Below the pieces are notes generated by a model. The model saw only the letters and a program-made list of their open reading frames with translations, was not told where the DNA came from and made no database searches. From contig MWSW01000012.1 of the NCBI GenBank assembly GCA_002050165.1, positions 1-64,000 of the forward strand: DNA of 64,000 bases, written 5' to 3'. Shown here one piece after another: positions 1 to 64,000 of the stretch; position 1 is the first letter of the stretch; each line of letters opens with the position of its first letter. A program made the translations under genes and the position numbers. Origin of the DNA: Candidatus Tepidiaquacellales bacterium OLB4/UTCHB1. GTDB taxonomy: Bacteria; Bacteroidota; Ignavibacteria; Tepidaquicellales; Tepidaquicellaceae.

Positions 1-39
1 TTGTCTTTCAAAGAACTTTTTTCTTGCTACTTTTTTCAT
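1..39 (-). CDS. Start of an unidentified gene running off the left edge
   Basis: Only the first 13 codons are inside the window. They read MKKVARKKFFERQ from an ATG at 39-37. An AGAGGA-like ribosome binding site lies just upstream on the minus strand (about 44-51). The basic start could be a signal-peptide n-region or a small basic protein, but too little is visible to name a family. It is co-directional with the T9SS gene upstream of it, about 65 bases away, so the two may share a transcript. Confidence 0.4.
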   Translation of the reverse strand, partial: MKKVARKKFFERQ

Positions 40-103
40 TGCCGTCCTCTTTATTTTTAACAAATTTAAGAAACCCTTAAATTTTACAGGACGACAAATG
101 TCG

Positions 104-2251
104 TTATTTAACCAATATCATCCTTCTTGTTTGATTAAATTTCCCGGCAGAAATACGATAAAAATATACTCCGCTCGATAAGTTTGTACCATCAAAGTTA
201 ACTTCATATATTCCTGGTAATAAATTTTGATTTATAATTGTTTCGACTTTTCTACCATTCACATCGTAAACTTTTAATGTTACAAATTCCTTGCTAGGTA
301 TGGAAAACTTTATTGATGTAGCAGGATTAAACGGGTTTGGAAAATTTTGGGAAAGATTAAAATCCCCGGGTATAGTATTTCCAGCGTTTGCCTGAATATC
401 AGATACAACTACGTTAGTAGCTGCAATAGTGTAGCTAGGTCGTAATTTGTATACTCCCCCGGTTCCTTGTGCCAGATATGTTTCCCTGTTAGGGATAAAT
501 ATTGCGGAGTTTTCTGATCCTATATTTGATACAGCTGTATAATTATTCCCGCGGTCGAATGAAATATTTCCTGCACCATCTTTAGTTACAATAAAAAATA
601 TTGTCGGGTCATCGGAAGAAATTGCACAACTCCAGGCGGAATTTAAATTCATTGATAGCGAGAAATCAGCCCCTGAATTAACTGACATCCACGCTCCGCT
701 TCCGGGTGAAAAAGTATGAAAGACGAGATCATTGTTAAATCTAGAAATTCCAATCATAGGAACATCTGAAGTTGACGAGTTGTTAGTAAGTTGAAAATTT
801 AGTCCACCGTTTGTACTCCTAAAAAACCGTCCGGGGTTTTTATCGCCAACATAAATTATTTCCGAATCATTCCATTTTAATTCAATATCGGAAGGACTCG
901 AAAAAATATGTGATGAAACTGGAAACCAATCAGAACCGAAATTAGTGGATTTCAATAATGTCGAATTATCCGGAGCAAGAAATAAATGGTCATTGTTGTT
1001 AATGTCCATTTGTAACGAGTTTCCGGTTTCAGTAAGAATTGCCGGACCCCAAATCCTTTCCCAGGTTACACCGTAATTTGAAGTTCGCATAATTTTGCCA
1101 TTGTTTGCATCCATTGATGCAACCCAATAGTTAGTATCGTTCGCGTTAACGAAAAATCCATGCGCATAAGTACCTTCAGAAACAGTTGAGATTTGATACC
1201 ACGATTCACCTAAATCGGAACTTCTGTAAATTTTGTTACCTTGAGCAAGAAAAATCACATTCCGGTTTTCAGGATGCATACATAAGCCGTTTCCGATTCC
1301 ACCTGATTGATTTAAAACAGTTGACCAGGTGTAGTTTGAATTGCTGACGTTAACAAAACTCCATGATGTTCCGTTATTAATAGTTTTTAAAATAGCATCA
1401 TTTTTATTGCTTATTGCGAAACTTACATTTTGGTTGTAAACAAAAATTGACGATATCTCACCCAGCATAGGGTTTTGTTCGAAATTGTTAAAATCAACTC
1501 CGTTGAAATTTCGAATGAATCCCCCACCACCAGCTATTTTAATATTAAATTCATCAATTCCGTGGACTGTATTAATATCCCACCATGTTTTTGAATCAAT
1601 TTCCTGAAGCGGAGCAAATTGAGGTTTTGTGAATATCTTTCCCGAATCTCCGGTGATGAAAATTGCACTGCCTAAATTCAAAACTGAATTAAGATTTACA
1701 TTTGTATTAGTATTTTCAGGAATCCAGGAAGCCCCACCATTAAATGAATAGTAAAAAATGCCACTATCACCTACTACAGCAGCATTATATCCATCGTTGT
1801 TAACGTGAACTGAATTCAGATTAACTTTGCCAATACCAGAATTAGAGAGGTTCCAAGTGTACCCCCCATCAGTACTTTGGTAGAGATAACCATTTGTTCC
1901 TGCAAGCCATCCAACAGATTCGCTGAGAAAAAGTATAGAGTTAAATGATTCATTTAAATTCACAACTATTCGTTTCAAACTCCCGAGATTAAATTTATCT
2001 CCGATGTAAATACATCCGTTTGAGGATGCGAGCCAATATTTTGTACTGAAAGAAGTAGTGGAAGTAAAGTCAACATTTTGGATAACAAACTTTTGCCAGT
2101 TTGAGCCTCCATTGGTTGAGCGGTAAACAACACCGTCGTTTCCAGCCGCAATTACAAGTTCCCCGTCAGGTGAAGTGATACTGTTTAAACCTGAAGAAAG
2201 TAGTAAACTGTTACACAAAAAAGTAAAAAAGAATAGGGATGTTAATTTCAT
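104..2251 (-). CDS. Secreted beta-propeller protein with T9SS type A sorting domain
   Basis: This is a large secreted protein, probably exported by Sec and then by the type IX secretion system to the cell surface. I chose the internal ATG at 2251 because it gives a clean signal peptide (MKLTSLFFFTFLCNSLLL); the open frame extends to 2299. The body holds roughly eight Asp-box or Ycf48-like repeats (S-T-x-G-G-x-x-W, for example STNGGSNW, STDGGYTW and SSDLGESW), typical of sialidase/BNR-type beta-propellers. The last ~80 residues form a sorting domain beginning NFPNPFNPATSIKFSIP and ending in the usual SGVYFYRI...RRMILVK pattern. No catalytic residues are evident, so a binding or structural role is as likely as an enzyme. 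Confidence 0.85.
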   Translation of the reverse strand: MKLTSLFFFTFLCNSLLLSSGLNSITSPDGELVIAAGNDGVVYRSTNGGSNWQKFVIQNVDFTSTTSFSTKYWLASSNGCIYIGDKFNLGSLKRIVVNLNESFNSILFLSESVGWLAGTNGYLYQSTDGGYTWNLSNSGIGKVNLNSVHVNNDGYNAAVVGDSGIFYYSFNGGASWIPENTNTNVNLNSVLNLGSAIFITGDSGKIFTKPQFAPLQEIDSKTWWDINTVHGIDEFNIKIAGGGGFIRNFNGVDFNNFEQNPMLGEISSIFVYNQNVSFAISNKNDAILKTINNGTSWSFVNVSNSNYTWSTVLNQSGGIGNGLCMHPENRNVIFLAQGNKIYRSSDLGESWYQISTVSEGTYAHGFFVNANDTNYWVASMDANNGKIMRTSNYGVTWERIWGPAILTETGNSLQMDINNNDHLFLAPDNSTLLKSTNFGSDWFPVSSHIFSSPSDIELKWNDSEIIYVGDKNPGRFFRSTNGGLNFQLTNNSSTSDVPMIGISRFNNDLVFHTFSPGSGAWMSVNSGADFSLSMNLNSAWSCAISSDDPTIFFIVTKDGAGNISFDRGNNYTAVSNIGSENSAIFIPNRETYLAQGTGGVYKLRPSYTIAATNVVVSDIQANAGNTIPGDFNLSQNFPNPFNPATSIKFSIPSKEFVTLKVYDVNGRKVETIINQNLLPGIYEVNFDGTNLSSGVYFYRISAGKFNQTRRMILVK

Positions 2252-2299
2252 TTTGAGTAATTGTTTATCGGATTTTAACCGGTAGATAATAATTGACAT

Positions 2300-2751
2300 A
2301 TCTCTTTTATTCGGTTCGGTCTATAAAATTGTTTTAAGAAAAGAAAATATTTTTAAGGTACCGTAAAATATTAACAGAAGTTGAAAGGTTATATTAAGAA
2401 ATATTTCAATATTCCTGAATAGAAAGTTAGAATAGTTTAAATTCAAAATTTAAAATTTTAACCTTCCAGTATCGAATAATCATAGAAAAAATAAAATTCA
2501 GTATAACATTCTTAGTTATGATAATCTATTAAGATTTTACTATAGTTCAGAATTTTTAACTACAATTTCATGAATAAATATTGACATTGTTAACAAGATT
2601 TTGTTAAAAATTCACGTCGGTTTAAACATGGTTTGCTAAAGTAATCATTCGGGTTTAACTCTGTTTATGCATCTTCAGTAAGTCTTATCCGCATTATAAA
2701 ACTTCATTTGTAATTATACTTATTATCCATATTTTTGGAAAAACCTCGTAA
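2300..2751. other. Divergent intergenic region
   Basis: About 450 bases separate the T9SS gene (minus) from the symporter gene (plus). I see no open frame of note. It contains a perfect 10-base palindrome TTGTTAACAA (2588-2597) followed by a TTTTGTTAA half-copy, and the symporter promoter near 2707-2737. Confidence 0.5.
2707..2737 (+). promoter_or_regulatory. Bacteroidota-type promoter of the symporter operon
   Basis: TTTG (2707-2710), 19 bases, then TATTTTTG (2730-2737). This fits the Bacteroidota primary-sigma consensus (-33 TTTG, -7 TAnnTTTG) exactly. Transcription would begin around 2744, leaving a leader of under 10 bases before the ATG at 2752. Confidence 0.6.
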
Positions 2752-4518
2752 ATGCAACTTCTTGACTGGATTTTCGTTTTCCTTTACTTCCTTCTGACTA
2801 TTTTCATAGGTATAAAATTCTCAAAACGAGCTTCAGGCTCAACTGAGAATTATTTTCTATCCGGTAGGAATTTACCATGGTGGTTAGCAGGGTTATCAAT
2901 GGTAGCCACAACTTTCGCAGCTGATACTCCTCTGGCAGTAACCGAATTTGTCGGCGAAAAAGGTATAGCAGGTAACTGGCTTTGGTGGAATATGCTTATC
3001 GGTGGTATGTTGACGGTATTTTTCTTTGCCAGACTCTGGCGACGGGCAGGGATAATTACCGATGTGGAATTTGTTGAATTGCGATACTCAGGTAAACCGG
3101 CAGCTGTTCTAAGGGGATTCAAGGCGATTTACCTTAGTCTATTTATGAATGTAATAATTATGGGTTGGGTAAACCTTGCAATGATTAAGATTCTAATTGG
3201 GATGTTTCCTGAATTTGTGAATGAGTCAAATGCAATTTTTATATTGGGAGGCTGTATTCTAATTACGGCAGTTTACTCATCGCTTTCAGGACTTTGGGGT
3301 GTTGCCGTTACAGATGCATTTCAGTTTGCACTCGCTATGGTTGGTTGCATTATCCTTGCTATCATTGTTGTAAACCTCCCGGAAGTTGGGGGTTTAACAG
3401 GCGTAAAGGAAAAATTACCTGACTGGAGTATGGCATTTCTTCCTGTGATTTCAAGTGATACCCCTATCAGTGATTCAGGTGGTTTCTTTGCATTGACACT
3501 GGCTTCATTTTTTGCATACATAGGAATACAATGGTGGGCATCGTGGTATCCCGGAGCTGAACCCGGCGGAGGCGGTTACATTGCACAAAGGATGATGAGC
3601 GCAAAAGATGAAAAAAATTCTTTGCTTGCAACTCTTTTCTTTCAAATTGCTCATTACTGTATCAGACCGTGGCCTTGGATAATTGTTGCTCTTGCTTCGC
3701 TTATTTTGTATCCTGAACTTTCTCAAAAGGATAAAGGACTGGGTTTCGTTTTTGCTATGCGGGATCACCTTCCTGTGGGGGTTAAAGGAATCTTACTTGC
3801 AGCGTTTTTCGGGGCTTATATGTCAACAATTTCAACACATCTGAATTGGGGTACGTCTTATTTTGTCAATGATTTCTACAGGAGATTTATTAATAAAAAA
3901 CAAGACGAAACAGGATATGTCAACGTTTCAAGAATGATGACTTTAGTCTTCATGATACTTTCAGTATTTGTAACTTTATTTATGAACACTATCGCTGGTG
4001 TTTGGGAATTCGTAATTGAGTGCGGAGCCGGTCTCGGGCTGGTGCTGATTGTAAGGTGGTTTTGGTGGCGGGTTAATGCTATTAGTGAAATTGTTGCAAC
4101 TATTACTCCATTCATTGTATATGCTATTTTGTATTTCAGCAAACTCGATGTACAATTCCCGAATTCGTTGTATATCATTGTTCCTACAACCACGATCTTT
4201 TGGTTAATAGCAACCTTTTTAACTAAACCGACAGATGAGTTACAACTGCTCTCATTTTACAAAAGGGTTCATCCCGGTGGGATTGGGTGGAAAAAAATTG
4301 CCACTAAATTGCCTGATGTGAAATCTGATACCGGTTTTGGATTCTTAATTATTGATTGGCTCTGTGGAATTATATTAGTTTATAGTTTCCTTTTTGGGTT
4401 TGGGAAAATTTTATTCGGGGAATATCTTTTCGGTTTCGGGTTAATATTGCTCGGACTATTTGCAGGTGCATATATTTTTTACGATTTGAATAAACGTGGC
4501 TGGGAGAAATTAAATTAA
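2752..4518 (+). CDS. Sodium:solute symporter (SSS/SSF family)
   Basis: A 588-residue inner-membrane protein with about 13 hydrophobic segments. The first is immediately N-terminal and is followed by the family-typical stretch ENYFLSGRNLPWW and AADTPLAVTEFVGEKG. These fit the sodium/solute symporter family, which couples Na+ entry to uptake of sugars, amino acids, vitamins or other organic solutes. The substrate cannot be read from the sequence. The length fits the larger, Trp-rich SSS subgroup seen in Bacteroidetes. It is the first gene of a co-directional run with ftsX (7-base gap), bcp and an acetyltransferase. Confidence 0.85.
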   Translation: MQLLDWIFVFLYFLLTIFIGIKFSKRASGSTENYFLSGRNLPWWLAGLSMVATTFAADTPLAVTEFVGEKGIAGNWLWWNMLIGGMLTVFFFARLWRRAGIITDVEFVELRYSGKPAAVLRGFKAIYLSLFMNVIIMGWVNLAMIKILIGMFPEFVNESNAIFILGGCILITAVYSSLSGLWGVAVTDAFQFALAMVGCIILAIIVVNLPEVGGLTGVKEKLPDWSMAFLPVISSDTPISDSGGFFALTLASFFAYIGIQWWASWYPGAEPGGGGYIAQRMMSAKDEKNSLLATLFFQIAHYCIRPWPWIIVALASLILYPELSQKDKGLGFVFAMRDHLPVGVKGILLAAFFGAYMSTISTHLNWGTSYFVNDFYRRFINKKQDETGYVNVSRMMTLVFMILSVFVTLFMNTIAGVWEFVIECGAGLGLVLIVRWFWWRVNAISEIVATITPFIVYAILYFSKLDVQFPNSLYIIVPTTTIFWLIATFLTKPTDELQLLSFYKRVHPGGIGWKKIATKLPDVKSDTGFGFLIIDWLCGIILVYSFLFGFGKILFGEYLFGFGLILLGLFAGAYIFYDLNKRGWEKLN

Positions 4519-4525
4519 CTTAAAG

Positions 4526-5410
4526 GTGAATTTTGGTTATTTACTAAAAGAGTCATACCGTGGGCTTGCTTCTGCCAAGCTTTCGACGATTGCGTCAATC
4601 CTTACGATTAGTTTGTCTTTGATAATGCTCGCAGTATTTTACAACATTTCGCTGAATTCATCAAAATTAATTGAAAGCATAAAAAACCGGGTAGAAATTG
4701 AAATATTTTTGCAGGACAACTTCAGTCAGGAAAACCTTGATCAGCTAAGGGATATATTGAAGCGGACAGGTGGTGTGAAGAAAATTGAATACATCAGCAA
4801 AGAAGATGCAGCAAAAATTTTTGAGAAAGAGTTCGGAAAGGAAATGCTTGATGTCTTTGAAAGGAATCCCCTACCACCATCAATGAAAGTTTATCTGTTC
4901 GATGATTATAAGACAACTTCAAGAATAGAAAAATTAATCTCGGACGTTTCAGAAAGCCCGATTGTTTCTGATATTGTTTATCCGAAGCAAAACCTTGAGG
5001 TTATTGAACAAAACACGACGGGTATATATTACCTTAATCTGATTATCCTGATACTGATAAGTATCGCGTCAATCTTTTTGGTTTCAAATACAATACGATT
5101 GGTTATAAATTCTAAGGAGAGATTAATAGAGATATACAAATTGTTAGGTGCTACCAGAAATTTCATCAGGGCACCATTTATATTCGAAGGTCTTGTACAA
5201 GGTTTCATCGGCGGAATAATTGCTGTTGTATTGCTTTACCTCTTCTATATTTATTTCGCTTCTAATTACCTGAGCGAAATATTCAGTTTGACTTTCAACG
5301 ATGGTATTTTCATGGTTGTGTTAGTTGTAATTGGGCTATTGCTTGGAACAATCGGAAGTACATTTTCAGTAAGAAAATTTTTAAAAGAAAAAATATCAAT
5401 TGGAACATAA
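4526..5410 (+). CDS. ftsX: Cell division ABC-transporter-like permease FtsX
   Basis: A 294-residue protein with a GTG start eight bases after the symporter stop. The order is a short cytoplasmic N-terminus (FGYLLKESYRGL), one membrane helix (~22-44), an extracytoplasmic domain (~45-165) containing the SKEDAAKIFEKEFG segment, then three helices in a FtsX permease domain with YKLLGATRNFIRAPF. This is the FtsX layout. FtsX pairs with the ATPase FtsE and transmits the division signal to peptidoglycan hydrolases. No ftsE is in the window, which fits separation of the two genes in this lineage. The stop overlaps the bcp start by 11 bases. Confidence 0.9.
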   Translation: MNFGYLLKESYRGLASAKLSTIASILTISLSLIMLAVFYNISLNSSKLIESIKNRVEIEIFLQDNFSQENLDQLRDILKRTGGVKKIEYISKEDAAKIFEKEFGKEMLDVFERNPLPPSMKVYLFDDYKTTSRIEKLISDVSESPIVSDIVYPKQNLEVIEQNTTGIYYLNLIILILISIASIFLVSNTIRLVINSKERLIEIYKLLGATRNFIRAPFIFEGLVQGFIGGIIAVVLLYLFYIYFASNYLSEIFSLTFNDGIFMVVLVVIGLLLGTIGSTFSVRKFLKEKISIGT

Positions 5411-5876
5411 ATCATTAAAGCCGGGCGATAAAGCTCCGGACTTCAAATTACAATCCGATGATGGAAAAGTTATTTCATTAAAGGATTTCAAAGGGAAAAA
5501 AGTAATCCTCTATTTTTATCCGAAAGATAACACTTCAGGTTGTACAGCCGAAGCAATTGATTTCCGGGATAATTTAAAACTTTTGAATAGAAAGAATGTA
5601 GTAGTAGTTGGAGTAAGTAAAGATAGTATTGAATCACACAAAAAATTCCGTGAGAAACATTCACTGAATTTTACATTATTATCAGATGAAACCGGAAATG
5701 TTTTAAATGCCTATGGAGTATGGAAAGAAAAAAGTATGTACGGAAGGAAGTATATGGGTATTGAACGAACCACATTTATAATAGATGAAAAGGGAAAAAT
5801 TTCTGAAATATTTAATAAAGTCAAAGTAAAAAAACACGTAGAAGACATTATTTCAAAATTAAATAATCAGCATTGA
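5400..5876 (+). CDS. bcp: Thioredoxin-dependent peroxiredoxin, BCP/PrxQ family
   Basis: A 158-residue cytoplasmic peroxiredoxin that reduces H2O2 and organic hydroperoxides. The active site PxxxTxxC is intact (P41, T45, C48). The resolving cysteine that many BCP proteins have five residues later is Ile53 here. Cys48 is the only cysteine in the protein, so it must work as a one-Cys enzyme with an external thiol partner. It starts with TTG inside the end of ftsX and its stop overlaps the next TTG start, so it is translationally coupled on both sides. Confidence 0.9.
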   Translation: MEHKSLKPGDKAPDFKLQSDDGKVISLKDFKGKKVILYFYPKDNTSGCTAEAIDFRDNLKLLNRKNVVVVGVSKDSIESHKKFREKHSLNFTLLSDETGNVLNAYGVWKEKSMYGRKYMGIERTTFIIDEKGKISEIFNKVKVKKHVEDIISKLNNQH

Positions 5877-7006
5877 GCGGAGAAATATATTTAAAAGAGG
5901 TTAACAACGAAACACTTAAAGCACAGTTTATTGATTTTGCGTACAATCATTACAAAGGCTGCGAACATTACATTGCACCGTTAAGATTTGATATTAAGAA
6001 TAATCTCGATACACAAAAAAATCCTTTTTACCAGCACTCCAGAATCAAACTTTGGCTGGCTTTTGATGATGGTAAAATCGTCGGGCGGATAGCTGCAATT
6101 GTAAACGACAATCACAATAACTTTCATAAAGATAAGGTAGGTTTCTTTGGATTTTTTGAATCAATCAATAATAGACTAATCTCAAATAAATTATTTGATG
6201 CAGCAACTTCATGGTTAAAAGATCAGGGTATGGATACTATACGTGGACCGGTTAACCCGTCAACCAATGATGAATGTGGTTTGCTCGTAAACGCTTTTGA
6301 CACGGATAATGTAATACTCATGCCTTATAATTTTGAATTTTATGAAGAATTGATTTTAAATGCCGGATTCACAAAGTCAAAGGATTTGCATGCATTGTGG
6401 ATCTCTAAAGATGTTATAAAGGATGAAAAAGTAATGGAGAAATTAAGACGTATCGCGGAAATCGTCATGAAGCGCGAGAATATAAAAATCAGAAAAGTTA
6501 ATTTGAGAGATTTCGATAATGAAGTTCAACGGGTGAGAGATGTCTATAATAATGCCTGGAGCGATAACTGGGGATTCGTTCCGATGACGGAAGATGAGTT
6601 CAGATATATTGCAAAGAATTTGAAAATTGCAGTAAATCCGGAGTTCGTTGAATTCGCAGAAATTGACGGTCAACCGATTGGATTTTCACTTGCTATTCCT
6701 GACTTAAATCAGGCGATAAAAGGTTTGAACGGGAAATTATTTCCGTTTGGAATTTTCAAATTTTTATCCGGTAAAAAACGAATTAACAGGCTAAGGGTAA
6801 TTATAATGGGAATGAAACACGAATATCAGAAAAAGGGTATTGATGGGATATTTTATAAAAATCTTATTGAAAACGGAAACAGATTAAATTATATCGGTGC
6901 GGAGATTAGCTGGGTTCTGGACGATAATATGCCAATGATGAAAACTGCTGAAAACCTTGGTGCGAAAATTTATAAAACATACAGGATATTTGACAAAAAA
7001 ATATAA
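5873..7006 (+). CDS. GNAT-like acetyltransferase family protein, 377 residues
   Basis: The TTG start overlaps the bcp stop codon. The N-terminal part contains a GNAT-like core (FDDGKIVGRIAAIVN, then GFFGFFES). The middle holds a conserved RGPVNPSTNDECG segment, and the C-terminal half contains a second GNAT-like fold (EFAEIDGQPIGFSLAIPD, then MGMKHEYQKKGIDG). This matches a large N-acetyltransferase-like family common in Bacteroidetes and Deltaproteobacteria whose substrate is unknown to me. It has no signal peptide. It is the last gene of the run that begins with the symporter. Confidence 0.7.
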   Translation: MSGEIYLKEVNNETLKAQFIDFAYNHYKGCEHYIAPLRFDIKNNLDTQKNPFYQHSRIKLWLAFDDGKIVGRIAAIVNDNHNNFHKDKVGFFGFFESINNRLISNKLFDAATSWLKDQGMDTIRGPVNPSTNDECGLLVNAFDTDNVILMPYNFEFYEELILNAGFTKSKDLHALWISKDVIKDEKVMEKLRRIAEIVMKRENIKIRKVNLRDFDNEVQRVRDVYNNAWSDNWGFVPMTEDEFRYIAKNLKIAVNPEFVEFAEIDGQPIGFSLAIPDLNQAIKGLNGKLFPFGIFKFLSGKKRINRLRVIIMGMKHEYQKKGIDGIFYKNLIENGNRLNYIGAEISWVLDDNMPMMKTAENLGAKIYKTYRIFDKKI

Positions 7007-7331
7007 AATTAATCTCAGCTACTTATGACTATCGGTCATTGAACTGTTAGTAATTATAATATAATAATGTGAGATTTTCTGTACTTACACATTTATAATC
7101 CAAAATTATTTTTTAAACTCTTCATATCTCCATTTATAAAAAAGTTATTATTTTGAGTTGCGATTTAAAAAAAGAATTAATAACTTTGTTGATTCGTAAA
7201 ATTGAAAGGTATTATTAGCTATATATCGTTCTTTAAAATAGCTTAACAGCAGGACTACCCAATTGCTGACATGATTGTTTTAAGATTGTTCATTATTGAA
7301 CATTTTTCGATAACTATAATAGGAGAAACAT
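7007..7331. other. Intergenic leader of rlpA
   Basis: A 325-base stretch with no credible small gene. It contains the candidate rlpA promoter at 7158-7188, which implies an untranslated leader of about 140 bases, and an AGGAG ribosome binding site at 7321-7325. Confidence 0.5.
7158..7188 (+). promoter_or_regulatory. Bacteroidota-type promoter upstream of rlpA
   Basis: TTG (7158-7160), 20 bases, then TAACTTTG (7181-7188), matching the TTG / TAnnTTTG promoter consensus of Bacteroidota. Confidence 0.5.
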
Positions 7332-8258
7332 TTGGGTAAAATTAAAATCAATGTCATACTAGCATTAGTAATGTCATTAATTTTAATCAGTCCGGTTAGC
7401 AACATCTCAGCTGATCCCAAAACCGATTTAGCGGGATACACGGAAGAAGGAATAGCGTCCTGGTATGGACCTGGCTTTCAAGGGAGAAAGACCGCCAACG
7501 GTGAGCGGTTCGATACTCACGAAATGACTGCTGCACATAAAACTCTTCCGTTTAATACTCTGGTAAGAGTTATTAATCTCGAAAACGGATTAGAAACCAT
7601 AGTGAGAATCAATGACAGAGGTCCTTTCAAACGGGGCAGGATTATTGATCTTTCACATGCTTCAAAAACTGAAATCGGTATGGGTGGCTTGGCTCAGGTT
7701 AGGATTGAGGTGGTAACCCCTGAAGAACTCGAACAGGCTGAAAAGTTGGAAGAGAAAGAACTTCAGCCGATTGACTTGTTCGAAGAAACTCTTCCGGTTT
7801 CATCAATAATCTTTGTAGAATATAATAAACAAAGAAAAGGAAATGATGAATCATTAACTGATGAGGAGTTCAGTGATTTGTTCACTCAATTCAGAAGGGT
7901 TAAAATCAAGGTTCTTACTCCTGACGCTGAAGATGCAGGTGAAACGATTTATCAAAAAGTGAACGAAGACGCAGTCAAAAATTACTTTGATGTAACTGAA
8001 AAAATCAGATTCGTTAAGGGATTTACACTTAAAGTCGGTGAGTTCAAAGATAAATCTGACGCCTATGAGCTAATCGGTAAACTCGAGGCTAACGATGTTA
8101 ATAAGATCTTCGTACAGGAAAAAATATCAACTACAGATAAGACGACCAACTACACGATATTTGCAGGTAATTATTTATCCGGAAGAGATGCGAAAAGTGA
8201 TATGAAGAAACTTGAGATTTTAGGACTGAAGAACAAGTTGGTACGAATTGGAAGCTAA
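7332..8258 (+). CDS. rlpA: RlpA-family septal lytic transglycosylase with SPOR domain
   Basis: A 308-residue exported protein with a TTG start and an AGGAG six bases upstream. The order is a signal peptide (~1-28), a double-psi beta-barrel domain (~35-130) with GIASWYGPGFQGRKTANGE, and the conserved NDRGPF and GRIIDLSHA motifs. A linker follows, then a C-terminal SPOR-like repeat (~235-308). RlpA cleaves glycan strands lacking stem peptides, and SPOR domains bind such denuded peptidoglycan at the septum. There is no lipobox cysteine, so unlike E. coli RlpA it is probably soluble in the periplasm. It converges on an amidase gene, which would produce its denuded substrate. Confidence 0.88.
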   Translation: MGKIKINVILALVMSLILISPVSNISADPKTDLAGYTEEGIASWYGPGFQGRKTANGERFDTHEMTAAHKTLPFNTLVRVINLENGLETIVRINDRGPFKRGRIIDLSHASKTEIGMGGLAQVRIEVVTPEELEQAEKLEEKELQPIDLFEETLPVSSIIFVEYNKQRKGNDESLTDEEFSDLFTQFRRVKIKVLTPDAEDAGETIYQKVNEDAVKNYFDVTEKIRFVKGFTLKVGEFKDKSDAYELIGKLEANDVNKIFVQEKISTTDKTTNYTIFAGNYLSGRDAKSDMKKLEILGLKNKLVRIGS

Positions 8259-8264
8259 TTCATT

Positions 8265-8291
8265 AAAGCCGGTTTTGTAACCGGCTTTTTT
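8265..8291. terminator. Bidirectional Rho-independent terminator
   Basis: AAAGCCGGTT (8265-8274), loop TTGT, AACCGGCTTT (8279-8288), then a T run. The A-rich left flank lets it serve both convergent genes, rlpA (plus) and the amidase (minus). Confidence 0.9.
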
Positions 8292-9060
8292 ATTTAAATT
8301 CACCTTGAAATTCATAGTCGAATTTAAACCTTGCAATTGCTTTGTATAATGAATTCGCAAGTTCATTTTTTCCGGTTTCTGAAGTTAAATATTTCAGATT
8401 TCCTTCATCAGAGAGGTAACCGCATTCTACCAAAATCGAAGGCATTGTCGCACCCCACAGAACAACAAACGGTTGTTGGAATATTCCGCGTGATTTTAAT
8501 ACAGTGCCTTTTGTAAGTTCGGTTGAGAAAATTTTAGCAAGCCGTTGAGATGTATAAAGATTCGAGTGAAGGATCAGAGATGAGAGCAAATGTGAGAGTG
8601 TATCGTCCTTTATACTTTGTGAAATTTTATAATCCGAAATTTGTGCTAGTGCATTATCTTCACCTACCATATCAAGAAGATATAATTCAAATCCGGATTT
8701 ATCTGATTCCTCCGGTGACTTTGAGTTTGCATGAATACTTACGAATAATTTCCCGTTAGAATCATTTGCAATTTTTCCCCTGTCAGTTAATTCAATAAAT
8801 TTATCTGAATCCCGTGTGAGTATCACCTTTACATCACTATATGCATTTTCGAGAAGCAACTTCAACCTCAATGCAATTTCAAGATTAAAATCTTTCTCAA
8901 AAGTACCATCGATTGCAGTTGTACCCGGATCCTTTCCCCCATGACCGGCATCAATTATTATGACGTCTATCTTATCTTCAATTCTTTGGGCATTTAGATT
9001 TACATCAAGAAACGAGATTAAAAAAATCGAAAAAGTGGATATATAAATAATAAACTTCAT
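8290..9060 (-). CDS. N-acetylmuramoyl-L-alanine amidase (Amidase_3, AmiC type)
   Basis: A 256-residue exported zinc amidase that removes stem peptides from peptidoglycan. A signal peptide covers ~1-24. Zinc ligands fit His40 (IIDAGHGGKDPG), Glu55 (TFEKDFNL) and His110 (FVSIHANS). The catalytic Glu212 lies in ILVECGYLS. There is no AMIN or LysM domain. The ATG overlaps the yajQ stop by one base, so the two are cotranscribed. The shared terminator region with rlpA puts two enzymes of septal wall processing side by side. Confidence 0.9.
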   Translation of the reverse strand: MKFIIYISTFSIFLISFLDVNLNAQRIEDKIDVIIIDAGHGGKDPGTTAIDGTFEKDFNLEIALRLKLLLENAYSDVKVILTRDSDKFIELTDRGKIANDSNGKLFVSIHANSKSPEESDKSGFELYLLDMVGEDNALAQISDYKISQSIKDDTLSHLLSSLILHSNLYTSQRLAKIFSTELTKGTVLKSRGIFQQPFVVLWGATMPSILVECGYLSDEGNLKYLTSETGKNELANSLYKAIARFKFDYEFQGEFK

Positions 9061-9557
9061 TACCTATAGTTTACAAACTGAAGCGCAAAATCAAGCTCAG
9101 CATTATTTAATAGTTTTATGATTTCCTGCAAATCATCTTTAGATTTACCGGTAACCCTGACTTTGTCATCATTAATAGAGGGTTGAACTTTAAGCTTTGT
9201 GTCTTTTATCATTTTAACCAATTTCCTTGCATTATCTTTATCAATACCCTGTTGAAGTTTTATATCAATTTTTACTGAGCCACCGGAAGATTTTTCGATT
9301 TCACCCGGTTTCATTGCTTTCAGTGAAATTCCCCGCTTAATCATTTTGTTTTGTAAAATGTCAATTACTGATTTAATCTTAAATTCATCCAAGCTATTTA
9401 CATTGATAACGTTTTCCTTTTTATTCAGTTCAATAGACGATTTGCTATCCTTCAGATCATAACGTGTAATAATTTCCTTAATCGCCTGATTAACAGCGTT
9501 ATCAACCTCCTGTAGATCAATTTCAGAGACGATATCAAAAGAATTTTGTGATGCCAT
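9060..9557 (-). CDS. yajQ: YajQ-family nucleotide-binding protein
   Basis: A cytoplasmic protein of about 165 residues from the ATG at 9557. The open frame extends 11 codons further, but MASQNSFDIVSEIDLQEVDNA is the conserved family N-terminus. The usual YajQ landmarks are present: EIITRYDLKDSKSSIEL, the centrally placed KQGIDKDNARKLVKMIK-like helix, and the C-terminal LQEIIKLLNNAELDFALQFVNYR-type tail. Family members bind cyclic di-GMP in Xanthomonas and have been linked to RNA or chaperone functions elsewhere; the role here is not known. It is cotranscribed with the amidase. Confidence 0.88.
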   Translation of the reverse strand: MASQNSFDIVSEIDLQEVDNAVNQAIKEIITRYDLKDSKSSIELNKKENVINVNSLDEFKIKSVIDILQNKMIKRGISLKAMKPGEIEKSSGGSVKIDIKLQQGIDKDNARKLVKMIKDTKLKVQPSINDDKVRVTGKSKDDLQEIIKLLNNAELDFALQFVNYR

Positions 9558-9632
9558 AAATAGAATTTTATGCAATATTAACTGTTTCAATTATAACCAT
9601 CAATAAATTAAAGCAGTTAAAGAATAGATTAA

Positions 9633-9663
9633 TTGAATCACAACGCAATTATGATTATATTTG
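9633..9663 (+). promoter_or_regulatory. Bacteroidota-type promoter of the TPR-sppA-HU operon
   Basis: TTG (9633-9635), 20 bases, then TATATTTG (9656-9663), which fits the -33/-7 consensus. It lies 35 bases upstream of the lipoprotein ATG. Confidence 0.6.
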
Positions 9664-9698
9664 TAGTCTAAAAAAATTTTAGAAAAAAAATCAAAAAA

Positions 9699-10634
9699 AT
9701 GAGCAAGGTTAAAAATTATTTTTATCTGTTTGCATTACTTTTTGCAGGAGTCATAACAATAAACTATTCAGGTTGTGCATCAGCTGAATCAACAACAGGA
9801 AAACTCGCATACAAAAATGCAGACTACGTAAAAGCTGAAAAAGAGCTTTCAAAAGGTCTCATGGTAGATAAAAACGATGCTGAAGGTTGGTTTATGTTAG
9901 GTCATTCGCAAATTGAACTTGGTAAGTTTGAAGAAGCTAAAACTTCATTCAAAAAAAGTCTTGAAATTTCACCTAATTTCGGCAACGATATTCTTAACCT
10001 TTGGGTAACAAAATACAATTCAGGAATAAATTCATTCAACTCAGGATTAAATTCGTTAAAGAATTCTGACTCAGCCGGCGCTGTAAGAAATTTTAGAAAC
10101 GCATTGTTAGGGTTCAGAGCTTCAGCAAGCATTATTCCTGATTCTGTAAGCTCATTTCAAATGATTGCCGATTCATATTTCTACCTTGAAGAGAATGACA
10201 GTGCTTTAATGGTATATTCATCTATTTTGGACAAGACTGCAAGCAAAGAAGATGCAATACAAATTGCAAGAATACTTTATGAGACCGGAATAAAATCAAG
10301 ACAAGCTGAAAAATATGAAGAAGCTGAAACAATTTTCAATAAAGTACTAACAATCCCCTTCCTACCAAAAGATAACGAATACTACGAAATTGCATGTTAC
10401 AATATTGCATATGCAAATTACTCGATTGCTACGAAGAAAGTCCAGGAAGACCCGGATTTCGATTACAAACCGTACATGAATAAAATCATTTCCGTTCTTG
10501 AACCGGTCGCAAATAGTTCGAAGAATAACGAATTACTAGCTGATATCTATGATATGTTAATTGTAGCTTACGATGCTCTTGATATGGATGAAAAGAAAAC
10601 AGAAGCAGAAACCAAGAAACAAAATTTGAAATAA
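9699..10634 (+). CDS. TPR-repeat lipoprotein
   Basis: A 311-residue exported protein with a signal peptide ending in a lipobox-like NYSGC (Cys26), so it is probably a membrane-anchored lipoprotein. TPR units start near residue 36 (GKLAYKNADYVKAEKELSKG and WFMLGHSQIELGKFEEAKTS), followed by weaker helical repeats to the end. Such proteins usually scaffold envelope complexes, and nothing indicates a specific partner. It is the first gene of an operon with sppA (4-base gap), an HU protein and a small basic protein. Confidence 0.8.
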   Translation: MSKVKNYFYLFALLFAGVITINYSGCASAESTTGKLAYKNADYVKAEKELSKGLMVDKNDAEGWFMLGHSQIELGKFEEAKTSFKKSLEISPNFGNDILNLWVTKYNSGINSFNSGLNSLKNSDSAGAVRNFRNALLGFRASASIIPDSVSSFQMIADSYFYLEENDSALMVYSSILDKTASKEDAIQIARILYETGIKSRQAEKYEEAETIFNKVLTIPFLPKDNEYYEIACYNIAYANYSIATKKVQEDPDFDYKPYMNKIISVLEPVANSSKNNELLADIYDMLIVAYDALDMDEKKTEAETKKQNLK

Positions 10635-10638
10635 TAAA

Positions 10639-11604
10639 TTGGAGAACCCTCCCCACAGGAAAAATTCCGGTTGGAATTGGTTTTGGGGAATTACTGCGGT
10701 AATTTTCTTAATCGTTCTTTTATTCATAGGTGCAGGAATTTTCTTCTTCGCATCTTCAGTATCGAACATTTCTTCAGATGGCAACCGTGACTTTTATTTT
10801 GAATATTATGGGAGCGGAAAGGGAAAAATTGGTTTTGTTGAACTGAACTACCCCATTTATTCTTCGGAAGATATTGTTAGACAATTTAATAAATTCAGAA
10901 AAGATGAGTCAATCAAAGCAATTTTGCTCAGGATTGACTCACCCGGTGGTGGTGTAGCAGCCTCGCAGGAAATTTATGAAATTATTAAAACCACCAGAGA
11001 CAACGGGAAACCTGTAATTGTATCATTTGGTTCAATTGCAGCAAGCGGTGGCTATCTTGCTGCTTGTGGAGGGTCGCTGATAGTTTCTAACCCCGGTTCA
11101 ATAACAGGCAGTATCGGAGTTATTGCAAATTTCGTTTCATGGAAAGAACTTACCGATAAAATAGGAATCAAAGATAACACCATTAAAAGTGGTGAACTGA
11201 AAGATGCAGGCAATCCATTCCGTGAAATGAACCAATCTGATAGTTTATATTTTCAGGACATTGTAAATAATAGCTTCGAGCAGTTCTTTAACGTAGTGAA
11301 AACCGAGCGGAAGATTCCTGAAGAAAAATTGAGAAGAATTGCCAATGGCAGAGTGTTTACAGGTCAGCAAGCTCTTGAACTCGGTCTTGTTGACAAATTA
11401 GGTACACTTCAGGATGCGGTTAAAATAGCTGCTGAAATGGGTGGTATTGAAGGTGAACCGGTTATTGTAATTGAGAAACGAGAACTTTCAGTTTTTGAAA
11501 AAATTCTTGACCTCAGAAGCGACAATGATCTCAATGAGATTTCAAAATATCTCAAACAGGAATTTATTGAAGCTCCAATTTTGCAATACAAATTTGAAAG
11601 ATGA
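10639..11604 (+). CDS. sppA: Signal peptide peptidase SppA (short form)
   Basis: A 321-residue inner-membrane serine protease that degrades cleaved signal peptides. It starts with TTG four bases after the TPR gene. One membrane anchor covers ~14-38. The catalytic dyad fits Ser136 (GSIAASGGYLAA) and Lys188 (IKSGELKDAG); the 52-residue spacing equals that of the Bacillus short SppA (Ser147/Lys199). An oxyanion-type SPGGG segment lies at 101-105. The length is that of the short, single-domain family. The stop overlaps the HU start (ATGA). Confidence 0.92.
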   Translation: MENPPHRKNSGWNWFWGITAVIFLIVLLFIGAGIFFFASSVSNISSDGNRDFYFEYYGSGKGKIGFVELNYPIYSSEDIVRQFNKFRKDESIKAILLRIDSPGGGVAASQEIYEIIKTTRDNGKPVIVSFGSIAASGGYLAACGGSLIVSNPGSITGSIGVIANFVSWKELTDKIGIKDNTIKSGELKDAGNPFREMNQSDSLYFQDIVNNSFEQFFNVVKTERKIPEEKLRRIANGRVFTGQQALELGLVDKLGTLQDAVKIAAEMGGIEGEPVIVIEKRELSVFEKILDLRSDNDLNEISKYLKQEFIEAPILQYKFER

Positions 11605-11897
11605 CTAGAGCACAAATTGCTTCAAAAATATCTGATGCTACCGGATTGAGCAAAAAAGAGACGGAAATAGTAGTTGAAGGATTTATCAGTTGTGTTATAG
11701 ATGCGTTATGTAATAATGAAAATATTGAAATAAGAGGATTCGGTACATTTAAGAACAATATAAAAAAGCCAAGAAAAGCAAGAAATCCGAAAACCGGAGA
11801 AACAGTTTTTTTAGACACCCGATATATACCAATGTTTAAAGTTTCAAAAGAATTTAAAAAAGTTGTTCAGGAAAGTTTGGAAAAAAAAGTTAAATAA
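11601..11897 (+). CDS. HU/IHF-family DNA-binding protein
   Basis: A 98-residue histone-like protein that bends DNA as a dimer. The family signature GFGTFKNNIKKPRKARNP occupies the beta-arm region, with TKGET-type residues (PKTGETV) after it. Sequence alone does not separate HU from IHF subunits; the lysine-rich tail (SLEKKVK) is slightly longer than in typical HU. The ATG overlaps the sppA stop, so it belongs to the same operon. Confidence 0.9.
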   Translation: MTRAQIASKISDATGLSKKETEIVVEGFISCVIDALCNNENIEIRGFGTFKNNIKKPRKARNPKTGETVFLDTRYIPMFKVSKEFKKVVQESLEKKVK

Positions 11898-11917
11898 AAA
11901 CTAAGGAGAATTAATAA

Positions 11918-12013
11918 ATGCCAAGCGGGAAAAAAAGAAAACGCGCAAAGATGTCAACACACAAAAGAAAGAAGAGGCTTCGAAAGAACAGACATAAGAA
12001 AAAAGTAAGATAG
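11918..12013 (+). CDS. 31-residue basic protein, AURKAIP1/COX24-like
   Basis: A very short gene with an AAGGAGA ribosome binding site at 11903-11909, about eight bases before the ATG, and a strong terminator right after it. The product (MPSGKKRKRAKMSTHKRKKR...) is mostly Lys and Arg. It matches the short AURKAIP1/COX24-type proteins found across Bacteroidetes, whose mitochondrial relative is the small-subunit protein mS38. A ribosomal role is therefore likely by family, but I infer it from recognition only. It follows the HU gene by 20 bases. Confidence 0.78.
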   Translation: MPSGKKRKRAKMSTHKRKKRLRKNRHKKKVR

Positions 12014-12025
12014 TATTATTAATCG

Positions 12026-12057
12026 AAAACCTCGTTTATTTTGTGCGAGGTTTTTTT
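12026..12057 (+). terminator. Rho-independent terminator of the TPR-sppA-HU operon
   Basis: AAAACCTCG (12026-12034), an 11-base loop, CGAGGTTTT (12046-12054), then further Ts. Confidence 0.88.
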
Positions 12058-12282
12058 ATATGTAAATTTATGTTATCCTGTCTGAAATACATTCATAAAA
12101 AAACGGATTAGAGATTTACGTTTGAAATATCAAACAACAATAAATTCAACGAATACATTATGTGCTTGAAATTAGGAAAAGATTTACTTATGTTACACTG
12201 CTCGTGTTCGTTTTATTCCTACCGTTTTTTCTTTTCTGGGATTTTACTTTCTTCGGGTACTAATTTAAATTAAAATTACATT

Positions 12283-12570
12283 ATGTCACAGAACATTTAT
12301 GTGGGTAATCTTCCCTATTCAGTTACAGAAGATTCATTAAAAGAATTGTTTGATTCTTATGGTGAAATTGAATCAGTCAAAGTTATTTCTGATAATTTTA
12401 CCGGCAGGTCCAAAGGTTTCGGATTTGTTGTAATGAGCAATAACAGTGAAGCTGACAAAGCCATTTCAGAACTTGATGGAAATGAACTTGACGGCCGAAA
12501 GATTAAGGTAAACATTGCAAAACCTAAAACTGAGAGAAAACCTTCCTACAGCAACAGAAACTCTTATTAA
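12283..12570 (+). CDS. RNA recognition motif (RRM) protein
   Basis: A 95-residue single-RRM protein. RNP2 is IYVGNL (residues 5-10) and RNP1 is KGFGFVVM (about 45-52), both with the aromatic residues that stack on RNA. A short basic tail, KPKTERKPSYSNRNSY, follows. Such proteins in Cyanobacteria and Bacteroidetes bind single-stranded RNA and some are cold-induced; no partner can be read here. It is monocistronic, bounded by a terminator on each side. Confidence 0.92.
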   Translation: MSQNIYVGNLPYSVTEDSLKELFDSYGEIESVKVISDNFTGRSKGFGFVVMSNNSEADKAISELDGNELDGRKIKVNIAKPKTERKPSYSNRNSY

Positions 12571-12595
12571 TAGGAATTAATAATTGTCTGAAGTG

Positions 12596-12623
12596 AAAGC
12601 GGGATTTAAAGCCCGCTTTTTTT
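12596..12623 (+). terminator. Rho-independent terminator after the RRM gene
   Basis: AAAGCGGG (12596-12603), an eight-base loop, CCCGCTTT (12612-12619), then Ts. Confidence 0.9.
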
Positions 12624-12675
12624 ATTTTAACATATTAGGAATTTACTTTAGAATACTTGTAATTTTAAAAGGACT

Positions 12676-14160
12676 TCACTTTAACAAAATCATCTGCTTT
12701 GTTACTGAATGATCGCCCGATACAAGACGATAAAAGTAAACCCCGCTCGCTAATCCGGATGCATTGAATTTATAAGAGTAATTCCCCGGTTGTAGGATTT
12801 CGTTTACAAGGGTCGTAATCTGCCTGCCGGTATTATCAAATACTGAAAGTTCTGTCATCGCTTTCTTGTTCAATTGAAATGTGATTTCAGTCTCCGGATT
12901 AAAAGGGTTCGGATAATTTTGTAAAATTAGAAACTCTCCGGCTTGAATATTTTGGTTTTGAACTATTCCCAGAGAAAAATCTACCTGACCTGTCTTAAGC
13001 ATAATGTCAGAAACAATTGTACCGTTTCTTGATGCAGCGGGATCAAAGGAAACTGTAATTAAACCATTTCCTCTTGCGGTAACTGAATTATTTCCACGTG
13101 CGATGTATGTTGATGTACTATCCTCAAAAATCAGAACCGGAGGTGAAAATACAAATCCCGGTTTGCCGAATATGAGAAAGAAACCTTTTGGAGCTTTTGA
13201 TACTGAATTTTGAAAAGTGACGAATAAATTTCCTTCATTGTCCGTGTCTATTGACCTGTAAAACGATGGTCTGCCTAACCCTCCGGTTGTTATTGCTTGT
13301 GAATTAGTGAAATTTCCACTTAATTCTCTCGATATGAGATAAATCACTCTGTTACTTCCCTGCTCCACTCTGTAAATAATGAGTACCCTATTAGTGAGCT
13401 TGTCTATAGTTATTGCAGGATATTGTGTAGTGGCAGTTACTCCAGTGCTGATTTCTTCCATTGTTCCACTTTCATTCGTGAAGTAATGCAATTCACCTCC
13501 AAAAAATGTTTCGTTCGTTGTATAAACTATGTGCACTATTCCATTTGAATCAATTGCAATTTGAATATCATTTTCACTGCTCGGAGACATTTGCCCTAAG
13601 ACAATCTCAGGTCCAAGTTCATTCGATATGTAATTAAATTTTCTGTAATACGCATTACCCGTTCCCGTCATTGGATAAGTGAGATATGCAAAATGTACAG
13701 AACTATCACCTTTGCCCATTGCCATATATGGTGTTGCCTTGTTAATTCCACCTGAAGTTATCCATACAGGTAGATTAAAAGTATCACCGGTAGCCCTGTT
13801 ATTGGTGTAAATTAATTGAAACAAATTTGAAGCATCTCTTCGCTCCCACCCGATGTGAGTATATCCGTCTTCATCAAAAGCAATTGAAGAGTAATTGTCA
13901 TCAACATTGTTGTTGGTTAATTGAAGCGGTAAGAAACTGCCAGTCTTATTGTTCCAATAAAAAATCTCCCGAGTCTCATTTTGAGTACTATATTGTCTCG
14001 TATTCACAACATGAATGAAACCGTCGTTATCGTACTTTACCATAGCACGGTAATTGTAATATTGGTCGCTTGCTAAAGTATCAATCGGATAGTTAAAATA
14101 CGGCTGAGAAACTGAAACCGTTGTTAGGAGCATAATAAAAAATATGAATACATTCCTCAT
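12676..14160 (-). CDS. Secreted beta-propeller protein with T9SS type A sorting domain
   Basis: A 494-residue exported protein. The signal peptide is MRNVFIFFIMLLTTVSVSQ. The body is a run of beta-rich repeats with DxDG-type turns (DNDGFIHVV, DEDGYTHIGW, DSNGIVHIVYT, DNEGNLFVTF) resembling sialidase-like propeller blades. The C-terminus is a sorting domain starting NYPNPFNPETEITF and ending SGVYFYRLVSGDHSVTKQ, as in the 104-2251 gene. No known catalytic residues stand out. It is a single gene with no clear operon partner. Confidence 0.82.
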   Translation of the reverse strand: MRNVFIFFIMLLTTVSVSQPYFNYPIDTLASDQYYNYRAMVKYDNDGFIHVVNTRQYSTQNETREIFYWNNKTGSFLPLQLTNNNVDDNYSSIAFDEDGYTHIGWERRDASNLFQLIYTNNRATGDTFNLPVWITSGGINKATPYMAMGKGDSSVHFAYLTYPMTGTGNAYYRKFNYISNELGPEIVLGQMSPSSENDIQIAIDSNGIVHIVYTTNETFFGGELHYFTNESGTMEEISTGVTATTQYPAITIDKLTNRVLIIYRVEQGSNRVIYLISRELSGNFTNSQAITTGGLGRPSFYRSIDTDNEGNLFVTFQNSVSKAPKGFFLIFGKPGFVFSPPVLIFEDSTSTYIARGNNSVTARGNGLITVSFDPAASRNGTIVSDIMLKTGQVDFSLGIVQNQNIQAGEFLILQNYPNPFNPETEITFQLNKKAMTELSVFDNTGRQITTLVNEILQPGNYSYKFNASGLASGVYFYRLVSGDHSVTKQMILLK

Positions 14161-14298
14161 TAGTATAATTTATTTTCTATTAGTCTAATAAATTCTACTT
14201 CAAATTGAAATGAGAAGAGGGTTAATTCCGTTAACATATCTATCTCAATTTAATATAGAAAATTTGTGTTAGAACTATAAAGTTTGTTCAAAAGCCTA

Positions 14299-15747
14299 TC
14301 AAACTTTTAGAGCATCCCTAAGGAATTTGATTGTTTTTTCGGAACCGTAAACATTTACGAGCATCGGTAATTCCGGACCGGACTCTGACCCTGTTAAAGC
14401 AATACGTAAAGGTTTGAATAAATCCTTCCCTTTGATTCCGGTTTCATTTGAAACATCTTTCATTACTTGCTTGAAGTCATCCGTATTAATATCCTTTAAT
14501 CCTTGAAGCTTAATTATGATTTGTTCAAATACAATCTTTGTATTTTCATTCTGCAATAGACTAACCGAATCGGCGCTTTCAATTTTTATTTCATTTTGGA
14601 AAAAGAGCCTGGCTTGATCACCAATTTCGTCTAGTTTATTCAGATACACACGAATAGTTGAAAGTACTTTTTTCAGAAATGATTTATCGGAAGTATCAAA
14701 TCCATCTCTTTCAAAGAAAGGAATTGAGAGATCAAGTAATTTATCGAGGTCATAACTCTTGATATATTCATTATTCATCCAGTTTAGTTTTTCAATATTA
14801 AAAACTGCACCGTGAACCTGAACGTGACTTAATGAAAATTTTTCTATTAATTCGTTCATTGAGAATATTTCGGAAGTTTCACCTTCTCCCGGGTTCCATC
14901 CAAGCAGAGCCATGAAGTTATTTAGCGCTTCAACCAGATAACCTTTTTGCAGATAGTCTTCCACCGCAACATCACCTTGGCGTTTGCTTAATTTTGTTTT
15001 ATCGGGATTCAATAATAACGGAACATGTGCCATTTCAGGGACTTCCCAATTGAAAGCGTTATAAAGTATGACATGTTTTGGTACTGACGTAATCCACTCC
15101 TCACCTCGAATAATATGGGTAATTCCCATAAGGTGGTCATCTACAACATTAGCGAGGTGATAAGTAGGAAAGCCATCAGACTTCAACAATACCTGATCAT
15201 CAATATGGTCAGTATTAATTTTAATTGTGCCTTTAACAAGATCATTAAATTTTATTTCTTCACCAAGTGGAACTTTTAGCCGTATAACGTATGGTTTATT
15301 TTCGTTCAAGTATTTTTGAATTTCCTCATGTGTTAAATTCCTTGCCCGCCTGTCATAAGCAGTCACTCTACCTTCGAGATGCGCGAGTCGTTTCATTTCC
15401 TCCAATTCTTCCGGAGTTTCAAATGCATAATACGCCATATCCTTTTCTATTAACTCCATAGCATGCTTCTTGTAAATGTCAAGCCGTTGTGACTGAAAGT
15501 ATGGACCATAGTCGCCTTTTTTATCAGGACCTTCATCGTATTCGATTCCGAGGATATTAAGCGATTTTATTAAGTTTTCAACAGCACCGTCAACATATCT
15601 GCTTTGATCTGTATCTTCAATTCTGAGGATGAACTTTCCATTATTGTGTCTGGCAAATAGATAATTAAAAAGCGCTGTCCGGAGTGAGCCTACATGAATG
15701 TAGCCGGTCGGTGAAGGTGCAAATCTAACTCTGACCTGTTCTGACAT
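14299..15747 (-). CDS. gltX: Glutamyl-tRNA synthetase
   Basis: A 482-residue class I synthetase that charges tRNA-Glu. The HIGH motif appears as HVGS (18-21) within FAPSPTGYIHVGS. The KMSKS motif is KLSKR (252-256). The GEEW and HIIRGEEW region lies between them. The Cys residues of the zinc-binding insert found in E. coli GltX are replaced (AYYAFETPEEL), so it is a zinc-free form. The C-terminal anticodon-binding domain is complete. The ATG abuts the rsmI stop, so the two are one transcript. Confidence 0.95.
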   Translation of the reverse strand: MSEQVRVRFAPSPTGYIHVGSLRTALFNYLFARHNNGKFILRIEDTDQSRYVDGAVENLIKSLNILGIEYDEGPDKKGDYGPYFQSQRLDIYKKHAMELIEKDMAYYAFETPEELEEMKRLAHLEGRVTAYDRRARNLTHEEIQKYLNENKPYVIRLKVPLGEEIKFNDLVKGTIKINTDHIDDQVLLKSDGFPTYHLANVVDDHLMGITHIIRGEEWITSVPKHVILYNAFNWEVPEMAHVPLLLNPDKTKLSKRQGDVAVEDYLQKGYLVEALNNFMALLGWNPGEGETSEIFSMNELIEKFSLSHVQVHGAVFNIEKLNWMNNEYIKSYDLDKLLDLSIPFFERDGFDTSDKSFLKKVLSTIRVYLNKLDEIGDQARLFFQNEIKIESADSVSLLQNENTKIVFEQIIIKLQGLKDINTDDFKQVMKDVSNETGIKGKDLFKPLRIALTGSESGPELPMLVNVYGSEKTIKFLRDALKV

Positions 15748-16479
15748 TTAATTTTTATTGTTTATAATAATTACAAATTCACCTTTTGGTGTTATTTTAA
15801 TTTTTTTGTTTATAAATTCTCTGAGTGTACCTCTTTTCGTTTCTTCAAATTTTTTTGTCAGCTCTCTGGAAATAGATATTTCCTTGTTCCCGAAATGTTC
15901 ATAAATATCTTTCAATGTGGCTTCTACCCGATAAGGTGATTCAAAGATGACTACAGGCATTTTATAATTTACAAGTTCAGAAAATGTTTTTGTTCTGCCC
16001 TTTTTCCTGGGCAGAAATCCCTGAAAGAAAAACTTTTTTGAATCGAAAGTTGAAAGTACGAGCGCCTGTATCACCGAGGTAGCTCCGGGAATAACCCTCA
16101 TAGGTATTTCATTTGCCACACATGCAGAAAAAAGATAATTGCCGGGATCGGAAATCCCCGGTGTGCCTGAATCTGATGTAATAGCAATACTCTTCCCTGA
16201 TTGAAGTAATGAAAGTATTTTCGCAAGCTTCCTCTCTTCTTTCCCTGAATAATAGCTAATTATTTCTTTCGATATTCCGAAATGGTTTAACAATTTTGAA
16301 GTTACTCGTGTATCTTCTGCTGCTATCAAATCCACCTGACTCAAAACTCTCAATGCTCTGAATGATATATCTTCAAGATTTCCAATAGGGGTTGAAACAA
16401 TATATAATACTCCCCTTTCAATTTTCTCCTGAAAGAATTTGTGCTTATATGCCTTATATATTTCGAATTTGTCCTGCAA
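15748..16479 (-). CDS. rsmI: 16S rRNA (cytidine-1402-2'-O)-methyltransferase RsmI
   Basis: A 243-residue SAM-dependent methyltransferase that modifies C1402 in the ribosomal P site. Signatures include LYIVSTPIGNLEDISFRAL, AAEDTRVTSKLL and SDSGTPGISDPG. The family usually starts just before LYIVSTP. Here the only in-frame start codon is a TTG 24 codons earlier, with no good ribosome binding site, so the true start is uncertain. It is transcribed with gltX. Confidence 0.92.
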   Translation of the reverse strand: MQDKFEIYKAYKHKFFQEKIERGVLYIVSTPIGNLEDISFRALRVLSQVDLIAAEDTRVTSKLLNHFGISKEIISYYSGKEERKLAKILSLLQSGKSIAITSDSGTPGISDPGNYLFSACVANEIPMRVIPGATSVIQALVLSTFDSKKFFFQGFLPRKKGRTKTFSELVNYKMPVVIFESPYRVEATLKDIYEHFGNKEISISRELTKKFEETKRGTLREFINKKIKITPKGEFVIIINNKN

Positions 16480-16825
16480 GTTGTAAAATGCTTTAAATCA
16501 ATTTTAATTGAAATGAGAAAGAAAGTCAAATTTCATTACAATTTTTGTGTGAATTTATCTGTATCAAATTTAAACTATTGAACCAATCCCATTTTTTAAA
16601 GAGCTTCAAAAGCTATGGAATCATTAAAGCTTATGTACGTTATTCAAAATTATCAATCACGCAATAATTTCTAAATGGTAGTATATGTTCACATGAATGG
16701 CAGAAAAGGTTTTCTTCTTTGTTAATTGGCTGAACACAACATACGGATAAGAAGTTTTCATTACTATTTAATTTGTCAGAGAATAAATTAAAATTGGTTA
16801 CATCACTAACAAAAAATTTTAATCC
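16480..16825. other. Divergent intergenic region with a possible gene remnant
   Basis: 346 bases between rsmI (minus) and the DprA-like gene (plus). On the minus strand an open frame without any ATG, GTG or TTG runs from about 16834 down to a TAA at 16642-16640. It contains a cysteine-rich stretch (SVCC...FCHSCEHILPFRNYC), which may be the remnant of a small zinc-ribbon-like protein. Otherwise I see nothing. Confidence 0.35.
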
Positions 16826-17752
16826 ATGAAATATTCAGAAAATGCAATAAATATTTTAGTAACTAAATCCTTTAAAGGGGTTGGAAGCGCATGGATTATT
16901 AGAAACCGGGTTTGGGAAAAAAGTATATTCGAAATAATTTCAATTTTAAAAATGGACACTAAATACACACGTCAAATTGACGTTGATACATTTGAAAAAT
17001 TGAAAGGAACACTGATTCAAAAGTTAAATGACGTTAAGGGTTTCAATATTGGATTAACTGCAATTGGTGATCCCGAATTTCCTCGCATAAGAGGGTCAGT
17101 AAAAAAAAGTGAGCAACCAGTATTTTTGTATTATCGAGGTGATTTATCTCTTCTAAAAGATACTAACAGAAATGTATCGGTTATAGGTCTTTTAACACCG
17201 GATAGAGAGATTGAATTAATTGAACGCGAAGTGGTTTCGGAATTAGTTAAATGTGGTGTTACGATAGTAAGCGGTTTAGCATTAGGTTGTGATACAATTG
17301 CCCATAAACAGGTATTAGATTCAAACGGTAAAACTATCGCGATTTTACCATCACCAGTAAACAGAATATTGCCTAAGGTAAATTCAGAATTGGCTGACAA
17401 GATTGTTCGAAAAGGCGGATTGTTGATTTCTGAGTATTTTGAAATAGCATCAGATAAGTTTGAATTACTTCGCAGATACAAAGCGCGAGACAGATTGCAG
17501 GCAATGTACAGCGATTGCATAATATTAACTGCGAGCTATTCCAGAAATAATCTTGGGAATGATAGTGGTTCGAGAATTGCAATGCAATACGCTTTAAAAT
17601 ATTCAATCCAAAGGGCGGTGATTTACGATCAGTCAGAAAATTTAAATAATCCGAAATATGGTTTGAACAAGCAACTAACATCAGATCAAAGCGATATTAC
17701 AATTATCAATAGATCTAACTTAGCGGATAGTATTAAAAAGATTTTAGAATAA
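16826..17752 (+). CDS. DprA/Smf-like SLOG-fold protein, divergent
   Basis: A 308-residue protein with the DprA Rossmann-type core: VTIVSGLALGCDTIAHKQVL (canonical SGLARGIDxxAH), KTIAILPSPVNRILPK, GGLLISEYF, and RYKARDRLQAMYSDCIILT, which stands where DprA has FPxRNRIIAGLS. The nucleotide-binding GSR motif is altered to VIGLLTPDREIE. An N-terminal helical part (~1-90) precedes the core. The C-terminal winged-helix domain of many DprA proteins is missing. DprA loads RecA on incoming DNA during transformation. The departures from the consensus leave room for another SLOG-family nucleotide-sensing role. It is a single gene in a long spacer region. Confidence 0.72.
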   Translation: MKYSENAINILVTKSFKGVGSAWIIRNRVWEKSIFEIISILKMDTKYTRQIDVDTFEKLKGTLIQKLNDVKGFNIGLTAIGDPEFPRIRGSVKKSEQPVFLYYRGDLSLLKDTNRNVSVIGLLTPDREIELIEREVVSELVKCGVTIVSGLALGCDTIAHKQVLDSNGKTIAILPSPVNRILPKVNSELADKIVRKGGLLISEYFEIASDKFELLRRYKARDRLQAMYSDCIILTASYSRNNLGNDSGSRIAMQYALKYSIQRAVIYDQSENLNNPKYGLNKQLTSDQSDITIINRSNLADSIKKILE

Positions 17753-18069
17753 ACTTTATATCAAAATCGTTCAGTTGCATTGTAAATTGAAAATCATGGT
17801 TTAGCATTTGCTTGGTCATTGAAAGGTTGTTTTTATAATTACCAATCCCAGTTACAAGTTGGACAGGACTTTTCAGAAATTCTCATCAATAGTTTCGTTA
17901 AGTGCAGTCATATTTCCGGATAAGCAAACTAAATTCAATGTGCATAAAATATGTATAGTAACTAAATAACGTTGTAAATATTTTCTCATATTTTATGGTG
18001 TAAGTTAATTGTGAATTTGAATGTAAATAAAATTCAAATTATCGTTGAAAGTATTTTAAATAATAAAAT
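17753..18069. other. Intergenic region
   Basis: 317 bases, very AT-rich. I see no supported gene, terminator or structured element. Confidence 0.5.
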
Positions 18070-18957
18070 ATGACCTTAAACGTTCAAAAGGAGATTCAGT
18101 ATAAAAATTTTAAATGGATTGATATCCGTGTTCCGGACAAGGAAAACCTCGATGAAATTGCTAAGGAATACAAGTTAGACTACCATCAAATCAAGGATAG
18201 CCAGGAGTTCGGACATTTACCGAAATTTGAAAAACAACCCGAGTACAATTTTTGTATTTTAAGAGCGTTCACATCTGCGATAGAGCAAAGAGCAACTACG
18301 ATAAATGAACTGTCGAACAAGATTGCTTTTTTTTACAATTCAAATAAACTAATCACGATTCATCGTGCAGAGTTTGATTTCATCGAATCAGTAAAAAGTG
18401 ATTACAGTAATGCTGAGGAAGTATTGCTTTTTCTGATTCGGAAAATGCTTGTAACCTACGAGCAGCCATTAAATGAATTAGACGATAAAATAGATCAAAT
18501 AGAGAAAACTATATTTCTAAGGGATACATCAAAAGTCTCATTGAAAGAGCTTTATTTTCTAAAAGCCCAAACCAGAATAACTAAAAAATTGCTTCTGTTA
18601 AATGAAGGCGTAATAAACCAAATTGAAGTTATCGATCAATTGAAAACAACTCTACAGGATATTAAAGATAAGCTTGTGCGGTTAATTTTAAACTTCGATG
18701 AGGTTATTGAGAATGCTAATAACTTGTTGCATACTTACCTTTCAGTAAATGCCCAAAAGAGCAACGATGTGATGAAACTTCTTACAATTTTCTCCGCATT
18801 TTTTTTACCATTAACTTTTGTCGCGGGAATTTACGGAATGAATTTTACCAATATGCCAGAACTAAACTGGAAAGTGGGCTATTTTCTGACCTTAGCTGTT
18901 ATGGCGGTCATCTCGGTTATTATTTATCTCTGGTTTAAGAAAAAGCAGATTCTCTGA
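18070..18957 (+). CDS. corA: CorA-family divalent cation transporter
   Basis: A 295-residue member of the CorA Mg2+/Co2+/Ni2+ channel family. A cytoplasmic alpha/beta domain (~1-130) is followed by a long helical stalk with coiled-coil character (~130-235) and two C-terminal membrane helices. The signature GMN is at 256-258 (IYGMNFTNMPE), and the basic C-terminal tail FKKKQIL is as expected. The protein is slightly shorter than E. coli CorA, like the Thermotoga-type subgroup. Mg2+ is the likeliest ion. It is flanked by long non-coding stretches and appears monocistronic. Confidence 0.9.
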   Translation: MTLNVQKEIQYKNFKWIDIRVPDKENLDEIAKEYKLDYHQIKDSQEFGHLPKFEKQPEYNFCILRAFTSAIEQRATTINELSNKIAFFYNSNKLITIHRAEFDFIESVKSDYSNAEEVLLFLIRKMLVTYEQPLNELDDKIDQIEKTIFLRDTSKVSLKELYFLKAQTRITKKLLLLNEGVINQIEVIDQLKTTLQDIKDKLVRLILNFDEVIENANNLLHTYLSVNAQKSNDVMKLLTIFSAFFLPLTFVAGIYGMNFTNMPELNWKVGYFLTLAVMAVISVIIYLWFKKKQIL

Positions 18958-19525
18958 ACATTTTAAACTCACCATATTTTTGCACTCGTATTTGATGAGA
19001 ACTGACGCTCAGGTTCAATATAAAATGTTAGGTTTTTTACGTGACTAAATTTTCATTTTGATCGTATTAAAGCTATAGTAAGATAATTTTTATTCTGATA
19101 ATCTTTTTCAAATTGTCGGATACAGTTTTAATTTTGATAATCTGATTACTCTAATACTCAGTATTAGGATGAGTAAAGTTATTAACTCATAAGCAATTCG
19201 GGCATGATCCCGCACAAAAACATGGGGCAACCGAAATGCTAATAAGCAAAAAATTTAATTAGTAAATAAAATGCTCTACAATAATATCTAAATTAACTCT
19301 CGTTGAGTTTTAGTTTTCTTCAATGACTTCAATTACATTTCAATTTAAATTTGAAAACAATTTTTTATCAATCTAAATCAATTTTCATTAACTGCCCTTT
19401 TAAAAATTTTGAGAATGCACTAAATTTCTCACGATATTAAATTACAGAAATAAATATGTTGTGGAAATCTTTTATTGCACTAAAGAAGTAATCGTGTCCG
19501 TATGTAAAACTTAAGGTTCATATAT
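18958..19525. other. Long intergenic region with two hairpins
   Basis: About 570 bases without an intact gene. It holds a perfect dyad CTAATACT-C-AGTATTAG (19151-19167) flanked by partly pairing TACT/AGTA. A longer imperfect stem AGCAATTCGG (19192-19201) / CCGAAATGCT (19231-19240) encloses a second G/C-rich hairpin. These two elements are the only GC-rich islands here. Confidence 0.45.
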
Positions 19526-20070
19526 TTGAATAAAAATAAATTGGCTACTTATATTTCAATATTGCGGGGTAACTATGTCAGCGGTAAGAATCTATTTAAA
19601 ATGCCAAGTTGATAAATTTATACGAGCGTATGAATTTCAATGTAAGATCGTACATTCAAAACGGAAGTGTCATATTTGAATGTGAAAATTCTTCTAAGAA
19701 GCAATTAGAAAATTCGATTTCAGACTAAATTGAAAAAGAGTTCGGGATTGATATTACGGTTATGAACTTGGATAAATAAAAGACATTATTCTTAACAATC
19801 CATTTAAAGCTATAGAAGCAAGAATCCCAATATTTCCACATCACCTTCATTTTTTCAAAACCGGTGAACCCAGACTATGAGGCAATTTAAAGAAAGAAGC
19901 AGGTAAATGAAAAAATTATTTTTTCGGATGATGCAATTTATTTATACTGCCCGGAGGGCAACGGCAGAACGAGTCTCAATAAAATTTTTTTTGAAAGTGA
20001 ATTGAACATAAAAGCGACAACACGAAATTGGAAGACAGCCAATGAATTTTTAAAACTGGCATTGAATTAA
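19526..20070 (+). pseudogene. Broken DUF1697 family gene
   Basis: Translating the three forward frames piecewise recovers a DUF1697 protein in order. The pieces are KLATYISILRGN-VSGKN-FKMPS (19530-19611, then TGA TAA), NVRSYIQNGSVIFECENSS with a TAA after ENSISD, IEKEFGIDITVMNLDK, ITFIFSKPVNPDYEAI, and finally IYLYCPEGNGRTSLNK with KATTRNWKTANEFLKLA to a TAA at 20070. At least three in-frame stops and several frameshifts interrupt it, so it cannot make a normal product. The strong conservation of the last piece suggests recent decay. DUF1697 proteins are about 180-residue cytoplasmic proteins of unknown function. Confidence 0.85.
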
Positions 20071-20098
20071 TCAAAATATCCAAAACTTATAAAAGAAA

Positions 20099-20428
20099 AT
20101 GAAATATCTCTTTCTCGGATTGGCTATTATTCTTGAAGTAATTGGTTCAAGCTTCATGAAAGTTTCAAACGGATTTTCAAAAGTTACACCTTCAATCGTG
20201 ATGGTAGTAGCATATCTGGTAAGTTTTTATTTTCTCTCCCTGGCTTTGAAATCAATACCTCTGGGAATTGCTTATGCAATATGGGGTGGATTAGGAATAG
20301 TCCTGACCGCGATTATATCAGTCACAATATTTAAGCAATCATTGGATTTACCGGCTATAGTCGGAATTATACTTATTGTGTCTGGTGTACTTGTGATGAA
20401 CTTGCTTTCAAAATCAATCTCACATTAG
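20099..20428 (+). CDS. Small multidrug resistance (SMR) family efflux protein
   Basis: A 109-residue protein with four membrane helices, the EmrE/SugE/Gdx size. The essential membrane glutamate is Glu13 (AIILEVIGSSFMK), and the family stretch YAIWGGLGIVLTAI is in helix 3. SMR proteins exchange protons for quaternary ammonium compounds or guanidinium. Sequence does not decide between the drug and guanidinium subtypes, and no guanidine riboswitch is recognisable upstream, where the DUF1697 remnant ends 28 bases away. Confidence 0.9.
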   Translation: MKYLFLGLAIILEVIGSSFMKVSNGFSKVTPSIVMVVAYLVSFYFLSLALKSIPLGIAYAIWGGLGIVLTAIISVTIFKQSLDLPAIVGIILIVSGVLVMNLLSKSISH

Positions 20429-20546
20429 AGTCAGTAATTAAAGTTGTTGGTTATTCTGTTTACATTTTGAGAAAGTAATTAAGTAACAGGTGTTATAGTG
20501 TAGAACCAGACAAATTGAGAGGACAAGAAAAAAAATTTATTATGAG

Positions 20547-20560
20547 CAGGTTTAAACCTG
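20547..20560. repeat. 14-base perfect palindrome before the propeller lipoprotein gene
   Basis: CAGGTTTAAACCTG, 47 bases upstream of the preferred GTG at 20607. It could be an operator or simply a chance palindrome. Confidence 0.35.
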
Positions 20561-20606
20561 AAAACACTAAGTGTGTCAAAAGGAAAACCAAAATTCAAAT
20601 AAAACT

Positions 20607-21794
20607 GTGAAAAGATTAATTCTCCTCTCAATCTTAAATTTGGCATTGGTTTCCTGCCAAAAAAGTGAAGTGGTTTCTCCTGATGATACTACACAAACAA
20701 TTTATCTCGATTGTGTCGGTAGCAATTGTCTGGAGTTTATCGTACCCGGAGATCCATATCAAAGCAATCCTGATTTCTACGGATATGCAGATCCTTCAAT
20801 CAGAAAAAGTTTAAATTCAAAGACTCTCTGGGTTGCTTATAGTTTTCCGCATTACAAAATGATCGGCTCCAATCCTGTTCCGAGCGTTTCAATACATTTA
20901 TCAAAATCCGAAGACAACGGAACAAATTGGAGTTTTGTAAAAACCTTATTCGCACCAGATCAAATGAATAATCCTGCTGATCCCGGGGTTACTGGTTTCT
21001 TAGATCACGAGACTGTTAATCTCCTACCGGTTAGCGATTACTGGTTAGCCGTGAGGTTAAACTATTTCATTCCTGAAATTGGAGGTTACAGCGCCAGACC
21101 GGGTAATTCATTCCACATCACCGTTTTAAAAGCTGATTCACCCGAAAATTTAACAACCGGCGATAAGGGTACAATCGGAGGAAGTTTAACACACTCAGGT
21201 TGGAATGTTAATCAAACGCTCATCCCACCTGATTTAACATCCGATGCTTTCTTTTGGAACGAACCTGCACTTTATTATGATGAAGCTAATAGCAAACTTT
21301 ATTTAATAATGGTAGCATTTGTATTTTACGGTCCGAAACCCGTAATGGACAAGAACAAAACTTACGTTTATTCAACTTCACCAACGGGGAATCCGTCAAC
21401 ATGGAACTGGGAATACAAGGGGATTTTATCGGATGCAAGTATAGCATCTGAATTAGGTGGTGAACGCATATCTCAGCCGGATATCGCAAAGGGGCAAGAT
21501 GGAAAATTACTATTGATTTTGAGTCCCGACGATTGGAATTATGAGAAAAACGATTTCAACCATAAAGGGTGCAAAGTTGTTGAAATAATCTCTCTCGAAA
21601 ATCCATCTTTGGAAAGGGACAGTCAGGGTAAACTGAGAGTCAGAGTTTCAATTACTGCAAGTGATGCAAACGATTTGGGTTCAGCTGCGAGTTCATACGA
21701 TCCAGCTTCTAACACAGGGATACTTTTTACAAAAAGGGCTAAGACCGATACCAGCCTTACTGCCAATATCTGGAAAACCGGAATCAAACCATGA
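20607..21794 (+). CDS. Lipoprotein with sialidase/glycosidase-like propeller
   Basis: The open frame begins at a GTG at 20571, but a GTG at 20607 (VKRLILLSILNLALVSC) gives a standard lipoprotein signal with lipobox LVSC, so I prefer it. The protein has about 395 residues. A beta-propeller-type body includes the Asp-box-like SKSEDNGTNWSF and repeated W-Y/F motifs (LWVAYSFPHYK, DYWLAVRLNYF, DAFFWNEPALYYDE). This resembles secreted sialidase-fold or five-bladed glycosidase proteins, but I cannot identify catalytic residues. It is a single gene flanked by decayed sequence. Confidence 0.7.
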   Translation: MKRLILLSILNLALVSCQKSEVVSPDDTTQTIYLDCVGSNCLEFIVPGDPYQSNPDFYGYADPSIRKSLNSKTLWVAYSFPHYKMIGSNPVPSVSIHLSKSEDNGTNWSFVKTLFAPDQMNNPADPGVTGFLDHETVNLLPVSDYWLAVRLNYFIPEIGGYSARPGNSFHITVLKADSPENLTTGDKGTIGGSLTHSGWNVNQTLIPPDLTSDAFFWNEPALYYDEANSKLYLIMVAFVFYGPKPVMDKNKTYVYSTSPTGNPSTWNWEYKGILSDASIASELGGERISQPDIAKGQDGKLLLILSPDDWNYEKNDFNHKGCKVVEIISLENPSLERDSQGKLRVRVSITASDANDLGSAASSYDPASNTGILFTKRAKTDTSLTANIWKTGIKP

Positions 21795-22316
21795 GAGTGC
21801 AAAATTAATAACTTCATTGAAGTGTTTTAATGTGTTTTGATCTTGTACAGTCATACAACAATTTTGACAGAATATGAAAAACTATAATTCTGAAAATTTA
21901 ATTGCCAATAAATTGAGGTTCTGAGTGAAATGACTTCAGGCCGATAAATTAATTTTCATGAAGCAGAGATATAAATTTTATTCTGAAGAAAGTTTCTATA
22001 AACGATTAAGTGTTGGATCTCGGTTGCAGGTAAAATCGGATTGCTTTTAGATTAATTGGTGGGGTAAGAAAGTTGCAAGAATTGACATCTCGCATGAGAA
22101 TTTTATTGCCGCATCTGAACTAAAATTTGATTCCGTTACTGCCAGTTTCTTTCAAATGGACGATGTATATATGTCTTTCGATAATGAATCCTTTGATATA
22201 AGAATTTCTGCTCAAAACGCCATCCCTGCTTTCAATGTAAATCTTCGTACTTAACTCAAAGTGGCTTTGCGAGTTACAAAATCCTGAGGTACACTAAAAA
22301 ACTCAAAACAATAATT
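21795..22316. other. Intergenic region holding an interrupted frame
   Basis: About 520 bases between convergent genes. Besides the interrupted frame at 21958-22254, listed separately, I see no other gene. Confidence 0.5.
21958..22254 (+). pseudogene. Open frame of 98 codons split by one TAG
   Basis: From the ATG at 21958 the frame runs 30 codons (MKQRYKFYSEESFYKRLSVG...) to a TAG at 22048. It then continues in the same frame for 67 codons (INWWGKKVARIDISHENFIAA...ASFFQMDDVYMSFDNES...) to a TAA at 22252. The residue pattern after the stop looks like a real beta-rich protein and no frameshift is needed, so this is probably a gene with a single nonsense mutation. I do not recognise the family. 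Confidence 0.5.
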
Positions 22317-22763
22317 TCATTCGTTCAGTAATTTCGAGGTGAATTTTTCAATAATGCTGAAACCATTAGGTAATCTATAGGGAGTTGAAATGTAATTACC
22401 GTTTTCAGATATAATAACGGTTGATACCGGCGATTCTTTTGTTCCGCTAAGATCACCGGATAAAGGAATAAATATTCTATCAATTTCCATTGGACCAAGA
22501 TAGTTCGTCTGCACCTTCAAATGAGCAGGAAAATAAATTTCAATCGCCTTCTCCTTTGATTTAATTTCGTTCATATAATTCGAATCAACTGCTAACCTTA
22601 AAACATTTTCAATCCCAGAAAGCATTTCAGTAGAGAAAGAATAAACTTCAGTCGAGTCAATCAGAACCTCTGAAGCTTTTCCATTTTCGTAAAGTACAAC
22701 TTTAGTCATATTAGAGCCATTGCAAGATAAAAATAATATGAGCAGGGTTAAAGAGAGTTTCAT
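22317..22763 (-). CDS. Small lipoprotein of unknown function
   Basis: A 148-residue exported protein with signal and lipobox (MKLSLTLLILFLSC, Cys14). The rest looks like one small alpha/beta domain (VVLYENGKASEVLIDSTEVYSF, ...RIFIPLSGDLSG) that I do not recognise. The start codon is nine bases from a strong hairpin, and there is no ribosome binding site in the usual place. It is co-directional with the large His-Cys lipoprotein upstream, and the hairpin between them may separate their expression. Confidence 0.65.
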   Translation of the reverse strand: MKLSLTLLILFLSCNGSNMTKVVLYENGKASEVLIDSTEVYSFSTEMLSGIENVLRLAVDSNYMNEIKSKEKAIEIYFPAHLKVQTNYLGPMEIDRIFIPLSGDLSGTKESPVSTVIISENGNYISTPYRLPNGFSIIEKFTSKLLNE

Positions 22764-22799
22764 AAAATGAAACGGGGACTTTCAAAAGAAAATCCCCGT
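22763..22799 (-). terminator. Hairpin terminator or attenuator between two lipoprotein genes
   Basis: On the minus strand: ACGGGGA-TTTC pairs with GAAA-TCCCCGT (arms 22788-22799 and 22772-22783, one mismatch, four-base loop), followed by TTTCATTTT running into the ATG of the small lipoprotein gene. It looks like a terminator for the 22812-24896 gene. Confidence 0.7.
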
Positions 22800-22811
22800 A
22801 ATATTTAAATT

Positions 22812-24896
22812 TTACTGAACGGTAATTTCATCCAGAAGTATTGCTGTATCAAAAATACTGTCACCAACGTCACCAGCTGAGAAAACTACTGTAATGACCT
22901 GCCCCCTGTAAGCTGAAATATCCGCAGAGAAATTTTGCCAGTTAGTCATATACACATCGCCCTGATCGAAGGATATTCCGGGAGACACATAAATTAAATT
23001 TCCGGGATTTTTTTCAGTGGCTTGAAAATCTGCAGCAATCTGGTCTATTGTCTTTCTAAAAAGAACGATACTTTGCCCACCTTCAGTTATCAATCTAATT
23101 TCAAAGTAATCCTGAAACTGTGATCCGATATATTCGAGGAATTCCTCGGAAAGAAAATTCCATTTCAACGAGATAGTTGATTGATCGTTAAGTACCCTGA
23201 AACACTGGGAAATAGAACCACTTGAGACTGTAAATCCTAACCCGGTAGAAATTATACCCATGTACGAATTTTGTGCAGGATTGACAAATCCTAATTGTGA
23301 AATTACTCTGCCGTCTCCGCTTTTTGACCATCCTTCCAGCGTACCGACTTCAAAGTTTCCGTTCATTAACGACAACGAAAATTTCATTTGATTATCTCCG
23401 GATATTTGGAATTGGGCGAATGGAGAAGAAGGATCGGTTGCGTTATAATACACTTCACCGGTTGTCAGCCCTCTCGCAAATCGTTTACTTACCGTGTCGG
23501 CAATCGTTACACAAAAATCACTATTTACAACTTTATCATAACCGTAATAAGTCTTTGCTCCTTTGCCTGTAAAAGCGTTACTGAGATCGGCATTCATCGT
23601 ACTTTCGCATGAGTTATTGAGTATAACGGAGTTTGGAAATGAACCCGGCAAATTTGCGAAGAAACTGCTGTGCATTGCGTAAACAGTTGCCTTTTGTTGG
23701 ACTCCACCACTGTTTGAAATAACAACGTCCTCAGCTATTGCTAACCTTCCGGCAGTAATAAGCGGTTTATAAATATCGTTGTAATCTGATGAGTTTGTAT
23801 CCACTATTTCTGCGGAATAAATCCACCTACCTTGAGAACCATGGGTTGCGAAAACAATCATTCCATACTTGGTCATTTCTAAACATGATTTAACCGTTGC
23901 GTCCTGGTTAACAAGCTCAGTAAATTCAAAACCCTGACACTGACCATCGCTGAGATTGCTTTTAATTTTTTCCCGTTCATTGTACGGTGCAAACGCAGCT
24001 TCATAAGGGGCAAATATTAAAACATTTCTATTTCCGATTATATCCGGATCTAAATTTGGGTTGTCAATATTTTCAAATGCATTGTGTTGTGCGCCGAATG
24101 TATTAACTCCCCGTGTCTGATTTTCAGGTGAAATTCTCGGACCTTTCGGACGTCTTTGGAATGCTGAATCCGATGGAAATCCACCTCTCGTTATAACTGT
24201 GCCATTGGCATTAGCCAGTGAAAAGCTAATGCAACCGTATAGCCCGCTTGTAAATTTCGCTTCAATGCTCGTGCTGGCATCACTACCCGATACGTTTGAA
24301 ATATTAGGCTGGGATTGTAAAAATGAGATCGTCTGGGTCATTGCTGTTTTGTAATTGCTGACATTTCCCCCCAAAGCGTTGATAAAAGTATTTTCAGCTT
24401 GTGAAAGAGTTGTCGTAATTTCAGTAATGAGCGAATTGTTCAAAGCAGAAAAAACCTGGATAGTGTAAAATTGTGAGACTCCAAGTGTAGAAGTTCCCTG
24501 ATTGTTGTAATTTGCCTGTACCGCAAATCTCGATTCTCCAAGTGAAGTTTCTGTCAGATTGATAATTCCGCTGAATACACCGTCACCGGATATCTCATCA
24601 CCGTTCGAGAGATTTCCGTTATCCTTAAGTATTCCTATTTGTGTTGTTAAATTTCCTGAAGCATCTACTTTGAACAAAGGTAGCAAAGAATCTATTAAAT
24701 CTATACCGGCTGACTTAATGAACCTGAAAGTAACATCAACTGAATTGTTAACTTCCAAAACATTGGGGTTTGATTCTATTGTACCAATAGAAGTTCCTGA
24801 AGGATTAATCGGTGAAACCGGGTCTTCATTACAACCTGAATAAAGTATGAATGAAAATATGAGAAGTAAGCTAAAAATCCTAATTTGAAATTTCAT
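22812..24896 (-). CDS. Lipoprotein with caspase/CHAT-like His-Cys domain
   Basis: A 694-residue exported protein. The lipobox is YSGC (Cys22). Residues ~38-150 form an Ig-like domain with the turn LSNGDEISGDGVFSG, as in 'choice-of-anchor' domains. Residues ~285-470 resemble a clan CD peptidase (caspase, gingipain, CHAT): a beta strand leading to MIVFATHGSQGRW with His352-Gly353, then SVILNNSCES with Cys430, then GAKTYYGY. Residues ~512-694 form a jelly-roll-like domain (NGNFEVGTLEGWSKSGDG ... DTAILLDEITVQ). Function is inferred: a surface-anchored protease or a dead relative. The gene has its own Bacteroidota-type promoter. Confidence 0.65.
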   Translation of the reverse strand: MKFQIRIFSLLLIFSFILYSGCNEDPVSPINPSGTSIGTIESNPNVLEVNNSVDVTFRFIKSAGIDLIDSLLPLFKVDASGNLTTQIGILKDNGNLSNGDEISGDGVFSGIINLTETSLGESRFAVQANYNNQGTSTLGVSQFYTIQVFSALNNSLITEITTTLSQAENTFINALGGNVSNYKTAMTQTISFLQSQPNISNVSGSDASTSIEAKFTSGLYGCISFSLANANGTVITRGGFPSDSAFQRRPKGPRISPENQTRGVNTFGAQHNAFENIDNPNLDPDIIGNRNVLIFAPYEAAFAPYNEREKIKSNLSDGQCQGFEFTELVNQDATVKSCLEMTKYGMIVFATHGSQGRWIYSAEIVDTNSSDYNDIYKPLITAGRLAIAEDVVISNSGGVQQKATVYAMHSSFFANLPGSFPNSVILNNSCESTMNADLSNAFTGKGAKTYYGYDKVVNSDFCVTIADTVSKRFARGLTTGEVYYNATDPSSPFAQFQISGDNQMKFSLSLMNGNFEVGTLEGWSKSGDGRVISQLGFVNPAQNSYMGIISTGLGFTVSSGSISQCFRVLNDQSTISLKWNFLSEEFLEYIGSQFQDYFEIRLITEGGQSIVLFRKTIDQIAADFQATEKNPGNLIYVSPGISFDQGDVYMTNWQNFSADISAYRGQVITVVFSAGDVGDSIFDTAILLDEITVQ

Positions 24897-24918
24897 TTTG
24901 TGTTGGTTTAGTTAGAGG

Positions 24919-24949
24919 CAAAATTAGCATAATTCAAAAATATTTCAAA
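24919..24949 (-). promoter_or_regulatory. Bacteroidota-type promoter of the His-Cys lipoprotein gene
   Basis: On the minus strand TTTG (24949-24946), 19 bases, then TAATTTTG (24926-24919), an exact match to the -33/-7 consensus. It lies 22 bases upstream of the ATG. Confidence 0.62.
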
Positions 24950-25061
24950 TGTTTTTTTTAGTGAATCAAATAAAATTTTTATCCGACATTATTGCATTCT
25001 AAAAACGATTTACAATTATTTAACTTGAACTTTTTAACCGCTATAAATTATCTTAATAATA

Positions 25062-26225
25062 ATGAAATTCAACAAAACCCATTTCCATTCTTTGTTCGCG
25101 ATAATAATTTTTATCGGAATTTTCGCTATGAATTCGGATTCCGGCATTATTAACCGTGTTTATGCTTTCTCCAGGCAGGGTGTTTTGCTAAACCTGATAT
25201 ATGAAGACTCATCGGCTTTCAGTCCCGACGGTCCGGTGATAATTTATCAAAATGAAAAGATTGTAAGGTATCAGGTTATATCTGATGACGGTAAAATTTC
25301 GACCATAACACAAGAAATAAAAAAAGGAGATTCTCTATACTGCTATGTAGATGCAACTTCGGACATTTTCAAATTTAAGTTGCAGGATACATTGTTGGTT
25401 GAAGATGCGGAATTTCCGATGCCTGAAAAGATTCTGGCAATCTCTGATATCGAGGGTAATTTCCGTGGTCTAAAAATGATATTGCAGGGGAATAAAATTA
25501 TAGATGAAAAATTTAACTGGATTTTTGGTAATAATCATTTGGTTTTAGTTGGTGATTTTTTTGACAGAGGACTTAATGTCACAGAATGTTTGTGGTTGAT
25601 TTATAAATTAGAATACGAATCAATGAAAGTCGGCGGAAAGGTTCATTTCCTTTTAGGCAATCATGAATTGATGAATTTAAAAGGACAACTTAAATATCTT
25701 CGGAACAAGTATAAGGTAAATGCGGATAGTTTGAATTTAGATTACAGTGAATGGTATTCGCAAAATTCCGAGTTGGGCAGATGGTTGAGAACAAAAAACA
25801 GCATAGAAAAAATCGGCAGCATCTTATTTGTTCACGCAGGGATAAATAAAAATTTTCCAAAAGAATTTTCTCTTCAGGAAATTAATGATTCTATCAGAAA
25901 ATGTGTTGACATAGAATTTGATAAGGATCAACAGAGAAGCAATGTATTCATTGGAAGCGTTAGTCCGCTTTGGTATCGGGGAATTGCAAAACAAGAGGAA
26001 ACTCAGTATGATGTTGATAACACATTATTGCACTTCAAGGCTGATAAAATGATTATAGGGCACACAATCGTTGATGAAATAAAATATTTATATAATCAAA
26101 AAGTAATTGATATAGATTTATACCATCGCAATAATTCTGACAGAGGGGAAATGCATGCACTTTGGATTGAAGACGGTAAATTTTATTCAATTGATAACTA
26201 CGGTGTAAAGTCTGCCATCTATTAA
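25062..26225 (+). CDS. PPP-type metallophosphatase (Shewanella-like)
   Basis: A 387-residue protein with an N-terminal signal or membrane anchor (~5-28), so it acts outside the cytoplasm. A beta-rich segment (~30-120) precedes a calcineurin-like phosphatase core: SDIEGN, GDFFDRG, LLGNHELMN, VHAGINKNF and IIGHTIVDE. This is the PPP order seen in Shewanella-like phosphatases, which act on phosphoproteins or small phosphoesters with two metal ions. In the first motif the usual His (GDxHG) is Glu, a variant I associate with Bacteroidetes relatives. It is a single gene. Confidence 0.82.
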   Translation: MKFNKTHFHSLFAIIIFIGIFAMNSDSGIINRVYAFSRQGVLLNLIYEDSSAFSPDGPVIIYQNEKIVRYQVISDDGKISTITQEIKKGDSLYCYVDATSDIFKFKLQDTLLVEDAEFPMPEKILAISDIEGNFRGLKMILQGNKIIDEKFNWIFGNNHLVLVGDFFDRGLNVTECLWLIYKLEYESMKVGGKVHFLLGNHELMNLKGQLKYLRNKYKVNADSLNLDYSEWYSQNSELGRWLRTKNSIEKIGSILFVHAGINKNFPKEFSLQEINDSIRKCVDIEFDKDQQRSNVFIGSVSPLWYRGIAKQEETQYDVDNTLLHFKADKMIIGHTIVDEIKYLYNQKVIDIDLYHRNNSDRGEMHALWIEDGKFYSIDNYGVKSAIY

Positions 26226-26395
26226 AGTTGTAACCCATTTCAAATTTCAATTGTAAGATTTCAAATTATTAAAAAGAATACCTAAAGATTTCAAAAATAA
26301 ATCACTACCTTTAAGCGTTCTTTTTTTCCGTAACATGAATATAATGGAGTTCCCTAACTCCTCATCAGCGGAAACTTTAATTAAACCAAAAATTC

Positions 26396-27898
26396 ATGCG
26401 TACATATTTTTTTATCGTAGGAACGATTTCAGTTTTATCTTTTCTGGTGTTAGGATGTTTCTATCCTGAAAGTTTATGGATATTTTTAATTATAGGACCG
26501 TTAGTTTTACTTGGGCTGTACGATAGTTTCCAAACCAAACACACGATTCTACGGAACTTCCCTGTCATTGGCCATTTCCGATATATGTTTGAATCAATTT
26601 CACCCGAAATAAAGCAATATTTTGTAGAACGAAACACTGACGGAAAACCAATCAGCAAAAACATCAGGGATATAATTTACCAGCGCTCAAAAAATGTCAA
26701 CGATACTCACCCGTTCGGAACACAATTAGAGCTGAACAATTCGGATTACGAAGGTTTGAGGCATAGCATTTATCCGGTCGAAGTTGCAGAGTTGCCACCC
26801 CGGGTGTTATTTGGTGGTGCAGATTGCAGAAAGCCATATTCGGCTTCTATATTAAATATCTCCGCAATGAGCTTTGGTGCTTTAAGTTCAAATGCAATTC
26901 TTGCATTAAGCAGGGGCGCAAAGAAAGGAAATTTTTATCACAATACCGGTGAAGGCGGATTATCCCATTACCATTTAGATGGTGGAGCTGACATTGTATG
27001 GCAGATTGGCACCGGATATTTTGGCTGCCGTACGAGGGAAGGTAATTTTGATGAAGAGATGTTTAAACAAAAATCGTCGCATGAACAAGTGAAAATGATT
27101 GAATTAAAATTATCTCAAGGTGCAAAACCGGGTCACGGCGGGATTCTTCCTGCGCCGAAGAATTCACCGGAGATTGCAAAAATCAGAGGTGTTGAACCTT
27201 ACACTACGGTAATTTCGCCGCTCGGCCACACTGCATTTCACGATGCCAAAGGGTTATTGGAATTCATCCAGAAACTCCGAGATCTCTCAGATGGAAAACC
27301 GGTCGGATTCAAGTTGTGTCTGGGGAAACCGGAAGAATTCGTAGAAATTTGCAATCAAATGGTGTCAACGGGCATTAAACCTGATTTCATTACCGTTGAT
27401 GGCGCTGAAGGTGGAACTGGTGCAGCTCCGTTAGAATATTCAGACAGCGTCGGAATACCGTTGGAACCTGCATTGATTTTCGTTCACTCTACATTGATTA
27501 AATTTAACCTGAGGAAAGAAATCCGGATTATCGCGAGTGGAAAAGTTTACGACGGTATTTCTATACTGAAGATGATGACTTTGGGCGCTGATACTTGTAA
27601 CTCTGCACGGGGGTTCATGATGAGCATCGGTTGTATTCAGGCGTTGAGGTGTAATACGGGAAAATGTCCCACAGGAATCACTACACAGAATCCTAAATTA
27701 GTGAAAGGTTTAGTTGTCGAAGATAAATACATTCGCGCTTACAATTACCACAGGAACACTGTTAAAGCTGTTATGGAACTTATGGCGAGTTGCGGTATAC
27801 GTAACCTTGATGAAATAAACGATAAATTGTTTATTAAGGGTGATGAGTTCGTTGAGTTGGAGAACAAATACTATCCTGATAGCCTAAAACTGCATTAA
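26396..27898 (+). CDS. FMN-binding glutamate synthase-like protein, membrane-anchored
   Basis: A 500-residue protein. Two N-terminal membrane helices (~4-46) precede a GltB-like FMN/glutamate synthase domain: ISAMSFGALSSNAILAL, GEGGLSHYH, QGAKPGHGGILP, VDGAEGGTGAAPLEY and a GKVYDG glycine strand. The 3Fe-4S cluster cysteines follow the GOGAT spacing C-x5-C-x4-C (GCIQALRCNTGKCPTG). It lacks the glutaminase and C-terminal domains of true glutamate synthase. This 'FMN-binding glutamate synthase family' is widespread, and its reaction is not established. It appears monocistronic. Confidence 0.88.
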   Translation: MRTYFFIVGTISVLSFLVLGCFYPESLWIFLIIGPLVLLGLYDSFQTKHTILRNFPVIGHFRYMFESISPEIKQYFVERNTDGKPISKNIRDIIYQRSKNVNDTHPFGTQLELNNSDYEGLRHSIYPVEVAELPPRVLFGGADCRKPYSASILNISAMSFGALSSNAILALSRGAKKGNFYHNTGEGGLSHYHLDGGADIVWQIGTGYFGCRTREGNFDEEMFKQKSSHEQVKMIELKLSQGAKPGHGGILPAPKNSPEIAKIRGVEPYTTVISPLGHTAFHDAKGLLEFIQKLRDLSDGKPVGFKLCLGKPEEFVEICNQMVSTGIKPDFITVDGAEGGTGAAPLEYSDSVGIPLEPALIFVHSTLIKFNLRKEIRIIASGKVYDGISILKMMTLGADTCNSARGFMMSIGCIQALRCNTGKCPTGITTQNPKLVKGLVVEDKYIRAYNYHRNTVKAVMELMASCGIRNLDEINDKLFIKGDEFVELENKYYPDSLKLH

Positions 27899-28305
27899 CG
27901 AATTTTGTATATACTGCTTTCAATCATGGGAAAACGGTCCCGCACGTGTTTAAGGGATAGTAATACATGGGCTTCACGATTGAAAAATGAATCTCGGAGA
28001 TTAATAATAATAGTTTTATTAGAGATGTGAATAATTATTTTAGATATTCAGGAAATTTATGATGAATAATTTCAATGTCGTACAATGTAAAATAAATTTT
28101 ATTCCGATTGAGAATCAATTCGATTAAAATTATCTTTTAAGTTGGAATTATTTTCTGAAATAACGGTTAATACTTGTTTGATATTTATATCTCACTTTTG
28201 TACTTAAACTAAAGAGTTTTTTTAAGCAAAATAGAATTTTTAGATTATGTGCAATCAGACCTGAAGCACATTTGTGACAACTAGATTAAATAATAAAGAC
28301 AATTT
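27899..28305. other. Intergenic region upstream of the TerC-family gene
   Basis: About 400 bases. A closing stem TTTCAATC (27918-27925) / GATTGAAA (27978-27985) encloses a GGGA...TCCC hairpin and other G/C patches, suggesting a folded RNA or operator. I looked for a manganese (yybP-ykoY) riboswitch because TerC genes often have one, and did not recognise its conserved elements. Confidence 0.45.
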
Positions 28306-29328
28306 ATGGAGCAGAATATTTTACAGTTACATCCCGGATTAGTATTAGGATTCGCTGTTACTATAATTATCATGTTGTTGCTGGATCTTGGGTTATTCAA
28401 TAAAAGAAGCCATGTTGTTTCAACAAAAGAGGCAGCAATCTGGACACTTGTTTGGATTTCCCTCGCTATGATATTTTCAGGCGTAGTTTACCACGTATTC
28501 AATCACGATATTGGCGGACACAATTTGGCTATTGAGAAGTTCACACAATTTCAGGCAGCTTACTGGATAGAAAAAGCGTTATCGGTAGATAATTTGTTCG
28601 TATTCATTTTGGTATTTTCATATTTCAAAGTCCCGCGCGAATTACATCACAAGGTTCTATTTTATGGAATTATCGGTGCATTAGTATTCAGGGCAATATT
28701 TATCTTTGCCGGTATCGGTATAATTAACCTTACTTATTTACCCGAAATTGATTTGTTTGGTAAAGCAGTTGAAATTAATCTCGTACTTACACTATTCGGA
28801 ATATTTCTAATTTACGCGGGTATTAAATCATGGGGTGGTGGTAACAACAATGAAGAAGAGAAAGATTTCAGTAAATCCGCTGGCGCAAAGTTTGTAAGAA
28901 AACTATACAAAGTAACTGATCAATATGACGGCAACAAATTTTTCACACTAAAAAATGGAGTGAAGATTGCTACTCCACTGCTTGTAGTCGTTTCTGTTAT
29001 TGAGTTTACGGACGTTCTTTTCGCGGTAGATTCCATTCCGGCAATATTTGCTGTTTCGCGCGATCCGTTCATCCTTTATACTTCCAACATTTTTGCAATC
29101 CTCGGTTTGCGGTCGCTTTATTTTCTGTTATCAAATTTTATTCACGTGTTCAGCAAACTTCAATACGGGTTGTCAATTATTTTGACATTCATCGGTATTA
29201 AAATGATTATTTCACCGTGGCATCATGTACCGTCTCCGGTTTCTTTAGGTATTGTAGGTGGTGTTTTAATGATTTCGGTAACAGCATCATTGATCATTCC
29301 CGATAAGAAGGAAGAAGCAACTGAATAA
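28306..29328 (+). CDS. TerC/Alx-family membrane protein
   Basis: A 340-residue protein with about nine membrane helices. The family motifs are present: AAYWIEKALSVDNLFVFILVF in the first half and VIEFTDVLFAVDSIPAIFAVS in the second, supplying acidic residues inside the membrane. TerC/Alx proteins export Mn2+ or other divalent cations and are linked to tellurite resistance or metalation of secreted proteins. No ter genes are nearby, so an Alx-like manganese exporter is the likelier role. It is a single gene. Confidence 0.9.
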   Translation: MEQNILQLHPGLVLGFAVTIIIMLLLDLGLFNKRSHVVSTKEAAIWTLVWISLAMIFSGVVYHVFNHDIGGHNLAIEKFTQFQAAYWIEKALSVDNLFVFILVFSYFKVPRELHHKVLFYGIIGALVFRAIFIFAGIGIINLTYLPEIDLFGKAVEINLVLTLFGIFLIYAGIKSWGGGNNNEEEKDFSKSAGAKFVRKLYKVTDQYDGNKFFTLKNGVKIATPLLVVVSVIEFTDVLFAVDSIPAIFAVSRDPFILYTSNIFAILGLRSLYFLLSNFIHVFSKLQYGLSIILTFIGIKMIISPWHHVPSPVSLGIVGGVLMISVTASLIIPDKKEEATE

Positions 29329-29512
29329 ACTCTTATCGGTGATTTCAAAAGTTTATCAACTCAGGCAGACTTTAAATTATCTTTAGATTTTTCACTTCTG
29401 AATCATGGATTCATTTCAGTATGGGGCAATCTGATTTTTTTAAAAATTTTTTAAAGATAGAAATTAAACTGATTAAACCTGGAGAAAATGCAGTATAATA
29501 AACTTTTCGATA

Positions 29513-30421
29513 ATGAATAACGAAAATTACAACATTAACAAAACAATTCAAAAGTTACCATTGATTGACACCATTCTGAAGGGAGTAGGTCAGATAATGT
29601 TGCAGGAGAACAGCATTACCGGGATACTTTTTTTAACAGGATTATTCATCGGTAGCTGGAAATACGGAGTGGCTGCGATTTTAGCGACTATCGCAGGAAC
29701 TTTAATTGCTAAGTTGCTGAAGTACGATGAAACAGAAATCCGTGCAGGATTATATGGATTTAGCGCTGCGCTCGTAGGCGTGGCGCTTACATTTTTCTTT
29801 CATTCTGATTTTCTCGTCTGGTTATTCGTTTTAATCGGTGGTGGAATTGCGAGCATTGTCCAGCATTATTTTATTCAACGAAACATAAAAGCATATACAT
29901 TCCCTTTTATTTTGGTTACCTGGATTTTGTATTACTCACTTCAAAAATTCGCGGGTGTTCCCATTAACAATTTATCAGTTAATGAACTGAACAATTCAAA
30001 TTTCAATTTCTTGTTCAAAGGTCTTAAAGGTTTCGGACAGGTAATATTTCAAGGTGATTTGATCTCAGGTGTACTGTTTTTTGTAGGTGTCTTAATTAGC
30101 AGTATAGCATCCGGATTATACGGATTGGCAGCATCTTTTATAGGGGCTTTAATTGCACAGTTAACAAATCAGCCGATTGAAAATGTTAATTTGGGATTGT
30201 TCGGATTCAATGCAATACTTTCTGCGATAGTTTTTTCAACTGAGAAAAAATCTGCTATAATATGGGTTTTGGTTTCTGTGCTTTTTACTATGCTGATACA
30301 TATCGGATTAGTTGAATCTGAAATTCTAAATATATTCGGAGGTGTTCTGACGTTTCCATTTGTTGCCGGCACATGGCTGACACTTCTTACAAAAAGTCTG
30401 CTCAGATCCAATGAAAAGTAA
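29513..30421 (+). CDS. Urea transporter (UT/Yut family)
   Basis: A 302-residue membrane channel-type urea transporter. The internal duplication of the family is visible: LKGVGQIMLQENSITGILF with AGLYGFSAALVG in the first half, and LKGFGQVIFQGDLISGVLF with LGLFGFNAILSAI in the second. The paired GLxGFxxxL signatures line the urea pore. There is no urease or urea carboxylase gene in the window, so the fate of imported urea must lie elsewhere. It is a single gene, with an ATG at 29513. Confidence 0.88.
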   Translation: MNNENYNINKTIQKLPLIDTILKGVGQIMLQENSITGILFLTGLFIGSWKYGVAAILATIAGTLIAKLLKYDETEIRAGLYGFSAALVGVALTFFFHSDFLVWLFVLIGGGIASIVQHYFIQRNIKAYTFPFILVTWILYYSLQKFAGVPINNLSVNELNNSNFNFLFKGLKGFGQVIFQGDLISGVLFFVGVLISSIASGLYGLAASFIGALIAQLTNQPIENVNLGLFGFNAILSAIVFSTEKKSAIIWVLVSVLFTMLIHIGLVESEILNIFGGVLTFPFVAGTWLTLLTKSLLRSNEK

Positions 30422-30621
30422 CAATGGTATTCTTTAAACTAAATTTCAAGATCTCGTCTGACGCAAAATAATTGAGACAATAGATTCCTTCGGATTATTT
30501 TTTGATTTTCAACCTTAAACCTTGCAATCATTTTCATAAGTATCCATTTTGATGATACCTGATTTCAACACACATAATTCATTTTGAGTATCCAATTAAC
30601 AATCAATATTATTTTAACCTG

Positions 30622-32058
30622 ATGCTACACCTCAAAGATGAAATAATCCGTTTAGGTGCAATAAGCAGTCAACTTGAAATCCCAGAATCTGTGTGGAGGG
30701 AATATCTGAATAAAGTATTAGATTATCTGAACAATTTTATTACAAGCCTTGAAGATATCAAGGCATTCCAGAACAACAAACCTAACAGGCGTTCATTAAG
30801 TATTGAGAACGAAAAGAAATCGCTTGATCAGATAATTTCACTTTATCAAAAGGAAGTAGTAGAAAACGGAATAGTTGCCGCTTCAGGTGGACATTTAGGT
30901 TATATACCAGGTGGTGGAATTGTTGCATCTTCAATGGCGGATTTAATTGCAGCAGTTACGAATCCTTTTGCAGGGATTTATTACGCTTCACCGGGTGCAG
31001 TGATTATTGAGAATGAAGTATTATCGTGGTTGAAAAAAATATTTTCTTTCCCTGAAACTGCTATTGGTAACCTCGCTTCCGGTGGATCTGTATCTACACT
31101 CATAGCGCTAACTGCAGCAAGAGATAAATATCAAATCAAAAACGAGATTGTCTCAAGGAGCGTTGTATATCTGAGCGAACATGTCCACCACTCTATTCAA
31201 AAAGCCCTCCGGATCATTGGATTGGAAGATGTAATTATCAGATATGTTACATTGGATAATGAGCATAGAATTAAAGCGGACATTCTTCACGAAATGATAA
31301 TCTCGGATAAATCTAGAGGACTAAATCCATTTCTGGTTATTGCAACAGCAGGGACGACAGATACAGGTGTGATTGACCCATTAGAAAAAATCGCAGATAT
31401 TTCTTCACAATTTAAACTATGGTTTCACGTTGACGCAGCTTACGGCGGATTTTTTATTTTGACATCGAAAAAAATACTGTTCAACGGAATTGAGAAAGCG
31501 GATTCATTGGTTGTTGATCCTCACAAAGGTATGTTTCTGCCTTATGGTTTAGGAGCTGTGTTAATTAAAGATAGAGGTGCTGTATTTAAGTCAAACCAAT
31601 ATCAGGCAAACTATATGCAGGATGCACTCGAGGATGAATTGATATTTAGTCCGGCGAACTTATCACCTGAACTGACTAAACATTTCAGAGGTCTTCGATT
31701 ATGGTTACCGTTACAATTACATGGACTTGAACCTTTTATTGCGTGCTTAGAAGAAAAGCTATTGTTGATAACTTATTTCAGAGAAAAGTTAAAAGAAATG
31801 GGATTTATGGTTGGGCCCGAACCGGATTTATCTGTTAGTTATTTTTGGTACCCGTTTGAAGAAAACTGCGATGAAAAGAATAAACGACTTATGGATGCAA
31901 TTCACGATGATGGGAAGGTGTTTCTAAGCTCTTCTGTTATCGGCGGTAGATTCGTAATTCGAATTGCAATATTGGCGTTCCGTACAAAACTATCAACTGT
32001 TGATAAAGCTGTTAAAATGATTGCTGATTGTCTTGAGAAAGTAAAATCCAATTGCTGA
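30622..32058 (+). CDS. Group II PLP-dependent amino acid decarboxylase
   Basis: A 478-residue fold-type I PLP enzyme of the aromatic-amino-acid/glutamate decarboxylase group. The PLP lysine fits Lys302 (VVDPHKGMFLPYG), the ring-stacking His is in SEHVHHS (~189-190), and Asp271 is in HVDAAYGG. The N-terminal GHLGYIPGGGIVASSMAD motif is that of the AADC-like branch. Substrate is uncertain: tyrosine, DOPA, tryptophan and related amino acids are candidates. There is no adjacent amino-acid antiporter. It is a single gene after the urea transporter. Confidence 0.85.
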   Translation: MLHLKDEIIRLGAISSQLEIPESVWREYLNKVLDYLNNFITSLEDIKAFQNNKPNRRSLSIENEKKSLDQIISLYQKEVVENGIVAASGGHLGYIPGGGIVASSMADLIAAVTNPFAGIYYASPGAVIIENEVLSWLKKIFSFPETAIGNLASGGSVSTLIALTAARDKYQIKNEIVSRSVVYLSEHVHHSIQKALRIIGLEDVIIRYVTLDNEHRIKADILHEMIISDKSRGLNPFLVIATAGTTDTGVIDPLEKIADISSQFKLWFHVDAAYGGFFILTSKKILFNGIEKADSLVVDPHKGMFLPYGLGAVLIKDRGAVFKSNQYQANYMQDALEDELIFSPANLSPELTKHFRGLRLWLPLQLHGLEPFIACLEEKLLLITYFREKLKEMGFMVGPEPDLSVSYFWYPFEENCDEKNKRLMDAIHDDGKVFLSSSVIGGRFVIRIAILAFRTKLSTVDKAVKMIADCLEKVKSNC

Positions 32059-32163
32059 TTTTTTACAATCTGGATTACATTTAACTTAAATTAGTATTCA
32101 ATCCACACAACACCAGTGGTTGTGGATTTCATCGCTTTTATCTAAATTGTCTCATCAATTGAA

Positions 32164-32547
32164 ATGAACCTCAAGTATTTATATTACTGGTTTCCAATGA
32201 TAGTAATTGCATTTGCAAACGCAACTATCCGGGAATTATTGTTCATGAAATATTTCACCGAATTGCGGTCGCATCAGTTCTCAACAATAACATTAATCAT
32301 GTTCTGCTCAGTTTATTTGTGGTTCATTTATTCCTCACTTAATATTCAAAGTTCAACTCAAGCAATTCTGATTGGGTTTATCTGGGTTGTATTAACCGTA
32401 ACATTTGAATTTACATTAGGTCGCCTGACCAATAAATCTTGGAGCTACCTGCTTAATGATTACAATATATTCGCAGGTCGAATTTGGTTAATTTTTATAA
32501 TCTTACTCTTCCTGCTCCCTTACCTTTTTTATCGGTTGAGAAAATAA
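32164..32547 (+). CDS. Small four-helix membrane protein of unknown function
   Basis: A 127-residue hydrophobic protein with about four membrane helices, an internal conserved-looking segment (ATIRELLF...FEFTLGRLTNKSWSYLLNDYNIFAGRIW) and a basic end (YRLRK). I have seen similar proteins as uncharacterised families in Bacteroidetes; no function is known to me. It starts with ATG 105 bases after the decarboxylase, with a small dyad (32100-32128) between them. Confidence 0.65.
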   Translation: MNLKYLYYWFPMIVIAFANATIRELLFMKYFTELRSHQFSTITLIMFCSVYLWFIYSSLNIQSSTQAILIGFIWVVLTVTFEFTLGRLTNKSWSYLLNDYNIFAGRIWLIFIILLFLLPYLFYRLRK

Positions 32548-32663
32548 ATTCGATTTTACTTTTTCATCTTATTACCACACGTAAATTTAATAATTCGTTT
32601 TAAACAGATCCTATTAAACCTTTTATACATTTTTATTTTCTAACGGGAAAAATTAAACGAAAA

Positions 32664-34106
32664 ATGAAAATATATCGAATATTATTCTACATACTTTTTT
32701 TATCTCTTACCTTTAATAAATCTAAAGGTCAGATACAAATTAACACAATATCCTTAGTCAGTTCCGAAAATCTCAGTACAATGTTTTGTTTCAATAATTC
32801 AAAACTGATGAAGGGTAATAGTATATCAGACAGGTATCTTGTTTATTATAATTCTGACACAATATTTTTAAACGTAAAGCAATCTGGAACCTGGACGAAA
32901 AAAGTTGTTTATACGGGTAGTAATTTATCGTCAGCAACGATTTCATACAATAACGATACAATTTGGGTTTGCTGGCAGGAACTAATAAATATCAGAGCCC
33001 GATTTAGTCCGGATCTGGGAGATTCCTGGAGCGACATAATTGAAATTGCGGGATTCAGTAGGGTTGGTTCACCTTCGATATTCGCAGCAGAAAATGGGAA
33101 GGTTCATTTTGCCTGGCATAAACAGGGTTCTGGTGATACGGCAATTTATTACAGGTATTATTTCAATGGCAGTTTATCAGATACCATACGGTTGAGCAAT
33201 GTAATGAAACAGGGTCTTGCACCATCTTTAATTGCAATCGGCGACACAGTTTTATGCACATGGAAGGAAAATCCACTACCGTCACAGGTATGGTTCAGAC
33301 GGTCTTTTGATGGTGGCAACATATGGGATCCGAGTTTTTCTCAGCCTACAAACTTAATATCGCTTACTAAAGACCCGAACCTCGCACACGCCTTTGATTC
33401 AACTTTAAACAAACATTATGTTTATCTCGCATACGATGGCAAGAATATGATATACCTGCAAAGAACTACAAACTTCGGCGATTCCTGGTCTCATCCGGAT
33501 ACCATCAGCAATCTTCACAAACTATCTCAATTTGCTCATATTGATTGCAATGATAACGGGTTTGTCGGCCTGTCTTACGAACAACGTCCAATTGGCACTT
33601 CGCTGTTTGACGATTCAAAAAAGGATGTAGGGTTTACGTATTCAACGAATTGGGGTGAGCCAGAGAGTTTCAGCGTTGATACATTAGCTTATACTCATAA
33701 TAGTTTGGGATCAGTTTATCCCGCAATCAATAAAATTGACGATAATAATTTTTTTCTGACCTGGTTGACGAGGGACACGCTCAATAATATTGCAAAAGTT
33801 CTGGAAAGGAGAATTCATATTACAGGCACATTGGGGATAAACACTCAAACTCAAAACGTTAGCCAAACAATCAATTTGTTTCCAAATCCGATTTCTACCC
33901 AAATGCAACTCCACATGGACAATCCGTTGAAAAATGCGACCGTGACGGTATATAACATTTTAGGTCAGCAAGTTATGGAGTATAAAAACATTAACGGGTC
34001 GTATGTAATGTTGAAAACCAACAATCTTACAAATGGAATCTATTTTGTCCGAATCTTGCAAAGCAGTGAAATTATCGCGGTCAGGAAAGTGGTAGTAAAA
34101 TATTAG
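32664..34106 (+). CDS. Secreted sialidase-like propeller protein with T9SS sorting domain
   Basis: A 480-residue exported protein. The signal peptide is MKIYRILFYILFLSLTFNKSKG. The body has Asp-box-like repeats of an exo-sialidase-type beta-propeller (RFSPDLGDSWSD, RRSFDGGNIWDP, TTNFGDSWSHP, TYSTNWGEP). The C-terminal ~75 residues are a type A sorting domain of the 'LFPNP' kind (NLFPNPISTQM, VYNILGQQV, NGIYFVRIL). That is closer to the classic Bacteroidetes form than to the NPFNP form of the other two cargo proteins here. No Arg triad typical of active sialidases could be confirmed. Confidence 0.82.
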   Translation: MKIYRILFYILFLSLTFNKSKGQIQINTISLVSSENLSTMFCFNNSKLMKGNSISDRYLVYYNSDTIFLNVKQSGTWTKKVVYTGSNLSSATISYNNDTIWVCWQELINIRARFSPDLGDSWSDIIEIAGFSRVGSPSIFAAENGKVHFAWHKQGSGDTAIYYRYYFNGSLSDTIRLSNVMKQGLAPSLIAIGDTVLCTWKENPLPSQVWFRRSFDGGNIWDPSFSQPTNLISLTKDPNLAHAFDSTLNKHYVYLAYDGKNMIYLQRTTNFGDSWSHPDTISNLHKLSQFAHIDCNDNGFVGLSYEQRPIGTSLFDDSKKDVGFTYSTNWGEPESFSVDTLAYTHNSLGSVYPAINKIDDNNFFLTWLTRDTLNNIAKVLERRIHITGTLGINTQTQNVSQTINLFPNPISTQMQLHMDNPLKNATVTVYNILGQQVMEYKNINGSYVMLKTNNLTNGIYFVRILQSSEIIAVRKVVVKY

Positions 34107-34289
34107 AAAAGCCAAGGAGTTTGACTTATTTAAATTGTATGTGCGCACTTAATTTATTGCTGCTATATGTTTCTCTTATTCAATAAAATGTTCTTTCCAA
34201 TTCCCTGCCCCCCTGATTTATAGAGGTTTCAAAAATACACTTCATGAATGGGATTGAAATCCTACATTTAGAAAAAAATTCCAAATCTG

Positions 34290-35156
34290 TTGAAGCTGAT
34301 TGAGATATTAATAAATTCAAATCTCTACATTTCTTTTGCGGCAGTAATATTTACTTTAGCGGCGCAAATTCAACTTGGGATTAAACCGCAGTTGCATGTA
34401 TATTTGGTAATAATTTTTTTTGCAACTCTCTTTGAATACAATTTGCACCGATTCATAACAACGATTAAAATTTTGAAACTGACCGATACCAAAGAGAGAA
34501 AATTGCGCTATGGAGGATTGACCGTATATTTTGCAATGTTAGCCTTTGCATTATGTGGATTTATCGTAATAGTTTTTTATGCAAAACCTGAAGTCTTAAT
34601 TGTTTTAACTCCGTTTGCACTTATAACCCTTTTATACTCTGTTCCCGTATTCAAAACTCAAAAGTCATTTATGAGATTGAGGGAAATTCCGTTCCTGAAA
34701 ATATTTTTAATTTCTTTTGTATGGTCAACTGCTACGACAATAATTCCGGTTATTCACAATGAAAGTTCTTTGTTTAATTTAAGCGTCATTGCGACTTTAA
34801 CCGAGCGCTTCTTTTTTATTTTTGCAATTACTATCCCCTTCGATATAAGAGATATGGAATCTGATTTGCAAGCAGGTCTTAAAACTATTCCATTGAAACT
34901 TGATAAAAATAAATCAATCCTCATTTCATATATTGCACTATTAATGTTTTTCCTGATTTCATTTTTTCACTATCAGAGCGAACAACAATGGGAAATTCTT
35001 TTAGCGATAACAATATCGTTTATCGTAACCTTTTTTATCTTGTACTCAAAAAAGCTCAGAACCGTTCAATACTATCACACAGGTATACTTGATGGTACGA
35101 TTATCCTTCAAGGATTTTTAGTGATCGTAATATTTTACATTTCGAAAAATTTTTAA
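34290..35156 (+). CDS. UbiA-like membrane prenyltransferase homologue
   Basis: A 288-residue protein with about eight membrane helices and a TTG start. The second Asp-rich motif of the UbiA superfamily is visible (FDIRDMESDLQAGLKTIP). The first motif is degenerate (EYNLHRF instead of NDxxD), as in many Bacteroidetes UbiA-like proteins. UbiA enzymes transfer isoprenyl chains to aromatic acceptors for quinones or related lipids. The altered first motif makes activity uncertain. No quinone genes are nearby. Confidence 0.7.
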   Translation: MKLIEILINSNLYISFAAVIFTLAAQIQLGIKPQLHVYLVIIFFATLFEYNLHRFITTIKILKLTDTKERKLRYGGLTVYFAMLAFALCGFIVIVFYAKPEVLIVLTPFALITLLYSVPVFKTQKSFMRLREIPFLKIFLISFVWSTATTIIPVIHNESSLFNLSVIATLTERFFFIFAITIPFDIRDMESDLQAGLKTIPLKLDKNKSILISYIALLMFFLISFFHYQSEQQWEILLAITISFIVTFFILYSKKLRTVQYYHTGILDGTIILQGFLVIVIFYISKNF

Positions 35157-35588
35157 CAATAAAAGTACCTTCACAGATAAAATTTATTTTACGATTAAAA
35201 TGACCAAAGATCAAAAGATTCAGCTCGTTCTTGTATATAAAATTTGTTGCAGTCACAAGAATAAACTGATTAACTTGTTATCAAATTTAAGATAACCAAA
35301 TCGCCTTCTTTTATACGATTTACTCGCCTGTGTCAGCACTTTCAATCAGGTAAAAGTAAATTAAACACTGATAAACTGACTCTATTCTGATGCTTCATTG
35401 AACTTGAAATTTGGTAGCGTTATATCAATATTTCACAACTGACCTTTAATATTTTAAGATAAAAAATATTTACAATAATCATTTCTTGGTCTAATTGAAA
35501 ATGAATGTAAATTCATTCTGCAAATTTAAACGGGAAATATTTCAATGCTGTTTTAACTTTGCAGGAATAATATGAAAATCGAAAACAG
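35157..35588. other. Intergenic region upstream of the Ca2+-ATPase
   Basis: About 430 bases with no supported gene. A -7-like TAACTTTG at 35554-35561, 28 bases before the ATG, may be the ATPase promoter, although no clear TTG lies at the -33 position. Confidence 0.4.
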
Positions 35589-38477
35589 ATGGGATTAAAA
35601 AAGCACTACATTGGATTATCGGATGATCAGGTTTTTGAAAGTCGGAATAATTACGGAGAAAATGTATTAACCCCTCCAGAAAGAGAACCGCTTTGGAAAT
35701 TGTTTTTAGAAAAATTCAACGAACCGATTATCAGGATTCTCCTAATCGCTGCATTTCTCTCATTGTGTATTTCATTTGTTCACATGGAATTTGCTGAAAC
35801 AATAGGAATATTTAGTGCCATAATATTGGCAACCGGAATTTCATTCTGGTTTGAAACCGATGCGAACAGGAAGTTCAATTTATTAAACCAAGTTGGTGAT
35901 GATACGCTTTACAAAGTTATACGGAACGGCAATATTCATGAAATACCGAAAAGAGAAATTGTCGTAGGTGATATAATCGATCTCGGTACCGGCGAAGAAA
36001 TTCCTGCAGATGGGGTACTGCTTGAAGCGGTATCTCTCCAAATAGATGAATCCTGTTTAACAGGTGAACCAATAACAGATAAAACTATAAATCCCGATAA
36101 CTTCAATCCTGATGCAACTTATCCATCAAACTGGGCAATGAGAGGAACAAAAATAATGGATGGTCACGGAATTATGGAAGTTAAGCTCGTTGGAGATGCA
36201 ACGGAGTTTGGTAAAGTTGCTGAAAAATCTACTGAAATCAGTGGCGAAGAAACACCGTTAAATAAACAATTGAAAAAATTAGCGAAGGTTATCGGAGTTG
36301 TTGGTTTTTCATTGGCTGTATTAACTTTTCTCGTTCTTTTCATAAAAGATATCATGGTTGGTAGTGCCATTTATTCAACAACCCAAATAATTTCCATAAG
36401 CATTTTAATATTTTCCTTCAGCATCACTTTCACAAAAATATGGTTACCGATCATATTTGATGCGTTTGAAATAGTGGGCATTGAACGGAAATTACCGGAT
36501 TCGGTTGCTAATGGGAGTTGGTTAGTTTGGATAATTTACGGTGGTGTTACTTTCATCATTCTTGCTTCTATTTGCTTTTTATCTGGTTTAAATCTATTCG
36601 ATTCTAAATCGTGGATTAGTCTGGATCATGCAGGAACAATTTTAAATTACTTTATGGTGGCAGTAACACTGATTGTAGTCTCAGTTCCGGAGGGATTACC
36701 AATGAGCGTAACACTGAGCCTTGCATTAAGTATGAGAAGAATGCTTCAGAGCAATAACCTCGTCAGGAAAATGCATGCGTGTGAAACAATGGGTGCGACA
36801 ACAGTTATTTGTACTGACAAGACCGGAACGTTAACACGTAACCAAATGCAAGTATCCTCTGCCGATTTTTTCTGTTTAAAAGGAAATGAATTAAAGAATG
36901 ACGAGTGCGGAAACTTGATTAAAGAAAGCATATCAGTCAATTCAACTGCACACCTTGATTTTTCCGATCAGAACAATATCAAAAGTTTAGGTAATCCTAC
37001 CGAAGCTGCGCTTTTACTTTGGTTACATGAACATGGCATAAATTATCTCCCTATCAGGGAAAACACTCAAATCATTTCGCAGTTAACTTTTTCAACTGAG
37101 CGGAAATTTATGGCTTCGCTCATTTTAAGCCAGACTTCAAGTAAAAAATTATTGTTGGTGAAAGGTGCTCCGGAAATTGTCCTTTCAAAATGTTCGAAAG
37201 TTTTAACAAGCTACGGAGTAAAACCTTTAAATGAACTATCTGATCGAATTGATAATTTATTATTTCAATATCAGGATCAGGCAATGCGCACTTTGGGTTT
37301 TGCCTACGAATATGTAAATGACAATAACTTCAGAATAGAAAACGGTAGCTTAGTTAATTCAAATCTCATCTTTCTCGGAATAACCGCTATTTCAGATCCG
37401 GTGAGAGATGATGTGCCTGATGCGGTAGCAAAGTGCTTAAAAGCAGGGATTGATATAAAAATTGTAACCGGGGACACACCTGGAACTGCGAGGGAAATTG
37501 CGCGTCAAATTGGAATTTGGGAAGAGGAGGACAACCATGAAAATATTATAACCGGTACAAAGTTTGAAGAACTTCCTGATGAACTTGCTTTGGAGCGAGT
37601 AAAAAAGTTAAAAGTTATGTGCAGAGCCAGGCCAACTGATAAACAACGGCTTGTTCAACTATTACAAAAAAATGGTGAGATCGTTGCTGTTACAGGTGAT
37701 GGCACCAACGATGCTCCGGCGCTTAACTACGCACATATTGGATTGTCAATGGGTTCCGGTACCTCAGTGGCTAAAGAGGCAAGCGATATAACTTTACTTG
37801 ATGATTCATTTAGCAGCATAACATCCGCGGTTATGTGGGGCAGGTCTTTGTATCAGAATATTCAACGATTCATTATTTTCCAGTTAACGATAAATGTTAC
37901 AGCACTGATTGTAGTATTCTTAGGTTCTATAATTGGACATGAAATGCCGTTAACTGTTACACAAATGTTATGGGTTAATCTCATCATAGATACATTTGCT
38001 GCTGGTGCGCTTGCTTCACTACCTCCAAACCTGCGCGTTCTTGAAGATAAACCGAGGCGGAATGATGATTTCATTATTACTCCTCAGATGAGATTTAACA
38101 TCCTCTTCGTTAGTATTTCTTTTGTGTTAATTTTGCTCGGATTGCTATTCTATTTCAATGAAGATGGACAAATCAGCCGCTATAATTTATCACAATTCTT
38201 TACAATCTTTGTCATGCTCCAGTTCTGGAACCTTTTCAATGCTAAAGCATTTGCTTCCGGTAAATCTGCTTTTGACGAATTGAATAAAAGTACCGGATTT
38301 GTAATTGTACTACTTATTATTCTTACCGGACAATTATTAATTGTAGAATTTGGAGGTGATGTCTTCAGAACGATACCGATAAAATTGATTGATTGGGTGA
38401 TTATTATATTTTCAACATCAACTGTCGTATGGATAGGTGAAATTGTGAGGATTGTAAATCGTAAAATGAAAGTATAA
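35589..38477 (+). CDS. Ca2+-translocating P-type ATPase (type IIB-like)
   Basis: A 962-residue ion pump. Key motifs are LTGEP (158-161), PEGLP (367-371), the phosphorylated Asp410 in CTDKTGT, KIVTGDTPGTAREIA and the hinge TGDGTNDAPAL. An extra membrane segment of about 90 residues lies between helices 3 and 4 (~255-345, with IWLPIIFDAFEIVGIERKLPD). I recall this insertion from Bacteroidetes Ca2+-ATPases, so it looks lineage-specific. Ca2+ export is likeliest. It is a single gene with an ATG start. Confidence 0.9.
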   Translation: MGLKKHYIGLSDDQVFESRNNYGENVLTPPEREPLWKLFLEKFNEPIIRILLIAAFLSLCISFVHMEFAETIGIFSAIILATGISFWFETDANRKFNLLNQVGDDTLYKVIRNGNIHEIPKREIVVGDIIDLGTGEEIPADGVLLEAVSLQIDESCLTGEPITDKTINPDNFNPDATYPSNWAMRGTKIMDGHGIMEVKLVGDATEFGKVAEKSTEISGEETPLNKQLKKLAKVIGVVGFSLAVLTFLVLFIKDIMVGSAIYSTTQIISISILIFSFSITFTKIWLPIIFDAFEIVGIERKLPDSVANGSWLVWIIYGGVTFIILASICFLSGLNLFDSKSWISLDHAGTILNYFMVAVTLIVVSVPEGLPMSVTLSLALSMRRMLQSNNLVRKMHACETMGATTVICTDKTGTLTRNQMQVSSADFFCLKGNELKNDECGNLIKESISVNSTAHLDFSDQNNIKSLGNPTEAALLLWLHEHGINYLPIRENTQIISQLTFSTERKFMASLILSQTSSKKLLLVKGAPEIVLSKCSKVLTSYGVKPLNELSDRIDNLLFQYQDQAMRTLGFAYEYVNDNNFRIENGSLVNSNLIFLGITAISDPVRDDVPDAVAKCLKAGIDIKIVTGDTPGTAREIARQIGIWEEEDNHENIITGTKFEELPDELALERVKKLKVMCRARPTDKQRLVQLLQKNGEIVAVTGDGTNDAPALNYAHIGLSMGSGTSVAKEASDITLLDDSFSSITSAVMWGRSLYQNIQRFIIFQLTINVTALIVVFLGSIIGHEMPLTVTQMLWVNLIIDTFAAGALASLPPNLRVLEDKPRRNDDFIITPQMRFNILFVSISFVLILLGLLFYFNEDGQISRYNLSQFFTIFVMLQFWNLFNAKAFASGKSAFDELNKSTGFVIVLLIILTGQLLIVEFGGDVFRTIPIKLIDWVIIIFSTSTVVWIGEIVRIVNRKMKV

Positions 38478-38586
38478 ATATTACCGTTATAATGAAGATA
38501 CCATTTTCTAAGATCTAAACGATTTATCAATAAAGAATTTTGATATTCCAGAATAAAATTAAATAAAAAACTGAGATTCCGCTAAA

Positions 38587-39114
38587 TTGAAGAAATTCGA
38601 AATAAAAAAAGTTACACTTGAAGATATTGATCAATTGCTCAAGATCAGCAGAGAAACTTTTCTCGAAACATTTGCGTCGTTTAATTCAAAGGAGAACATG
38701 GCAAAATATATTAACCGGCAAATGTCTTATGAAAAAATATCATCCGAACTTGTTAATCCCGATTCTAAATTTTATTTCGCATTATTTCGTGATACGATTA
38801 TCGGTTACTTAAAATTGAATTTTGGTAAGTCACAAACAGAAGTTAAAAAAATGAATTCTGTTGAGATTGAACGAATTTACGTTTTGAAAAAATATCACGG
38901 TGAAAATGTTGGTCAATTACTTTTAAAAAAGGCAATTGAAGCAGGACTGAGCATAAATGCCGACTTTATCTGGTTAGGTGTTTGGGAAAAAAATATACAG
39001 GCGATAAAGTTCTATGAGAAAAACGGCTTTGTCCGGTTTGAACAACATATTTTTAAATTGGGAAATGATAATCAAACTGATATTATGATGAAAATGGAAA
39101 TCGGCAAAAAATAA
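38587..39114 (+). CDS. GNAT family N-acetyltransferase
   Basis: A 175-residue single-domain acetyltransferase with a TTG start. The family core is clear: FALFRDTIIGYLKLNFG, the motif A region VEIERIYVLKKYHGENVGQLLLKKAIE, and the C-terminal WEKNIQAIKFYEKNGFVRFE. The pyrophosphate loop reads HGENVG where many members have (Q/R)xxGxG/A. It resembles spermidine/diamine acetyltransferase-like GNATs, but the substrate cannot be assigned. It follows the Ca2+-ATPase by 109 bases. Confidence 0.85.
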   Translation: MKKFEIKKVTLEDIDQLLKISRETFLETFASFNSKENMAKYINRQMSYEKISSELVNPDSKFYFALFRDTIIGYLKLNFGKSQTEVKKMNSVEIERIYVLKKYHGENVGQLLLKKAIEAGLSINADFIWLGVWEKNIQAIKFYEKNGFVRFEQHIFKLGNDNQTDIMMKMEIGKK

Positions 39115-39367
39115 AACTATCTTTAAAACACGTCTAACATTCCCTCCGGAATTTCAGAATCATTTCAAGATTGTTTATTTTTGGTATATTATGTGGATTA
39201 TCAGACTATATTTATAATCAAAGCCTAATTTTATTCTTAAATTTTCCTGCCAACATTAAGAATTAGAATCAACCTAAAGAATCAAAAGTAGTAATACAAA
39301 GACTACGGTGAATGTAAAAATTAATTTTATTACATTAATTGGTTACTGACCGCACTACCAGACTTCG

Positions 39368-41188
39368 ATGCAAAAAGAGAAGATAACAGGTTCCGTCAAA
39401 GAAGCCATACGAGCTATGGGAATTGTTTTTGGCGACATCGGAACAAGTCCTATTTATACGATGACAATTATCTTTTTGCTCATCCCACCCAACGAAGGTA
39501 ACATCATGGGAATTCTTTCGCTTATTTTCTGGACATTAATTACAGTTGTAACTGTGCAATATGCATGGCTTGGGATGTCGTTAAGCATTAAAGGCGAAGG
39601 TGGAATTATCGTATTGAAAGAATCCTTAGTAAATACTTTGCGTAACGGAAAGAAAATCGGAATTGTATCGGCGCTCGGATATATAGGGATTTCATTGTTA
39701 ATAGGTGATGGTATAATTACACCCGCCATAAGCATTCTTTCAGCGGTGGAAGGGATGGAGTTAATCCCTTATTTTTCGGAAACTGAAAATTACGTGATTT
39801 TAATTATTACCTGCGCAATAACGATTGCACTGTTTGCTTTTCAGGCGAGCGGGGTAAATATTATTTCACGATCGTTCGGTCCAATAATGCTCCTTTGGTT
39901 CGTTTGTCTGTTCATATTAGGATTTTATTATCTCGTTAAGTATCCTTACATTCTAAAAGCAATAAATCCGTACTATGCCGTAAGCATGCTCCTCGAATAC
40001 AAAATTCTATCATTCTTAATTCTCAGCGATGTGATTTTATGCGCAACCGGTGGTGAAGCGCTGTACGCGGATATGGGGCATCTTGGGGGTAAAGCAATTA
40101 AGCACGCCTGGGTGTTTATATTTTGCGCCTTAACCGTAAATTATTTCGGACAGGGCGCTTTCCTATTGCACTCCGGACAGGGTAAACAAATTTTATTCTC
40201 ATCGGTGAGTTTCTTAGCACCCACTTTATACATCCCTTTCCTTATCCTTGCGCTACTTGCGACTGTAATTGCATCTCAAGCAATGATAAGCGCGGTGATG
40301 GCTATGGTTTTCCAGGGGATAAACCTGAGAATTTTTCCTTTGATGAAAATTAAATATACCTCGACAAAATTGAGGTCGCAAATATATATAGGATCGGTTA
40401 ATTGGATTTTGTTGATAGCTGTTTTGGCAATGATATTGATTTTCAGATCGTCGCATAATCTATCTGCTGCATATGGTTTTGCAGTAACCGCAACAATGAC
40501 AATCAGTGCTATTTTCATGGTGTGGATATTCAGAAACAAGAAGTCAAATTTTAAATTAATGCTTGCCTTGTTTGTTATGGTATTTGATTTATTCTACCTC
40601 GTTGCAGTATTTACTAAAATTCCGTCGGGCGGATATTGGGCATTGATTATTGCGTTAATGATAACCCTTTTAATTAGAATCTGGCAAAGCGGGTCGGAAA
40701 TTTTACGAAAAAGATTCAGGTCATTGGATATTGACACATTCATTACAAGTTTCGACCAGATTTATTCTACTCAACCAATTTTAAAGGGTGAAGCAGTATT
40801 TCTTGCAAGAGTTTTGGAAATGTTACCACCATATGTTGTACACTGTACTTTACGAAGCGGCATTATCTATGAGAAAAATATTCTCTTCTCAGTGATAACA
40901 TCCGATAAACCTTACGGTATAAACTTTTCTGAAATGAAAGAGTTCACAAATGGACTTTACGGATTAACTGCAACTGTCGGATATATGCATGTCCCCGATT
41001 TACCAAAGCTATTCAAATCTCAGGGGATTTCGGAAAAGGTAATCTTTTATGGTGTTGATGACATTATTACCAAAAGTTGGACTTATAAAATCTATGCTTT
41101 CATTAAAAAGATTACACCTTCATTTGCAAATTTTTATAAATTCCCCTACAATAAATTGCATGGTGTTGTAACCCGACATGAATTATAA
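39368..41188 (+). CDS. kup: Kup-family potassium uptake protein
   Basis: A 606-residue K+:H+ symporter with about 12 membrane helices and a C-terminal cytoplasmic domain (~450-606). Family motifs include AMGIVFGDIGTSPIYT at the start, GDGIITPAISILSAVEG and GGEALYADMGHLG. The C-terminal soluble part is shorter than in some Kup proteins but complete to FYKFPYNKLHGV. A TATTTTTG box at 39176-39183 could be a -7 element with a leader of about 185 bases. It is a single gene. Confidence 0.93.
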   Translation: MQKEKITGSVKEAIRAMGIVFGDIGTSPIYTMTIIFLLIPPNEGNIMGILSLIFWTLITVVTVQYAWLGMSLSIKGEGGIIVLKESLVNTLRNGKKIGIVSALGYIGISLLIGDGIITPAISILSAVEGMELIPYFSETENYVILIITCAITIALFAFQASGVNIISRSFGPIMLLWFVCLFILGFYYLVKYPYILKAINPYYAVSMLLEYKILSFLILSDVILCATGGEALYADMGHLGGKAIKHAWVFIFCALTVNYFGQGAFLLHSGQGKQILFSSVSFLAPTLYIPFLILALLATVIASQAMISAVMAMVFQGINLRIFPLMKIKYTSTKLRSQIYIGSVNWILLIAVLAMILIFRSSHNLSAAYGFAVTATMTISAIFMVWIFRNKKSNFKLMLALFVMVFDLFYLVAVFTKIPSGGYWALIIALMITLLIRIWQSGSEILRKRFRSLDIDTFITSFDQIYSTQPILKGEAVFLARVLEMLPPYVVHCTLRSGIIYEKNILFSVITSDKPYGINFSEMKEFTNGLYGLTATVGYMHVPDLPKLFKSQGISEKVIFYGVDDIITKSWTYKIYAFIKKITPSFANFYKFPYNKLHGVVTRHEL

Positions 41189-41799
41189 AATCCTTTCATT
41201 TCGTTGAACATTATCCCTTAAGAATCAGAATTGATCAGTATCAATTTAAGTGAATTGTATCATCTGATTCAATTAAGTAGTTTTGTTCATAGTGCTACAC
41301 GTCAGTGGTAGCGCTGCCCTATGCCACTACCCTGACTCTGAAAAGATTATGGACAATTCAATCAGTGTTAAATTTGTAAGAGTTCCTGTCAATTATCATC
41401 TTTCTCAATTTAATTAGTGTGTGTGACTAAAGTATCAGTTGATAAGTTTTACTTTCTTTAATAAAAATGAATTAATTACCAATGGTCAAAACTTAAAGAC
41501 ATCCTCATTTGTATTGTCGTAACCTTTTAAATAAGCGAGGATATTCAACTCCATCAAATCCATAACCTCAATGCACCATAAAATAAAACGACAAACTTTA
41601 ATATTCAATAAATGCACTCTTTTAGAAATTATTACGAATTTATAAGTTATCTGGTGATTTCTACAAGAGCATAGCTGAGTAAACAAGGTAATATGGGTTT
41701 AATTATTTCCAATTTTTATTCTTCACGAACAAAGAAATTAATACATACTATTCGACATCAGATAAAATTCTAAAATCAACCTTTAATCATAAAAGTATT
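41189..41799. other. Intergenic region after kup
   Basis: About 610 bases. It contains a pair of mutually exclusive hairpins at 41291-41336, listed separately. A minus-strand open frame of 66 codons (41486-41686, TTG start) has no recognisable family and is probably chance or a remnant. Confidence 0.45.
41291..41336 (+). promoter_or_regulatory. Bistable hairpin element downstream of kup
   Basis: AGTGCTAC (41291-41298) can pair with GTAGCGCT (41308-41315). The overlapping GTCAG-T-GGTAG (41301-41311) can instead pair with CTACC-CTGAC (41327-41336). The two stems exclude each other, as in attenuators. No T run follows, and I cannot assign a regulated gene. Confidence 0.35.
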
Positions 41800-42576
41800 A
41801 TGGACAAAGATAATTTCGCAAAAGCACAGGGACACTGGATTCTTGCTCAGATGGGCAAAAGAGTTTTACGACCCGGAGGTAGAGAATTGACTCAAAAGTT
41901 AATTTCATCATTAGATGTAACTTCTAATGATAACATCGTTGAATTCGCTCCCGGCCTGGGATATACCGCATCATTAGTTCTAAACAAAAAACCAAAATCA
42001 TACGTCGGAGTTGATGCTGATTCAGATGTAGTGAGTTTACTGAACCGTAAATTTCAAGGTGAGAATATAAAGTTTCAATTAGGAAATGCTACTCAAACCG
42101 GTTTAGATGATAATTCTAAAGATAAAGTTTACGGTGAAGCAATGCTAACTATGCACGTCGATCACAGGAAATCCGAAATCATCCGCGAGGCCCATCGCAT
42201 TTTAAGGAAAGGTGGGTTATATGCTATTCACGAATTAGGGTTAATGCCGGAAGATCTTGATGATGACATAAAATCAAAAGTTCAGCGTGACCTTGCAATG
42301 TCAATTCGGGTAAATGCACGACCGCTTACTCAAACTGAGTGGACTTCATTGCTTGAAAATGAAGGTTTCAAAGTTAATAAAGTTGAAACTAATAAAATGC
42401 ATTTGCTCAAGCCTAAACGAATGATAGAAGATGAAGGTTTCTTTAGATTTCTAAAAATCAGATTCAACATTCTTACACATCCTCAGGCAAGAAAGCGAAT
42501 TGTCGAAATGAAAGAGGTCTTTCAAAAACATCAGTCTAAAATGAACGCAATCGTTATTGTTGCTGAAAAGATTTGA
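41800..42576 (+). CDS. Class I SAM-dependent methyltransferase
   Basis: A 258-residue protein with a standard Rossmann methyltransferase domain. Motif I is IVEFAPGLGYTAS, followed by YVGVDADSDVVSLL, the motif IV region KVYGEAMLTMHVDH, and AHRILRKGGLYAIHELG. It resembles UbiE/COQ5-like small-molecule methyltransferases, but the substrate is unknown. The C-terminal ~80 residues (KPKRMIEDEGFFRFLKI...) look like a substrate cap. It is a single gene between long spacers. Confidence 0.85.
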   Translation: MDKDNFAKAQGHWILAQMGKRVLRPGGRELTQKLISSLDVTSNDNIVEFAPGLGYTASLVLNKKPKSYVGVDADSDVVSLLNRKFQGENIKFQLGNATQTGLDDNSKDKVYGEAMLTMHVDHRKSEIIREAHRILRKGGLYAIHELGLMPEDLDDDIKSKVQRDLAMSIRVNARPLTQTEWTSLLENEGFKVNKVETNKMHLLKPKRMIEDEGFFRFLKIRFNILTHPQARKRIVEMKEVFQKHQSKMNAIVIVAEKI

Positions 42577-42882
42577 GTTAAAAATATAAACTTTTCATAC
42601 CAGTATTTATCAACGGATCTGAATTCTCTAAGCGGTCTTAAATACAAGTCCGGATATAAATAATTTTATTGTCTGCTAATTATGTTGCCATATCTAACAA
42701 TTAGTATTAGTAAATGGAATTTAGTAGTGTTTATACAAAAACGAGATCATTTACCCTCACGTATTAATATCTGCACCGACTATATTGTTTGAATTAATGA
42801 ATTTCCGGATGAATAAAATGTAACTATATTTCACACTATTTTGATAAACGGGAAAATAATTATTCTGAAAAATCGAAGTTAA
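42577..42882. other. Intergenic region
   Basis: 306 bases, AT-rich, with no supported gene, terminator or folded element. Confidence 0.5.
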
Positions 42883-43635
42883 GTGATTATAATCGGAAAA
42901 AACCCTATTCTTGAAATTCTAAGGACTAATGCCGGTGAGGTAAATAAGGTTATCCTTCTCAAGACCTTGAAACCTGATGAGAAATTGAAGGAGATAAAAT
43001 CATTTTGTGAGAGGGAAAATATTCCTTTAATGTTTTTAAACAGGTTTCAGTTTGAAAAGTATTTTAACCGTAAAAATAAGCAAGAAGGAATTTCTCAGGG
43101 GTGTGTGGCTTTTACAGAAGATTATAAGTATGCTGACCTGAGCGAAGTTATCTCATCATTAGATTTAAAAACCAATCCGGTACTTGTAATTTTGGATGAA
43201 ATTACTGACCCACAAAACATGGGAGCTATTATAAGGTCTGCATCGTGTCTTGGTGCAGTTGCAGTAGTGATACCCAAACATCGTTCTGCAGAAATTAATC
43301 ACACTGTAATTAAATCTTCATCCGGTGCCGTGAATCATATCCCGGTTACCAGAGAAACTAATCTTGTAAATGCGATTAAATATCTTAAACAAAGCGGATT
43401 CTGGATTGCCGGTACAGACTCATGTGGAGATTCTAATGTTTGTTCAAAAGATTTGAAAATTCCATTAGGTATTGTGATAGGTAGTGAAGGTAAGGGTATC
43501 AGAAAAATTGTACGCGATAATTGTGATTTCATTGTTAAGATTCCTATGTCAGGCACACTTGATTCACTTAACGCATCCGTTTCAGCGGGAATTATTTTAT
43601 ATGAAATATTAAGACAAAAAACTAAAATCAATTAA
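42883..43635 (+). CDS. rlmB: TrmH-family 23S rRNA 2'-O-ribose methyltransferase
   Basis: A 250-residue SPOUT enzyme with a GTG start. An N-terminal L30e-like RNA-binding domain (~1-75, IGKNPILEILRT) precedes the knotted catalytic domain. Motif 1 is DEITDPQNMGAIIRSASCLGA, motif 2 is IVIGSEGKGIRK, and motif 3 is MSGTLDSLNASVSAGIILYE. This is the RlmB pattern (Gm2251 of 23S rRNA), although closely related tRNA enzymes share it. It is directly followed by the DUF3298 gene (1-base gap). Confidence 0.88.
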   Translation: MIIIGKNPILEILRTNAGEVNKVILLKTLKPDEKLKEIKSFCERENIPLMFLNRFQFEKYFNRKNKQEGISQGCVAFTEDYKYADLSEVISSLDLKTNPVLVILDEITDPQNMGAIIRSASCLGAVAVVIPKHRSAEINHTVIKSSSGAVNHIPVTRETNLVNAIKYLKQSGFWIAGTDSCGDSNVCSKDLKIPLGIVIGSEGKGIRKIVRDNCDFIVKIPMSGTLDSLNASVSAGIILYEILRQKTKIN

Positions 43636-43636
43636 A

Positions 43637-44455
43637 ATGAAAAAACTACGTGCTATTTCTATTTTAATCTTTGCAGTTATTTTGGCGATGATTTATATAC
43701 CTTCAGAAACTCTTAAAGCTCAGGATGAAACATCTGACGAGGCAGATAATCTTGAGTATAAGGAATTGACATTTTTCAAATCGTATAATAATTGCGATAC
43801 TTCAAAATCCGAGCCCTGCTCATACGTCAGCGCTGAATGGATAGAATACACATCCGGTAATATAAAAAACCAGTTAAATGAATTTATATCTTCAGTTCTT
43901 ATGGACAGTATGTATTACATTCAATCAGAATCAAAGATTCATAATTCAATTGAAAAAATTGCGGATGACTTCTTAAAAGACTATGAGGATAATGAAGTTG
44001 TTTCGGGCAGGAATTTTCCATGGTACTATCACATAAATTCGCACGAACACTTTAGAAACGATAATGTCGTAGTTCTCAGTTTCATTTCGGATGGCTATAC
44101 AGGTGGCGCACACGGGTTCTGGGTAAATTCATTTTATAATTTCTCCTTAGCAAGCGGAAAAGTGTTGGAACTCGACGATTTTTTAAAACCCGGATTTGAA
44201 ACTGAATTAAATAAGCTCATTGACAGACAATTCAGAAAGGATAATAATCTGAGCCAAACTGAAGATCTTACGACAGGAGCATGGCTTTTCGAGAATAAAA
44301 TTGAATACAATAATAATTTCGCTTTTACGAAAGATGGATTATTGTTTTTTTATAACCAATATGAAATTGCCCCTTACGCAGCAGGTACTATAGAAGTTTT
44401 GATTAAGTACGAAGACTTATCTGATCTGATTTCTGATATTAATATTTTGAATTGA
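43637..44455 (+). CDS. Exported DUF3298/DUF4163 (RsiV-like) protein
   Basis: A 272-residue protein with a signal peptide (~1-28). It has the DUF4163 region (~40-150) and the DUF3298 hallmark DGYTGGAHGFWVNSFYNFSLASG, followed by LELDDFL and the terminal NQYEIAPYAAGTIEVLI. These domains are shared with Bacillus RsiV, which binds lysozyme; free-standing versions in Bacteroidetes have no settled role. It has no anti-sigma N-terminus. Translation is probably coupled to rlmB (1-base gap). Confidence 0.82.
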   Translation: MKKLRAISILIFAVILAMIYIPSETLKAQDETSDEADNLEYKELTFFKSYNNCDTSKSEPCSYVSAEWIEYTSGNIKNQLNEFISSVLMDSMYYIQSESKIHNSIEKIADDFLKDYEDNEVVSGRNFPWYYHINSHEHFRNDNVVVLSFISDGYTGGAHGFWVNSFYNFSLASGKVLELDDFLKPGFETELNKLIDRQFRKDNNLSQTEDLTTGAWLFENKIEYNNNFAFTKDGLLFFYNQYEIAPYAAGTIEVLIKYEDLSDLISDINILN

Positions 44456-44519
44456 TTGATGAGGATTGATAACCATTAAAGAACGATACAGTAATTTCCG
44501 ACTTTGTTATGATAGCATT

Positions 44520-45881
44520 TCAGTTATCTTTCATTTTGCTTGGTAGAGGAATATTATATTTGCTCATTAATTTGTATAAATGACTTCGTTGAATTGAAAG
44601 CGCCTCCGCAGTTTTTGAAACGTTATACTTGTAGTCGTTTAACATTTTTGAAATAAATATTTTTTCTGTTTCATTTTGAAAATCATTTAACGACATATTT
44701 TTATTAACGAGGTCGGAGATTATCTTATTATGCTTTGTCCCCGGGTATTCTATATCATCTACCTCAATTTCAGTCTTATCCAAACTGAAAATTAAGCGTT
44801 CAATAAAGTTTTTTAGTTCTCTTACATTTCCCGGCCAACGGAATGATTTCAACGTTGACAACGCTTGAGGAGAAAACTTCTTTGCAGGAACGTCATTTGC
44901 TTTGGATATCAAATCAATAAAATATTCAGCAAGAATCTGAATGTCTTCCTGACGCTCTCTTAAAGATGGTATGTTAATGCGAAGAACATTCATTCTATGG
45001 AATAAATCTTCTCTAAACCTGCCATCAGCAATCTCTTGCTGCATATCCTTATTAGTTGAAAAAATATATCTGAGGTCAAGGGAAACTTCCTTATTGTATC
45101 CGGAACGAGTCATTTTATTTTCTTCAATAACTTTGAGTAGTTTAGATTGCGCGTCTAGTGAAAGGTTACTAACTTCATCAAAATAAATTGTTCCGCCGTT
45201 TGCTTCCTCAATTTTCCCTTTCATTACAAGCTTTCCGGATTCAAACAATCCGAATAATTCAACATCAATTTTATCGTTAGAAATGTTGGCGCAATTAATT
45301 TTAACGAATGCATTTTCTGCACGTGCGGATTTGTAATGCAATTGTCTGGCAATGATATCTTTTCCTGTTCCACTTTCACCCGATATGAAAATGTTTGAAT
45401 CTACTTTCACATACTTGTCAATTAGCTCTTTAACTTCAAGTATTTCCTTGCTGGTACCTATGAGTTCAATTCCTTCCGATAAGCCACTTTTCAGGCGCTT
45501 GATTTCATCCCGTGATTTTTTGAAATCAATTGCATTCTTAAAAATTATTTTCAATTCCGGTAAATCCGGAAATGGTTTTTGAAGGAAGTTATAAGCACCC
45601 TTCTTTGTGGATTCAACCGCAGTTTCTATTGTACCGTGACCTGAAATCATTATAACTACAACATCCGGTTTAATTTGCTTTACTTTTTCCAAAGTTTCCA
45701 AACCATCTAATCCAGGCATTTTTATATCAAGCAAGACAAGTTCATAATCATTATCAGTAATTTTTTCGATAGCAGAATATCCATCGTTGCAGCTATCAGT
45801 TGAGTATCCCTCATGTTCAAGAATCAAACGTAAGGAATCAACTATGTTTTGTTCATCATCAACAATTAAAACTTTTACCAT
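44520..45881 (-). CDS. NtrC-type response regulator lacking the GAFTGA loop
   Basis: A 453-residue regulator in three parts. The receiver domain (1-~120) carries the phospho-acceptor Asp52 (LLDIKMPGLDG). The AAA+ domain (~138-365) has Walker A GESGTGKD (168-175), Walker B IYFDEV (232-237) and the arginine-containing GRFREDLFHRMNV. A Fis-type helix-turn-helix is C-terminal (~405-445). The loop that contacts sigma-54 should read GAFTGA after ELFG, but here ELFGLFESGKLVMKG replaces it and is shorter. By family knowledge it should therefore not activate sigma-54 promoters. No sensor kinase is adjacent. Confidence 0.88.
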   Translation of the reverse strand: MVKVLIVDDEQNIVDSLRLILEHEGYSTDSCNDGYSAIEKITDNDYELVLLDIKMPGLDGLETLEKVKQIKPDVVVIMISGHGTIETAVESTKKGAYNFLQKPFPDLPELKIIFKNAIDFKKSRDEIKRLKSGLSEGIELIGTSKEILEVKELIDKYVKVDSNIFISGESGTGKDIIARQLHYKSARAENAFVKINCANISNDKIDVELFGLFESGKLVMKGKIEEANGGTIYFDEVSNLSLDAQSKLLKVIEENKMTRSGYNKEVSLDLRYIFSTNKDMQQEIADGRFREDLFHRMNVLRINIPSLRERQEDIQILAEYFIDLISKANDVPAKKFSPQALSTLKSFRWPGNVRELKNFIERLIFSLDKTEIEVDDIEYPGTKHNKIISDLVNKNMSLNDFQNETEKIFISKMLNDYKYNVSKTAEALSIQRSHLYKLMSKYNIPLPSKMKDN

Positions 45882-45978
45882 GTTTGTAACGACTGTTAAT
45901 TTCTATAATTCTGTTATCTGTTAAATCATTCAGACGATATGCTTACTCATTATGAAATCAATTCTGCGACTGAATATT

Positions 45979-48321
45979 TTAAATACTTACAATCGTAACT
46001 CCTGTATCACCTTCATTCCAGTTTCCGTAACGGAATTCTTTTACTGCAGGGTTATTCTTTAAACTCTGTTTAACTGCTTCCCTAAGTTTACCTGTTCCTT
46101 TACCGTGTATGATGCTCACCTGATTCAACCCATTTATTTGTGCTTCCGAGAGAAATCTTTCAATCAACAAGTTCGCTTCTTCAGGATATAATCCTCTGAG
46201 ATCGAGCTCCGTTGATATTTCGGAAGTATTGACTTCTATCAGGTTATCAGTGGAATTACGTTCTCTTAATTCACTTTGATCAATTTTCTCAAGTTTATTT
46301 AACCCGACCTTTACCAAAATTCCGTTCATGTTTACAGAAACATTTTCACCGTCTGATTTAATTACCTTACCAATTGAACCTGAATTTTTAATTTTGACAA
46401 CGTCTCCCTTGTTAATTTCACCGATTTCTATTTTCTCGCTCGTATCCTGAATTTCTGTGAGATTTTTTGCTGTCCTCTGAAACCCGGTAACAACTTTTTT
46501 AATCTCCGATTTATTTTCCCTGATATCTCTTATCGTCCTGTCAATAAGTTTTTTCGCATTGTTAATAATTCCGGATGCCTCGAGTTTCGCTTCGTTTAAA
46601 ATTAATCGTTTATTCTTTTCGAGTTCTGAAATCTTCGATTCATATAATTTTGTGAGTCCACTTAATCGGGCTCGTTCGAGCTCATTTGAATTTTTTAGAT
46701 TTTCAAATTTCTGTTTGTTTATATTTAATTCCTTGATGAGATCTTCCAAATCCGAACCGGATGAACCTGAAAGCTCTCTTGCATAATTTAATATTGATTC
46801 GGGATAATTATATTTTGAGGCTATTTCAAACGTAAAACTCTGACCGGGCACACCTATTGAAAATTTGTAATTCGGTGAAAGTGTTTTATGATTGAATTCC
46901 AACGAAGCATTTTCAATGCCTTCTGTATTGTAAGCAAATATTTTTAGTTCACCGATATGAGTAGTTACAATAGTGGATACACCTGATTCAGTCAGATGTT
47001 TCAAAATAGCAGAAGACAAAGCACTTCCCAACAATGGGTCTGTTCCACTGCATATTTCGTCAATCAAAACTAAAGATGAACTATCCGCATTGTCTATTAT
47101 TCCCTTCAAAGATTTTAAATGCGAGCTGAACGTTGATAAATCGTTATCAATAGATTGTTCATCACCAATATTTACAAAGATATCCTTAAACAATCTCATT
47201 TCCGTATTATCTGCAACAGGCAGTAAAATACCGCACTGAAACATTAATTGAAGTAACCCGACAGTTTTCAATGCGACTGTTTTCCCACCGGCGTTCGGAC
47301 CCGTGATGATTATAGTTTTAATTTTATTGTCCATCGAAATGTCCAACGGAATTATGTCAGAGCGTTTATGATTTTGAAGGAGAATCGGGTGATAAGCGTT
47401 TTTTATATTAAAGTGTGACTCTGATAGTTTCGGGAGAACAGCATTAATTTCATTAGCATACTTAGACTTTGCTTGCAAAAAATCTATTTCTGAAAGTATT
47501 TCACAGTTAACTTCAAGTTCACTTACTTTTTCAGACACCTGTGAACTGATTTCTATAAGTATTCTTTGGATTTCGCGATTAATTTTATATCTGATTTCCG
47601 TAATTTCATTATTGAGTTCAATGGTTTCGCCCGGCTCAATAAATACGGTTGATCCTGAAGCTGAAGCTGAATGAATGATACCCGGAACCGACCGTTTGTT
47701 TTCAACTTTCACCGGAATAACAAATCTGCCCTCCCTTAGTGTAATAATTTCATCCTGAGATATCTCCCTTTCTGAATAATGCCGGAGCAATTTCAACAGG
47801 GTTTTTCGCAAGTGCTCTTCCTTCGAAGACAAAGATGATCTGAGTTTCCTTAACTCTATCGAAGCAGAGTCTTTAACTTCCCCATCATCATCTACAGTAA
47901 TGTTAATATTGTGCTCGAGTAACTTGTCAGTGTGAATGTCTTTACAGATACCAAACAAGTTATTGCATTCAGAAGCATAGGTCCTCTCTTTTGAATCAAA
48001 ATAACTTTTGACTCGCCTTGATACCTGTAAAAATGAGAGTACTTTCAGAAGCTCGGCGGAGGAAATGAAACTTCCATCAATCCTCAGAATTTTTAAGAGA
48101 TATCTGATATCGGATAATCCGCTTAAGTCAATCTCACCTTCGACATTTATCAGATACCGCATCTGGTCAGTTTTTCGGAGTTCTTGAATTAACTCATCTA
48201 GATTTGTTAAAAATTCCAGATTATCAATTTTAACTGATGGAAGATCAGATGAAAAATATTGTGAGATACGGTTCGTTATTTTGTGGAACTCAAGTTTTTC
48301 CTTTAACTCTTTGATGTTCAT
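45979..48321 (-). CDS. mutS2: MutS2 ATPase/endonuclease
   Basis: A 780-residue protein with the MutS2 order: core and clamp region, ATPase with Walker A GPNAGGKTVALK, LIDEICSGTDPLLGSAL (Walker B) and TTHIGELK, a coiled-coil, a KOW-like segment (GEINKGDVVKIKN...GSIGKVI), and a C-terminal Smr nuclease domain (ELDLRGLYPEEA and IIHGKGTGKLREAV). MutS2 suppresses recombination and, in Bacillus, splits collided ribosomes; it is not a mismatch repair protein. The ATG overlaps the cvpA stop by four bases. Confidence 0.94.
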   Translation of the reverse strand: MNIKELKEKLEFHKITNRISQYFSSDLPSVKIDNLEFLTNLDELIQELRKTDQMRYLINVEGEIDLSGLSDIRYLLKILRIDGSFISSAELLKVLSFLQVSRRVKSYFDSKERTYASECNNLFGICKDIHTDKLLEHNINITVDDDGEVKDSASIELRKLRSSLSSKEEHLRKTLLKLLRHYSEREISQDEIITLREGRFVIPVKVENKRSVPGIIHSASASGSTVFIEPGETIELNNEITEIRYKINREIQRILIEISSQVSEKVSELEVNCEILSEIDFLQAKSKYANEINAVLPKLSESHFNIKNAYHPILLQNHKRSDIIPLDISMDNKIKTIIITGPNAGGKTVALKTVGLLQLMFQCGILLPVADNTEMRLFKDIFVNIGDEQSIDNDLSTFSSHLKSLKGIIDNADSSSLVLIDEICSGTDPLLGSALSSAILKHLTESGVSTIVTTHIGELKIFAYNTEGIENASLEFNHKTLSPNYKFSIGVPGQSFTFEIASKYNYPESILNYARELSGSSGSDLEDLIKELNINKQKFENLKNSNELERARLSGLTKLYESKISELEKNKRLILNEAKLEASGIINNAKKLIDRTIRDIRENKSEIKKVVTGFQRTAKNLTEIQDTSEKIEIGEINKGDVVKIKNSGSIGKVIKSDGENVSVNMNGILVKVGLNKLEKIDQSELRERNSTDNLIEVNTSEISTELDLRGLYPEEANLLIERFLSEAQINGLNQVSIIHGKGTGKLREAVKQSLKNNPAVKEFRYGNWNEGDTGVTIVSI

Positions 48322-48836
48322 GGTATGGAATCGTTGAGAAATTCTATTTCATTTATATATGATTTAGTGACCGGGAATAATTCTGAAATAACATTAAAAG
48401 CATCAGGTGCAAATTCTATTACATCATCGTACAGCAATGAATTTCGTTTTATTTCATGCGGTATAAAGTCCAATGTGTTGATAAAAAGCAATATCATGCT
48501 CGCAATGAGAAGCCCCTGCAATAATCCGAATATCGTACCGGCAATTCTATCAATAGTTTTTGTTATGAAATTTATGCCTGAAATTTTCCTTGCAATGAGA
48601 ATACCCGCAAAATAAAATATCAAAACAACCGTAAAAAATGAAACAAGGTTCATCACAGTACTGTACCAGGAGAATTGCGATAGATAGGAGAGAATTTGGG
48701 AATTAAATTTTATAGCAACATACAGACCGGTCGCAATTCCGGTAAATGCAAGCAAGTTTTTAAGTAAGCCGCTGGTTAAACCGAAAATAGTAGGGATTCC
48801 GGCAACAATTATTATGAAGACATCAATCTGATTCAT
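48318..48836 (-). CDS. cvpA: CvpA-family membrane protein
   Basis: A 172-residue protein with four to five membrane helices. It starts MNQIDVFIIIVAGIPTIFGLTSGL, the typical CvpA N-terminus, with the conserved FKNLLAF-type stretch and DRIAGTIFGLLQGLL near the third helix. The cvpA-mutS2 pair is common in Bacteroidetes and Firmicutes. In E. coli CvpA affects envelope stress and colicin V production, but its mechanism is unclear. Confidence 0.85.
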   Translation of the reverse strand: MNQIDVFIIIVAGIPTIFGLTSGLLKNLLAFTGIATGLYVAIKFNSQILSYLSQFSWYSTVMNLVSFFTVVLIFYFAGILIARKISGINFITKTIDRIAGTIFGLLQGLLIASMILLFINTLDFIPHEIKRNSLLYDDVIEFAPDAFNVISELFPVTKSYINEIEFLNDSIP

Positions 48837-48880
48837 TCAGATATATTGAGGGAGCGGTTAGAATGAAAAAAAGGGCAGAA

Positions 48881-49330
48881 TTATCCGCCAAGTTTTGATT
48901 TAACCAATTCCTGAACCAACTTCCCGTCAACTTTACCTTTGAGTTCCTTCATTACAGCTCCCATAATTTTACCGAAGTCCGCCATTACTGGTGTTTCAAA
49001 ACCATCCACAATTGCGGATATAACTTTTTCTGCTTCTTCTCGCGACAATTGTTTTGGTAGAAACTCTTCGATAACTTTTAATTGCGCCGCCTCGTTGGCA
49101 GCTAACTCTTCCCGACCGCCGGCTTTGAACTGTTCAATTGAGTCGCGCCTCATTTTTGCCTGTTTGTTAAGCAACTGCAATTCCTCTTCTTCATTCATCT
49201 CCCGCCCTAAACCGGATTTATCCATCATAAGTATTTCTGACCTTATTGACCTTAAGGTATCAAGTCTGGTCTGATCTTTTGCAAGCATTGCTTTTTTCAA
49301 CTCATCATTAATCTTATCCTTCAGGTTCAT
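48881..49330 (-). CDS. yqeY: GatB/YqeY domain protein
   Basis: A 149-residue cytoplasmic protein. The family N-terminus (MNLKDKINDELKKAMLAKD) and core (LDTLRSIRSEIL, QAKMRRDSIEQFKAGGREELA, EEFLPKQLSREE) are complete, as is the C-terminal MGAVMKELKGKVDG. YqeY is homologous to the tRNA-binding tail of the GatB subunit of the Glu-tRNA amidotransferase, and its own role is unsettled. Its ATG overlaps the stop of the TPR gene upstream. Confidence 0.92.
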   Translation of the reverse strand: MNLKDKINDELKKAMLAKDQTRLDTLRSIRSEILMMDKSGLGREMNEEEELQLLNKQAKMRRDSIEQFKAGGREELAANEAAQLKVIEEFLPKQLSREEAEKVISAIVDGFETPVMADFGKIMGAVMKELKGKVDGKLVQELVKSKLGG

Positions 49331-50001
49331 AAAAAGAGCCCTTCGAATTTTTCCGTTAAAGCAATGTAAGTGGATTTCGGATAATCTTTCCTTAACTTTT
49401 CTAAAACTTTCATGTAACCATCTTTATCGTTAACTTTTGAATAATTTCTGGCAGCGTAGTAGAGGAATTGGTCATTTAACGCAATGTCGGGATTGATCCC
49501 GGCAGCCTTTTCAAACTGTTGCGCTGCCTCAAGATACTGTAATTTTGCCTCGTAAACCGCAGCAACTCCCGCAAGAGAAGTTGCTTTATAAATTAAATTG
49601 CTTCCGGAGTATGAATCGTAATATTTTAACGCATTATCAAAATCCAATAAGGCAAAATAACTGTTCCCTAATAAAAGCTTCGCGGTATTACCGGATTCTG
49701 TTGACCCGTATTCATTTACAATGTAAAGTAAACCTCTTGTAGTTCCGGCAGAATCACCATTAATTGCTTGATCATATTTTTGTTGATCGTAAAGTCTCTG
49801 AACTTTTACTAGTTCCATATTCGCCTCTTCTTCAGCAGCCTTTTTATTGTTAATGTAGAAAAATATCCCCGCTGCGATTAAGACAATTACGGTTAATGCA
49901 ATGTAAACAGTTTTTGAATTGTTTTGAAAATACTCAACTGCTTTGTAGTAATAGAATAAAACCTTGTCGTCTGTTGATGTTTTTTTTATGTTCTTTGCCA
50001 T
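49327..50001 (-). CDS. Membrane-anchored TPR protein (YfgM-like)
   Basis: A 224-residue protein. A cytoplasmic N-terminus (~1-32) is followed by one membrane helix (~33-51, VYIALTVIVLIAAGIFFYI) and an extracytoplasmic TPR region (AKLLLGNSYFALLDFDNALKYY and AAVYEAKLQYLEAAQQFEKAAG). The layout resembles YfgM, which in E. coli binds the SecYEG translocon and periplasmic chaperones. Whether it does so here is inference. It is the first gene of the run with yqeY, cvpA and mutS2. Confidence 0.78.
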   Translation of the reverse strand: MAKNIKKTSTDDKVLFYYYKAVEYFQNNSKTVYIALTVIVLIAAGIFFYINNKKAAEEEANMELVKVQRLYDQQKYDQAINGDSAGTTRGLLYIVNEYGSTESGNTAKLLLGNSYFALLDFDNALKYYDSYSGSNLIYKATSLAGVAAVYEAKLQYLEAAQQFEKAAGINPDIALNDQFLYYAARNYSKVNDKDGYMKVLEKLRKDYPKSTYIALTEKFEGLFL

Positions 50002-50260
50002 GAATTAATTGATTATACAAGTATGCAATTTAACTTTTGCAACGGGATATTAAAAGTCATATTGCGTAATACGAAATTTGTTATAAGACTACAATTTATT
50101 ACATTTAATTTCAAATTACATCTTAATATATTAATGATTAAAAAATATTTTATATTAACCTAACCGATAAATATCTCTCGAACTTTGAAATAATTTTTAT
50201 CTTCCTGCTCGTGTTTGCAATAATAGGTTTAATAGCGTTAAACATAATCCTGATTTGATA

Positions 50261-51196
50261 ATGACGAATCAGCTCAAGTATTATATCCATAGACCGGGAA
50301 TATTAATTACGACAGGTAAAGACAGAATTGATTTCTTTAACCGGATGTCAACTAATGATCTCAGTAAAATAACTGCCGGTTCATATTTGAAAACAAGCTT
50401 TACGTCTGACAAAGGCCGAATAATAGCTTTTGTCACAATAATCAATTTTGAAAACAAATCCTTCATAATTCTGCCTAAAGATCAAACGGAATATTTTAAA
50501 AATCATCTCGAGAAGTATATTATAACTGAGGATGTGGTTATAGATGACCTTAAAAAAGATATTTTTAAAGTTTCGATTATTTCTGACAAACCGATCGAAG
50601 CGTCAGAACTAATATTCAAGACTCCGATTTTGAACGGTAATTCGGTTTCAAATATTTCTAAGAATACTTGCGCATTTGCTGATGATTTTGGTTTGAAATT
50701 TTTAAATATTATTACAACCGAAGATGAACTAAGTATTTATGAAGAAGCCTTGAAAGATGCCTGCAGGCTTGACGACGTTGAGTTTGCAAAAATAAAAATT
50801 GAAAATTTTATTCCTTCATTTCCAGGTGAATTAAATGATGAAATCAATCCTGTTGAAATTGGATTGTCCTCCTTCATATCGTATTCGAAGGGTTGCTACA
50901 TTGGTCAGGAAGTTATATCCCGACTTGATGCACAGAGGAAAATACCAAAACAATTAGTCCGGATTGAAACAGATTTACCGGTGGAAAGAGGAGACAGAAT
51001 TATTTCAATTACGCGTTCGGAGGAGCATGACTGCGGATTCATATCCACTTCAGTTTCCGGTTACAATAAAGCTCTTGGATTTATCAGAAGCGTTGATTTG
51101 AAGCCCGGTAATGCGTATGTTGTACTTTCAGGGATTAAACGGATTCCGGTACGATTACATTTATCAGAAAAAATAAATTCATTAATTAAAAAATAA
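50261..51196 (+). CDS. ygfZ: YgfZ/GcvT-like folate-binding protein
   Basis: A protein of about 311 residues from the ATG at 50261; the frame opens at a TTG two codons earlier. It has the T-protein fold with an aminomethyltransferase-like N-terminal domain ([16 protein letters not shown]) and the YgfZ signature [14 protein letters not shown] containing the conserved cysteine. YgfZ-family proteins bind folate and support assembly or repair of iron-sulfur enzymes such as MiaB. It lies two bases before fbaB, in one operon. Confidence 0.88.
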
Positions 51197-51198
51197 TC

Positions 51199-52260
51199 AT
51201 GATAGAAAAAATCAGAGAACTTCTCGGGAGCGAGGCGGATTCACTGTTGAAACATGAGTCAAAGACAATCTCAAAAGAGCTTCTGCATTTACCCGGTCCG
51301 GATTTTGTTGACAGAGTCTGGAGCATTTCTGACCGATCCCCGAATGTTTTGCGGAATATGCAACTAATTCACAATACAGGCAGGCTTGGTGGAACTGGTT
51401 ACGTTTCAATCCTTCCGGTTGATCAAGGGATCGAACACTCGGCCGGGGCTTCATTTGCTCCAAACCCGATTTATTTTGATCCGGAAAATATCGTCAAACT
51501 TGCAATTGAAGGTGGTTGTAATGCTGTTGCTTCAACACTTGGCGTATTAGGCGCTGTTTCTCGTAAGTATGCCCATAAGATTCCTTTTATAGTAAAAATT
51601 AATCACAATGAATTACTCACCTACCCAAATAAATTTGATCAGATTATGTTTGCAAATGTAGATCAGGCATTCGATATGGGAGCGGTTGCTGTAGGTGCAA
51701 CTATTTACTTCGGCTCTGACGAAGCAACAAGACAAATTCAGGAAGTCTCTGAAGCTTTCAGTTACGCTCACGATCTGGGGCTAGTTACAATTCTTTGGTG
51801 TTACCTGAGAAATTCAGAATTCAAGCAGGGAGATAAAGATTATCACGTTTCTGCTGATTTAACCGGACAAGCAAATCATCTCGGTGTTACTATTGAAGCT
51901 GATATCATCAAACAAAAGCTACCGGAAAATAACGGAGGATATAATGCCCTTAAGTTTGGAAAGACCCACAAAGACGTTTACGACAAGTTGACTTCTGATA
52001 ATCCGATAGATTTAACAAGATATCAGGTTGCAAATTGTTATATGGGTAGATCAGGTTTAATAAACTCCGGAGGCGCTTCAACCGGAAAAGTTGATTCCGA
52101 TTTCGCCGAAGCTGTGCGAACTGCAGTGATTAATAAACGCGCAGGGGGAATGGGATTAATCTCAGGGAGGAAAGCATTCCAAAAACCAATGGATGAAGGT
52201 GTAAAACTTCTCAATGCTATACAGGATGTTTATATTGAAAAAGAAATTACCGTTGCATAA
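51199..52260 (+). CDS. fbaB: Class I fructose-bisphosphate aldolase (FbaB/DhnA family)
   Basis: A 353-residue glycolytic aldolase of the archaeal-type class I family, which forms a Schiff base with a lysine and needs no metal. Typical segments are [31 protein letters not shown], a candidate lysine region [11 protein letters not shown], and the C-terminal [20 protein letters not shown]. It splits fructose-1,6-bisphosphate to DHAP and glyceraldehyde-3-phosphate, or runs in reverse in gluconeogenesis. It is cotranscribed with ygfZ and followed by a small basic protein and a terminator. Confidence 0.92.
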
Positions 52261-52277
52261 AATTCAAATTATACTTT

Positions 52278-52382
52278 ATGAACAAACCCAAAAAAACAGC
52301 TCTTAAAAAACACAGGAAAACAAAAATAAAACTTAAAGCGAAATTGAAGGCATCTAAAGCTCTCGCTAAAAAGAAAAGTTAA
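52278..52382 (+). CDS. 34-residue Lys-rich basic protein
   Basis: A very short gene 17 bases after fbaB and just before a strong terminator. The product (MNKPKKTALKKHRKTKIKLK...) is almost half Lys and Arg with no acidic residue, like ribosome-associated peptides. I do not know its family with certainty. No strong ribosome binding site precedes the ATG. The codon pattern and the placement inside a terminated operon support a real gene. Confidence 0.6.
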   Translation: MNKPKKTALKKHRKTKIKLKAKLKASKALAKKKS

Positions 52383-52409
52383 TTCTTAGCATACAACTAT
52401 TATTAATCT

Positions 52410-52440
52410 TAAAAGCGGAGGACGGATATCTCCGCTTTTA
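52410..52440 (+). terminator. Rho-independent terminator after the small basic gene
   Basis: TAAAAGCGGAG (52410-52420), a nine-base loop, CTCCGCTTTTA (52430-52440), an 11-bp perfect stem ending in Ts. Confidence 0.88.
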
Positions 52441-52457
52441 CATTTTATTCCGGGTTA

Positions 52458-53363
52458 TTGAAAAAAATATTCATTATTGTTTACCTCACCATTTCGGCTG
52501 CATTAACACCGGTCGCGGCAAAATACGTAGTTGAACAAGTTTCACCTCTATCTCTCGCATTTTTCAGATTTGGTTTAGCTACGGTTATATTAATTGTTGT
52601 GTTTCTCATCAGAAATTTAAATTTTAAGATAGACAAAAAAGATCTCCCGAAGTTTTTATTTCTTGGTGCTCTCGTAATTCCAGTTAATCAATTCTTTTTC
52701 CTTGAAGGTATTAAACTATCCACTGCTTCATTCAGTGGTGTAATGTATGCATGCACTCCGCTGTTCATATACATAATTGCCATATTCCGAAATGATGAAA
52801 CGTTTTATAAAACAAAAATGATCTCAATTGCGTTATCAATCACTGGAATTGTTTTGATATTCTGGGAAGGTTTAATGCGGGCAAATAGTGCAGGTTTATC
52901 AACCTTGACGGGTGATGCTTTTTTGTTCTTTGCGGTTTTATCGTGGTCATTTTACCTTGCACTCTCAAAAAATCCAATTGCTAAGTATGGTACTTTAAAA
53001 ACTTCAACTATTGCATTTATTATCGGAATGATTTTTTATATTCCGGTCTTTATCTTTGATTACAAAAATTTTACACTGGCTAAACTTGACATTTACGGAT
53101 TCATTGGGTTCTTTTATTTATCTGTACTTGTAGCCTTCGGAGGTTATTTCATTTACTCCTATTCTACAAAAATTGTACCCACAAGCACACTCACAACACT
53201 TACAAATTCATCTCCTATCATTACAATTATATTTTCTTACATTTTATTGAAGGAAGATTTATCATATTTTTTTCTCATCGGTTCAATAGTTACTATACTG
53301 GGTGTATTTATAGCAAGCAGGGTTGATAAAAAGCTTTTAAAAGTTTCAATCTTAAATGAATAA
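52458..53363 (+). CDS. EamA/DMT-family transporter
   Basis: A 301-residue protein with ten membrane helices in two EamA repeats (~1-135 and ~150-290). Typical features are SPLSLAFFRFGLAT in the first repeat and LTTLTNSSPIITIIFSYILLKEDLS in the second. Family members export or import small metabolites such as amino acids; the substrate is not readable. It has a TTG start shortly after the terminator. Its end overlaps the CDF gene by eight bases. Confidence 0.88.
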   Translation: MKKIFIIVYLTISAALTPVAAKYVVEQVSPLSLAFFRFGLATVILIVVFLIRNLNFKIDKKDLPKFLFLGALVIPVNQFFFLEGIKLSTASFSGVMYACTPLFIYIIAIFRNDETFYKTKMISIALSITGIVLIFWEGLMRANSAGLSTLTGDAFLFFAVLSWSFYLALSKNPIAKYGTLKTSTIAFIIGMIFYIPVFIFDYKNFTLAKLDIYGFIGFFYLSVLVAFGGYFIYSYSTKIVPTSTLTTLTNSSPIITIIFSYILLKEDLSYFFLIGSIVTILGVFIASRVDKKLLKVSILNE

Positions 53364-54765
53364 ATCCGCTTCAGAGAATTTTGCATTGCTCAAGATACGT
53401 GTTGCCAGAAATTCCCTGTATGCAGCACTTTTTATAACATTTATCAAATATATAGCAGCATATTTCAGCGGCAGCTTGTCCGTTCTGTCGGAAATGTTCC
53501 ATTCGGGAATTGATATAGTTGCATGCACATTGACAATACTTTCGGTAAAATTATCTGCAAAACCACCGGACGAAGATCACAATTACGGTCACGATAAAAT
53601 TGAAAATTTCGTAGCTATAATTCAGGTGTTGATATTATTCTTCCTTTGTGCTTATATATTATTTGAAGTTGTTCAAAGATTTACTTCTGTTACACAACCT
53701 GAAGTAGTTATATCATACTGGACTTTTGGAGTAATTTTAATTTCTATCGGGATTGATATTAACCGGACAAAAGCTCTGAGGAAAATTGCAGCCCAAACTC
53801 GGTCAAAGTCTCTCGAGGCAGATGCTTTACATTTTTCATCAGATATTCTGAGTTCGGTTATTGTCCTGATTGCTATGACATTGACGTACCTTGACATAAG
53901 TATTTATGCTGATTCTATCGGAGCAATTTTAGTTTGCGGAGTAATTATTTTTGTAGGTGCAAAATTATTTAAACGATCGCTTGATGCCTTGATGGACAGA
54001 GTACCATCGGGACTCAGGCAGAAAATTATCAGTGTTACAAAATCTCTCAAAAACGTTGAAGACATTAAATCTTTGAGAATAAGATCTACCGGAAATGTGA
54101 TATTTATTGATATGACAATCTTCATAAGCCGGTTGATACCATTTTCTAAAGTTCATGATATAACTGAGGAAGTAGAAAATAAGATCAGAGAAATTATTCC
54201 ACATGCGGATATTATTATTCATTCCGAACCGGTTGAAACTCAAAACGAAACAATAAATGATAAAATCAGAATAATTGTTAACAATGAGGGATTTAATTGT
54301 CATGATATATTTTCACATAAAATCGGAAAGGAAATATTTACGGAACTCCATATAGAGATTGACGATACAAACAACCTTCATCATGCCCACGAAATCGTAG
54401 ATAAAATTGAATCAAAAATTAAAAATCAAATCGGGATAATTAATAACGTTAAGGTACATATTGATGAACCAGGGGATGTGGTATTTGAAACTGTTGACAT
54501 TACACTTAAATCTTCTGATCTTATAGTGATGGCAAAGCAGATATTAAAGGAATATAAAAGTGTCAAAAGCTCAGACGATTTTAAAATTGTATCTGCAGGA
54601 GGAAAAATCAGGGTTTCGTTAAATTGTACTTTTATTAATGATCTCTCGTTTGAACAGGTACACGAATTGGTTACAATGCTTGAAAGTAGAATATATCTTG
54701 ATGTAAAAGCTGTTTATCCGCATTTGTCAAACGTAATCATTCATTCTGAACCTCAATCTCTGTGA
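53356..54765 (+). CDS. Cation diffusion facilitator with three C-terminal domains
   Basis: A 469-residue metal exporter. The membrane part (~1-215) has six helices and the metal site HxxxD (His49, Asp53) plus HxxxD (His159, Asp163), the pattern of Zn2+-type CDF pumps. Most CDF proteins then have one ~75-residue metallochaperone-like domain. Here three follow in tandem, each ending alike: ADIIIHSEP (285-293), NVKVHIDEP (364-372) and NVIIHSEP (459-466). The second and third are more divergent. Zinc is the likeliest substrate, with iron, manganese or cobalt possible. Confidence 0.88.
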   Translation: MNKSASENFALLKIRVARNSLYAALFITFIKYIAAYFSGSLSVLSEMFHSGIDIVACTLTILSVKLSAKPPDEDHNYGHDKIENFVAIIQVLILFFLCAYILFEVVQRFTSVTQPEVVISYWTFGVILISIGIDINRTKALRKIAAQTRSKSLEADALHFSSDILSSVIVLIAMTLTYLDISIYADSIGAILVCGVIIFVGAKLFKRSLDALMDRVPSGLRQKIISVTKSLKNVEDIKSLRIRSTGNVIFIDMTIFISRLIPFSKVHDITEEVENKIREIIPHADIIIHSEPVETQNETINDKIRIIVNNEGFNCHDIFSHKIGKEIFTELHIEIDDTNNLHHAHEIVDKIESKIKNQIGIINNVKVHIDEPGDVVFETVDITLKSSDLIVMAKQILKEYKSVKSSDDFKIVSAGGKIRVSLNCTFINDLSFEQVHELVTMLESRIYLDVKAVYPHLSNVIIHSEPQSL

Positions 54766-54766
54766 T

Positions 54767-55738
54767 ATGAAAATTTCTATTATTGGTTTAGGTCATCTCG
54801 GAAAGATTCATCTAAAAATACTGAGTGAACTTTCAAATGAGCGAAAAGATTTTTCTATATCAGGAGTGTATGATATAGACAATGAGAAATTATCGGGTAT
54901 TTCCGTCAGAAAGTTCATTTCGGTGGAAGAAGCTGTGAGTAATTCAGATACCGCAATTATCGCCTCAACAACAACTTCCCATTTCGATATAGCAAAATTA
55001 TTTATTACATCAGGGAAACATGTCCTTATTGAAAAACCTGTGACGCATAGTATCTCGACTGCGGAAGAACTTCTGGAAATTCAGAAGAAATCAAATGTAA
55101 AAGTACAGGTCGGACATATTGAGCGCTTCAATCCCGCGATACTCGGTATCTCACAGTATAATATTACTCCGCTATTCATTGAGTCACACAGGTTATCTCA
55201 ATTTAACCCGCGCGGAACAGACGTTTCAGTGATTGCGGATTTAATGATTCACGATATTGATCTTATACTTAATCTCGTTAAATCCCCTGTTGCTTCAATA
55301 GACGCAAATGGCGCTTCTATTATAACGGATAAAATTGACATTGTAAATGCACGTTTGAAATTTGAAAATGGTTGCGTTGCAAATGTAACTGCTTCTCGAA
55401 TATCACAATCAAAGATGAGGAAAATGAGAATCTTTCAGAAAAATGCTTATATATCAATTGACTTTGTTGATAACTCAACTGAAATTTTCTCGCTCAAAAG
55501 TAATGATGAAACTGACGAAGGTTTTATTGAAATTCCATTGGATGAAAATAAAAAAATTATATATGAAAGAATTGCTATGGAATCTGTTAATCCTATGAAA
55601 GAGGAACTGAATTCATTCTTAGATTCTATTTTTATGGATACGGAGCCTTTAGTTTCATTAAAAGATGGAGTAACAGCGCTTAAAGTTGCAGATCAAGTTC
55701 TGTCCTCTATTACTACCGGCAACACAAAAATAACCTGA
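54767..55738 (+). CDS. Gfo/Idh/MocA-family oxidoreductase
   Basis: A 323-residue NAD(P)-dependent sugar-type dehydrogenase. The N-terminal Rossmann fold has IIGLGHLGKIHLKIL and the family EKPV signature (VLIEKPVTHSI), followed by VQVGHIERFNPA with the catalytic-region His and DLMIHDIDLIL. This subgroup is often encoded near lipid A genes in Bacteroidetes and may act on UDP-sugars, but no such genes are here. It starts one base after the CDF stop, so the operon continues. Confidence 0.88.
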   Translation: MKISIIGLGHLGKIHLKILSELSNERKDFSISGVYDIDNEKLSGISVRKFISVEEAVSNSDTAIIASTTTSHFDIAKLFITSGKHVLIEKPVTHSISTAEELLEIQKKSNVKVQVGHIERFNPAILGISQYNITPLFIESHRLSQFNPRGTDVSVIADLMIHDIDLILNLVKSPVASIDANGASIITDKIDIVNARLKFENGCVANVTASRISQSKMRKMRIFQKNAYISIDFVDNSTEIFSLKSNDETDEGFIEIPLDENKKIIYERIAMESVNPMKEELNSFLDSIFMDTEPLVSLKDGVTALKVADQVLSSITTGNTKIT

Positions 55739-55740
55739 AA

Positions 55741-56616
55741 ATGAAATTTAAAATCGCTCACATTTCGGACGTTCATATAAAATTTGAAGACAATATTAAT
55801 TCAATTTTGTTATCGAGACTTTTTGAAGATATTTCACAAAACGAGTGCAATCATATTTCAATCACCGGTGATATCGTTGAAAATGCAAACCGGAGGGAGT
55901 TTGAAACGGTTCGAAGCATAATTGAAAAATTCGGTTACCTCGATGGAGATAAACTTTCTGTTGTTCCGGGTAACCACGACATATTCGGGGGTGTGTCAAG
56001 AGATATACCGGTATATGAATTTCCCGCCCATTGCCGTGATCTCGATTATCAAAAGAAAGAGTTTGATTTCTTTAACTTTTTCAATGAATCATTCAGAAAT
56101 ACAATAAGAGATACGGAAATATTTCCATATGTGAAGATATTAAATGACGATATCATCATCATAGGTTTAAATTCAGTAGCACCATATTCAGAAGTTCATA
56201 ACCCTGTCGGCACGAACGGAAAAATTAACGACCTTCAACTGAAAAACTTGCTTAAACTGTTTGATGAATTTGACGTTTCGGGAAAATTTAAAATAGTTTT
56301 GTTACACCACTATTTCAATAAACCCGGTTCAATGAAAAATGATAAAGATCACGCCCTTTGGCTCAAATCTGAACAGTCTAAAATGAAGTTACACAATAAA
56401 AAGGTTATAGTTGATACTTTTAGGAAATTAAAAGTTGATGTTGTGCTACATGGTCACAACCATATTACCGAAACGTACTTATTAAAAGAAATGATTTTCA
56501 TAAATTCATCAGGTTGTCTGAGACCATTTACCCGCAGCAAGGCAAACAGATATTTCATTTTGGAATTTGATACAGAGCAAAAATCATTCAAGTTGGAAAT
56601 GAGGCAAATTTCATGA
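55741..56616 (+). CDS. Calcineurin-like metallophosphoesterase
   Basis: A 291-residue cytoplasmic phosphoesterase with all five metal motifs: SDVHIKF, TGDIVEN, PGNHDIFGG, LLHHYF and HGHNHITE. The family (CpdA/Icc-like) hydrolyses cyclic nucleotides, nucleotide-linked substrates or phospholipid intermediates; nothing specific can be read here. It lies between a MocA dehydrogenase and the CCA enzyme, and its stop overlaps the CCA start (ATGA). Confidence 0.9.
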   Translation: MKFKIAHISDVHIKFEDNINSILLSRLFEDISQNECNHISITGDIVENANRREFETVRSIIEKFGYLDGDKLSVVPGNHDIFGGVSRDIPVYEFPAHCRDLDYQKKEFDFFNFFNESFRNTIRDTEIFPYVKILNDDIIIIGLNSVAPYSEVHNPVGTNGKINDLQLKNLLKLFDEFDVSGKFKIVLLHHYFNKPGSMKNDKDHALWLKSEQSKMKLHNKKVIVDTFRKLKVDVVLHGHNHITETYLLKEMIFINSSGCLRPFTRSKANRYFILEFDTEQKSFKLEMRQIS

Positions 56617-58034
56617 GAAAATTGATTGATGAAAACAAAATAATCGTGGAAATAGGTAAGATTGCTGACAGTGTAAACGCGAACGCATATCTGATAGGTG
56701 GATACGTGAGGGATTTGATTAGCGGTCGTAACTCAATGGATATTGATATAATGATAATTGGTGACGGTATAAAGTTTGCTGAAATTGTTGCCCAACGAAT
56801 GAATACAAAATTATCCGCTGTATATAAAAAATTTAATACAGCACTTTTAAAAGTTGACAGAACAATTATTGAATTCTCTTCCTCAAGAAAAGAGAGCTAC
56901 GACAGACATTCCAGAAAGCCTAAAGTTCATCCTGCGAGCCTGAGCGATGACATCGCACGCAGAGATTTTACTATTAATGCTATTGCTATATCTTTAAACA
57001 AAGAAACTTTCGGTGAAATCATTGACCTGTTTAACGGAGTTGATGATATTAAAAATAAGATAATAAGGACACCACTCGATCCGATTAAAACCTTCGATGA
57101 CGACCCTTTAAGAATATTAAGAGCAATAAGGTTTGCTGCTACGTTTCAGTTCGTAATAGAAAAACATACTTTCGAGGGAATAATTAAAATGCATAACAGG
57201 TTGCGCGATAATATTGTATCCCAGGAGAGAATCACAAAAGAATTTCTAATGATACTCGGAAGCGCCAAACCATCGTACGGTCTCGAATTGCTATTCAAGT
57301 CGGGAGTAATGGATGTAATCTTTCCTGAGATCGCTGAGTTAGCAGGTGTTGAACAACGAAAGGATTACCATCACAAGGATGTCTTTTACCACACATTGAA
57401 AGTTGTTGATAACATAAGTGAAAAGACCGATAACCTCTGGCTTCGTTTCGCAGCTCTTGTTCACGATATTGCAAAACCACAGACGAAAAGATTTGTTGAG
57501 GGAGTCGGGTGGACATTTCACGGACATGAAGAATTAGGCGCAAGGATGCTCAAGAATATTTTCAAACGATTAAAGTTACCTTTGGATAAGTTACCGTATG
57601 TAGAAAAACTTGTAAGAATGCACCTTCGGCCGATTCCGCTTGCCAATGATGATGTTACTGATTCAGCTATTCGCAGACTTGCTGCGGATGCAGGTGAAGA
57701 CCTAGAAGATCTGTTATTGCTGTGCCGGGCTGATATAACTTCTAAAAATCCTGAAAAGGTGAAACGATTTATGAACAATTATGAAATAGTTGAGAAAAAA
57801 GTTGTTGAAGTTCAGGCAAAAGATAAATTGAGGAATTTTCATTCACCCGTACGTGGAGAGAAGATAATGGAAGTTTGTAATATTAAACCTTCGCGGGAAG
57901 TTGGCGTACTTAAAAAAGCTATTGAAGAGGCTATTCTCGATGGACTAATACCAAATGATTACGAGGCAGCATTAAATTATCTCTATAAAATTAAAGACGA
58001 AATTCTCGAGGTTAATTCTGGAGAAGAAAAATAA
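56613..58034 (+). CDS. cca: CCA tRNA nucleotidyltransferase with HD domain
   Basis: A 473-residue class II nucleotidyltransferase. The head domain has YLIGGYVRDL and the metal-binding MDIDIM (Asp43, Asp45), then RRDFTINAIA and DPLRILRAIRFA. An HD phosphohydrolase motif (LVHDIAKPQTK with HGHEELGARM) follows. This order is shared by CCA-adding enzymes and poly(A) polymerases. In a genome of this type a CCA enzyme is likelier, but the discriminating residues were not checked. It is the last gene of the EamA-CDF-MocA-phosphoesterase run. Confidence 0.9.
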   Translation: MRKLIDENKIIVEIGKIADSVNANAYLIGGYVRDLISGRNSMDIDIMIIGDGIKFAEIVAQRMNTKLSAVYKKFNTALLKVDRTIIEFSSSRKESYDRHSRKPKVHPASLSDDIARRDFTINAIAISLNKETFGEIIDLFNGVDDIKNKIIRTPLDPIKTFDDDPLRILRAIRFAATFQFVIEKHTFEGIIKMHNRLRDNIVSQERITKEFLMILGSAKPSYGLELLFKSGVMDVIFPEIAELAGVEQRKDYHHKDVFYHTLKVVDNISEKTDNLWLRFAALVHDIAKPQTKRFVEGVGWTFHGHEELGARMLKNIFKRLKLPLDKLPYVEKLVRMHLRPIPLANDDVTDSAIRRLAADAGEDLEDLLLLCRADITSKNPEKVKRFMNNYEIVEKKVVEVQAKDKLRNFHSPVRGEKIMEVCNIKPSREVGVLKKAIEEAILDGLIPNDYEAALNYLYKIKDEILEVNSGEEK

Positions 58035-58144
58035 CTCCTCCTGTGAAAATGCACCTAACGGGATTTTGCAGGAAAACTTAATTTAATAATGGAGTATATT
58101 TCTAATCAAAAATTGCAAAACTGAATCTGTTTCACCAGAATTAT

Positions 58145-58714
58145 TTAAACGACACTCGTAACTTTATTTCGGGAAGAATAAATTCGTCTCACAATAAAAA
58201 ATATCACTATCAATACAATAAGCAAAGCAATCACCGGTAATATAATGGCAATCACAGAGACGAAGACCGATAATACAAGCTCACCCGTTGATAATATGAA
58301 ATTACCGAAACCGGCAGTAATCCCGGAAGAAATAGCTCTACCCTTTACGGTAAGTAACTGCACCGAAATAGCCGCGCCGCCACCGGTAATTACTGCAAGC
58401 GTCCAACCGAGTATCGGATTGACATCTGTAAGTAACGTGCTCATCGTTAGCACACCTGCCACTGCAGCGAGCGGAGTTGCAATTGTATCGAATATGTTGT
58501 CAAGCCATGGAACGTAATATGCGATAATCTCAAAAATTGTTGCAACTGCAAAGGTAATTAATGCAGGTGTAGATGCAATCCATTGCTCGTCAGTAGTCAA
58601 CTCAGATAATCCTGACATAGAAGCTATACTTAAAATCAATAGCGGTACAAATACCCTGAATCCGCAGGCAGCTGCTAAAGATATTCCGCTTACAATGCTT
58701 AATATGTATTCCAT
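58145..58714 (-). CDS. DUF4126 membrane protein
   Basis: A 189-residue protein with about five membrane helices. It starts MEYILSIVSGISLAAACGFRVFVPLL, the conserved DUF4126 N-terminus, and contains the glycine-rich repeats AVITGGGAAISVQLLTVKGRA and GITAGFGNFILS. The function of DUF4126 is unknown. It is cotranscribed with the next membrane gene upstream (9-base gap) and converges on cca. A weak TCCTG..ATTTTGCAGGA hairpin lies between them. Confidence 0.8.
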   Translation of the reverse strand: MEYILSIVSGISLAAACGFRVFVPLLILSIASMSGLSELTTDEQWIASTPALITFAVATIFEIIAYYVPWLDNIFDTIATPLAAVAGVLTMSTLLTDVNPILGWTLAVITGGGAAISVQLLTVKGRAISSGITAGFGNFILSTGELVLSVFVSVIAIILPVIALLIVLIVIFFIVRRIYSSRNKVTSVV

Positions 58715-58723
58715 AATTGAACT

Positions 58724-59176
58724 TTACCTGAGTACAAAATAAAAAATAATAACTAAAATTAATCCAACAATAGATTGCATAATCAACTCCCGGAAAGTAA
58801 GAACTTTGTGTTTACCGCCAAACTTTAAAAGCCCGAGTGGCGTCCAGAATGCCCATGTAACTTTATTTCCGACTACCTGCTCTTTAAAACCACCCGGTTT
58901 TCGAGGATAACCGTAAATTCGGAGTGTGTCGTAGAAGAAATAAAATACTAAATCAGCCCACCAAGTCCACCATAAAATGTTAAATGCAATTGCAGCGAAC
59001 CACCCGCTTATAAAATAGATACATAATGAAATAAAAACCTGAACAAAAAACTGGGCTACACGGTAACGGTTTAACATCCCGAAATCAGCCCAACCTTTTT
59101 TAATGGAGATATGAAACCCAAAGTAATCAAATAACCCGAATAAAATTATTCCACCTGCCGCTAAAATAATTTCCAT
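58724..59176 (-). CDS. Small membrane protein of unknown function
   Basis: A 150-residue hydrophobic protein with about four membrane helices, unusually rich in Trp and Tyr (FNILWWTWWADLVFYFFYD). I do not recognise a family. It is transcribed divergently from merC across a 100-base spacer that holds the repeated operator-like element, so it may share that control, and it precedes the DUF4126 gene in one transcript. Confidence 0.62.
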   Translation of the reverse strand: MEIILAAGGIILFGLFDYFGFHISIKKGWADFGMLNRYRVAQFFVQVFISLCIYFISGWFAAIAFNILWWTWWADLVFYFFYDTLRIYGYPRKPGGFKEQVVGNKVTWAFWTPLGLLKFGGKHKVLTFRELIMQSIVGLILVIIFYFVLR

Positions 59177-59221
59177 TTACAAAAATACAAAATAAGCAAT
59201 ACAGTTATAAAGATTATACTT

Positions 59222-59272
59222 GCAAATGAATTGCGAATGATATTCGTGAAAATTATTTTGCTAATGATTTGC
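59222..59272. promoter_or_regulatory. Repeated dyad element upstream of merC
   Basis: Three copies of GCnAATGA (59222-59229, 59233-59240, 59260-59267), each the left half of a dyad: GCAAATGAATTGC, GCGAATGATATTCG (core CGAAT-GAT-ATTCG perfect) and GCTAATGATTTGC. The last ends five bases before the merC ATG. The shape suits a Fur/Zur-like or other metalloregulator operator. Confidence 0.5.
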
Positions 59273-59276
59273 ATAA

Positions 59277-59765
59277 ATGAAAATGAGTTCACACAAAAAA
59301 TTATTCCGACTCGATATGATTGGATTCTCGGCATCAACTATTTGTGCAATTCATTGTGCAATTATGCCTATTCTTCTAAGCTTGCTACCGCTCGGATTGT
59401 TTGAATTCGCTACTTCCGTTTATTTTGAAATAGGAGTGATTGGCATTAGCATAATAATTGGTTTGTACACATTCAGAGATGGATATTTGAAGCATCATCA
59501 TAACCCTATCCCAATCATAATTTTTATTGGTGGTTTTTGTATTATAATTGCGGGACATTTTATTTTTGGTGGTCACGATCATTCAGAAAGCATGACGGAC
59601 CATGGGGTTATTCATTTTTTCATAGTACCGCTCGGTGCGATTTTTATTGGTGTATCTCACTTCCTTAACATCAAAAAAATGAAATCCTGCAATGCAAAAC
59701 ACAACTCTGAAAATACTTCAGTTGCAGTTAATGAATCCACTGTAATAGAAACTGCACAAATCTAA
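59277..59765 (+). CDS. MerC-domain membrane protein
   Basis: A 162-residue protein with four membrane helices. The first holds the MerC cysteine pair (Cys23, Cys27 in TICAIHCAIMP), and a His-rich loop (GGHDHSESMTDHG) follows helix 3. MerC moves Hg2+ in mercury operons, but stand-alone MerC-domain proteins in Bacteroidetes probably handle other soft metals. No mer genes are nearby. The operator-like repeats right before the start suggest metal-dependent control. Confidence 0.85.
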   Translation: MKMSSHKKLFRLDMIGFSASTICAIHCAIMPILLSLLPLGLFEFATSVYFEIGVIGISIIIGLYTFRDGYLKHHHNPIPIIIFIGGFCIIIAGHFIFGGHDHSESMTDHGVIHFFIVPLGAIFIGVSHFLNIKKMKSCNAKHNSENTSVAVNESTVIETAQI

Positions 59766-59840
59766 GATAATCATTATTGTAATAATTCACATCTGTGAAT
59801 AGCCAATAATATAATCAATTTACATTTTATCGAAATAAAA

Positions 59841-59870
59841 AAAGCCGGGTTTTTAACCCGACTTTTTAAT
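59841..59870. terminator. Bidirectional terminator between merC and the ALDH gene
   Basis: AAAGCCGGGTT (59841-59851), loop TTT, AACCCGACTTT (59855-59865), one C-A mismatch, with A and T runs on both sides. Confidence 0.85.
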
Positions 59871-59885
59871 TTATTCGAAAGGATA

Positions 59886-61253
59886 CTATTTTCTAAAAGA
59901 TATTTTTTTAGGTACTGTAAATTGTCTCATACCCTCAATACTACCAAGATATCCGAAACCACTTTGTTTTATCCCAACCCAAGGTGTGCCGCTCACACCG
60001 CCAATCCCCTGATTTACTCCAATCATGCCTGATTCTATTTTCATTGCGTATTTCTTCACTTTATTTTTATTCTTTGACCATATTGTTGCACCAAGACCAA
60101 AATTTAAATTATTTGCTTTTTCAATAGCCTCTTCCGGAGTTTTAACCTTTTGGATACAAATTACAGGTCCGAATGTTTCAACGTTCATTATATTGTGTTT
60201 GTCAGCAAGATTTGTAATGACCGTCGGCTCGAGCCAGAACCCTTTACCATTGAGTCTGTTACCGCTGTAGATTATTTGCGCGCCTTTTCTCTGCGCTTCT
60301 TCTATCTGTCTCACTACATGAGAGCGCTGCTCTTCACTGACCATTGGTCCCATATCGTTATCTCCATAACCATCCCCAACCTTAAACTTTTTCACATTTT
60401 CAATTACGAGCTTTTCAAATTTATCTGCGATCTTCTCTTCTACAAATATTCTTTCGACCGAAACACATACCTGACCGGAATTTCTCAGTGAACCTACTAC
60501 AGCGTATTTTGCCGCTGCTGTTAAGTCTGCATCTTTCAGAATAATCATCGGGTCTTTTCCACCAAGTTCTAACACTAATCTGTTCAGTCGCTTTGAAGAT
60601 GCTTCCATGATTTTTTTACCTACTGCCTGAGAACCTACAAATCCAACCATATCAATCTCTGAATTGACTAATTCTTCACCTACTTCCCCTGCACCAAGAA
60701 GAAGGTTGATTACTCCTTTAGGCAAATGGCGATTGTAAATAGTGTACAGCATTTTCCCTGTCAAAGGGGTTAATTCCGATGGTTTGAAAACAACGGAATT
60801 ACCGGCTAATATTGCGGGTGTAAGCAGGGATTCCGGCATTCCTACAGGGAAATTCCAAGGTGTTATCACCGCAACAACACCTATTGGAACGCGATATAAC
60901 TCCGTTACCAGATTACCCTCCTGATACTTTTCCATCTGGAAAGCTTTCTCGGCTAATTTTATGTTCTCCAGAATAGCATTTGCAGTACCCACAACTTCAC
61001 CGACAGCTGATTTATAAATCTTACCCATTTCGTCCGTAATCAGTTTCCCCAACTCTTCTTTCTCTTTCATCAAATCTTTTGCGATTCGCTTCATCGCTGC
61101 TATCTTTGACTTTATCGGTGTATCTGACCAAGTTTTAAGGGCTTTTCGTGCAAGTTTAATTGCAGAAGCAATTTCTCCGCTGGAGGAGCATTTGATTTTT
61201 TCAATTAGTTCACCTGTGGAGGGGTTTATGTCTAAAATAAATTTTTGACGCAT
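59886..61253 (-). CDS. NAD(P)-dependent aldehyde dehydrogenase
   Basis: A 455-residue ALDH that oxidises aldehydes to acids. The catalytic Cys is in SGQVCVSVERIFVEE, the general-base Glu in LVLELGGKDPM, the nucleotide-binding GSQAVGKKIM follows GFV, and TPWNFPVGMPESLL is present. It resembles the succinate-semialdehyde dehydrogenase branch, but the substrate is not certain. It is the last gene of a co-directional group with the epimerase, SDR and AnmK. Confidence 0.88.
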   Translation of the reverse strand: MRQKFILDINPSTGELIEKIKCSSSGEIASAIKLARKALKTWSDTPIKSKIAAMKRIAKDLMKEKEELGKLITDEMGKIYKSAVGEVVGTANAILENIKLAEKAFQMEKYQEGNLVTELYRVPIGVVAVITPWNFPVGMPESLLTPAILAGNSVVFKPSELTPLTGKMLYTIYNRHLPKGVINLLLGAGEVGEELVNSEIDMVGFVGSQAVGKKIMEASSKRLNRLVLELGGKDPMIILKDADLTAAAKYAVVGSLRNSGQVCVSVERIFVEEKIADKFEKLVIENVKKFKVGDGYGDNDMGPMVSEEQRSHVVRQIEEAQRKGAQIIYSGNRLNGKGFWLEPTVITNLADKHNIMNVETFGPVICIQKVKTPEEAIEKANNLNFGLGATIWSKNKNKVKKYAMKIESGMIGVNQGIGGVSGTPWVGIKQSGFGYLGSIEGMRQFTVPKKISFRK

Positions 61254-61269
61254 TTGAATGTTGTATTAA

Positions 61270-62313
61270 TTATAGAGACTTTTTAAATAATCCGAGTACC
61301 CCCTGTTTCCAGGCGATACGGTGTGTTACTCCGGTACCTTGTTGAATTGTATGTTTATTATCAATGTACCATTGATATGATCTAATTAAGGCTTCAGCAT
61401 TGGAATATTTCGGTTGCCAGCCTAACCGGGATTCAGATTTTTCAATTGATACAAATGAATCAGTATCAGCAGTTCCGTAAATCCATTTGTATAAAGGTGA
61501 TACGCCTAAGAGTTCAAAAAATCTGAGGGCGGGTTTTACTAATCCAGCCGGAGTTCTCATTATTCTTGATCCGGTGCCGGCATATTCGCACATTGCTCCG
61601 ACATCCTCTTCTACGGTTTTAAATTCCTTTGCGCCGACATTGAACGTATCGTTAATTTCTTTTTGTGGTAGTTTTGCTGCAAGGTAAATCGCATCAACCA
61701 GATCTTCAACCTCCAACAACTGATATCTGTTTTTTCCGTTTCCGATTATAGGAATTTTTACACCGGATTCTACCCAATCGTATAAGATTTGAAATACACC
61801 GAGCCTCGCTGTACCTATAAAACTCTTTGGTCTCAGTACACAAATATTTAAACCTTTCTTTCTGTATTCCTCACATACACCTTCGGCCAATACTTTACTC
61901 TCACCATAAGGACCAACTCCAATCATCTCGTGATGTTCGTACAGCGGGTGAATATCCGGGACACCGTAAACCGCAGTTGAAGAAATGTGAATTACGCGAT
62001 CAACTCTATTTTTAAATGCTGCCTCAAGAACGTTCCTCGTACCGTCAACATTAGTTTCAAAAATATCTTTCTTTTTCCACAATGGAAGTGCAGCTGCACA
62101 ATGAATAACTACATCAACATTTTTCATCATTTCATCCATTTGCTTTGCATCTCTTACATCTCCATATTTACAAATAATTTCTTTATTATACTCCCCTTCT
62201 TCAAATGGCGCTATATCAAAAAATACTGTGTCCCTGTAATCAGCAATTTCATGAATTCTCTGTGCTATGTGGTAACCGAGAAATCCGGCTCCACCTGTAA
62301 CAACAATTTTCAT
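61270..62313 (-). CDS. NAD-dependent epimerase/dehydratase (extended SDR)
   Basis: A 347-residue protein with an N-terminal NAD-binding TGGAGFLGYHIAQ and the catalytic pair Ser (IHISSTAVYG) and YxxxK (YGESKVLAE). The family acts on nucleotide sugars, steroids or related ketones. The C-terminal substrate half (DTDSFVSIEKSESRLGWQPKYS) is typical of sugar-nucleotide epimerases, but the substrate is unknown. A 16-base gap separates it from the ALDH gene and about 15 bases from the SDR gene, so the three are probably one transcript. Confidence 0.85.
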   Translation of the reverse strand: MKIVVTGGAGFLGYHIAQRIHEIADYRDTVFFDIAPFEEGEYNKEIICKYGDVRDAKQMDEMMKNVDVVIHCAAALPLWKKKDIFETNVDGTRNVLEAAFKNRVDRVIHISSTAVYGVPDIHPLYEHHEMIGVGPYGESKVLAEGVCEEYRKKGLNICVLRPKSFIGTARLGVFQILYDWVESGVKIPIIGNGKNRYQLLEVEDLVDAIYLAAKLPQKEINDTFNVGAKEFKTVEEDVGAMCEYAGTGSRIMRTPAGLVKPALRFFELLGVSPLYKWIYGTADTDSFVSIEKSESRLGWQPKYSNAEALIRSYQWYIDNKHTIQQGTGVTHRIAWKQGVLGLFKKSL

Positions 62314-62328
62314 CTTTCAATTTTAATT

Positions 62329-63069
62329 TTAAAATGAACCATAAACTTTAATAATACTTTCCCTAACAGAATCGTGATCCGGTTTCAGAAAATCTACGAT
62401 TATATTTGCAATATCGGTTGGTTTAACCCATTTTTTAACCTCATCTTCTGAACCCCATTGTCTGTTTGCAGGAGTATCTATTATACCCGGAACGATTGTA
62501 TTTGCGCGGATATTCAAATCTTTATTTTCACTGGAAATCGTATTCATCAGATTAATCACCGCTTGTTTGGAAACTGAATAGGCAAATTTTCCAACTGTTG
62601 TTTGCAAGGCTGCAATTGCTCCGATTGAGACTATCCGACCGTAATTATTCTTTTGCATAATTTTCAATACTTCGCGTGAGAAAAAGAATGTACTGAAAAA
62701 GTTCAAAGACATAAATTTATTGAAGTCATCCGTACTCAATGAATCAATACTGATATTCCCATGTATTCCGCCGACAGTGTTTATAAGAAAATCAATTCTG
62801 TCTTGCTCCTGGACAGAAACTGATTCAACGAAATCCTTTACTGAATTCTCGTTAGTTGCATCGCAGACGAATGAAAAGATTTTTTTAACTTTAAATTCGC
62901 CTCCATCATAATTTTGTGAATTATCGAATACATCATTAAAACTTTCCAGAGAAGTGGAAGGGACGTAAACTTTAGCGCCTTCATCAACAAATTTGTTTAC
63001 TATATGCCTCCCCAGTGCTCCCGTTCCGCCGGTTACGATAGCAATTTTATTTTCTAATTTGCCGGACAA
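62329..63069 (-). CDS. SDR-family oxidoreductase
   Basis: A 246-residue classical short-chain dehydrogenase/reductase. The cofactor loop is TGGTGALGRHIV, the NNAG-type motif reads NTVGGIHG, and the active site is YSVSKQAVINLM with a Ser in IVSIGAIAAL. The substrate is unknown. Its start overlaps the end of anmK by 16 bases, indicating translational coupling. Confidence 0.88.
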   Translation of the reverse strand: MSGKLENKIAIVTGGTGALGRHIVNKFVDEGAKVYVPSTSLESFNDVFDNSQNYDGGEFKVKKIFSFVCDATNENSVKDFVESVSVQEQDRIDFLINTVGGIHGNISIDSLSTDDFNKFMSLNFFSTFFFSREVLKIMQKNNYGRIVSIGAIAALQTTVGKFAYSVSKQAVINLMNTISSENKDLNIRANTIVPGIIDTPANRQWGSEDEVKKWVKPTDIANIIVDFLKPDHDSVRESIIKVYGSF

Positions 63070-64000
63070 ATTTTACCTAAGATTGTTTTTTTTATTGCCC
63101 CGGTCGCCGATGGAATATTGTTTTTTACACCTTTTAAAGTCTGATATGCCAAAAGCCCGAATAGAACCGCTTCTTTATTTTCAGCGGTAACATTTCCGGG
63201 GAAATCACATACAAATTTTGCATCAGAAAATTCCTTACCTAACCTGTCAATTAAATAATTATTGTTAGCTCCGCCACCACTTATTAGAAACTCAAATTCA
63301 TTTGTATCTTTCAAAACGTAACTTACACCATTCGTAATCCCGTAAACAGTGTATTCAGATACAGTTGCAATTATATCAACGGGAGTAATATTATTATCGT
63401 ACGAAAAATTTAAAATCTGTTCAACAAACTCTTTACCATACAACTCCCTACCGGTAGATTTCGGCGGCGGTTGATTAATGAAATCATCTAATGATTTTAT
63501 GTATTCAAATAAAATTTCTGACACTTTACCTTTGGAAGCGATTTCGCCGTTTTGATCGAATTCAAGATTGAAAAGTGCTTCGGAAACAGAATCAATTATC
63601 ATATTTCCCGGTCCACAATCGAAGGCAATAACATCTTCTACTTCGCAATCTTTTTTAAGGTATGTTAGATTTGCTATTCCACCGATATTAAGCAAAACTC
63701 TTGGATTTTCAGATTTGAATAGTATATAATCGAGATACGGAACGAGTGGCGCACCATGTCCGCCAATTGCAATATCCGCAGTTCTGAAATCTGCTACTGT
63801 ATCAATTCCCGTCTTCTTTGCAATCAGACAAGGCTCTCCTATTTGTAAGGTTGATCTTCCGTTATAATTTAGGAAATTTTCTATAGTTGGGATGTGGTGT
63901 ATAGTCTGACCGTGTGATCCGATACAATATATATCAGATGCGTCAATGTTGTAATTATGTAAAAAACTCAAGATACAGTCACTAAATAAATTACCGACAG
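63054..64000 (-). CDS. anmK: Anhydro-N-acetylmuramic acid kinase, 5' end outside the window
   Basis: The frame is open to the right edge. About 315 residues are visible and the N-terminal ~70 (with the SGTSxDGxD phosphate loop) are missing, so an internal TTG at 63971 is not the real start. Family motifs are clear: IGSHGQTIHH, DFRTADIAIGGHGAPLVP, LLNIGGIANLTYL, DCGPGNMIID and LISGGGANN. AnmK converts anhydroMurNAc from lytic transglycosylases to MurNAc-6-phosphate for wall recycling, which fits RlpA elsewhere in the window. Confidence 0.92.
   Translation of the reverse strand, partial: VGNLFSDCILSFLHNYNIDASDIYCIGSHGQTIHHIPTIENFLNYNGRSTLQIGEPCLIAKKTGIDTVADFRTADIAIGGHGAPLVPYLDYILFKSENPRVLLNIGGIANLTYLKKDCEVEDVIAFDCGPGNMIIDSVSEALFNLEFDQNGEIASKGKVSEILFEYIKSLDDFINQPPPKSTGRELYGKEFVEQILNFSYDNNITPVDIIATVSEYTVYGITNGVSYVLKDTNEFEFLISGGGANNNYLIDRLGKEFSDAKFVCDFPGNVTAENKEAVLFGLLAYQTLKGVKNNIPSATGAIKKTILGKICPAN

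Follow-up and report, generated by a model that had tools for sequence, protein, structure and literature searches.

The NtrC proteins of Caulobacter and R. capsulatus have no GAFTGA loop and are reported to work at sigma-70 promoters (PMC10274813). In the same paper, ATP binding, not hydrolysis, is essential for R. capsulatus NtrC, and VpsR (printed there as VspR) needs no ATP. TyrR, DhaR and HupR, bEBP relatives in which GAFTGA is defective as it is in VpsR, are given as sigma-70 dependent in a survey that lists PhhR as a TyrR paralogue and judges VpsR and YplP as probably not sigma-54 activators (PMC3162934). An initial annotation of the locus studied here had named TyrR, PhhR and HupR as working with sigma-70; the survey upholds this for TyrR and HupR, with PhhR entering only through its paralogy to TyrR. 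In S. meliloti, the response regulator NtrX recognises CAAN2-5TTG and requires Asp53; it is a repressor of ctrA and gcrA and an activator of dnaA (PMC9223101). The strain used there differs from the strain that we fetched for the loop check, in which NtrX is also without the loop.

The regulator compared with these proteins is encoded in the window, by which we mean the whole 64,000-nt stretch of DNA that was analysed. Its gene (44520..45881, minus strand; an ORF with an ATG start, supported by Pfam and NCBIfam matches) encodes a 453-residue, NtrX-like response regulator without GAFTGA. All four domains lie on the minus strand and matched their Pfam models above cut-off: a receiver domain at residues 4-106 (45564..45872; PF00072, Response_reg), an AAA+ domain at residues 140-302 (44976..45464; PF00158, Sigma54_activat), an AAA+ lid at residues 308-378 (44748..44960; PF25601, AAA_lid_14) with the sensor II stretch WPGNVREL, and a Fis-type helix-turn-helix at residues 404-442 (44556..44672; PF02954, HTH_8) with the stretch IQRSHLY. 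Directly after ELFG the protein reads LFESGKLVMKGKIEEANGGT, and by sequence and loop alignment a shortened L1 loop, LFESGKLVMK (residues 212-221; 45219..45248, minus strand), takes the place of the GAFTGA loop. The window regulator thus has an otherwise intact NtrC-family layout without GAFTGA.

The initial annotation had described the sigma-54 contact loop after ELFG as replaced and shortened, and the other NtrC modules as intact. The loop claim was confirmed, the loop being four residues short, and the claim of intact modules was borne out for the residues examined, by conservation counts in the window's own family (f1). Asp52 (45726-45728, minus strand), which we take by homology to be the phospho-acceptor, was present in 27 of 27 sequences. 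The same holds for Lys174 of Walker A, the Walker B pair Asp235 and Glu236, Asn277 of sensor I, Arg296, and Arg354 of sensor II; Arg290 was kept in 26 of 27. By these residue counts the protein has the AAA+ core of a bEBP, with Walker A and B, sensors and arginine fingers, and the GAFTGA-type L1 loop was found in none of the 27.

The nearest solved relative is NtrX of Brucella, with 5m7n the best PDB sequence match (305 bits, versus 163 bits for the more distant VpsR entry 7v2b) and 5m7p, 5m7o and 5m7n the best fold matches. This kinship had been overlooked in the initial annotation. NtrX (NF051870) was also the best NCBIfam model, at 399 bits under a model cut-off of 600 bits. The five alphaproteobacterial NtrX that we compared, from Brucella, S. 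meliloti, Azospirillum, Sphingomonas and Paracoccus, share the REC-AAA+-Fis layout of the window regulator, and all five likewise lack GAFTGA, their loops being 2-4 residues short. This sample comprises Brucella NtrX and four of seven fetched plasmid matches, 54-80% identical to it, taken from among the matches listed (25 of 539). The remaining three (38-39% identical) carry the motif, as GAFTGA in Indioceanicola (L226) and Pelobacter (L225) and GAFTDA in Azonexus (L224); Indioceanicola is an alphaproteobacterium, and its protein joined the five NtrX with weak support (92/77). The window regulator differs from NtrX in several respects: identity is about 35%, the five NtrX and f1 form separate clades, the Walker A sequences differ, and the sensor I asparagine is absent from three of the five NtrX and kept in the window regulator. 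Caulobacter and R. capsulatus NtrC are, like the window regulator, NtrC-type proteins without the GAFTGA loop, although both are named NtrC and the window protein is NtrX-like; the deletion spans eight residues in Caulobacter NtrC and is larger in R. capsulatus (PMC10274813), compared with four or five in f1. HupR, TyrR, DhaR and VpsR belong to other lineages than the window regulator.

We then compared the loop across orthologues found by searching 245 genomes of the class. Orthologues were present in 27 of the 29 f1 genomes, window included (G063 and G235 had no strong orthologue and are outside the 27), and in all 15 genomes of a sister family in the same order (f2; L037, L038, L072-L075, L077-L079, L083, L086, L089 and L180-L182). 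From other families the loop count covers 64 sequences from 62 of 201 genomes, the remaining 139 genomes being outside it; three of these sequences (L209-L211) group with another paralogue in the 98-row tree described below. A MAG record labelled Chryseobacterium (L047), whose loop reads GSFTGA, was excluded from the loop count and the second tree and kept among the 34 'out' rows of the first tree and of the residue counts. The eight named f1-type records (L040-L046, L048) bear the label Ignavibacteria(e) in seven cases and Bacteroidetes in one. A GAFTGA-type motif was found in 0 of 27 f1 sequences, 0 of 15 f2 sequences and 64 of 64 fetched from other families (63 strict G[AS]FTGA and one GSFTSA). 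Counted from LFG, the Walker B acidic pair lay 23 residues away in 17 f1 rows and 22 in the other 10, compared with 27 in every f2 row and in all 64 sequences from other families, so that the f1 loop is four or five residues short in the loop alignment (n = 27). The f2 loop, a second point missed by the initial annotation, has its full length and a different text, with the consensus CVExYLxxSPxKRxG (YLSFSP-like) across three genera; five of the 15 rows (L073, L074, L075, L079, L182) differ from it at a single position. The GAFTGA-bearing orthologues of the same class have the same domains as the window regulator and an almost identical DNA-recognition stretch, and differ in having GAFTGA or GSFTGA in a loop of normal length.

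The absence of GAFTGA from all 27 f1 orthologues, window included, indicates that the missing loop is not an error, and the check for the motif in close orthologues thereby contradicted a local deletion or sequencing mistake. A decaying gene could account for the variability of the f1 loop, and another loop-less paralogue of the same genome (L004) looks eroded. Against this, the orthologue is kept in 27 of 29 family genomes, internal stops are absent from 25 of the 27 matches (the other two contain one TAA each), the catalytic residues are conserved and the short loop recurs in 27 of 27. Decay or error is therefore extremely improbable, and error as the cause of the missing loop was ruled out by the same recurrence. 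The mean pairwise identity of L1, compared with that of the remainder of the AAA+ region, was 0.219 versus 0.562 in f1, 0.814 versus 0.758 in f2 and 0.760 versus 0.641 in the GAFTGA-bearing group; the f2 figure partly reflects closeness, since 13 of its 15 rows come from one genus. Among the four regions measured, L1 had the lowest identity in f1 and the highest in the GAFTGA-bearing group. On these alignments the f1 loop appears to have escaped constraint, and the f2 loop to remain under it.

An alternative is that the window regulator still activates the sigma-54 polymerase, through another surface or through the residual hairpin. RpoN remains available for this. All 44 genomes of the order contain the Sigma54_DBD, and region I, the activator-binding part that GAFTGA contacts, was found in all five genomes tested, the regulator's own among them, which answers positively the check for rpoN proposed in the initial annotation. 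Loss of RpoN was considered as the cause of the missing loop and was ruled out by its presence in all 44 genomes. Retained RpoN with region I and the conserved catalytic residues are what retained sigma-54 activation would predict. A surface in contact with the polymerase should however be constrained, and L1 is the least conserved of the four regions in f1 and the most conserved in the GAFTGA-bearing group. Together with two surveys in which GAFTGA is considered essential (PMC3162934, PMC12316311), this makes continued sigma-54 activation quite unlikely.

We also assessed the other bEBPs of these genomes. The regulator's own genome gave eight PF00158 matches, four of them strong: two with GAFTGA or GSFTGA (L001 and L002), and the window regulator and L004 without it. 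Seven relatives contained 35 bEBP domains (E up to 1e-20), of which seven were the orthologue of the window regulator; 26 of the remaining 28 carried G[AS][FY]T[GD]A and two GSFEGA. Four other bEBPs of the order (L155, L157, L169 and L173) were noted to carry GAFTDA or GAYTDA instead of GAFTGA. With two GAFTGA-type bEBPs in its own genome and with AAA+ arginines 290 and 296, presumably subunit-interface residues, kept, the regulator could act through other bEBPs, as a partner in mixed rings or by competing for their sites and so dampening sigma-54 activation. Its helix-turn-helix sequence is however that of its own orthologue group and not that of the paralogues, and the flanks examined, which are short, contained one match to the regulator per locus. 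We consider such an indirect role unlikely.

The second bEBP-type response regulator without GAFTGA in this genome, L004 (1075-2454, in the G000:C6:130227 region), which the initial annotation had not mentioned, reads NLFGVSDTGEGVAKLGYLE. Its Walker B motif is LDDI (Glu to Asp), its sensor I TSND (Asn to Ser), and Arg296 is replaced by Ile; it looks, from these substitutions, like an eroded motor, unlike the window protein. Its relatives L171 and L174 carry GSFEGA along with other substitutions. A scan of the whole genome with the sigma-54 promoter pattern TGGYACRNNNNTTGCW returned two sites, compared with one in the reversed control, which is too few to define a regulon. From this set of two, it was noted that a sigma-54-type promoter sequence, TGGCACGGAAGTTGCT, precedes an Hsp20 gene by about 50 bases (G000:C8:223323-223338, L229), downstream of which is a gene reading as DnaK by eye. 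The sequences upstream of the f1 and f2 genes were compared by eye for an autoregulatory operator, and no common site was apparent.

To place the loop change in the history of the gene, two trees were built. In the first (98 rows, with the loop columns removed), f1 (27 rows) and f2 (15 rows) each formed one clade with support 100 and were sisters with support 98, and together they grouped with the GAFTGA-bearing orthologues (99), away from the paralogues. The second tree contained 57 rows, thinned to 14 of 27 f1, 9 of 15 f2 and 17 others and including the five alphaproteobacterial NtrX. In this tree f1 and f2 were again joined (100/98), the pair grouped with the GAFTGA-bearing members of the class (100/99), and the five NtrX (100/100) fell outside; f1 and f2 may be nested within the GAFTGA-bearing group or stand beside it. 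The trait requires two changes on this tree, a count that fits gain and loss alike. Because the motif is carried by the paralogues, by NtrC4 and by almost every other bEBP in these genomes, we infer from the sequences that GAFTGA was lost in this lineage.

Arrival of the loop-less form with an alphaproteobacterial NtrX, through gene transfer, would explain why all five NtrX lack GAFTGA and have loops 2-4 residues short, and AU tests did not reject f1 grouped with Brucella NtrX (p = 0.246) or with all five NtrX (p = 0.078). A clade of f1, f2 and the five NtrX was rejected however (p = 0.024), the second tree places both families with GAFTGA-bearing class members, and neighbouring genes tie the families together. 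CvpA and tolPAL-like neighbours link f1 to f2, and a SpoU-like neighbour links f1 to some other families. Transfer of this kind is accordingly given a very low probability.

In the window, a mutS2-like gene (45979..48321, minus strand; Pfam MutS_V and Smr) lies upstream of the regulator on the same strand, and a SpoU-family RNA methyltransferase gene (42883..43635, plus strand; Pfam) is convergent with it. Beside the SpoU gene, and also convergent with the regulator, a gene at 43637-44455 contains DUF3298 and a sub-threshold match to PdaC. MutS2 was found within 1.5 kb of the regulator at 14 of 27 f1 loci and at seven of eight further named loci, and elsewhere another gene intervenes. The order tolPAL-like, yqeY-like, cvpA, mutS2, regulator was seen at seven of the eight named longer f1 loci, L043 being too short to show it; the tolPAL-like and yqeY-like labels at f1 and f2 loci are our assumption. 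At f2 loci with enough flank, tolPAL-like genes and cvpA adjoin the regulator and mutS2 had no match, and 8 of the 28 GAFTGA-bearing loci examined from other families are flanked by a convergent SpoU-like gene. This shared gene order favours vertical descent of the regulator. A GAFTGA-less NtrC-family regulator is a known kind; the staged change within one gene lineage and its host lineage is the new part.

None of the genome's 21 HATPase_c matches lies inside the window, and the only kinase-like matches in the examined flanks were at L047 and L101, neither of which belongs to f1 or f2. The window regulator thus has no adjacent kinase, in contrast to the adjacent ntrY in S. meliloti. A search of its own genome with the C-terminal 499 residues of S. 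meliloti NtrY gave as best match a membrane kinase at G000:C8:182202-184418 (L227, L231; 1.7e-29), with HAMP and HATPase_c above their cut-offs and HisKA below; its best 25 NCBIfam matches included no NtrY model. Of the 44 genomes of the order, 42 have one copy of this NtrY-like kinase (E up to 1e-40), and the two genomes without it are 77% and 64% complete. Although co-presence in 42 of 44 genomes is no proof of pairing, the unlinked kinase is a candidate partner of the window regulator.

An AlphaFold model built from nine sequences (mean pLDDT 84.6, pTM 0.58) placed the L1 loop in a predicted short beta hairpin, with DSSP strands at 211-214 and 217-221. The top fold matches were six chains from the three Brucella NtrX entries, one of which is an ATP complex by its title, followed by NtrC4 and NtrC1. 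TM-scores were about 0.6, with rmsd values of up to 12 over the full length, which is compatible with uncertain domain placement in the model.

Taken together, we consider it likely that this NtrX-like response regulator belongs to a lineage that abandoned sigma-54 activation and kept the switch and the motor core, and that it works as a phosphorylation- and ATP-controlled activator or repressor at promoters of the primary sigma factor. The initial annotation had proposed action through the primary sigma factor or as a repressor; this stands as the best-supported reading, though still a conditional one, because the motif is lost throughout f1 and f2, RpoN is kept, and loop-less precedents are described in PMC10274813, PMC3162934 and PMC9223101. 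We infer the regulon, kinase, phosphorylation, ATP turnover, oligomeric form, primary-sigma promoter use and direction (activator or repressor) of the window regulator. A sensor kinase, with the unlinked NtrY-like protein as the candidate (G000:C8:182202-184418), would phosphorylate Asp52, upon which the AAA+ domain, binding and probably hydrolysing ATP, would assemble on palindromic operators that the Fis-type helix recognises. The assembled regulator would then activate or repress promoters of the primary sigma factor. Because the IQRSHLY stretch is near-invariant across f1, f2 and the GAFTGA-bearing orthologues, the operator that is read probably did not change among these groups. Against this primary-sigma reading, the analysis turned up no target promoter and no kinase gene next to the regulator, and AAA+ motifs this intact would also suit a protein that still remodels something. 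Precedent alone leaves the retained hydrolysis residues unexplained, because ATP is needed to different extents by the known loop-less relatives (PMC10274813).

More tentatively, and as a possibility that we regard as doubtful, one gene lineage of the order may record a staged sigma-factor switch. From a GAFTGA-bearing ancestor, the f2 loop would have been rewritten at the same length to a conserved surface (CVExYLxxSPxKRxG) binding a new partner, and the f1 loop would have been excised, the complete ATPase serving as a nucleotide-timed assembly switch, with operators constant and promoters passing from sigma-54 to the primary sigma factor. Among the matches listed in a search of open-licence papers, we found no description of this regulator in Ignavibacteria. 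Public annotation names loop-less relatives sigma-54 regulators, such as the Sphingomonas and Paracoccus genes, and the whole order is likely misannotated in the same way. The finding raises the question of why the hydrolysis residues persist once the sigma-54 contact is gone. With GAFTGA, a rewritten loop and a cut loop all found in one gene, and with RpoN and the DNA-reading stretch constant, the evolution of sigma-factor dependence becomes testable in a single lineage.
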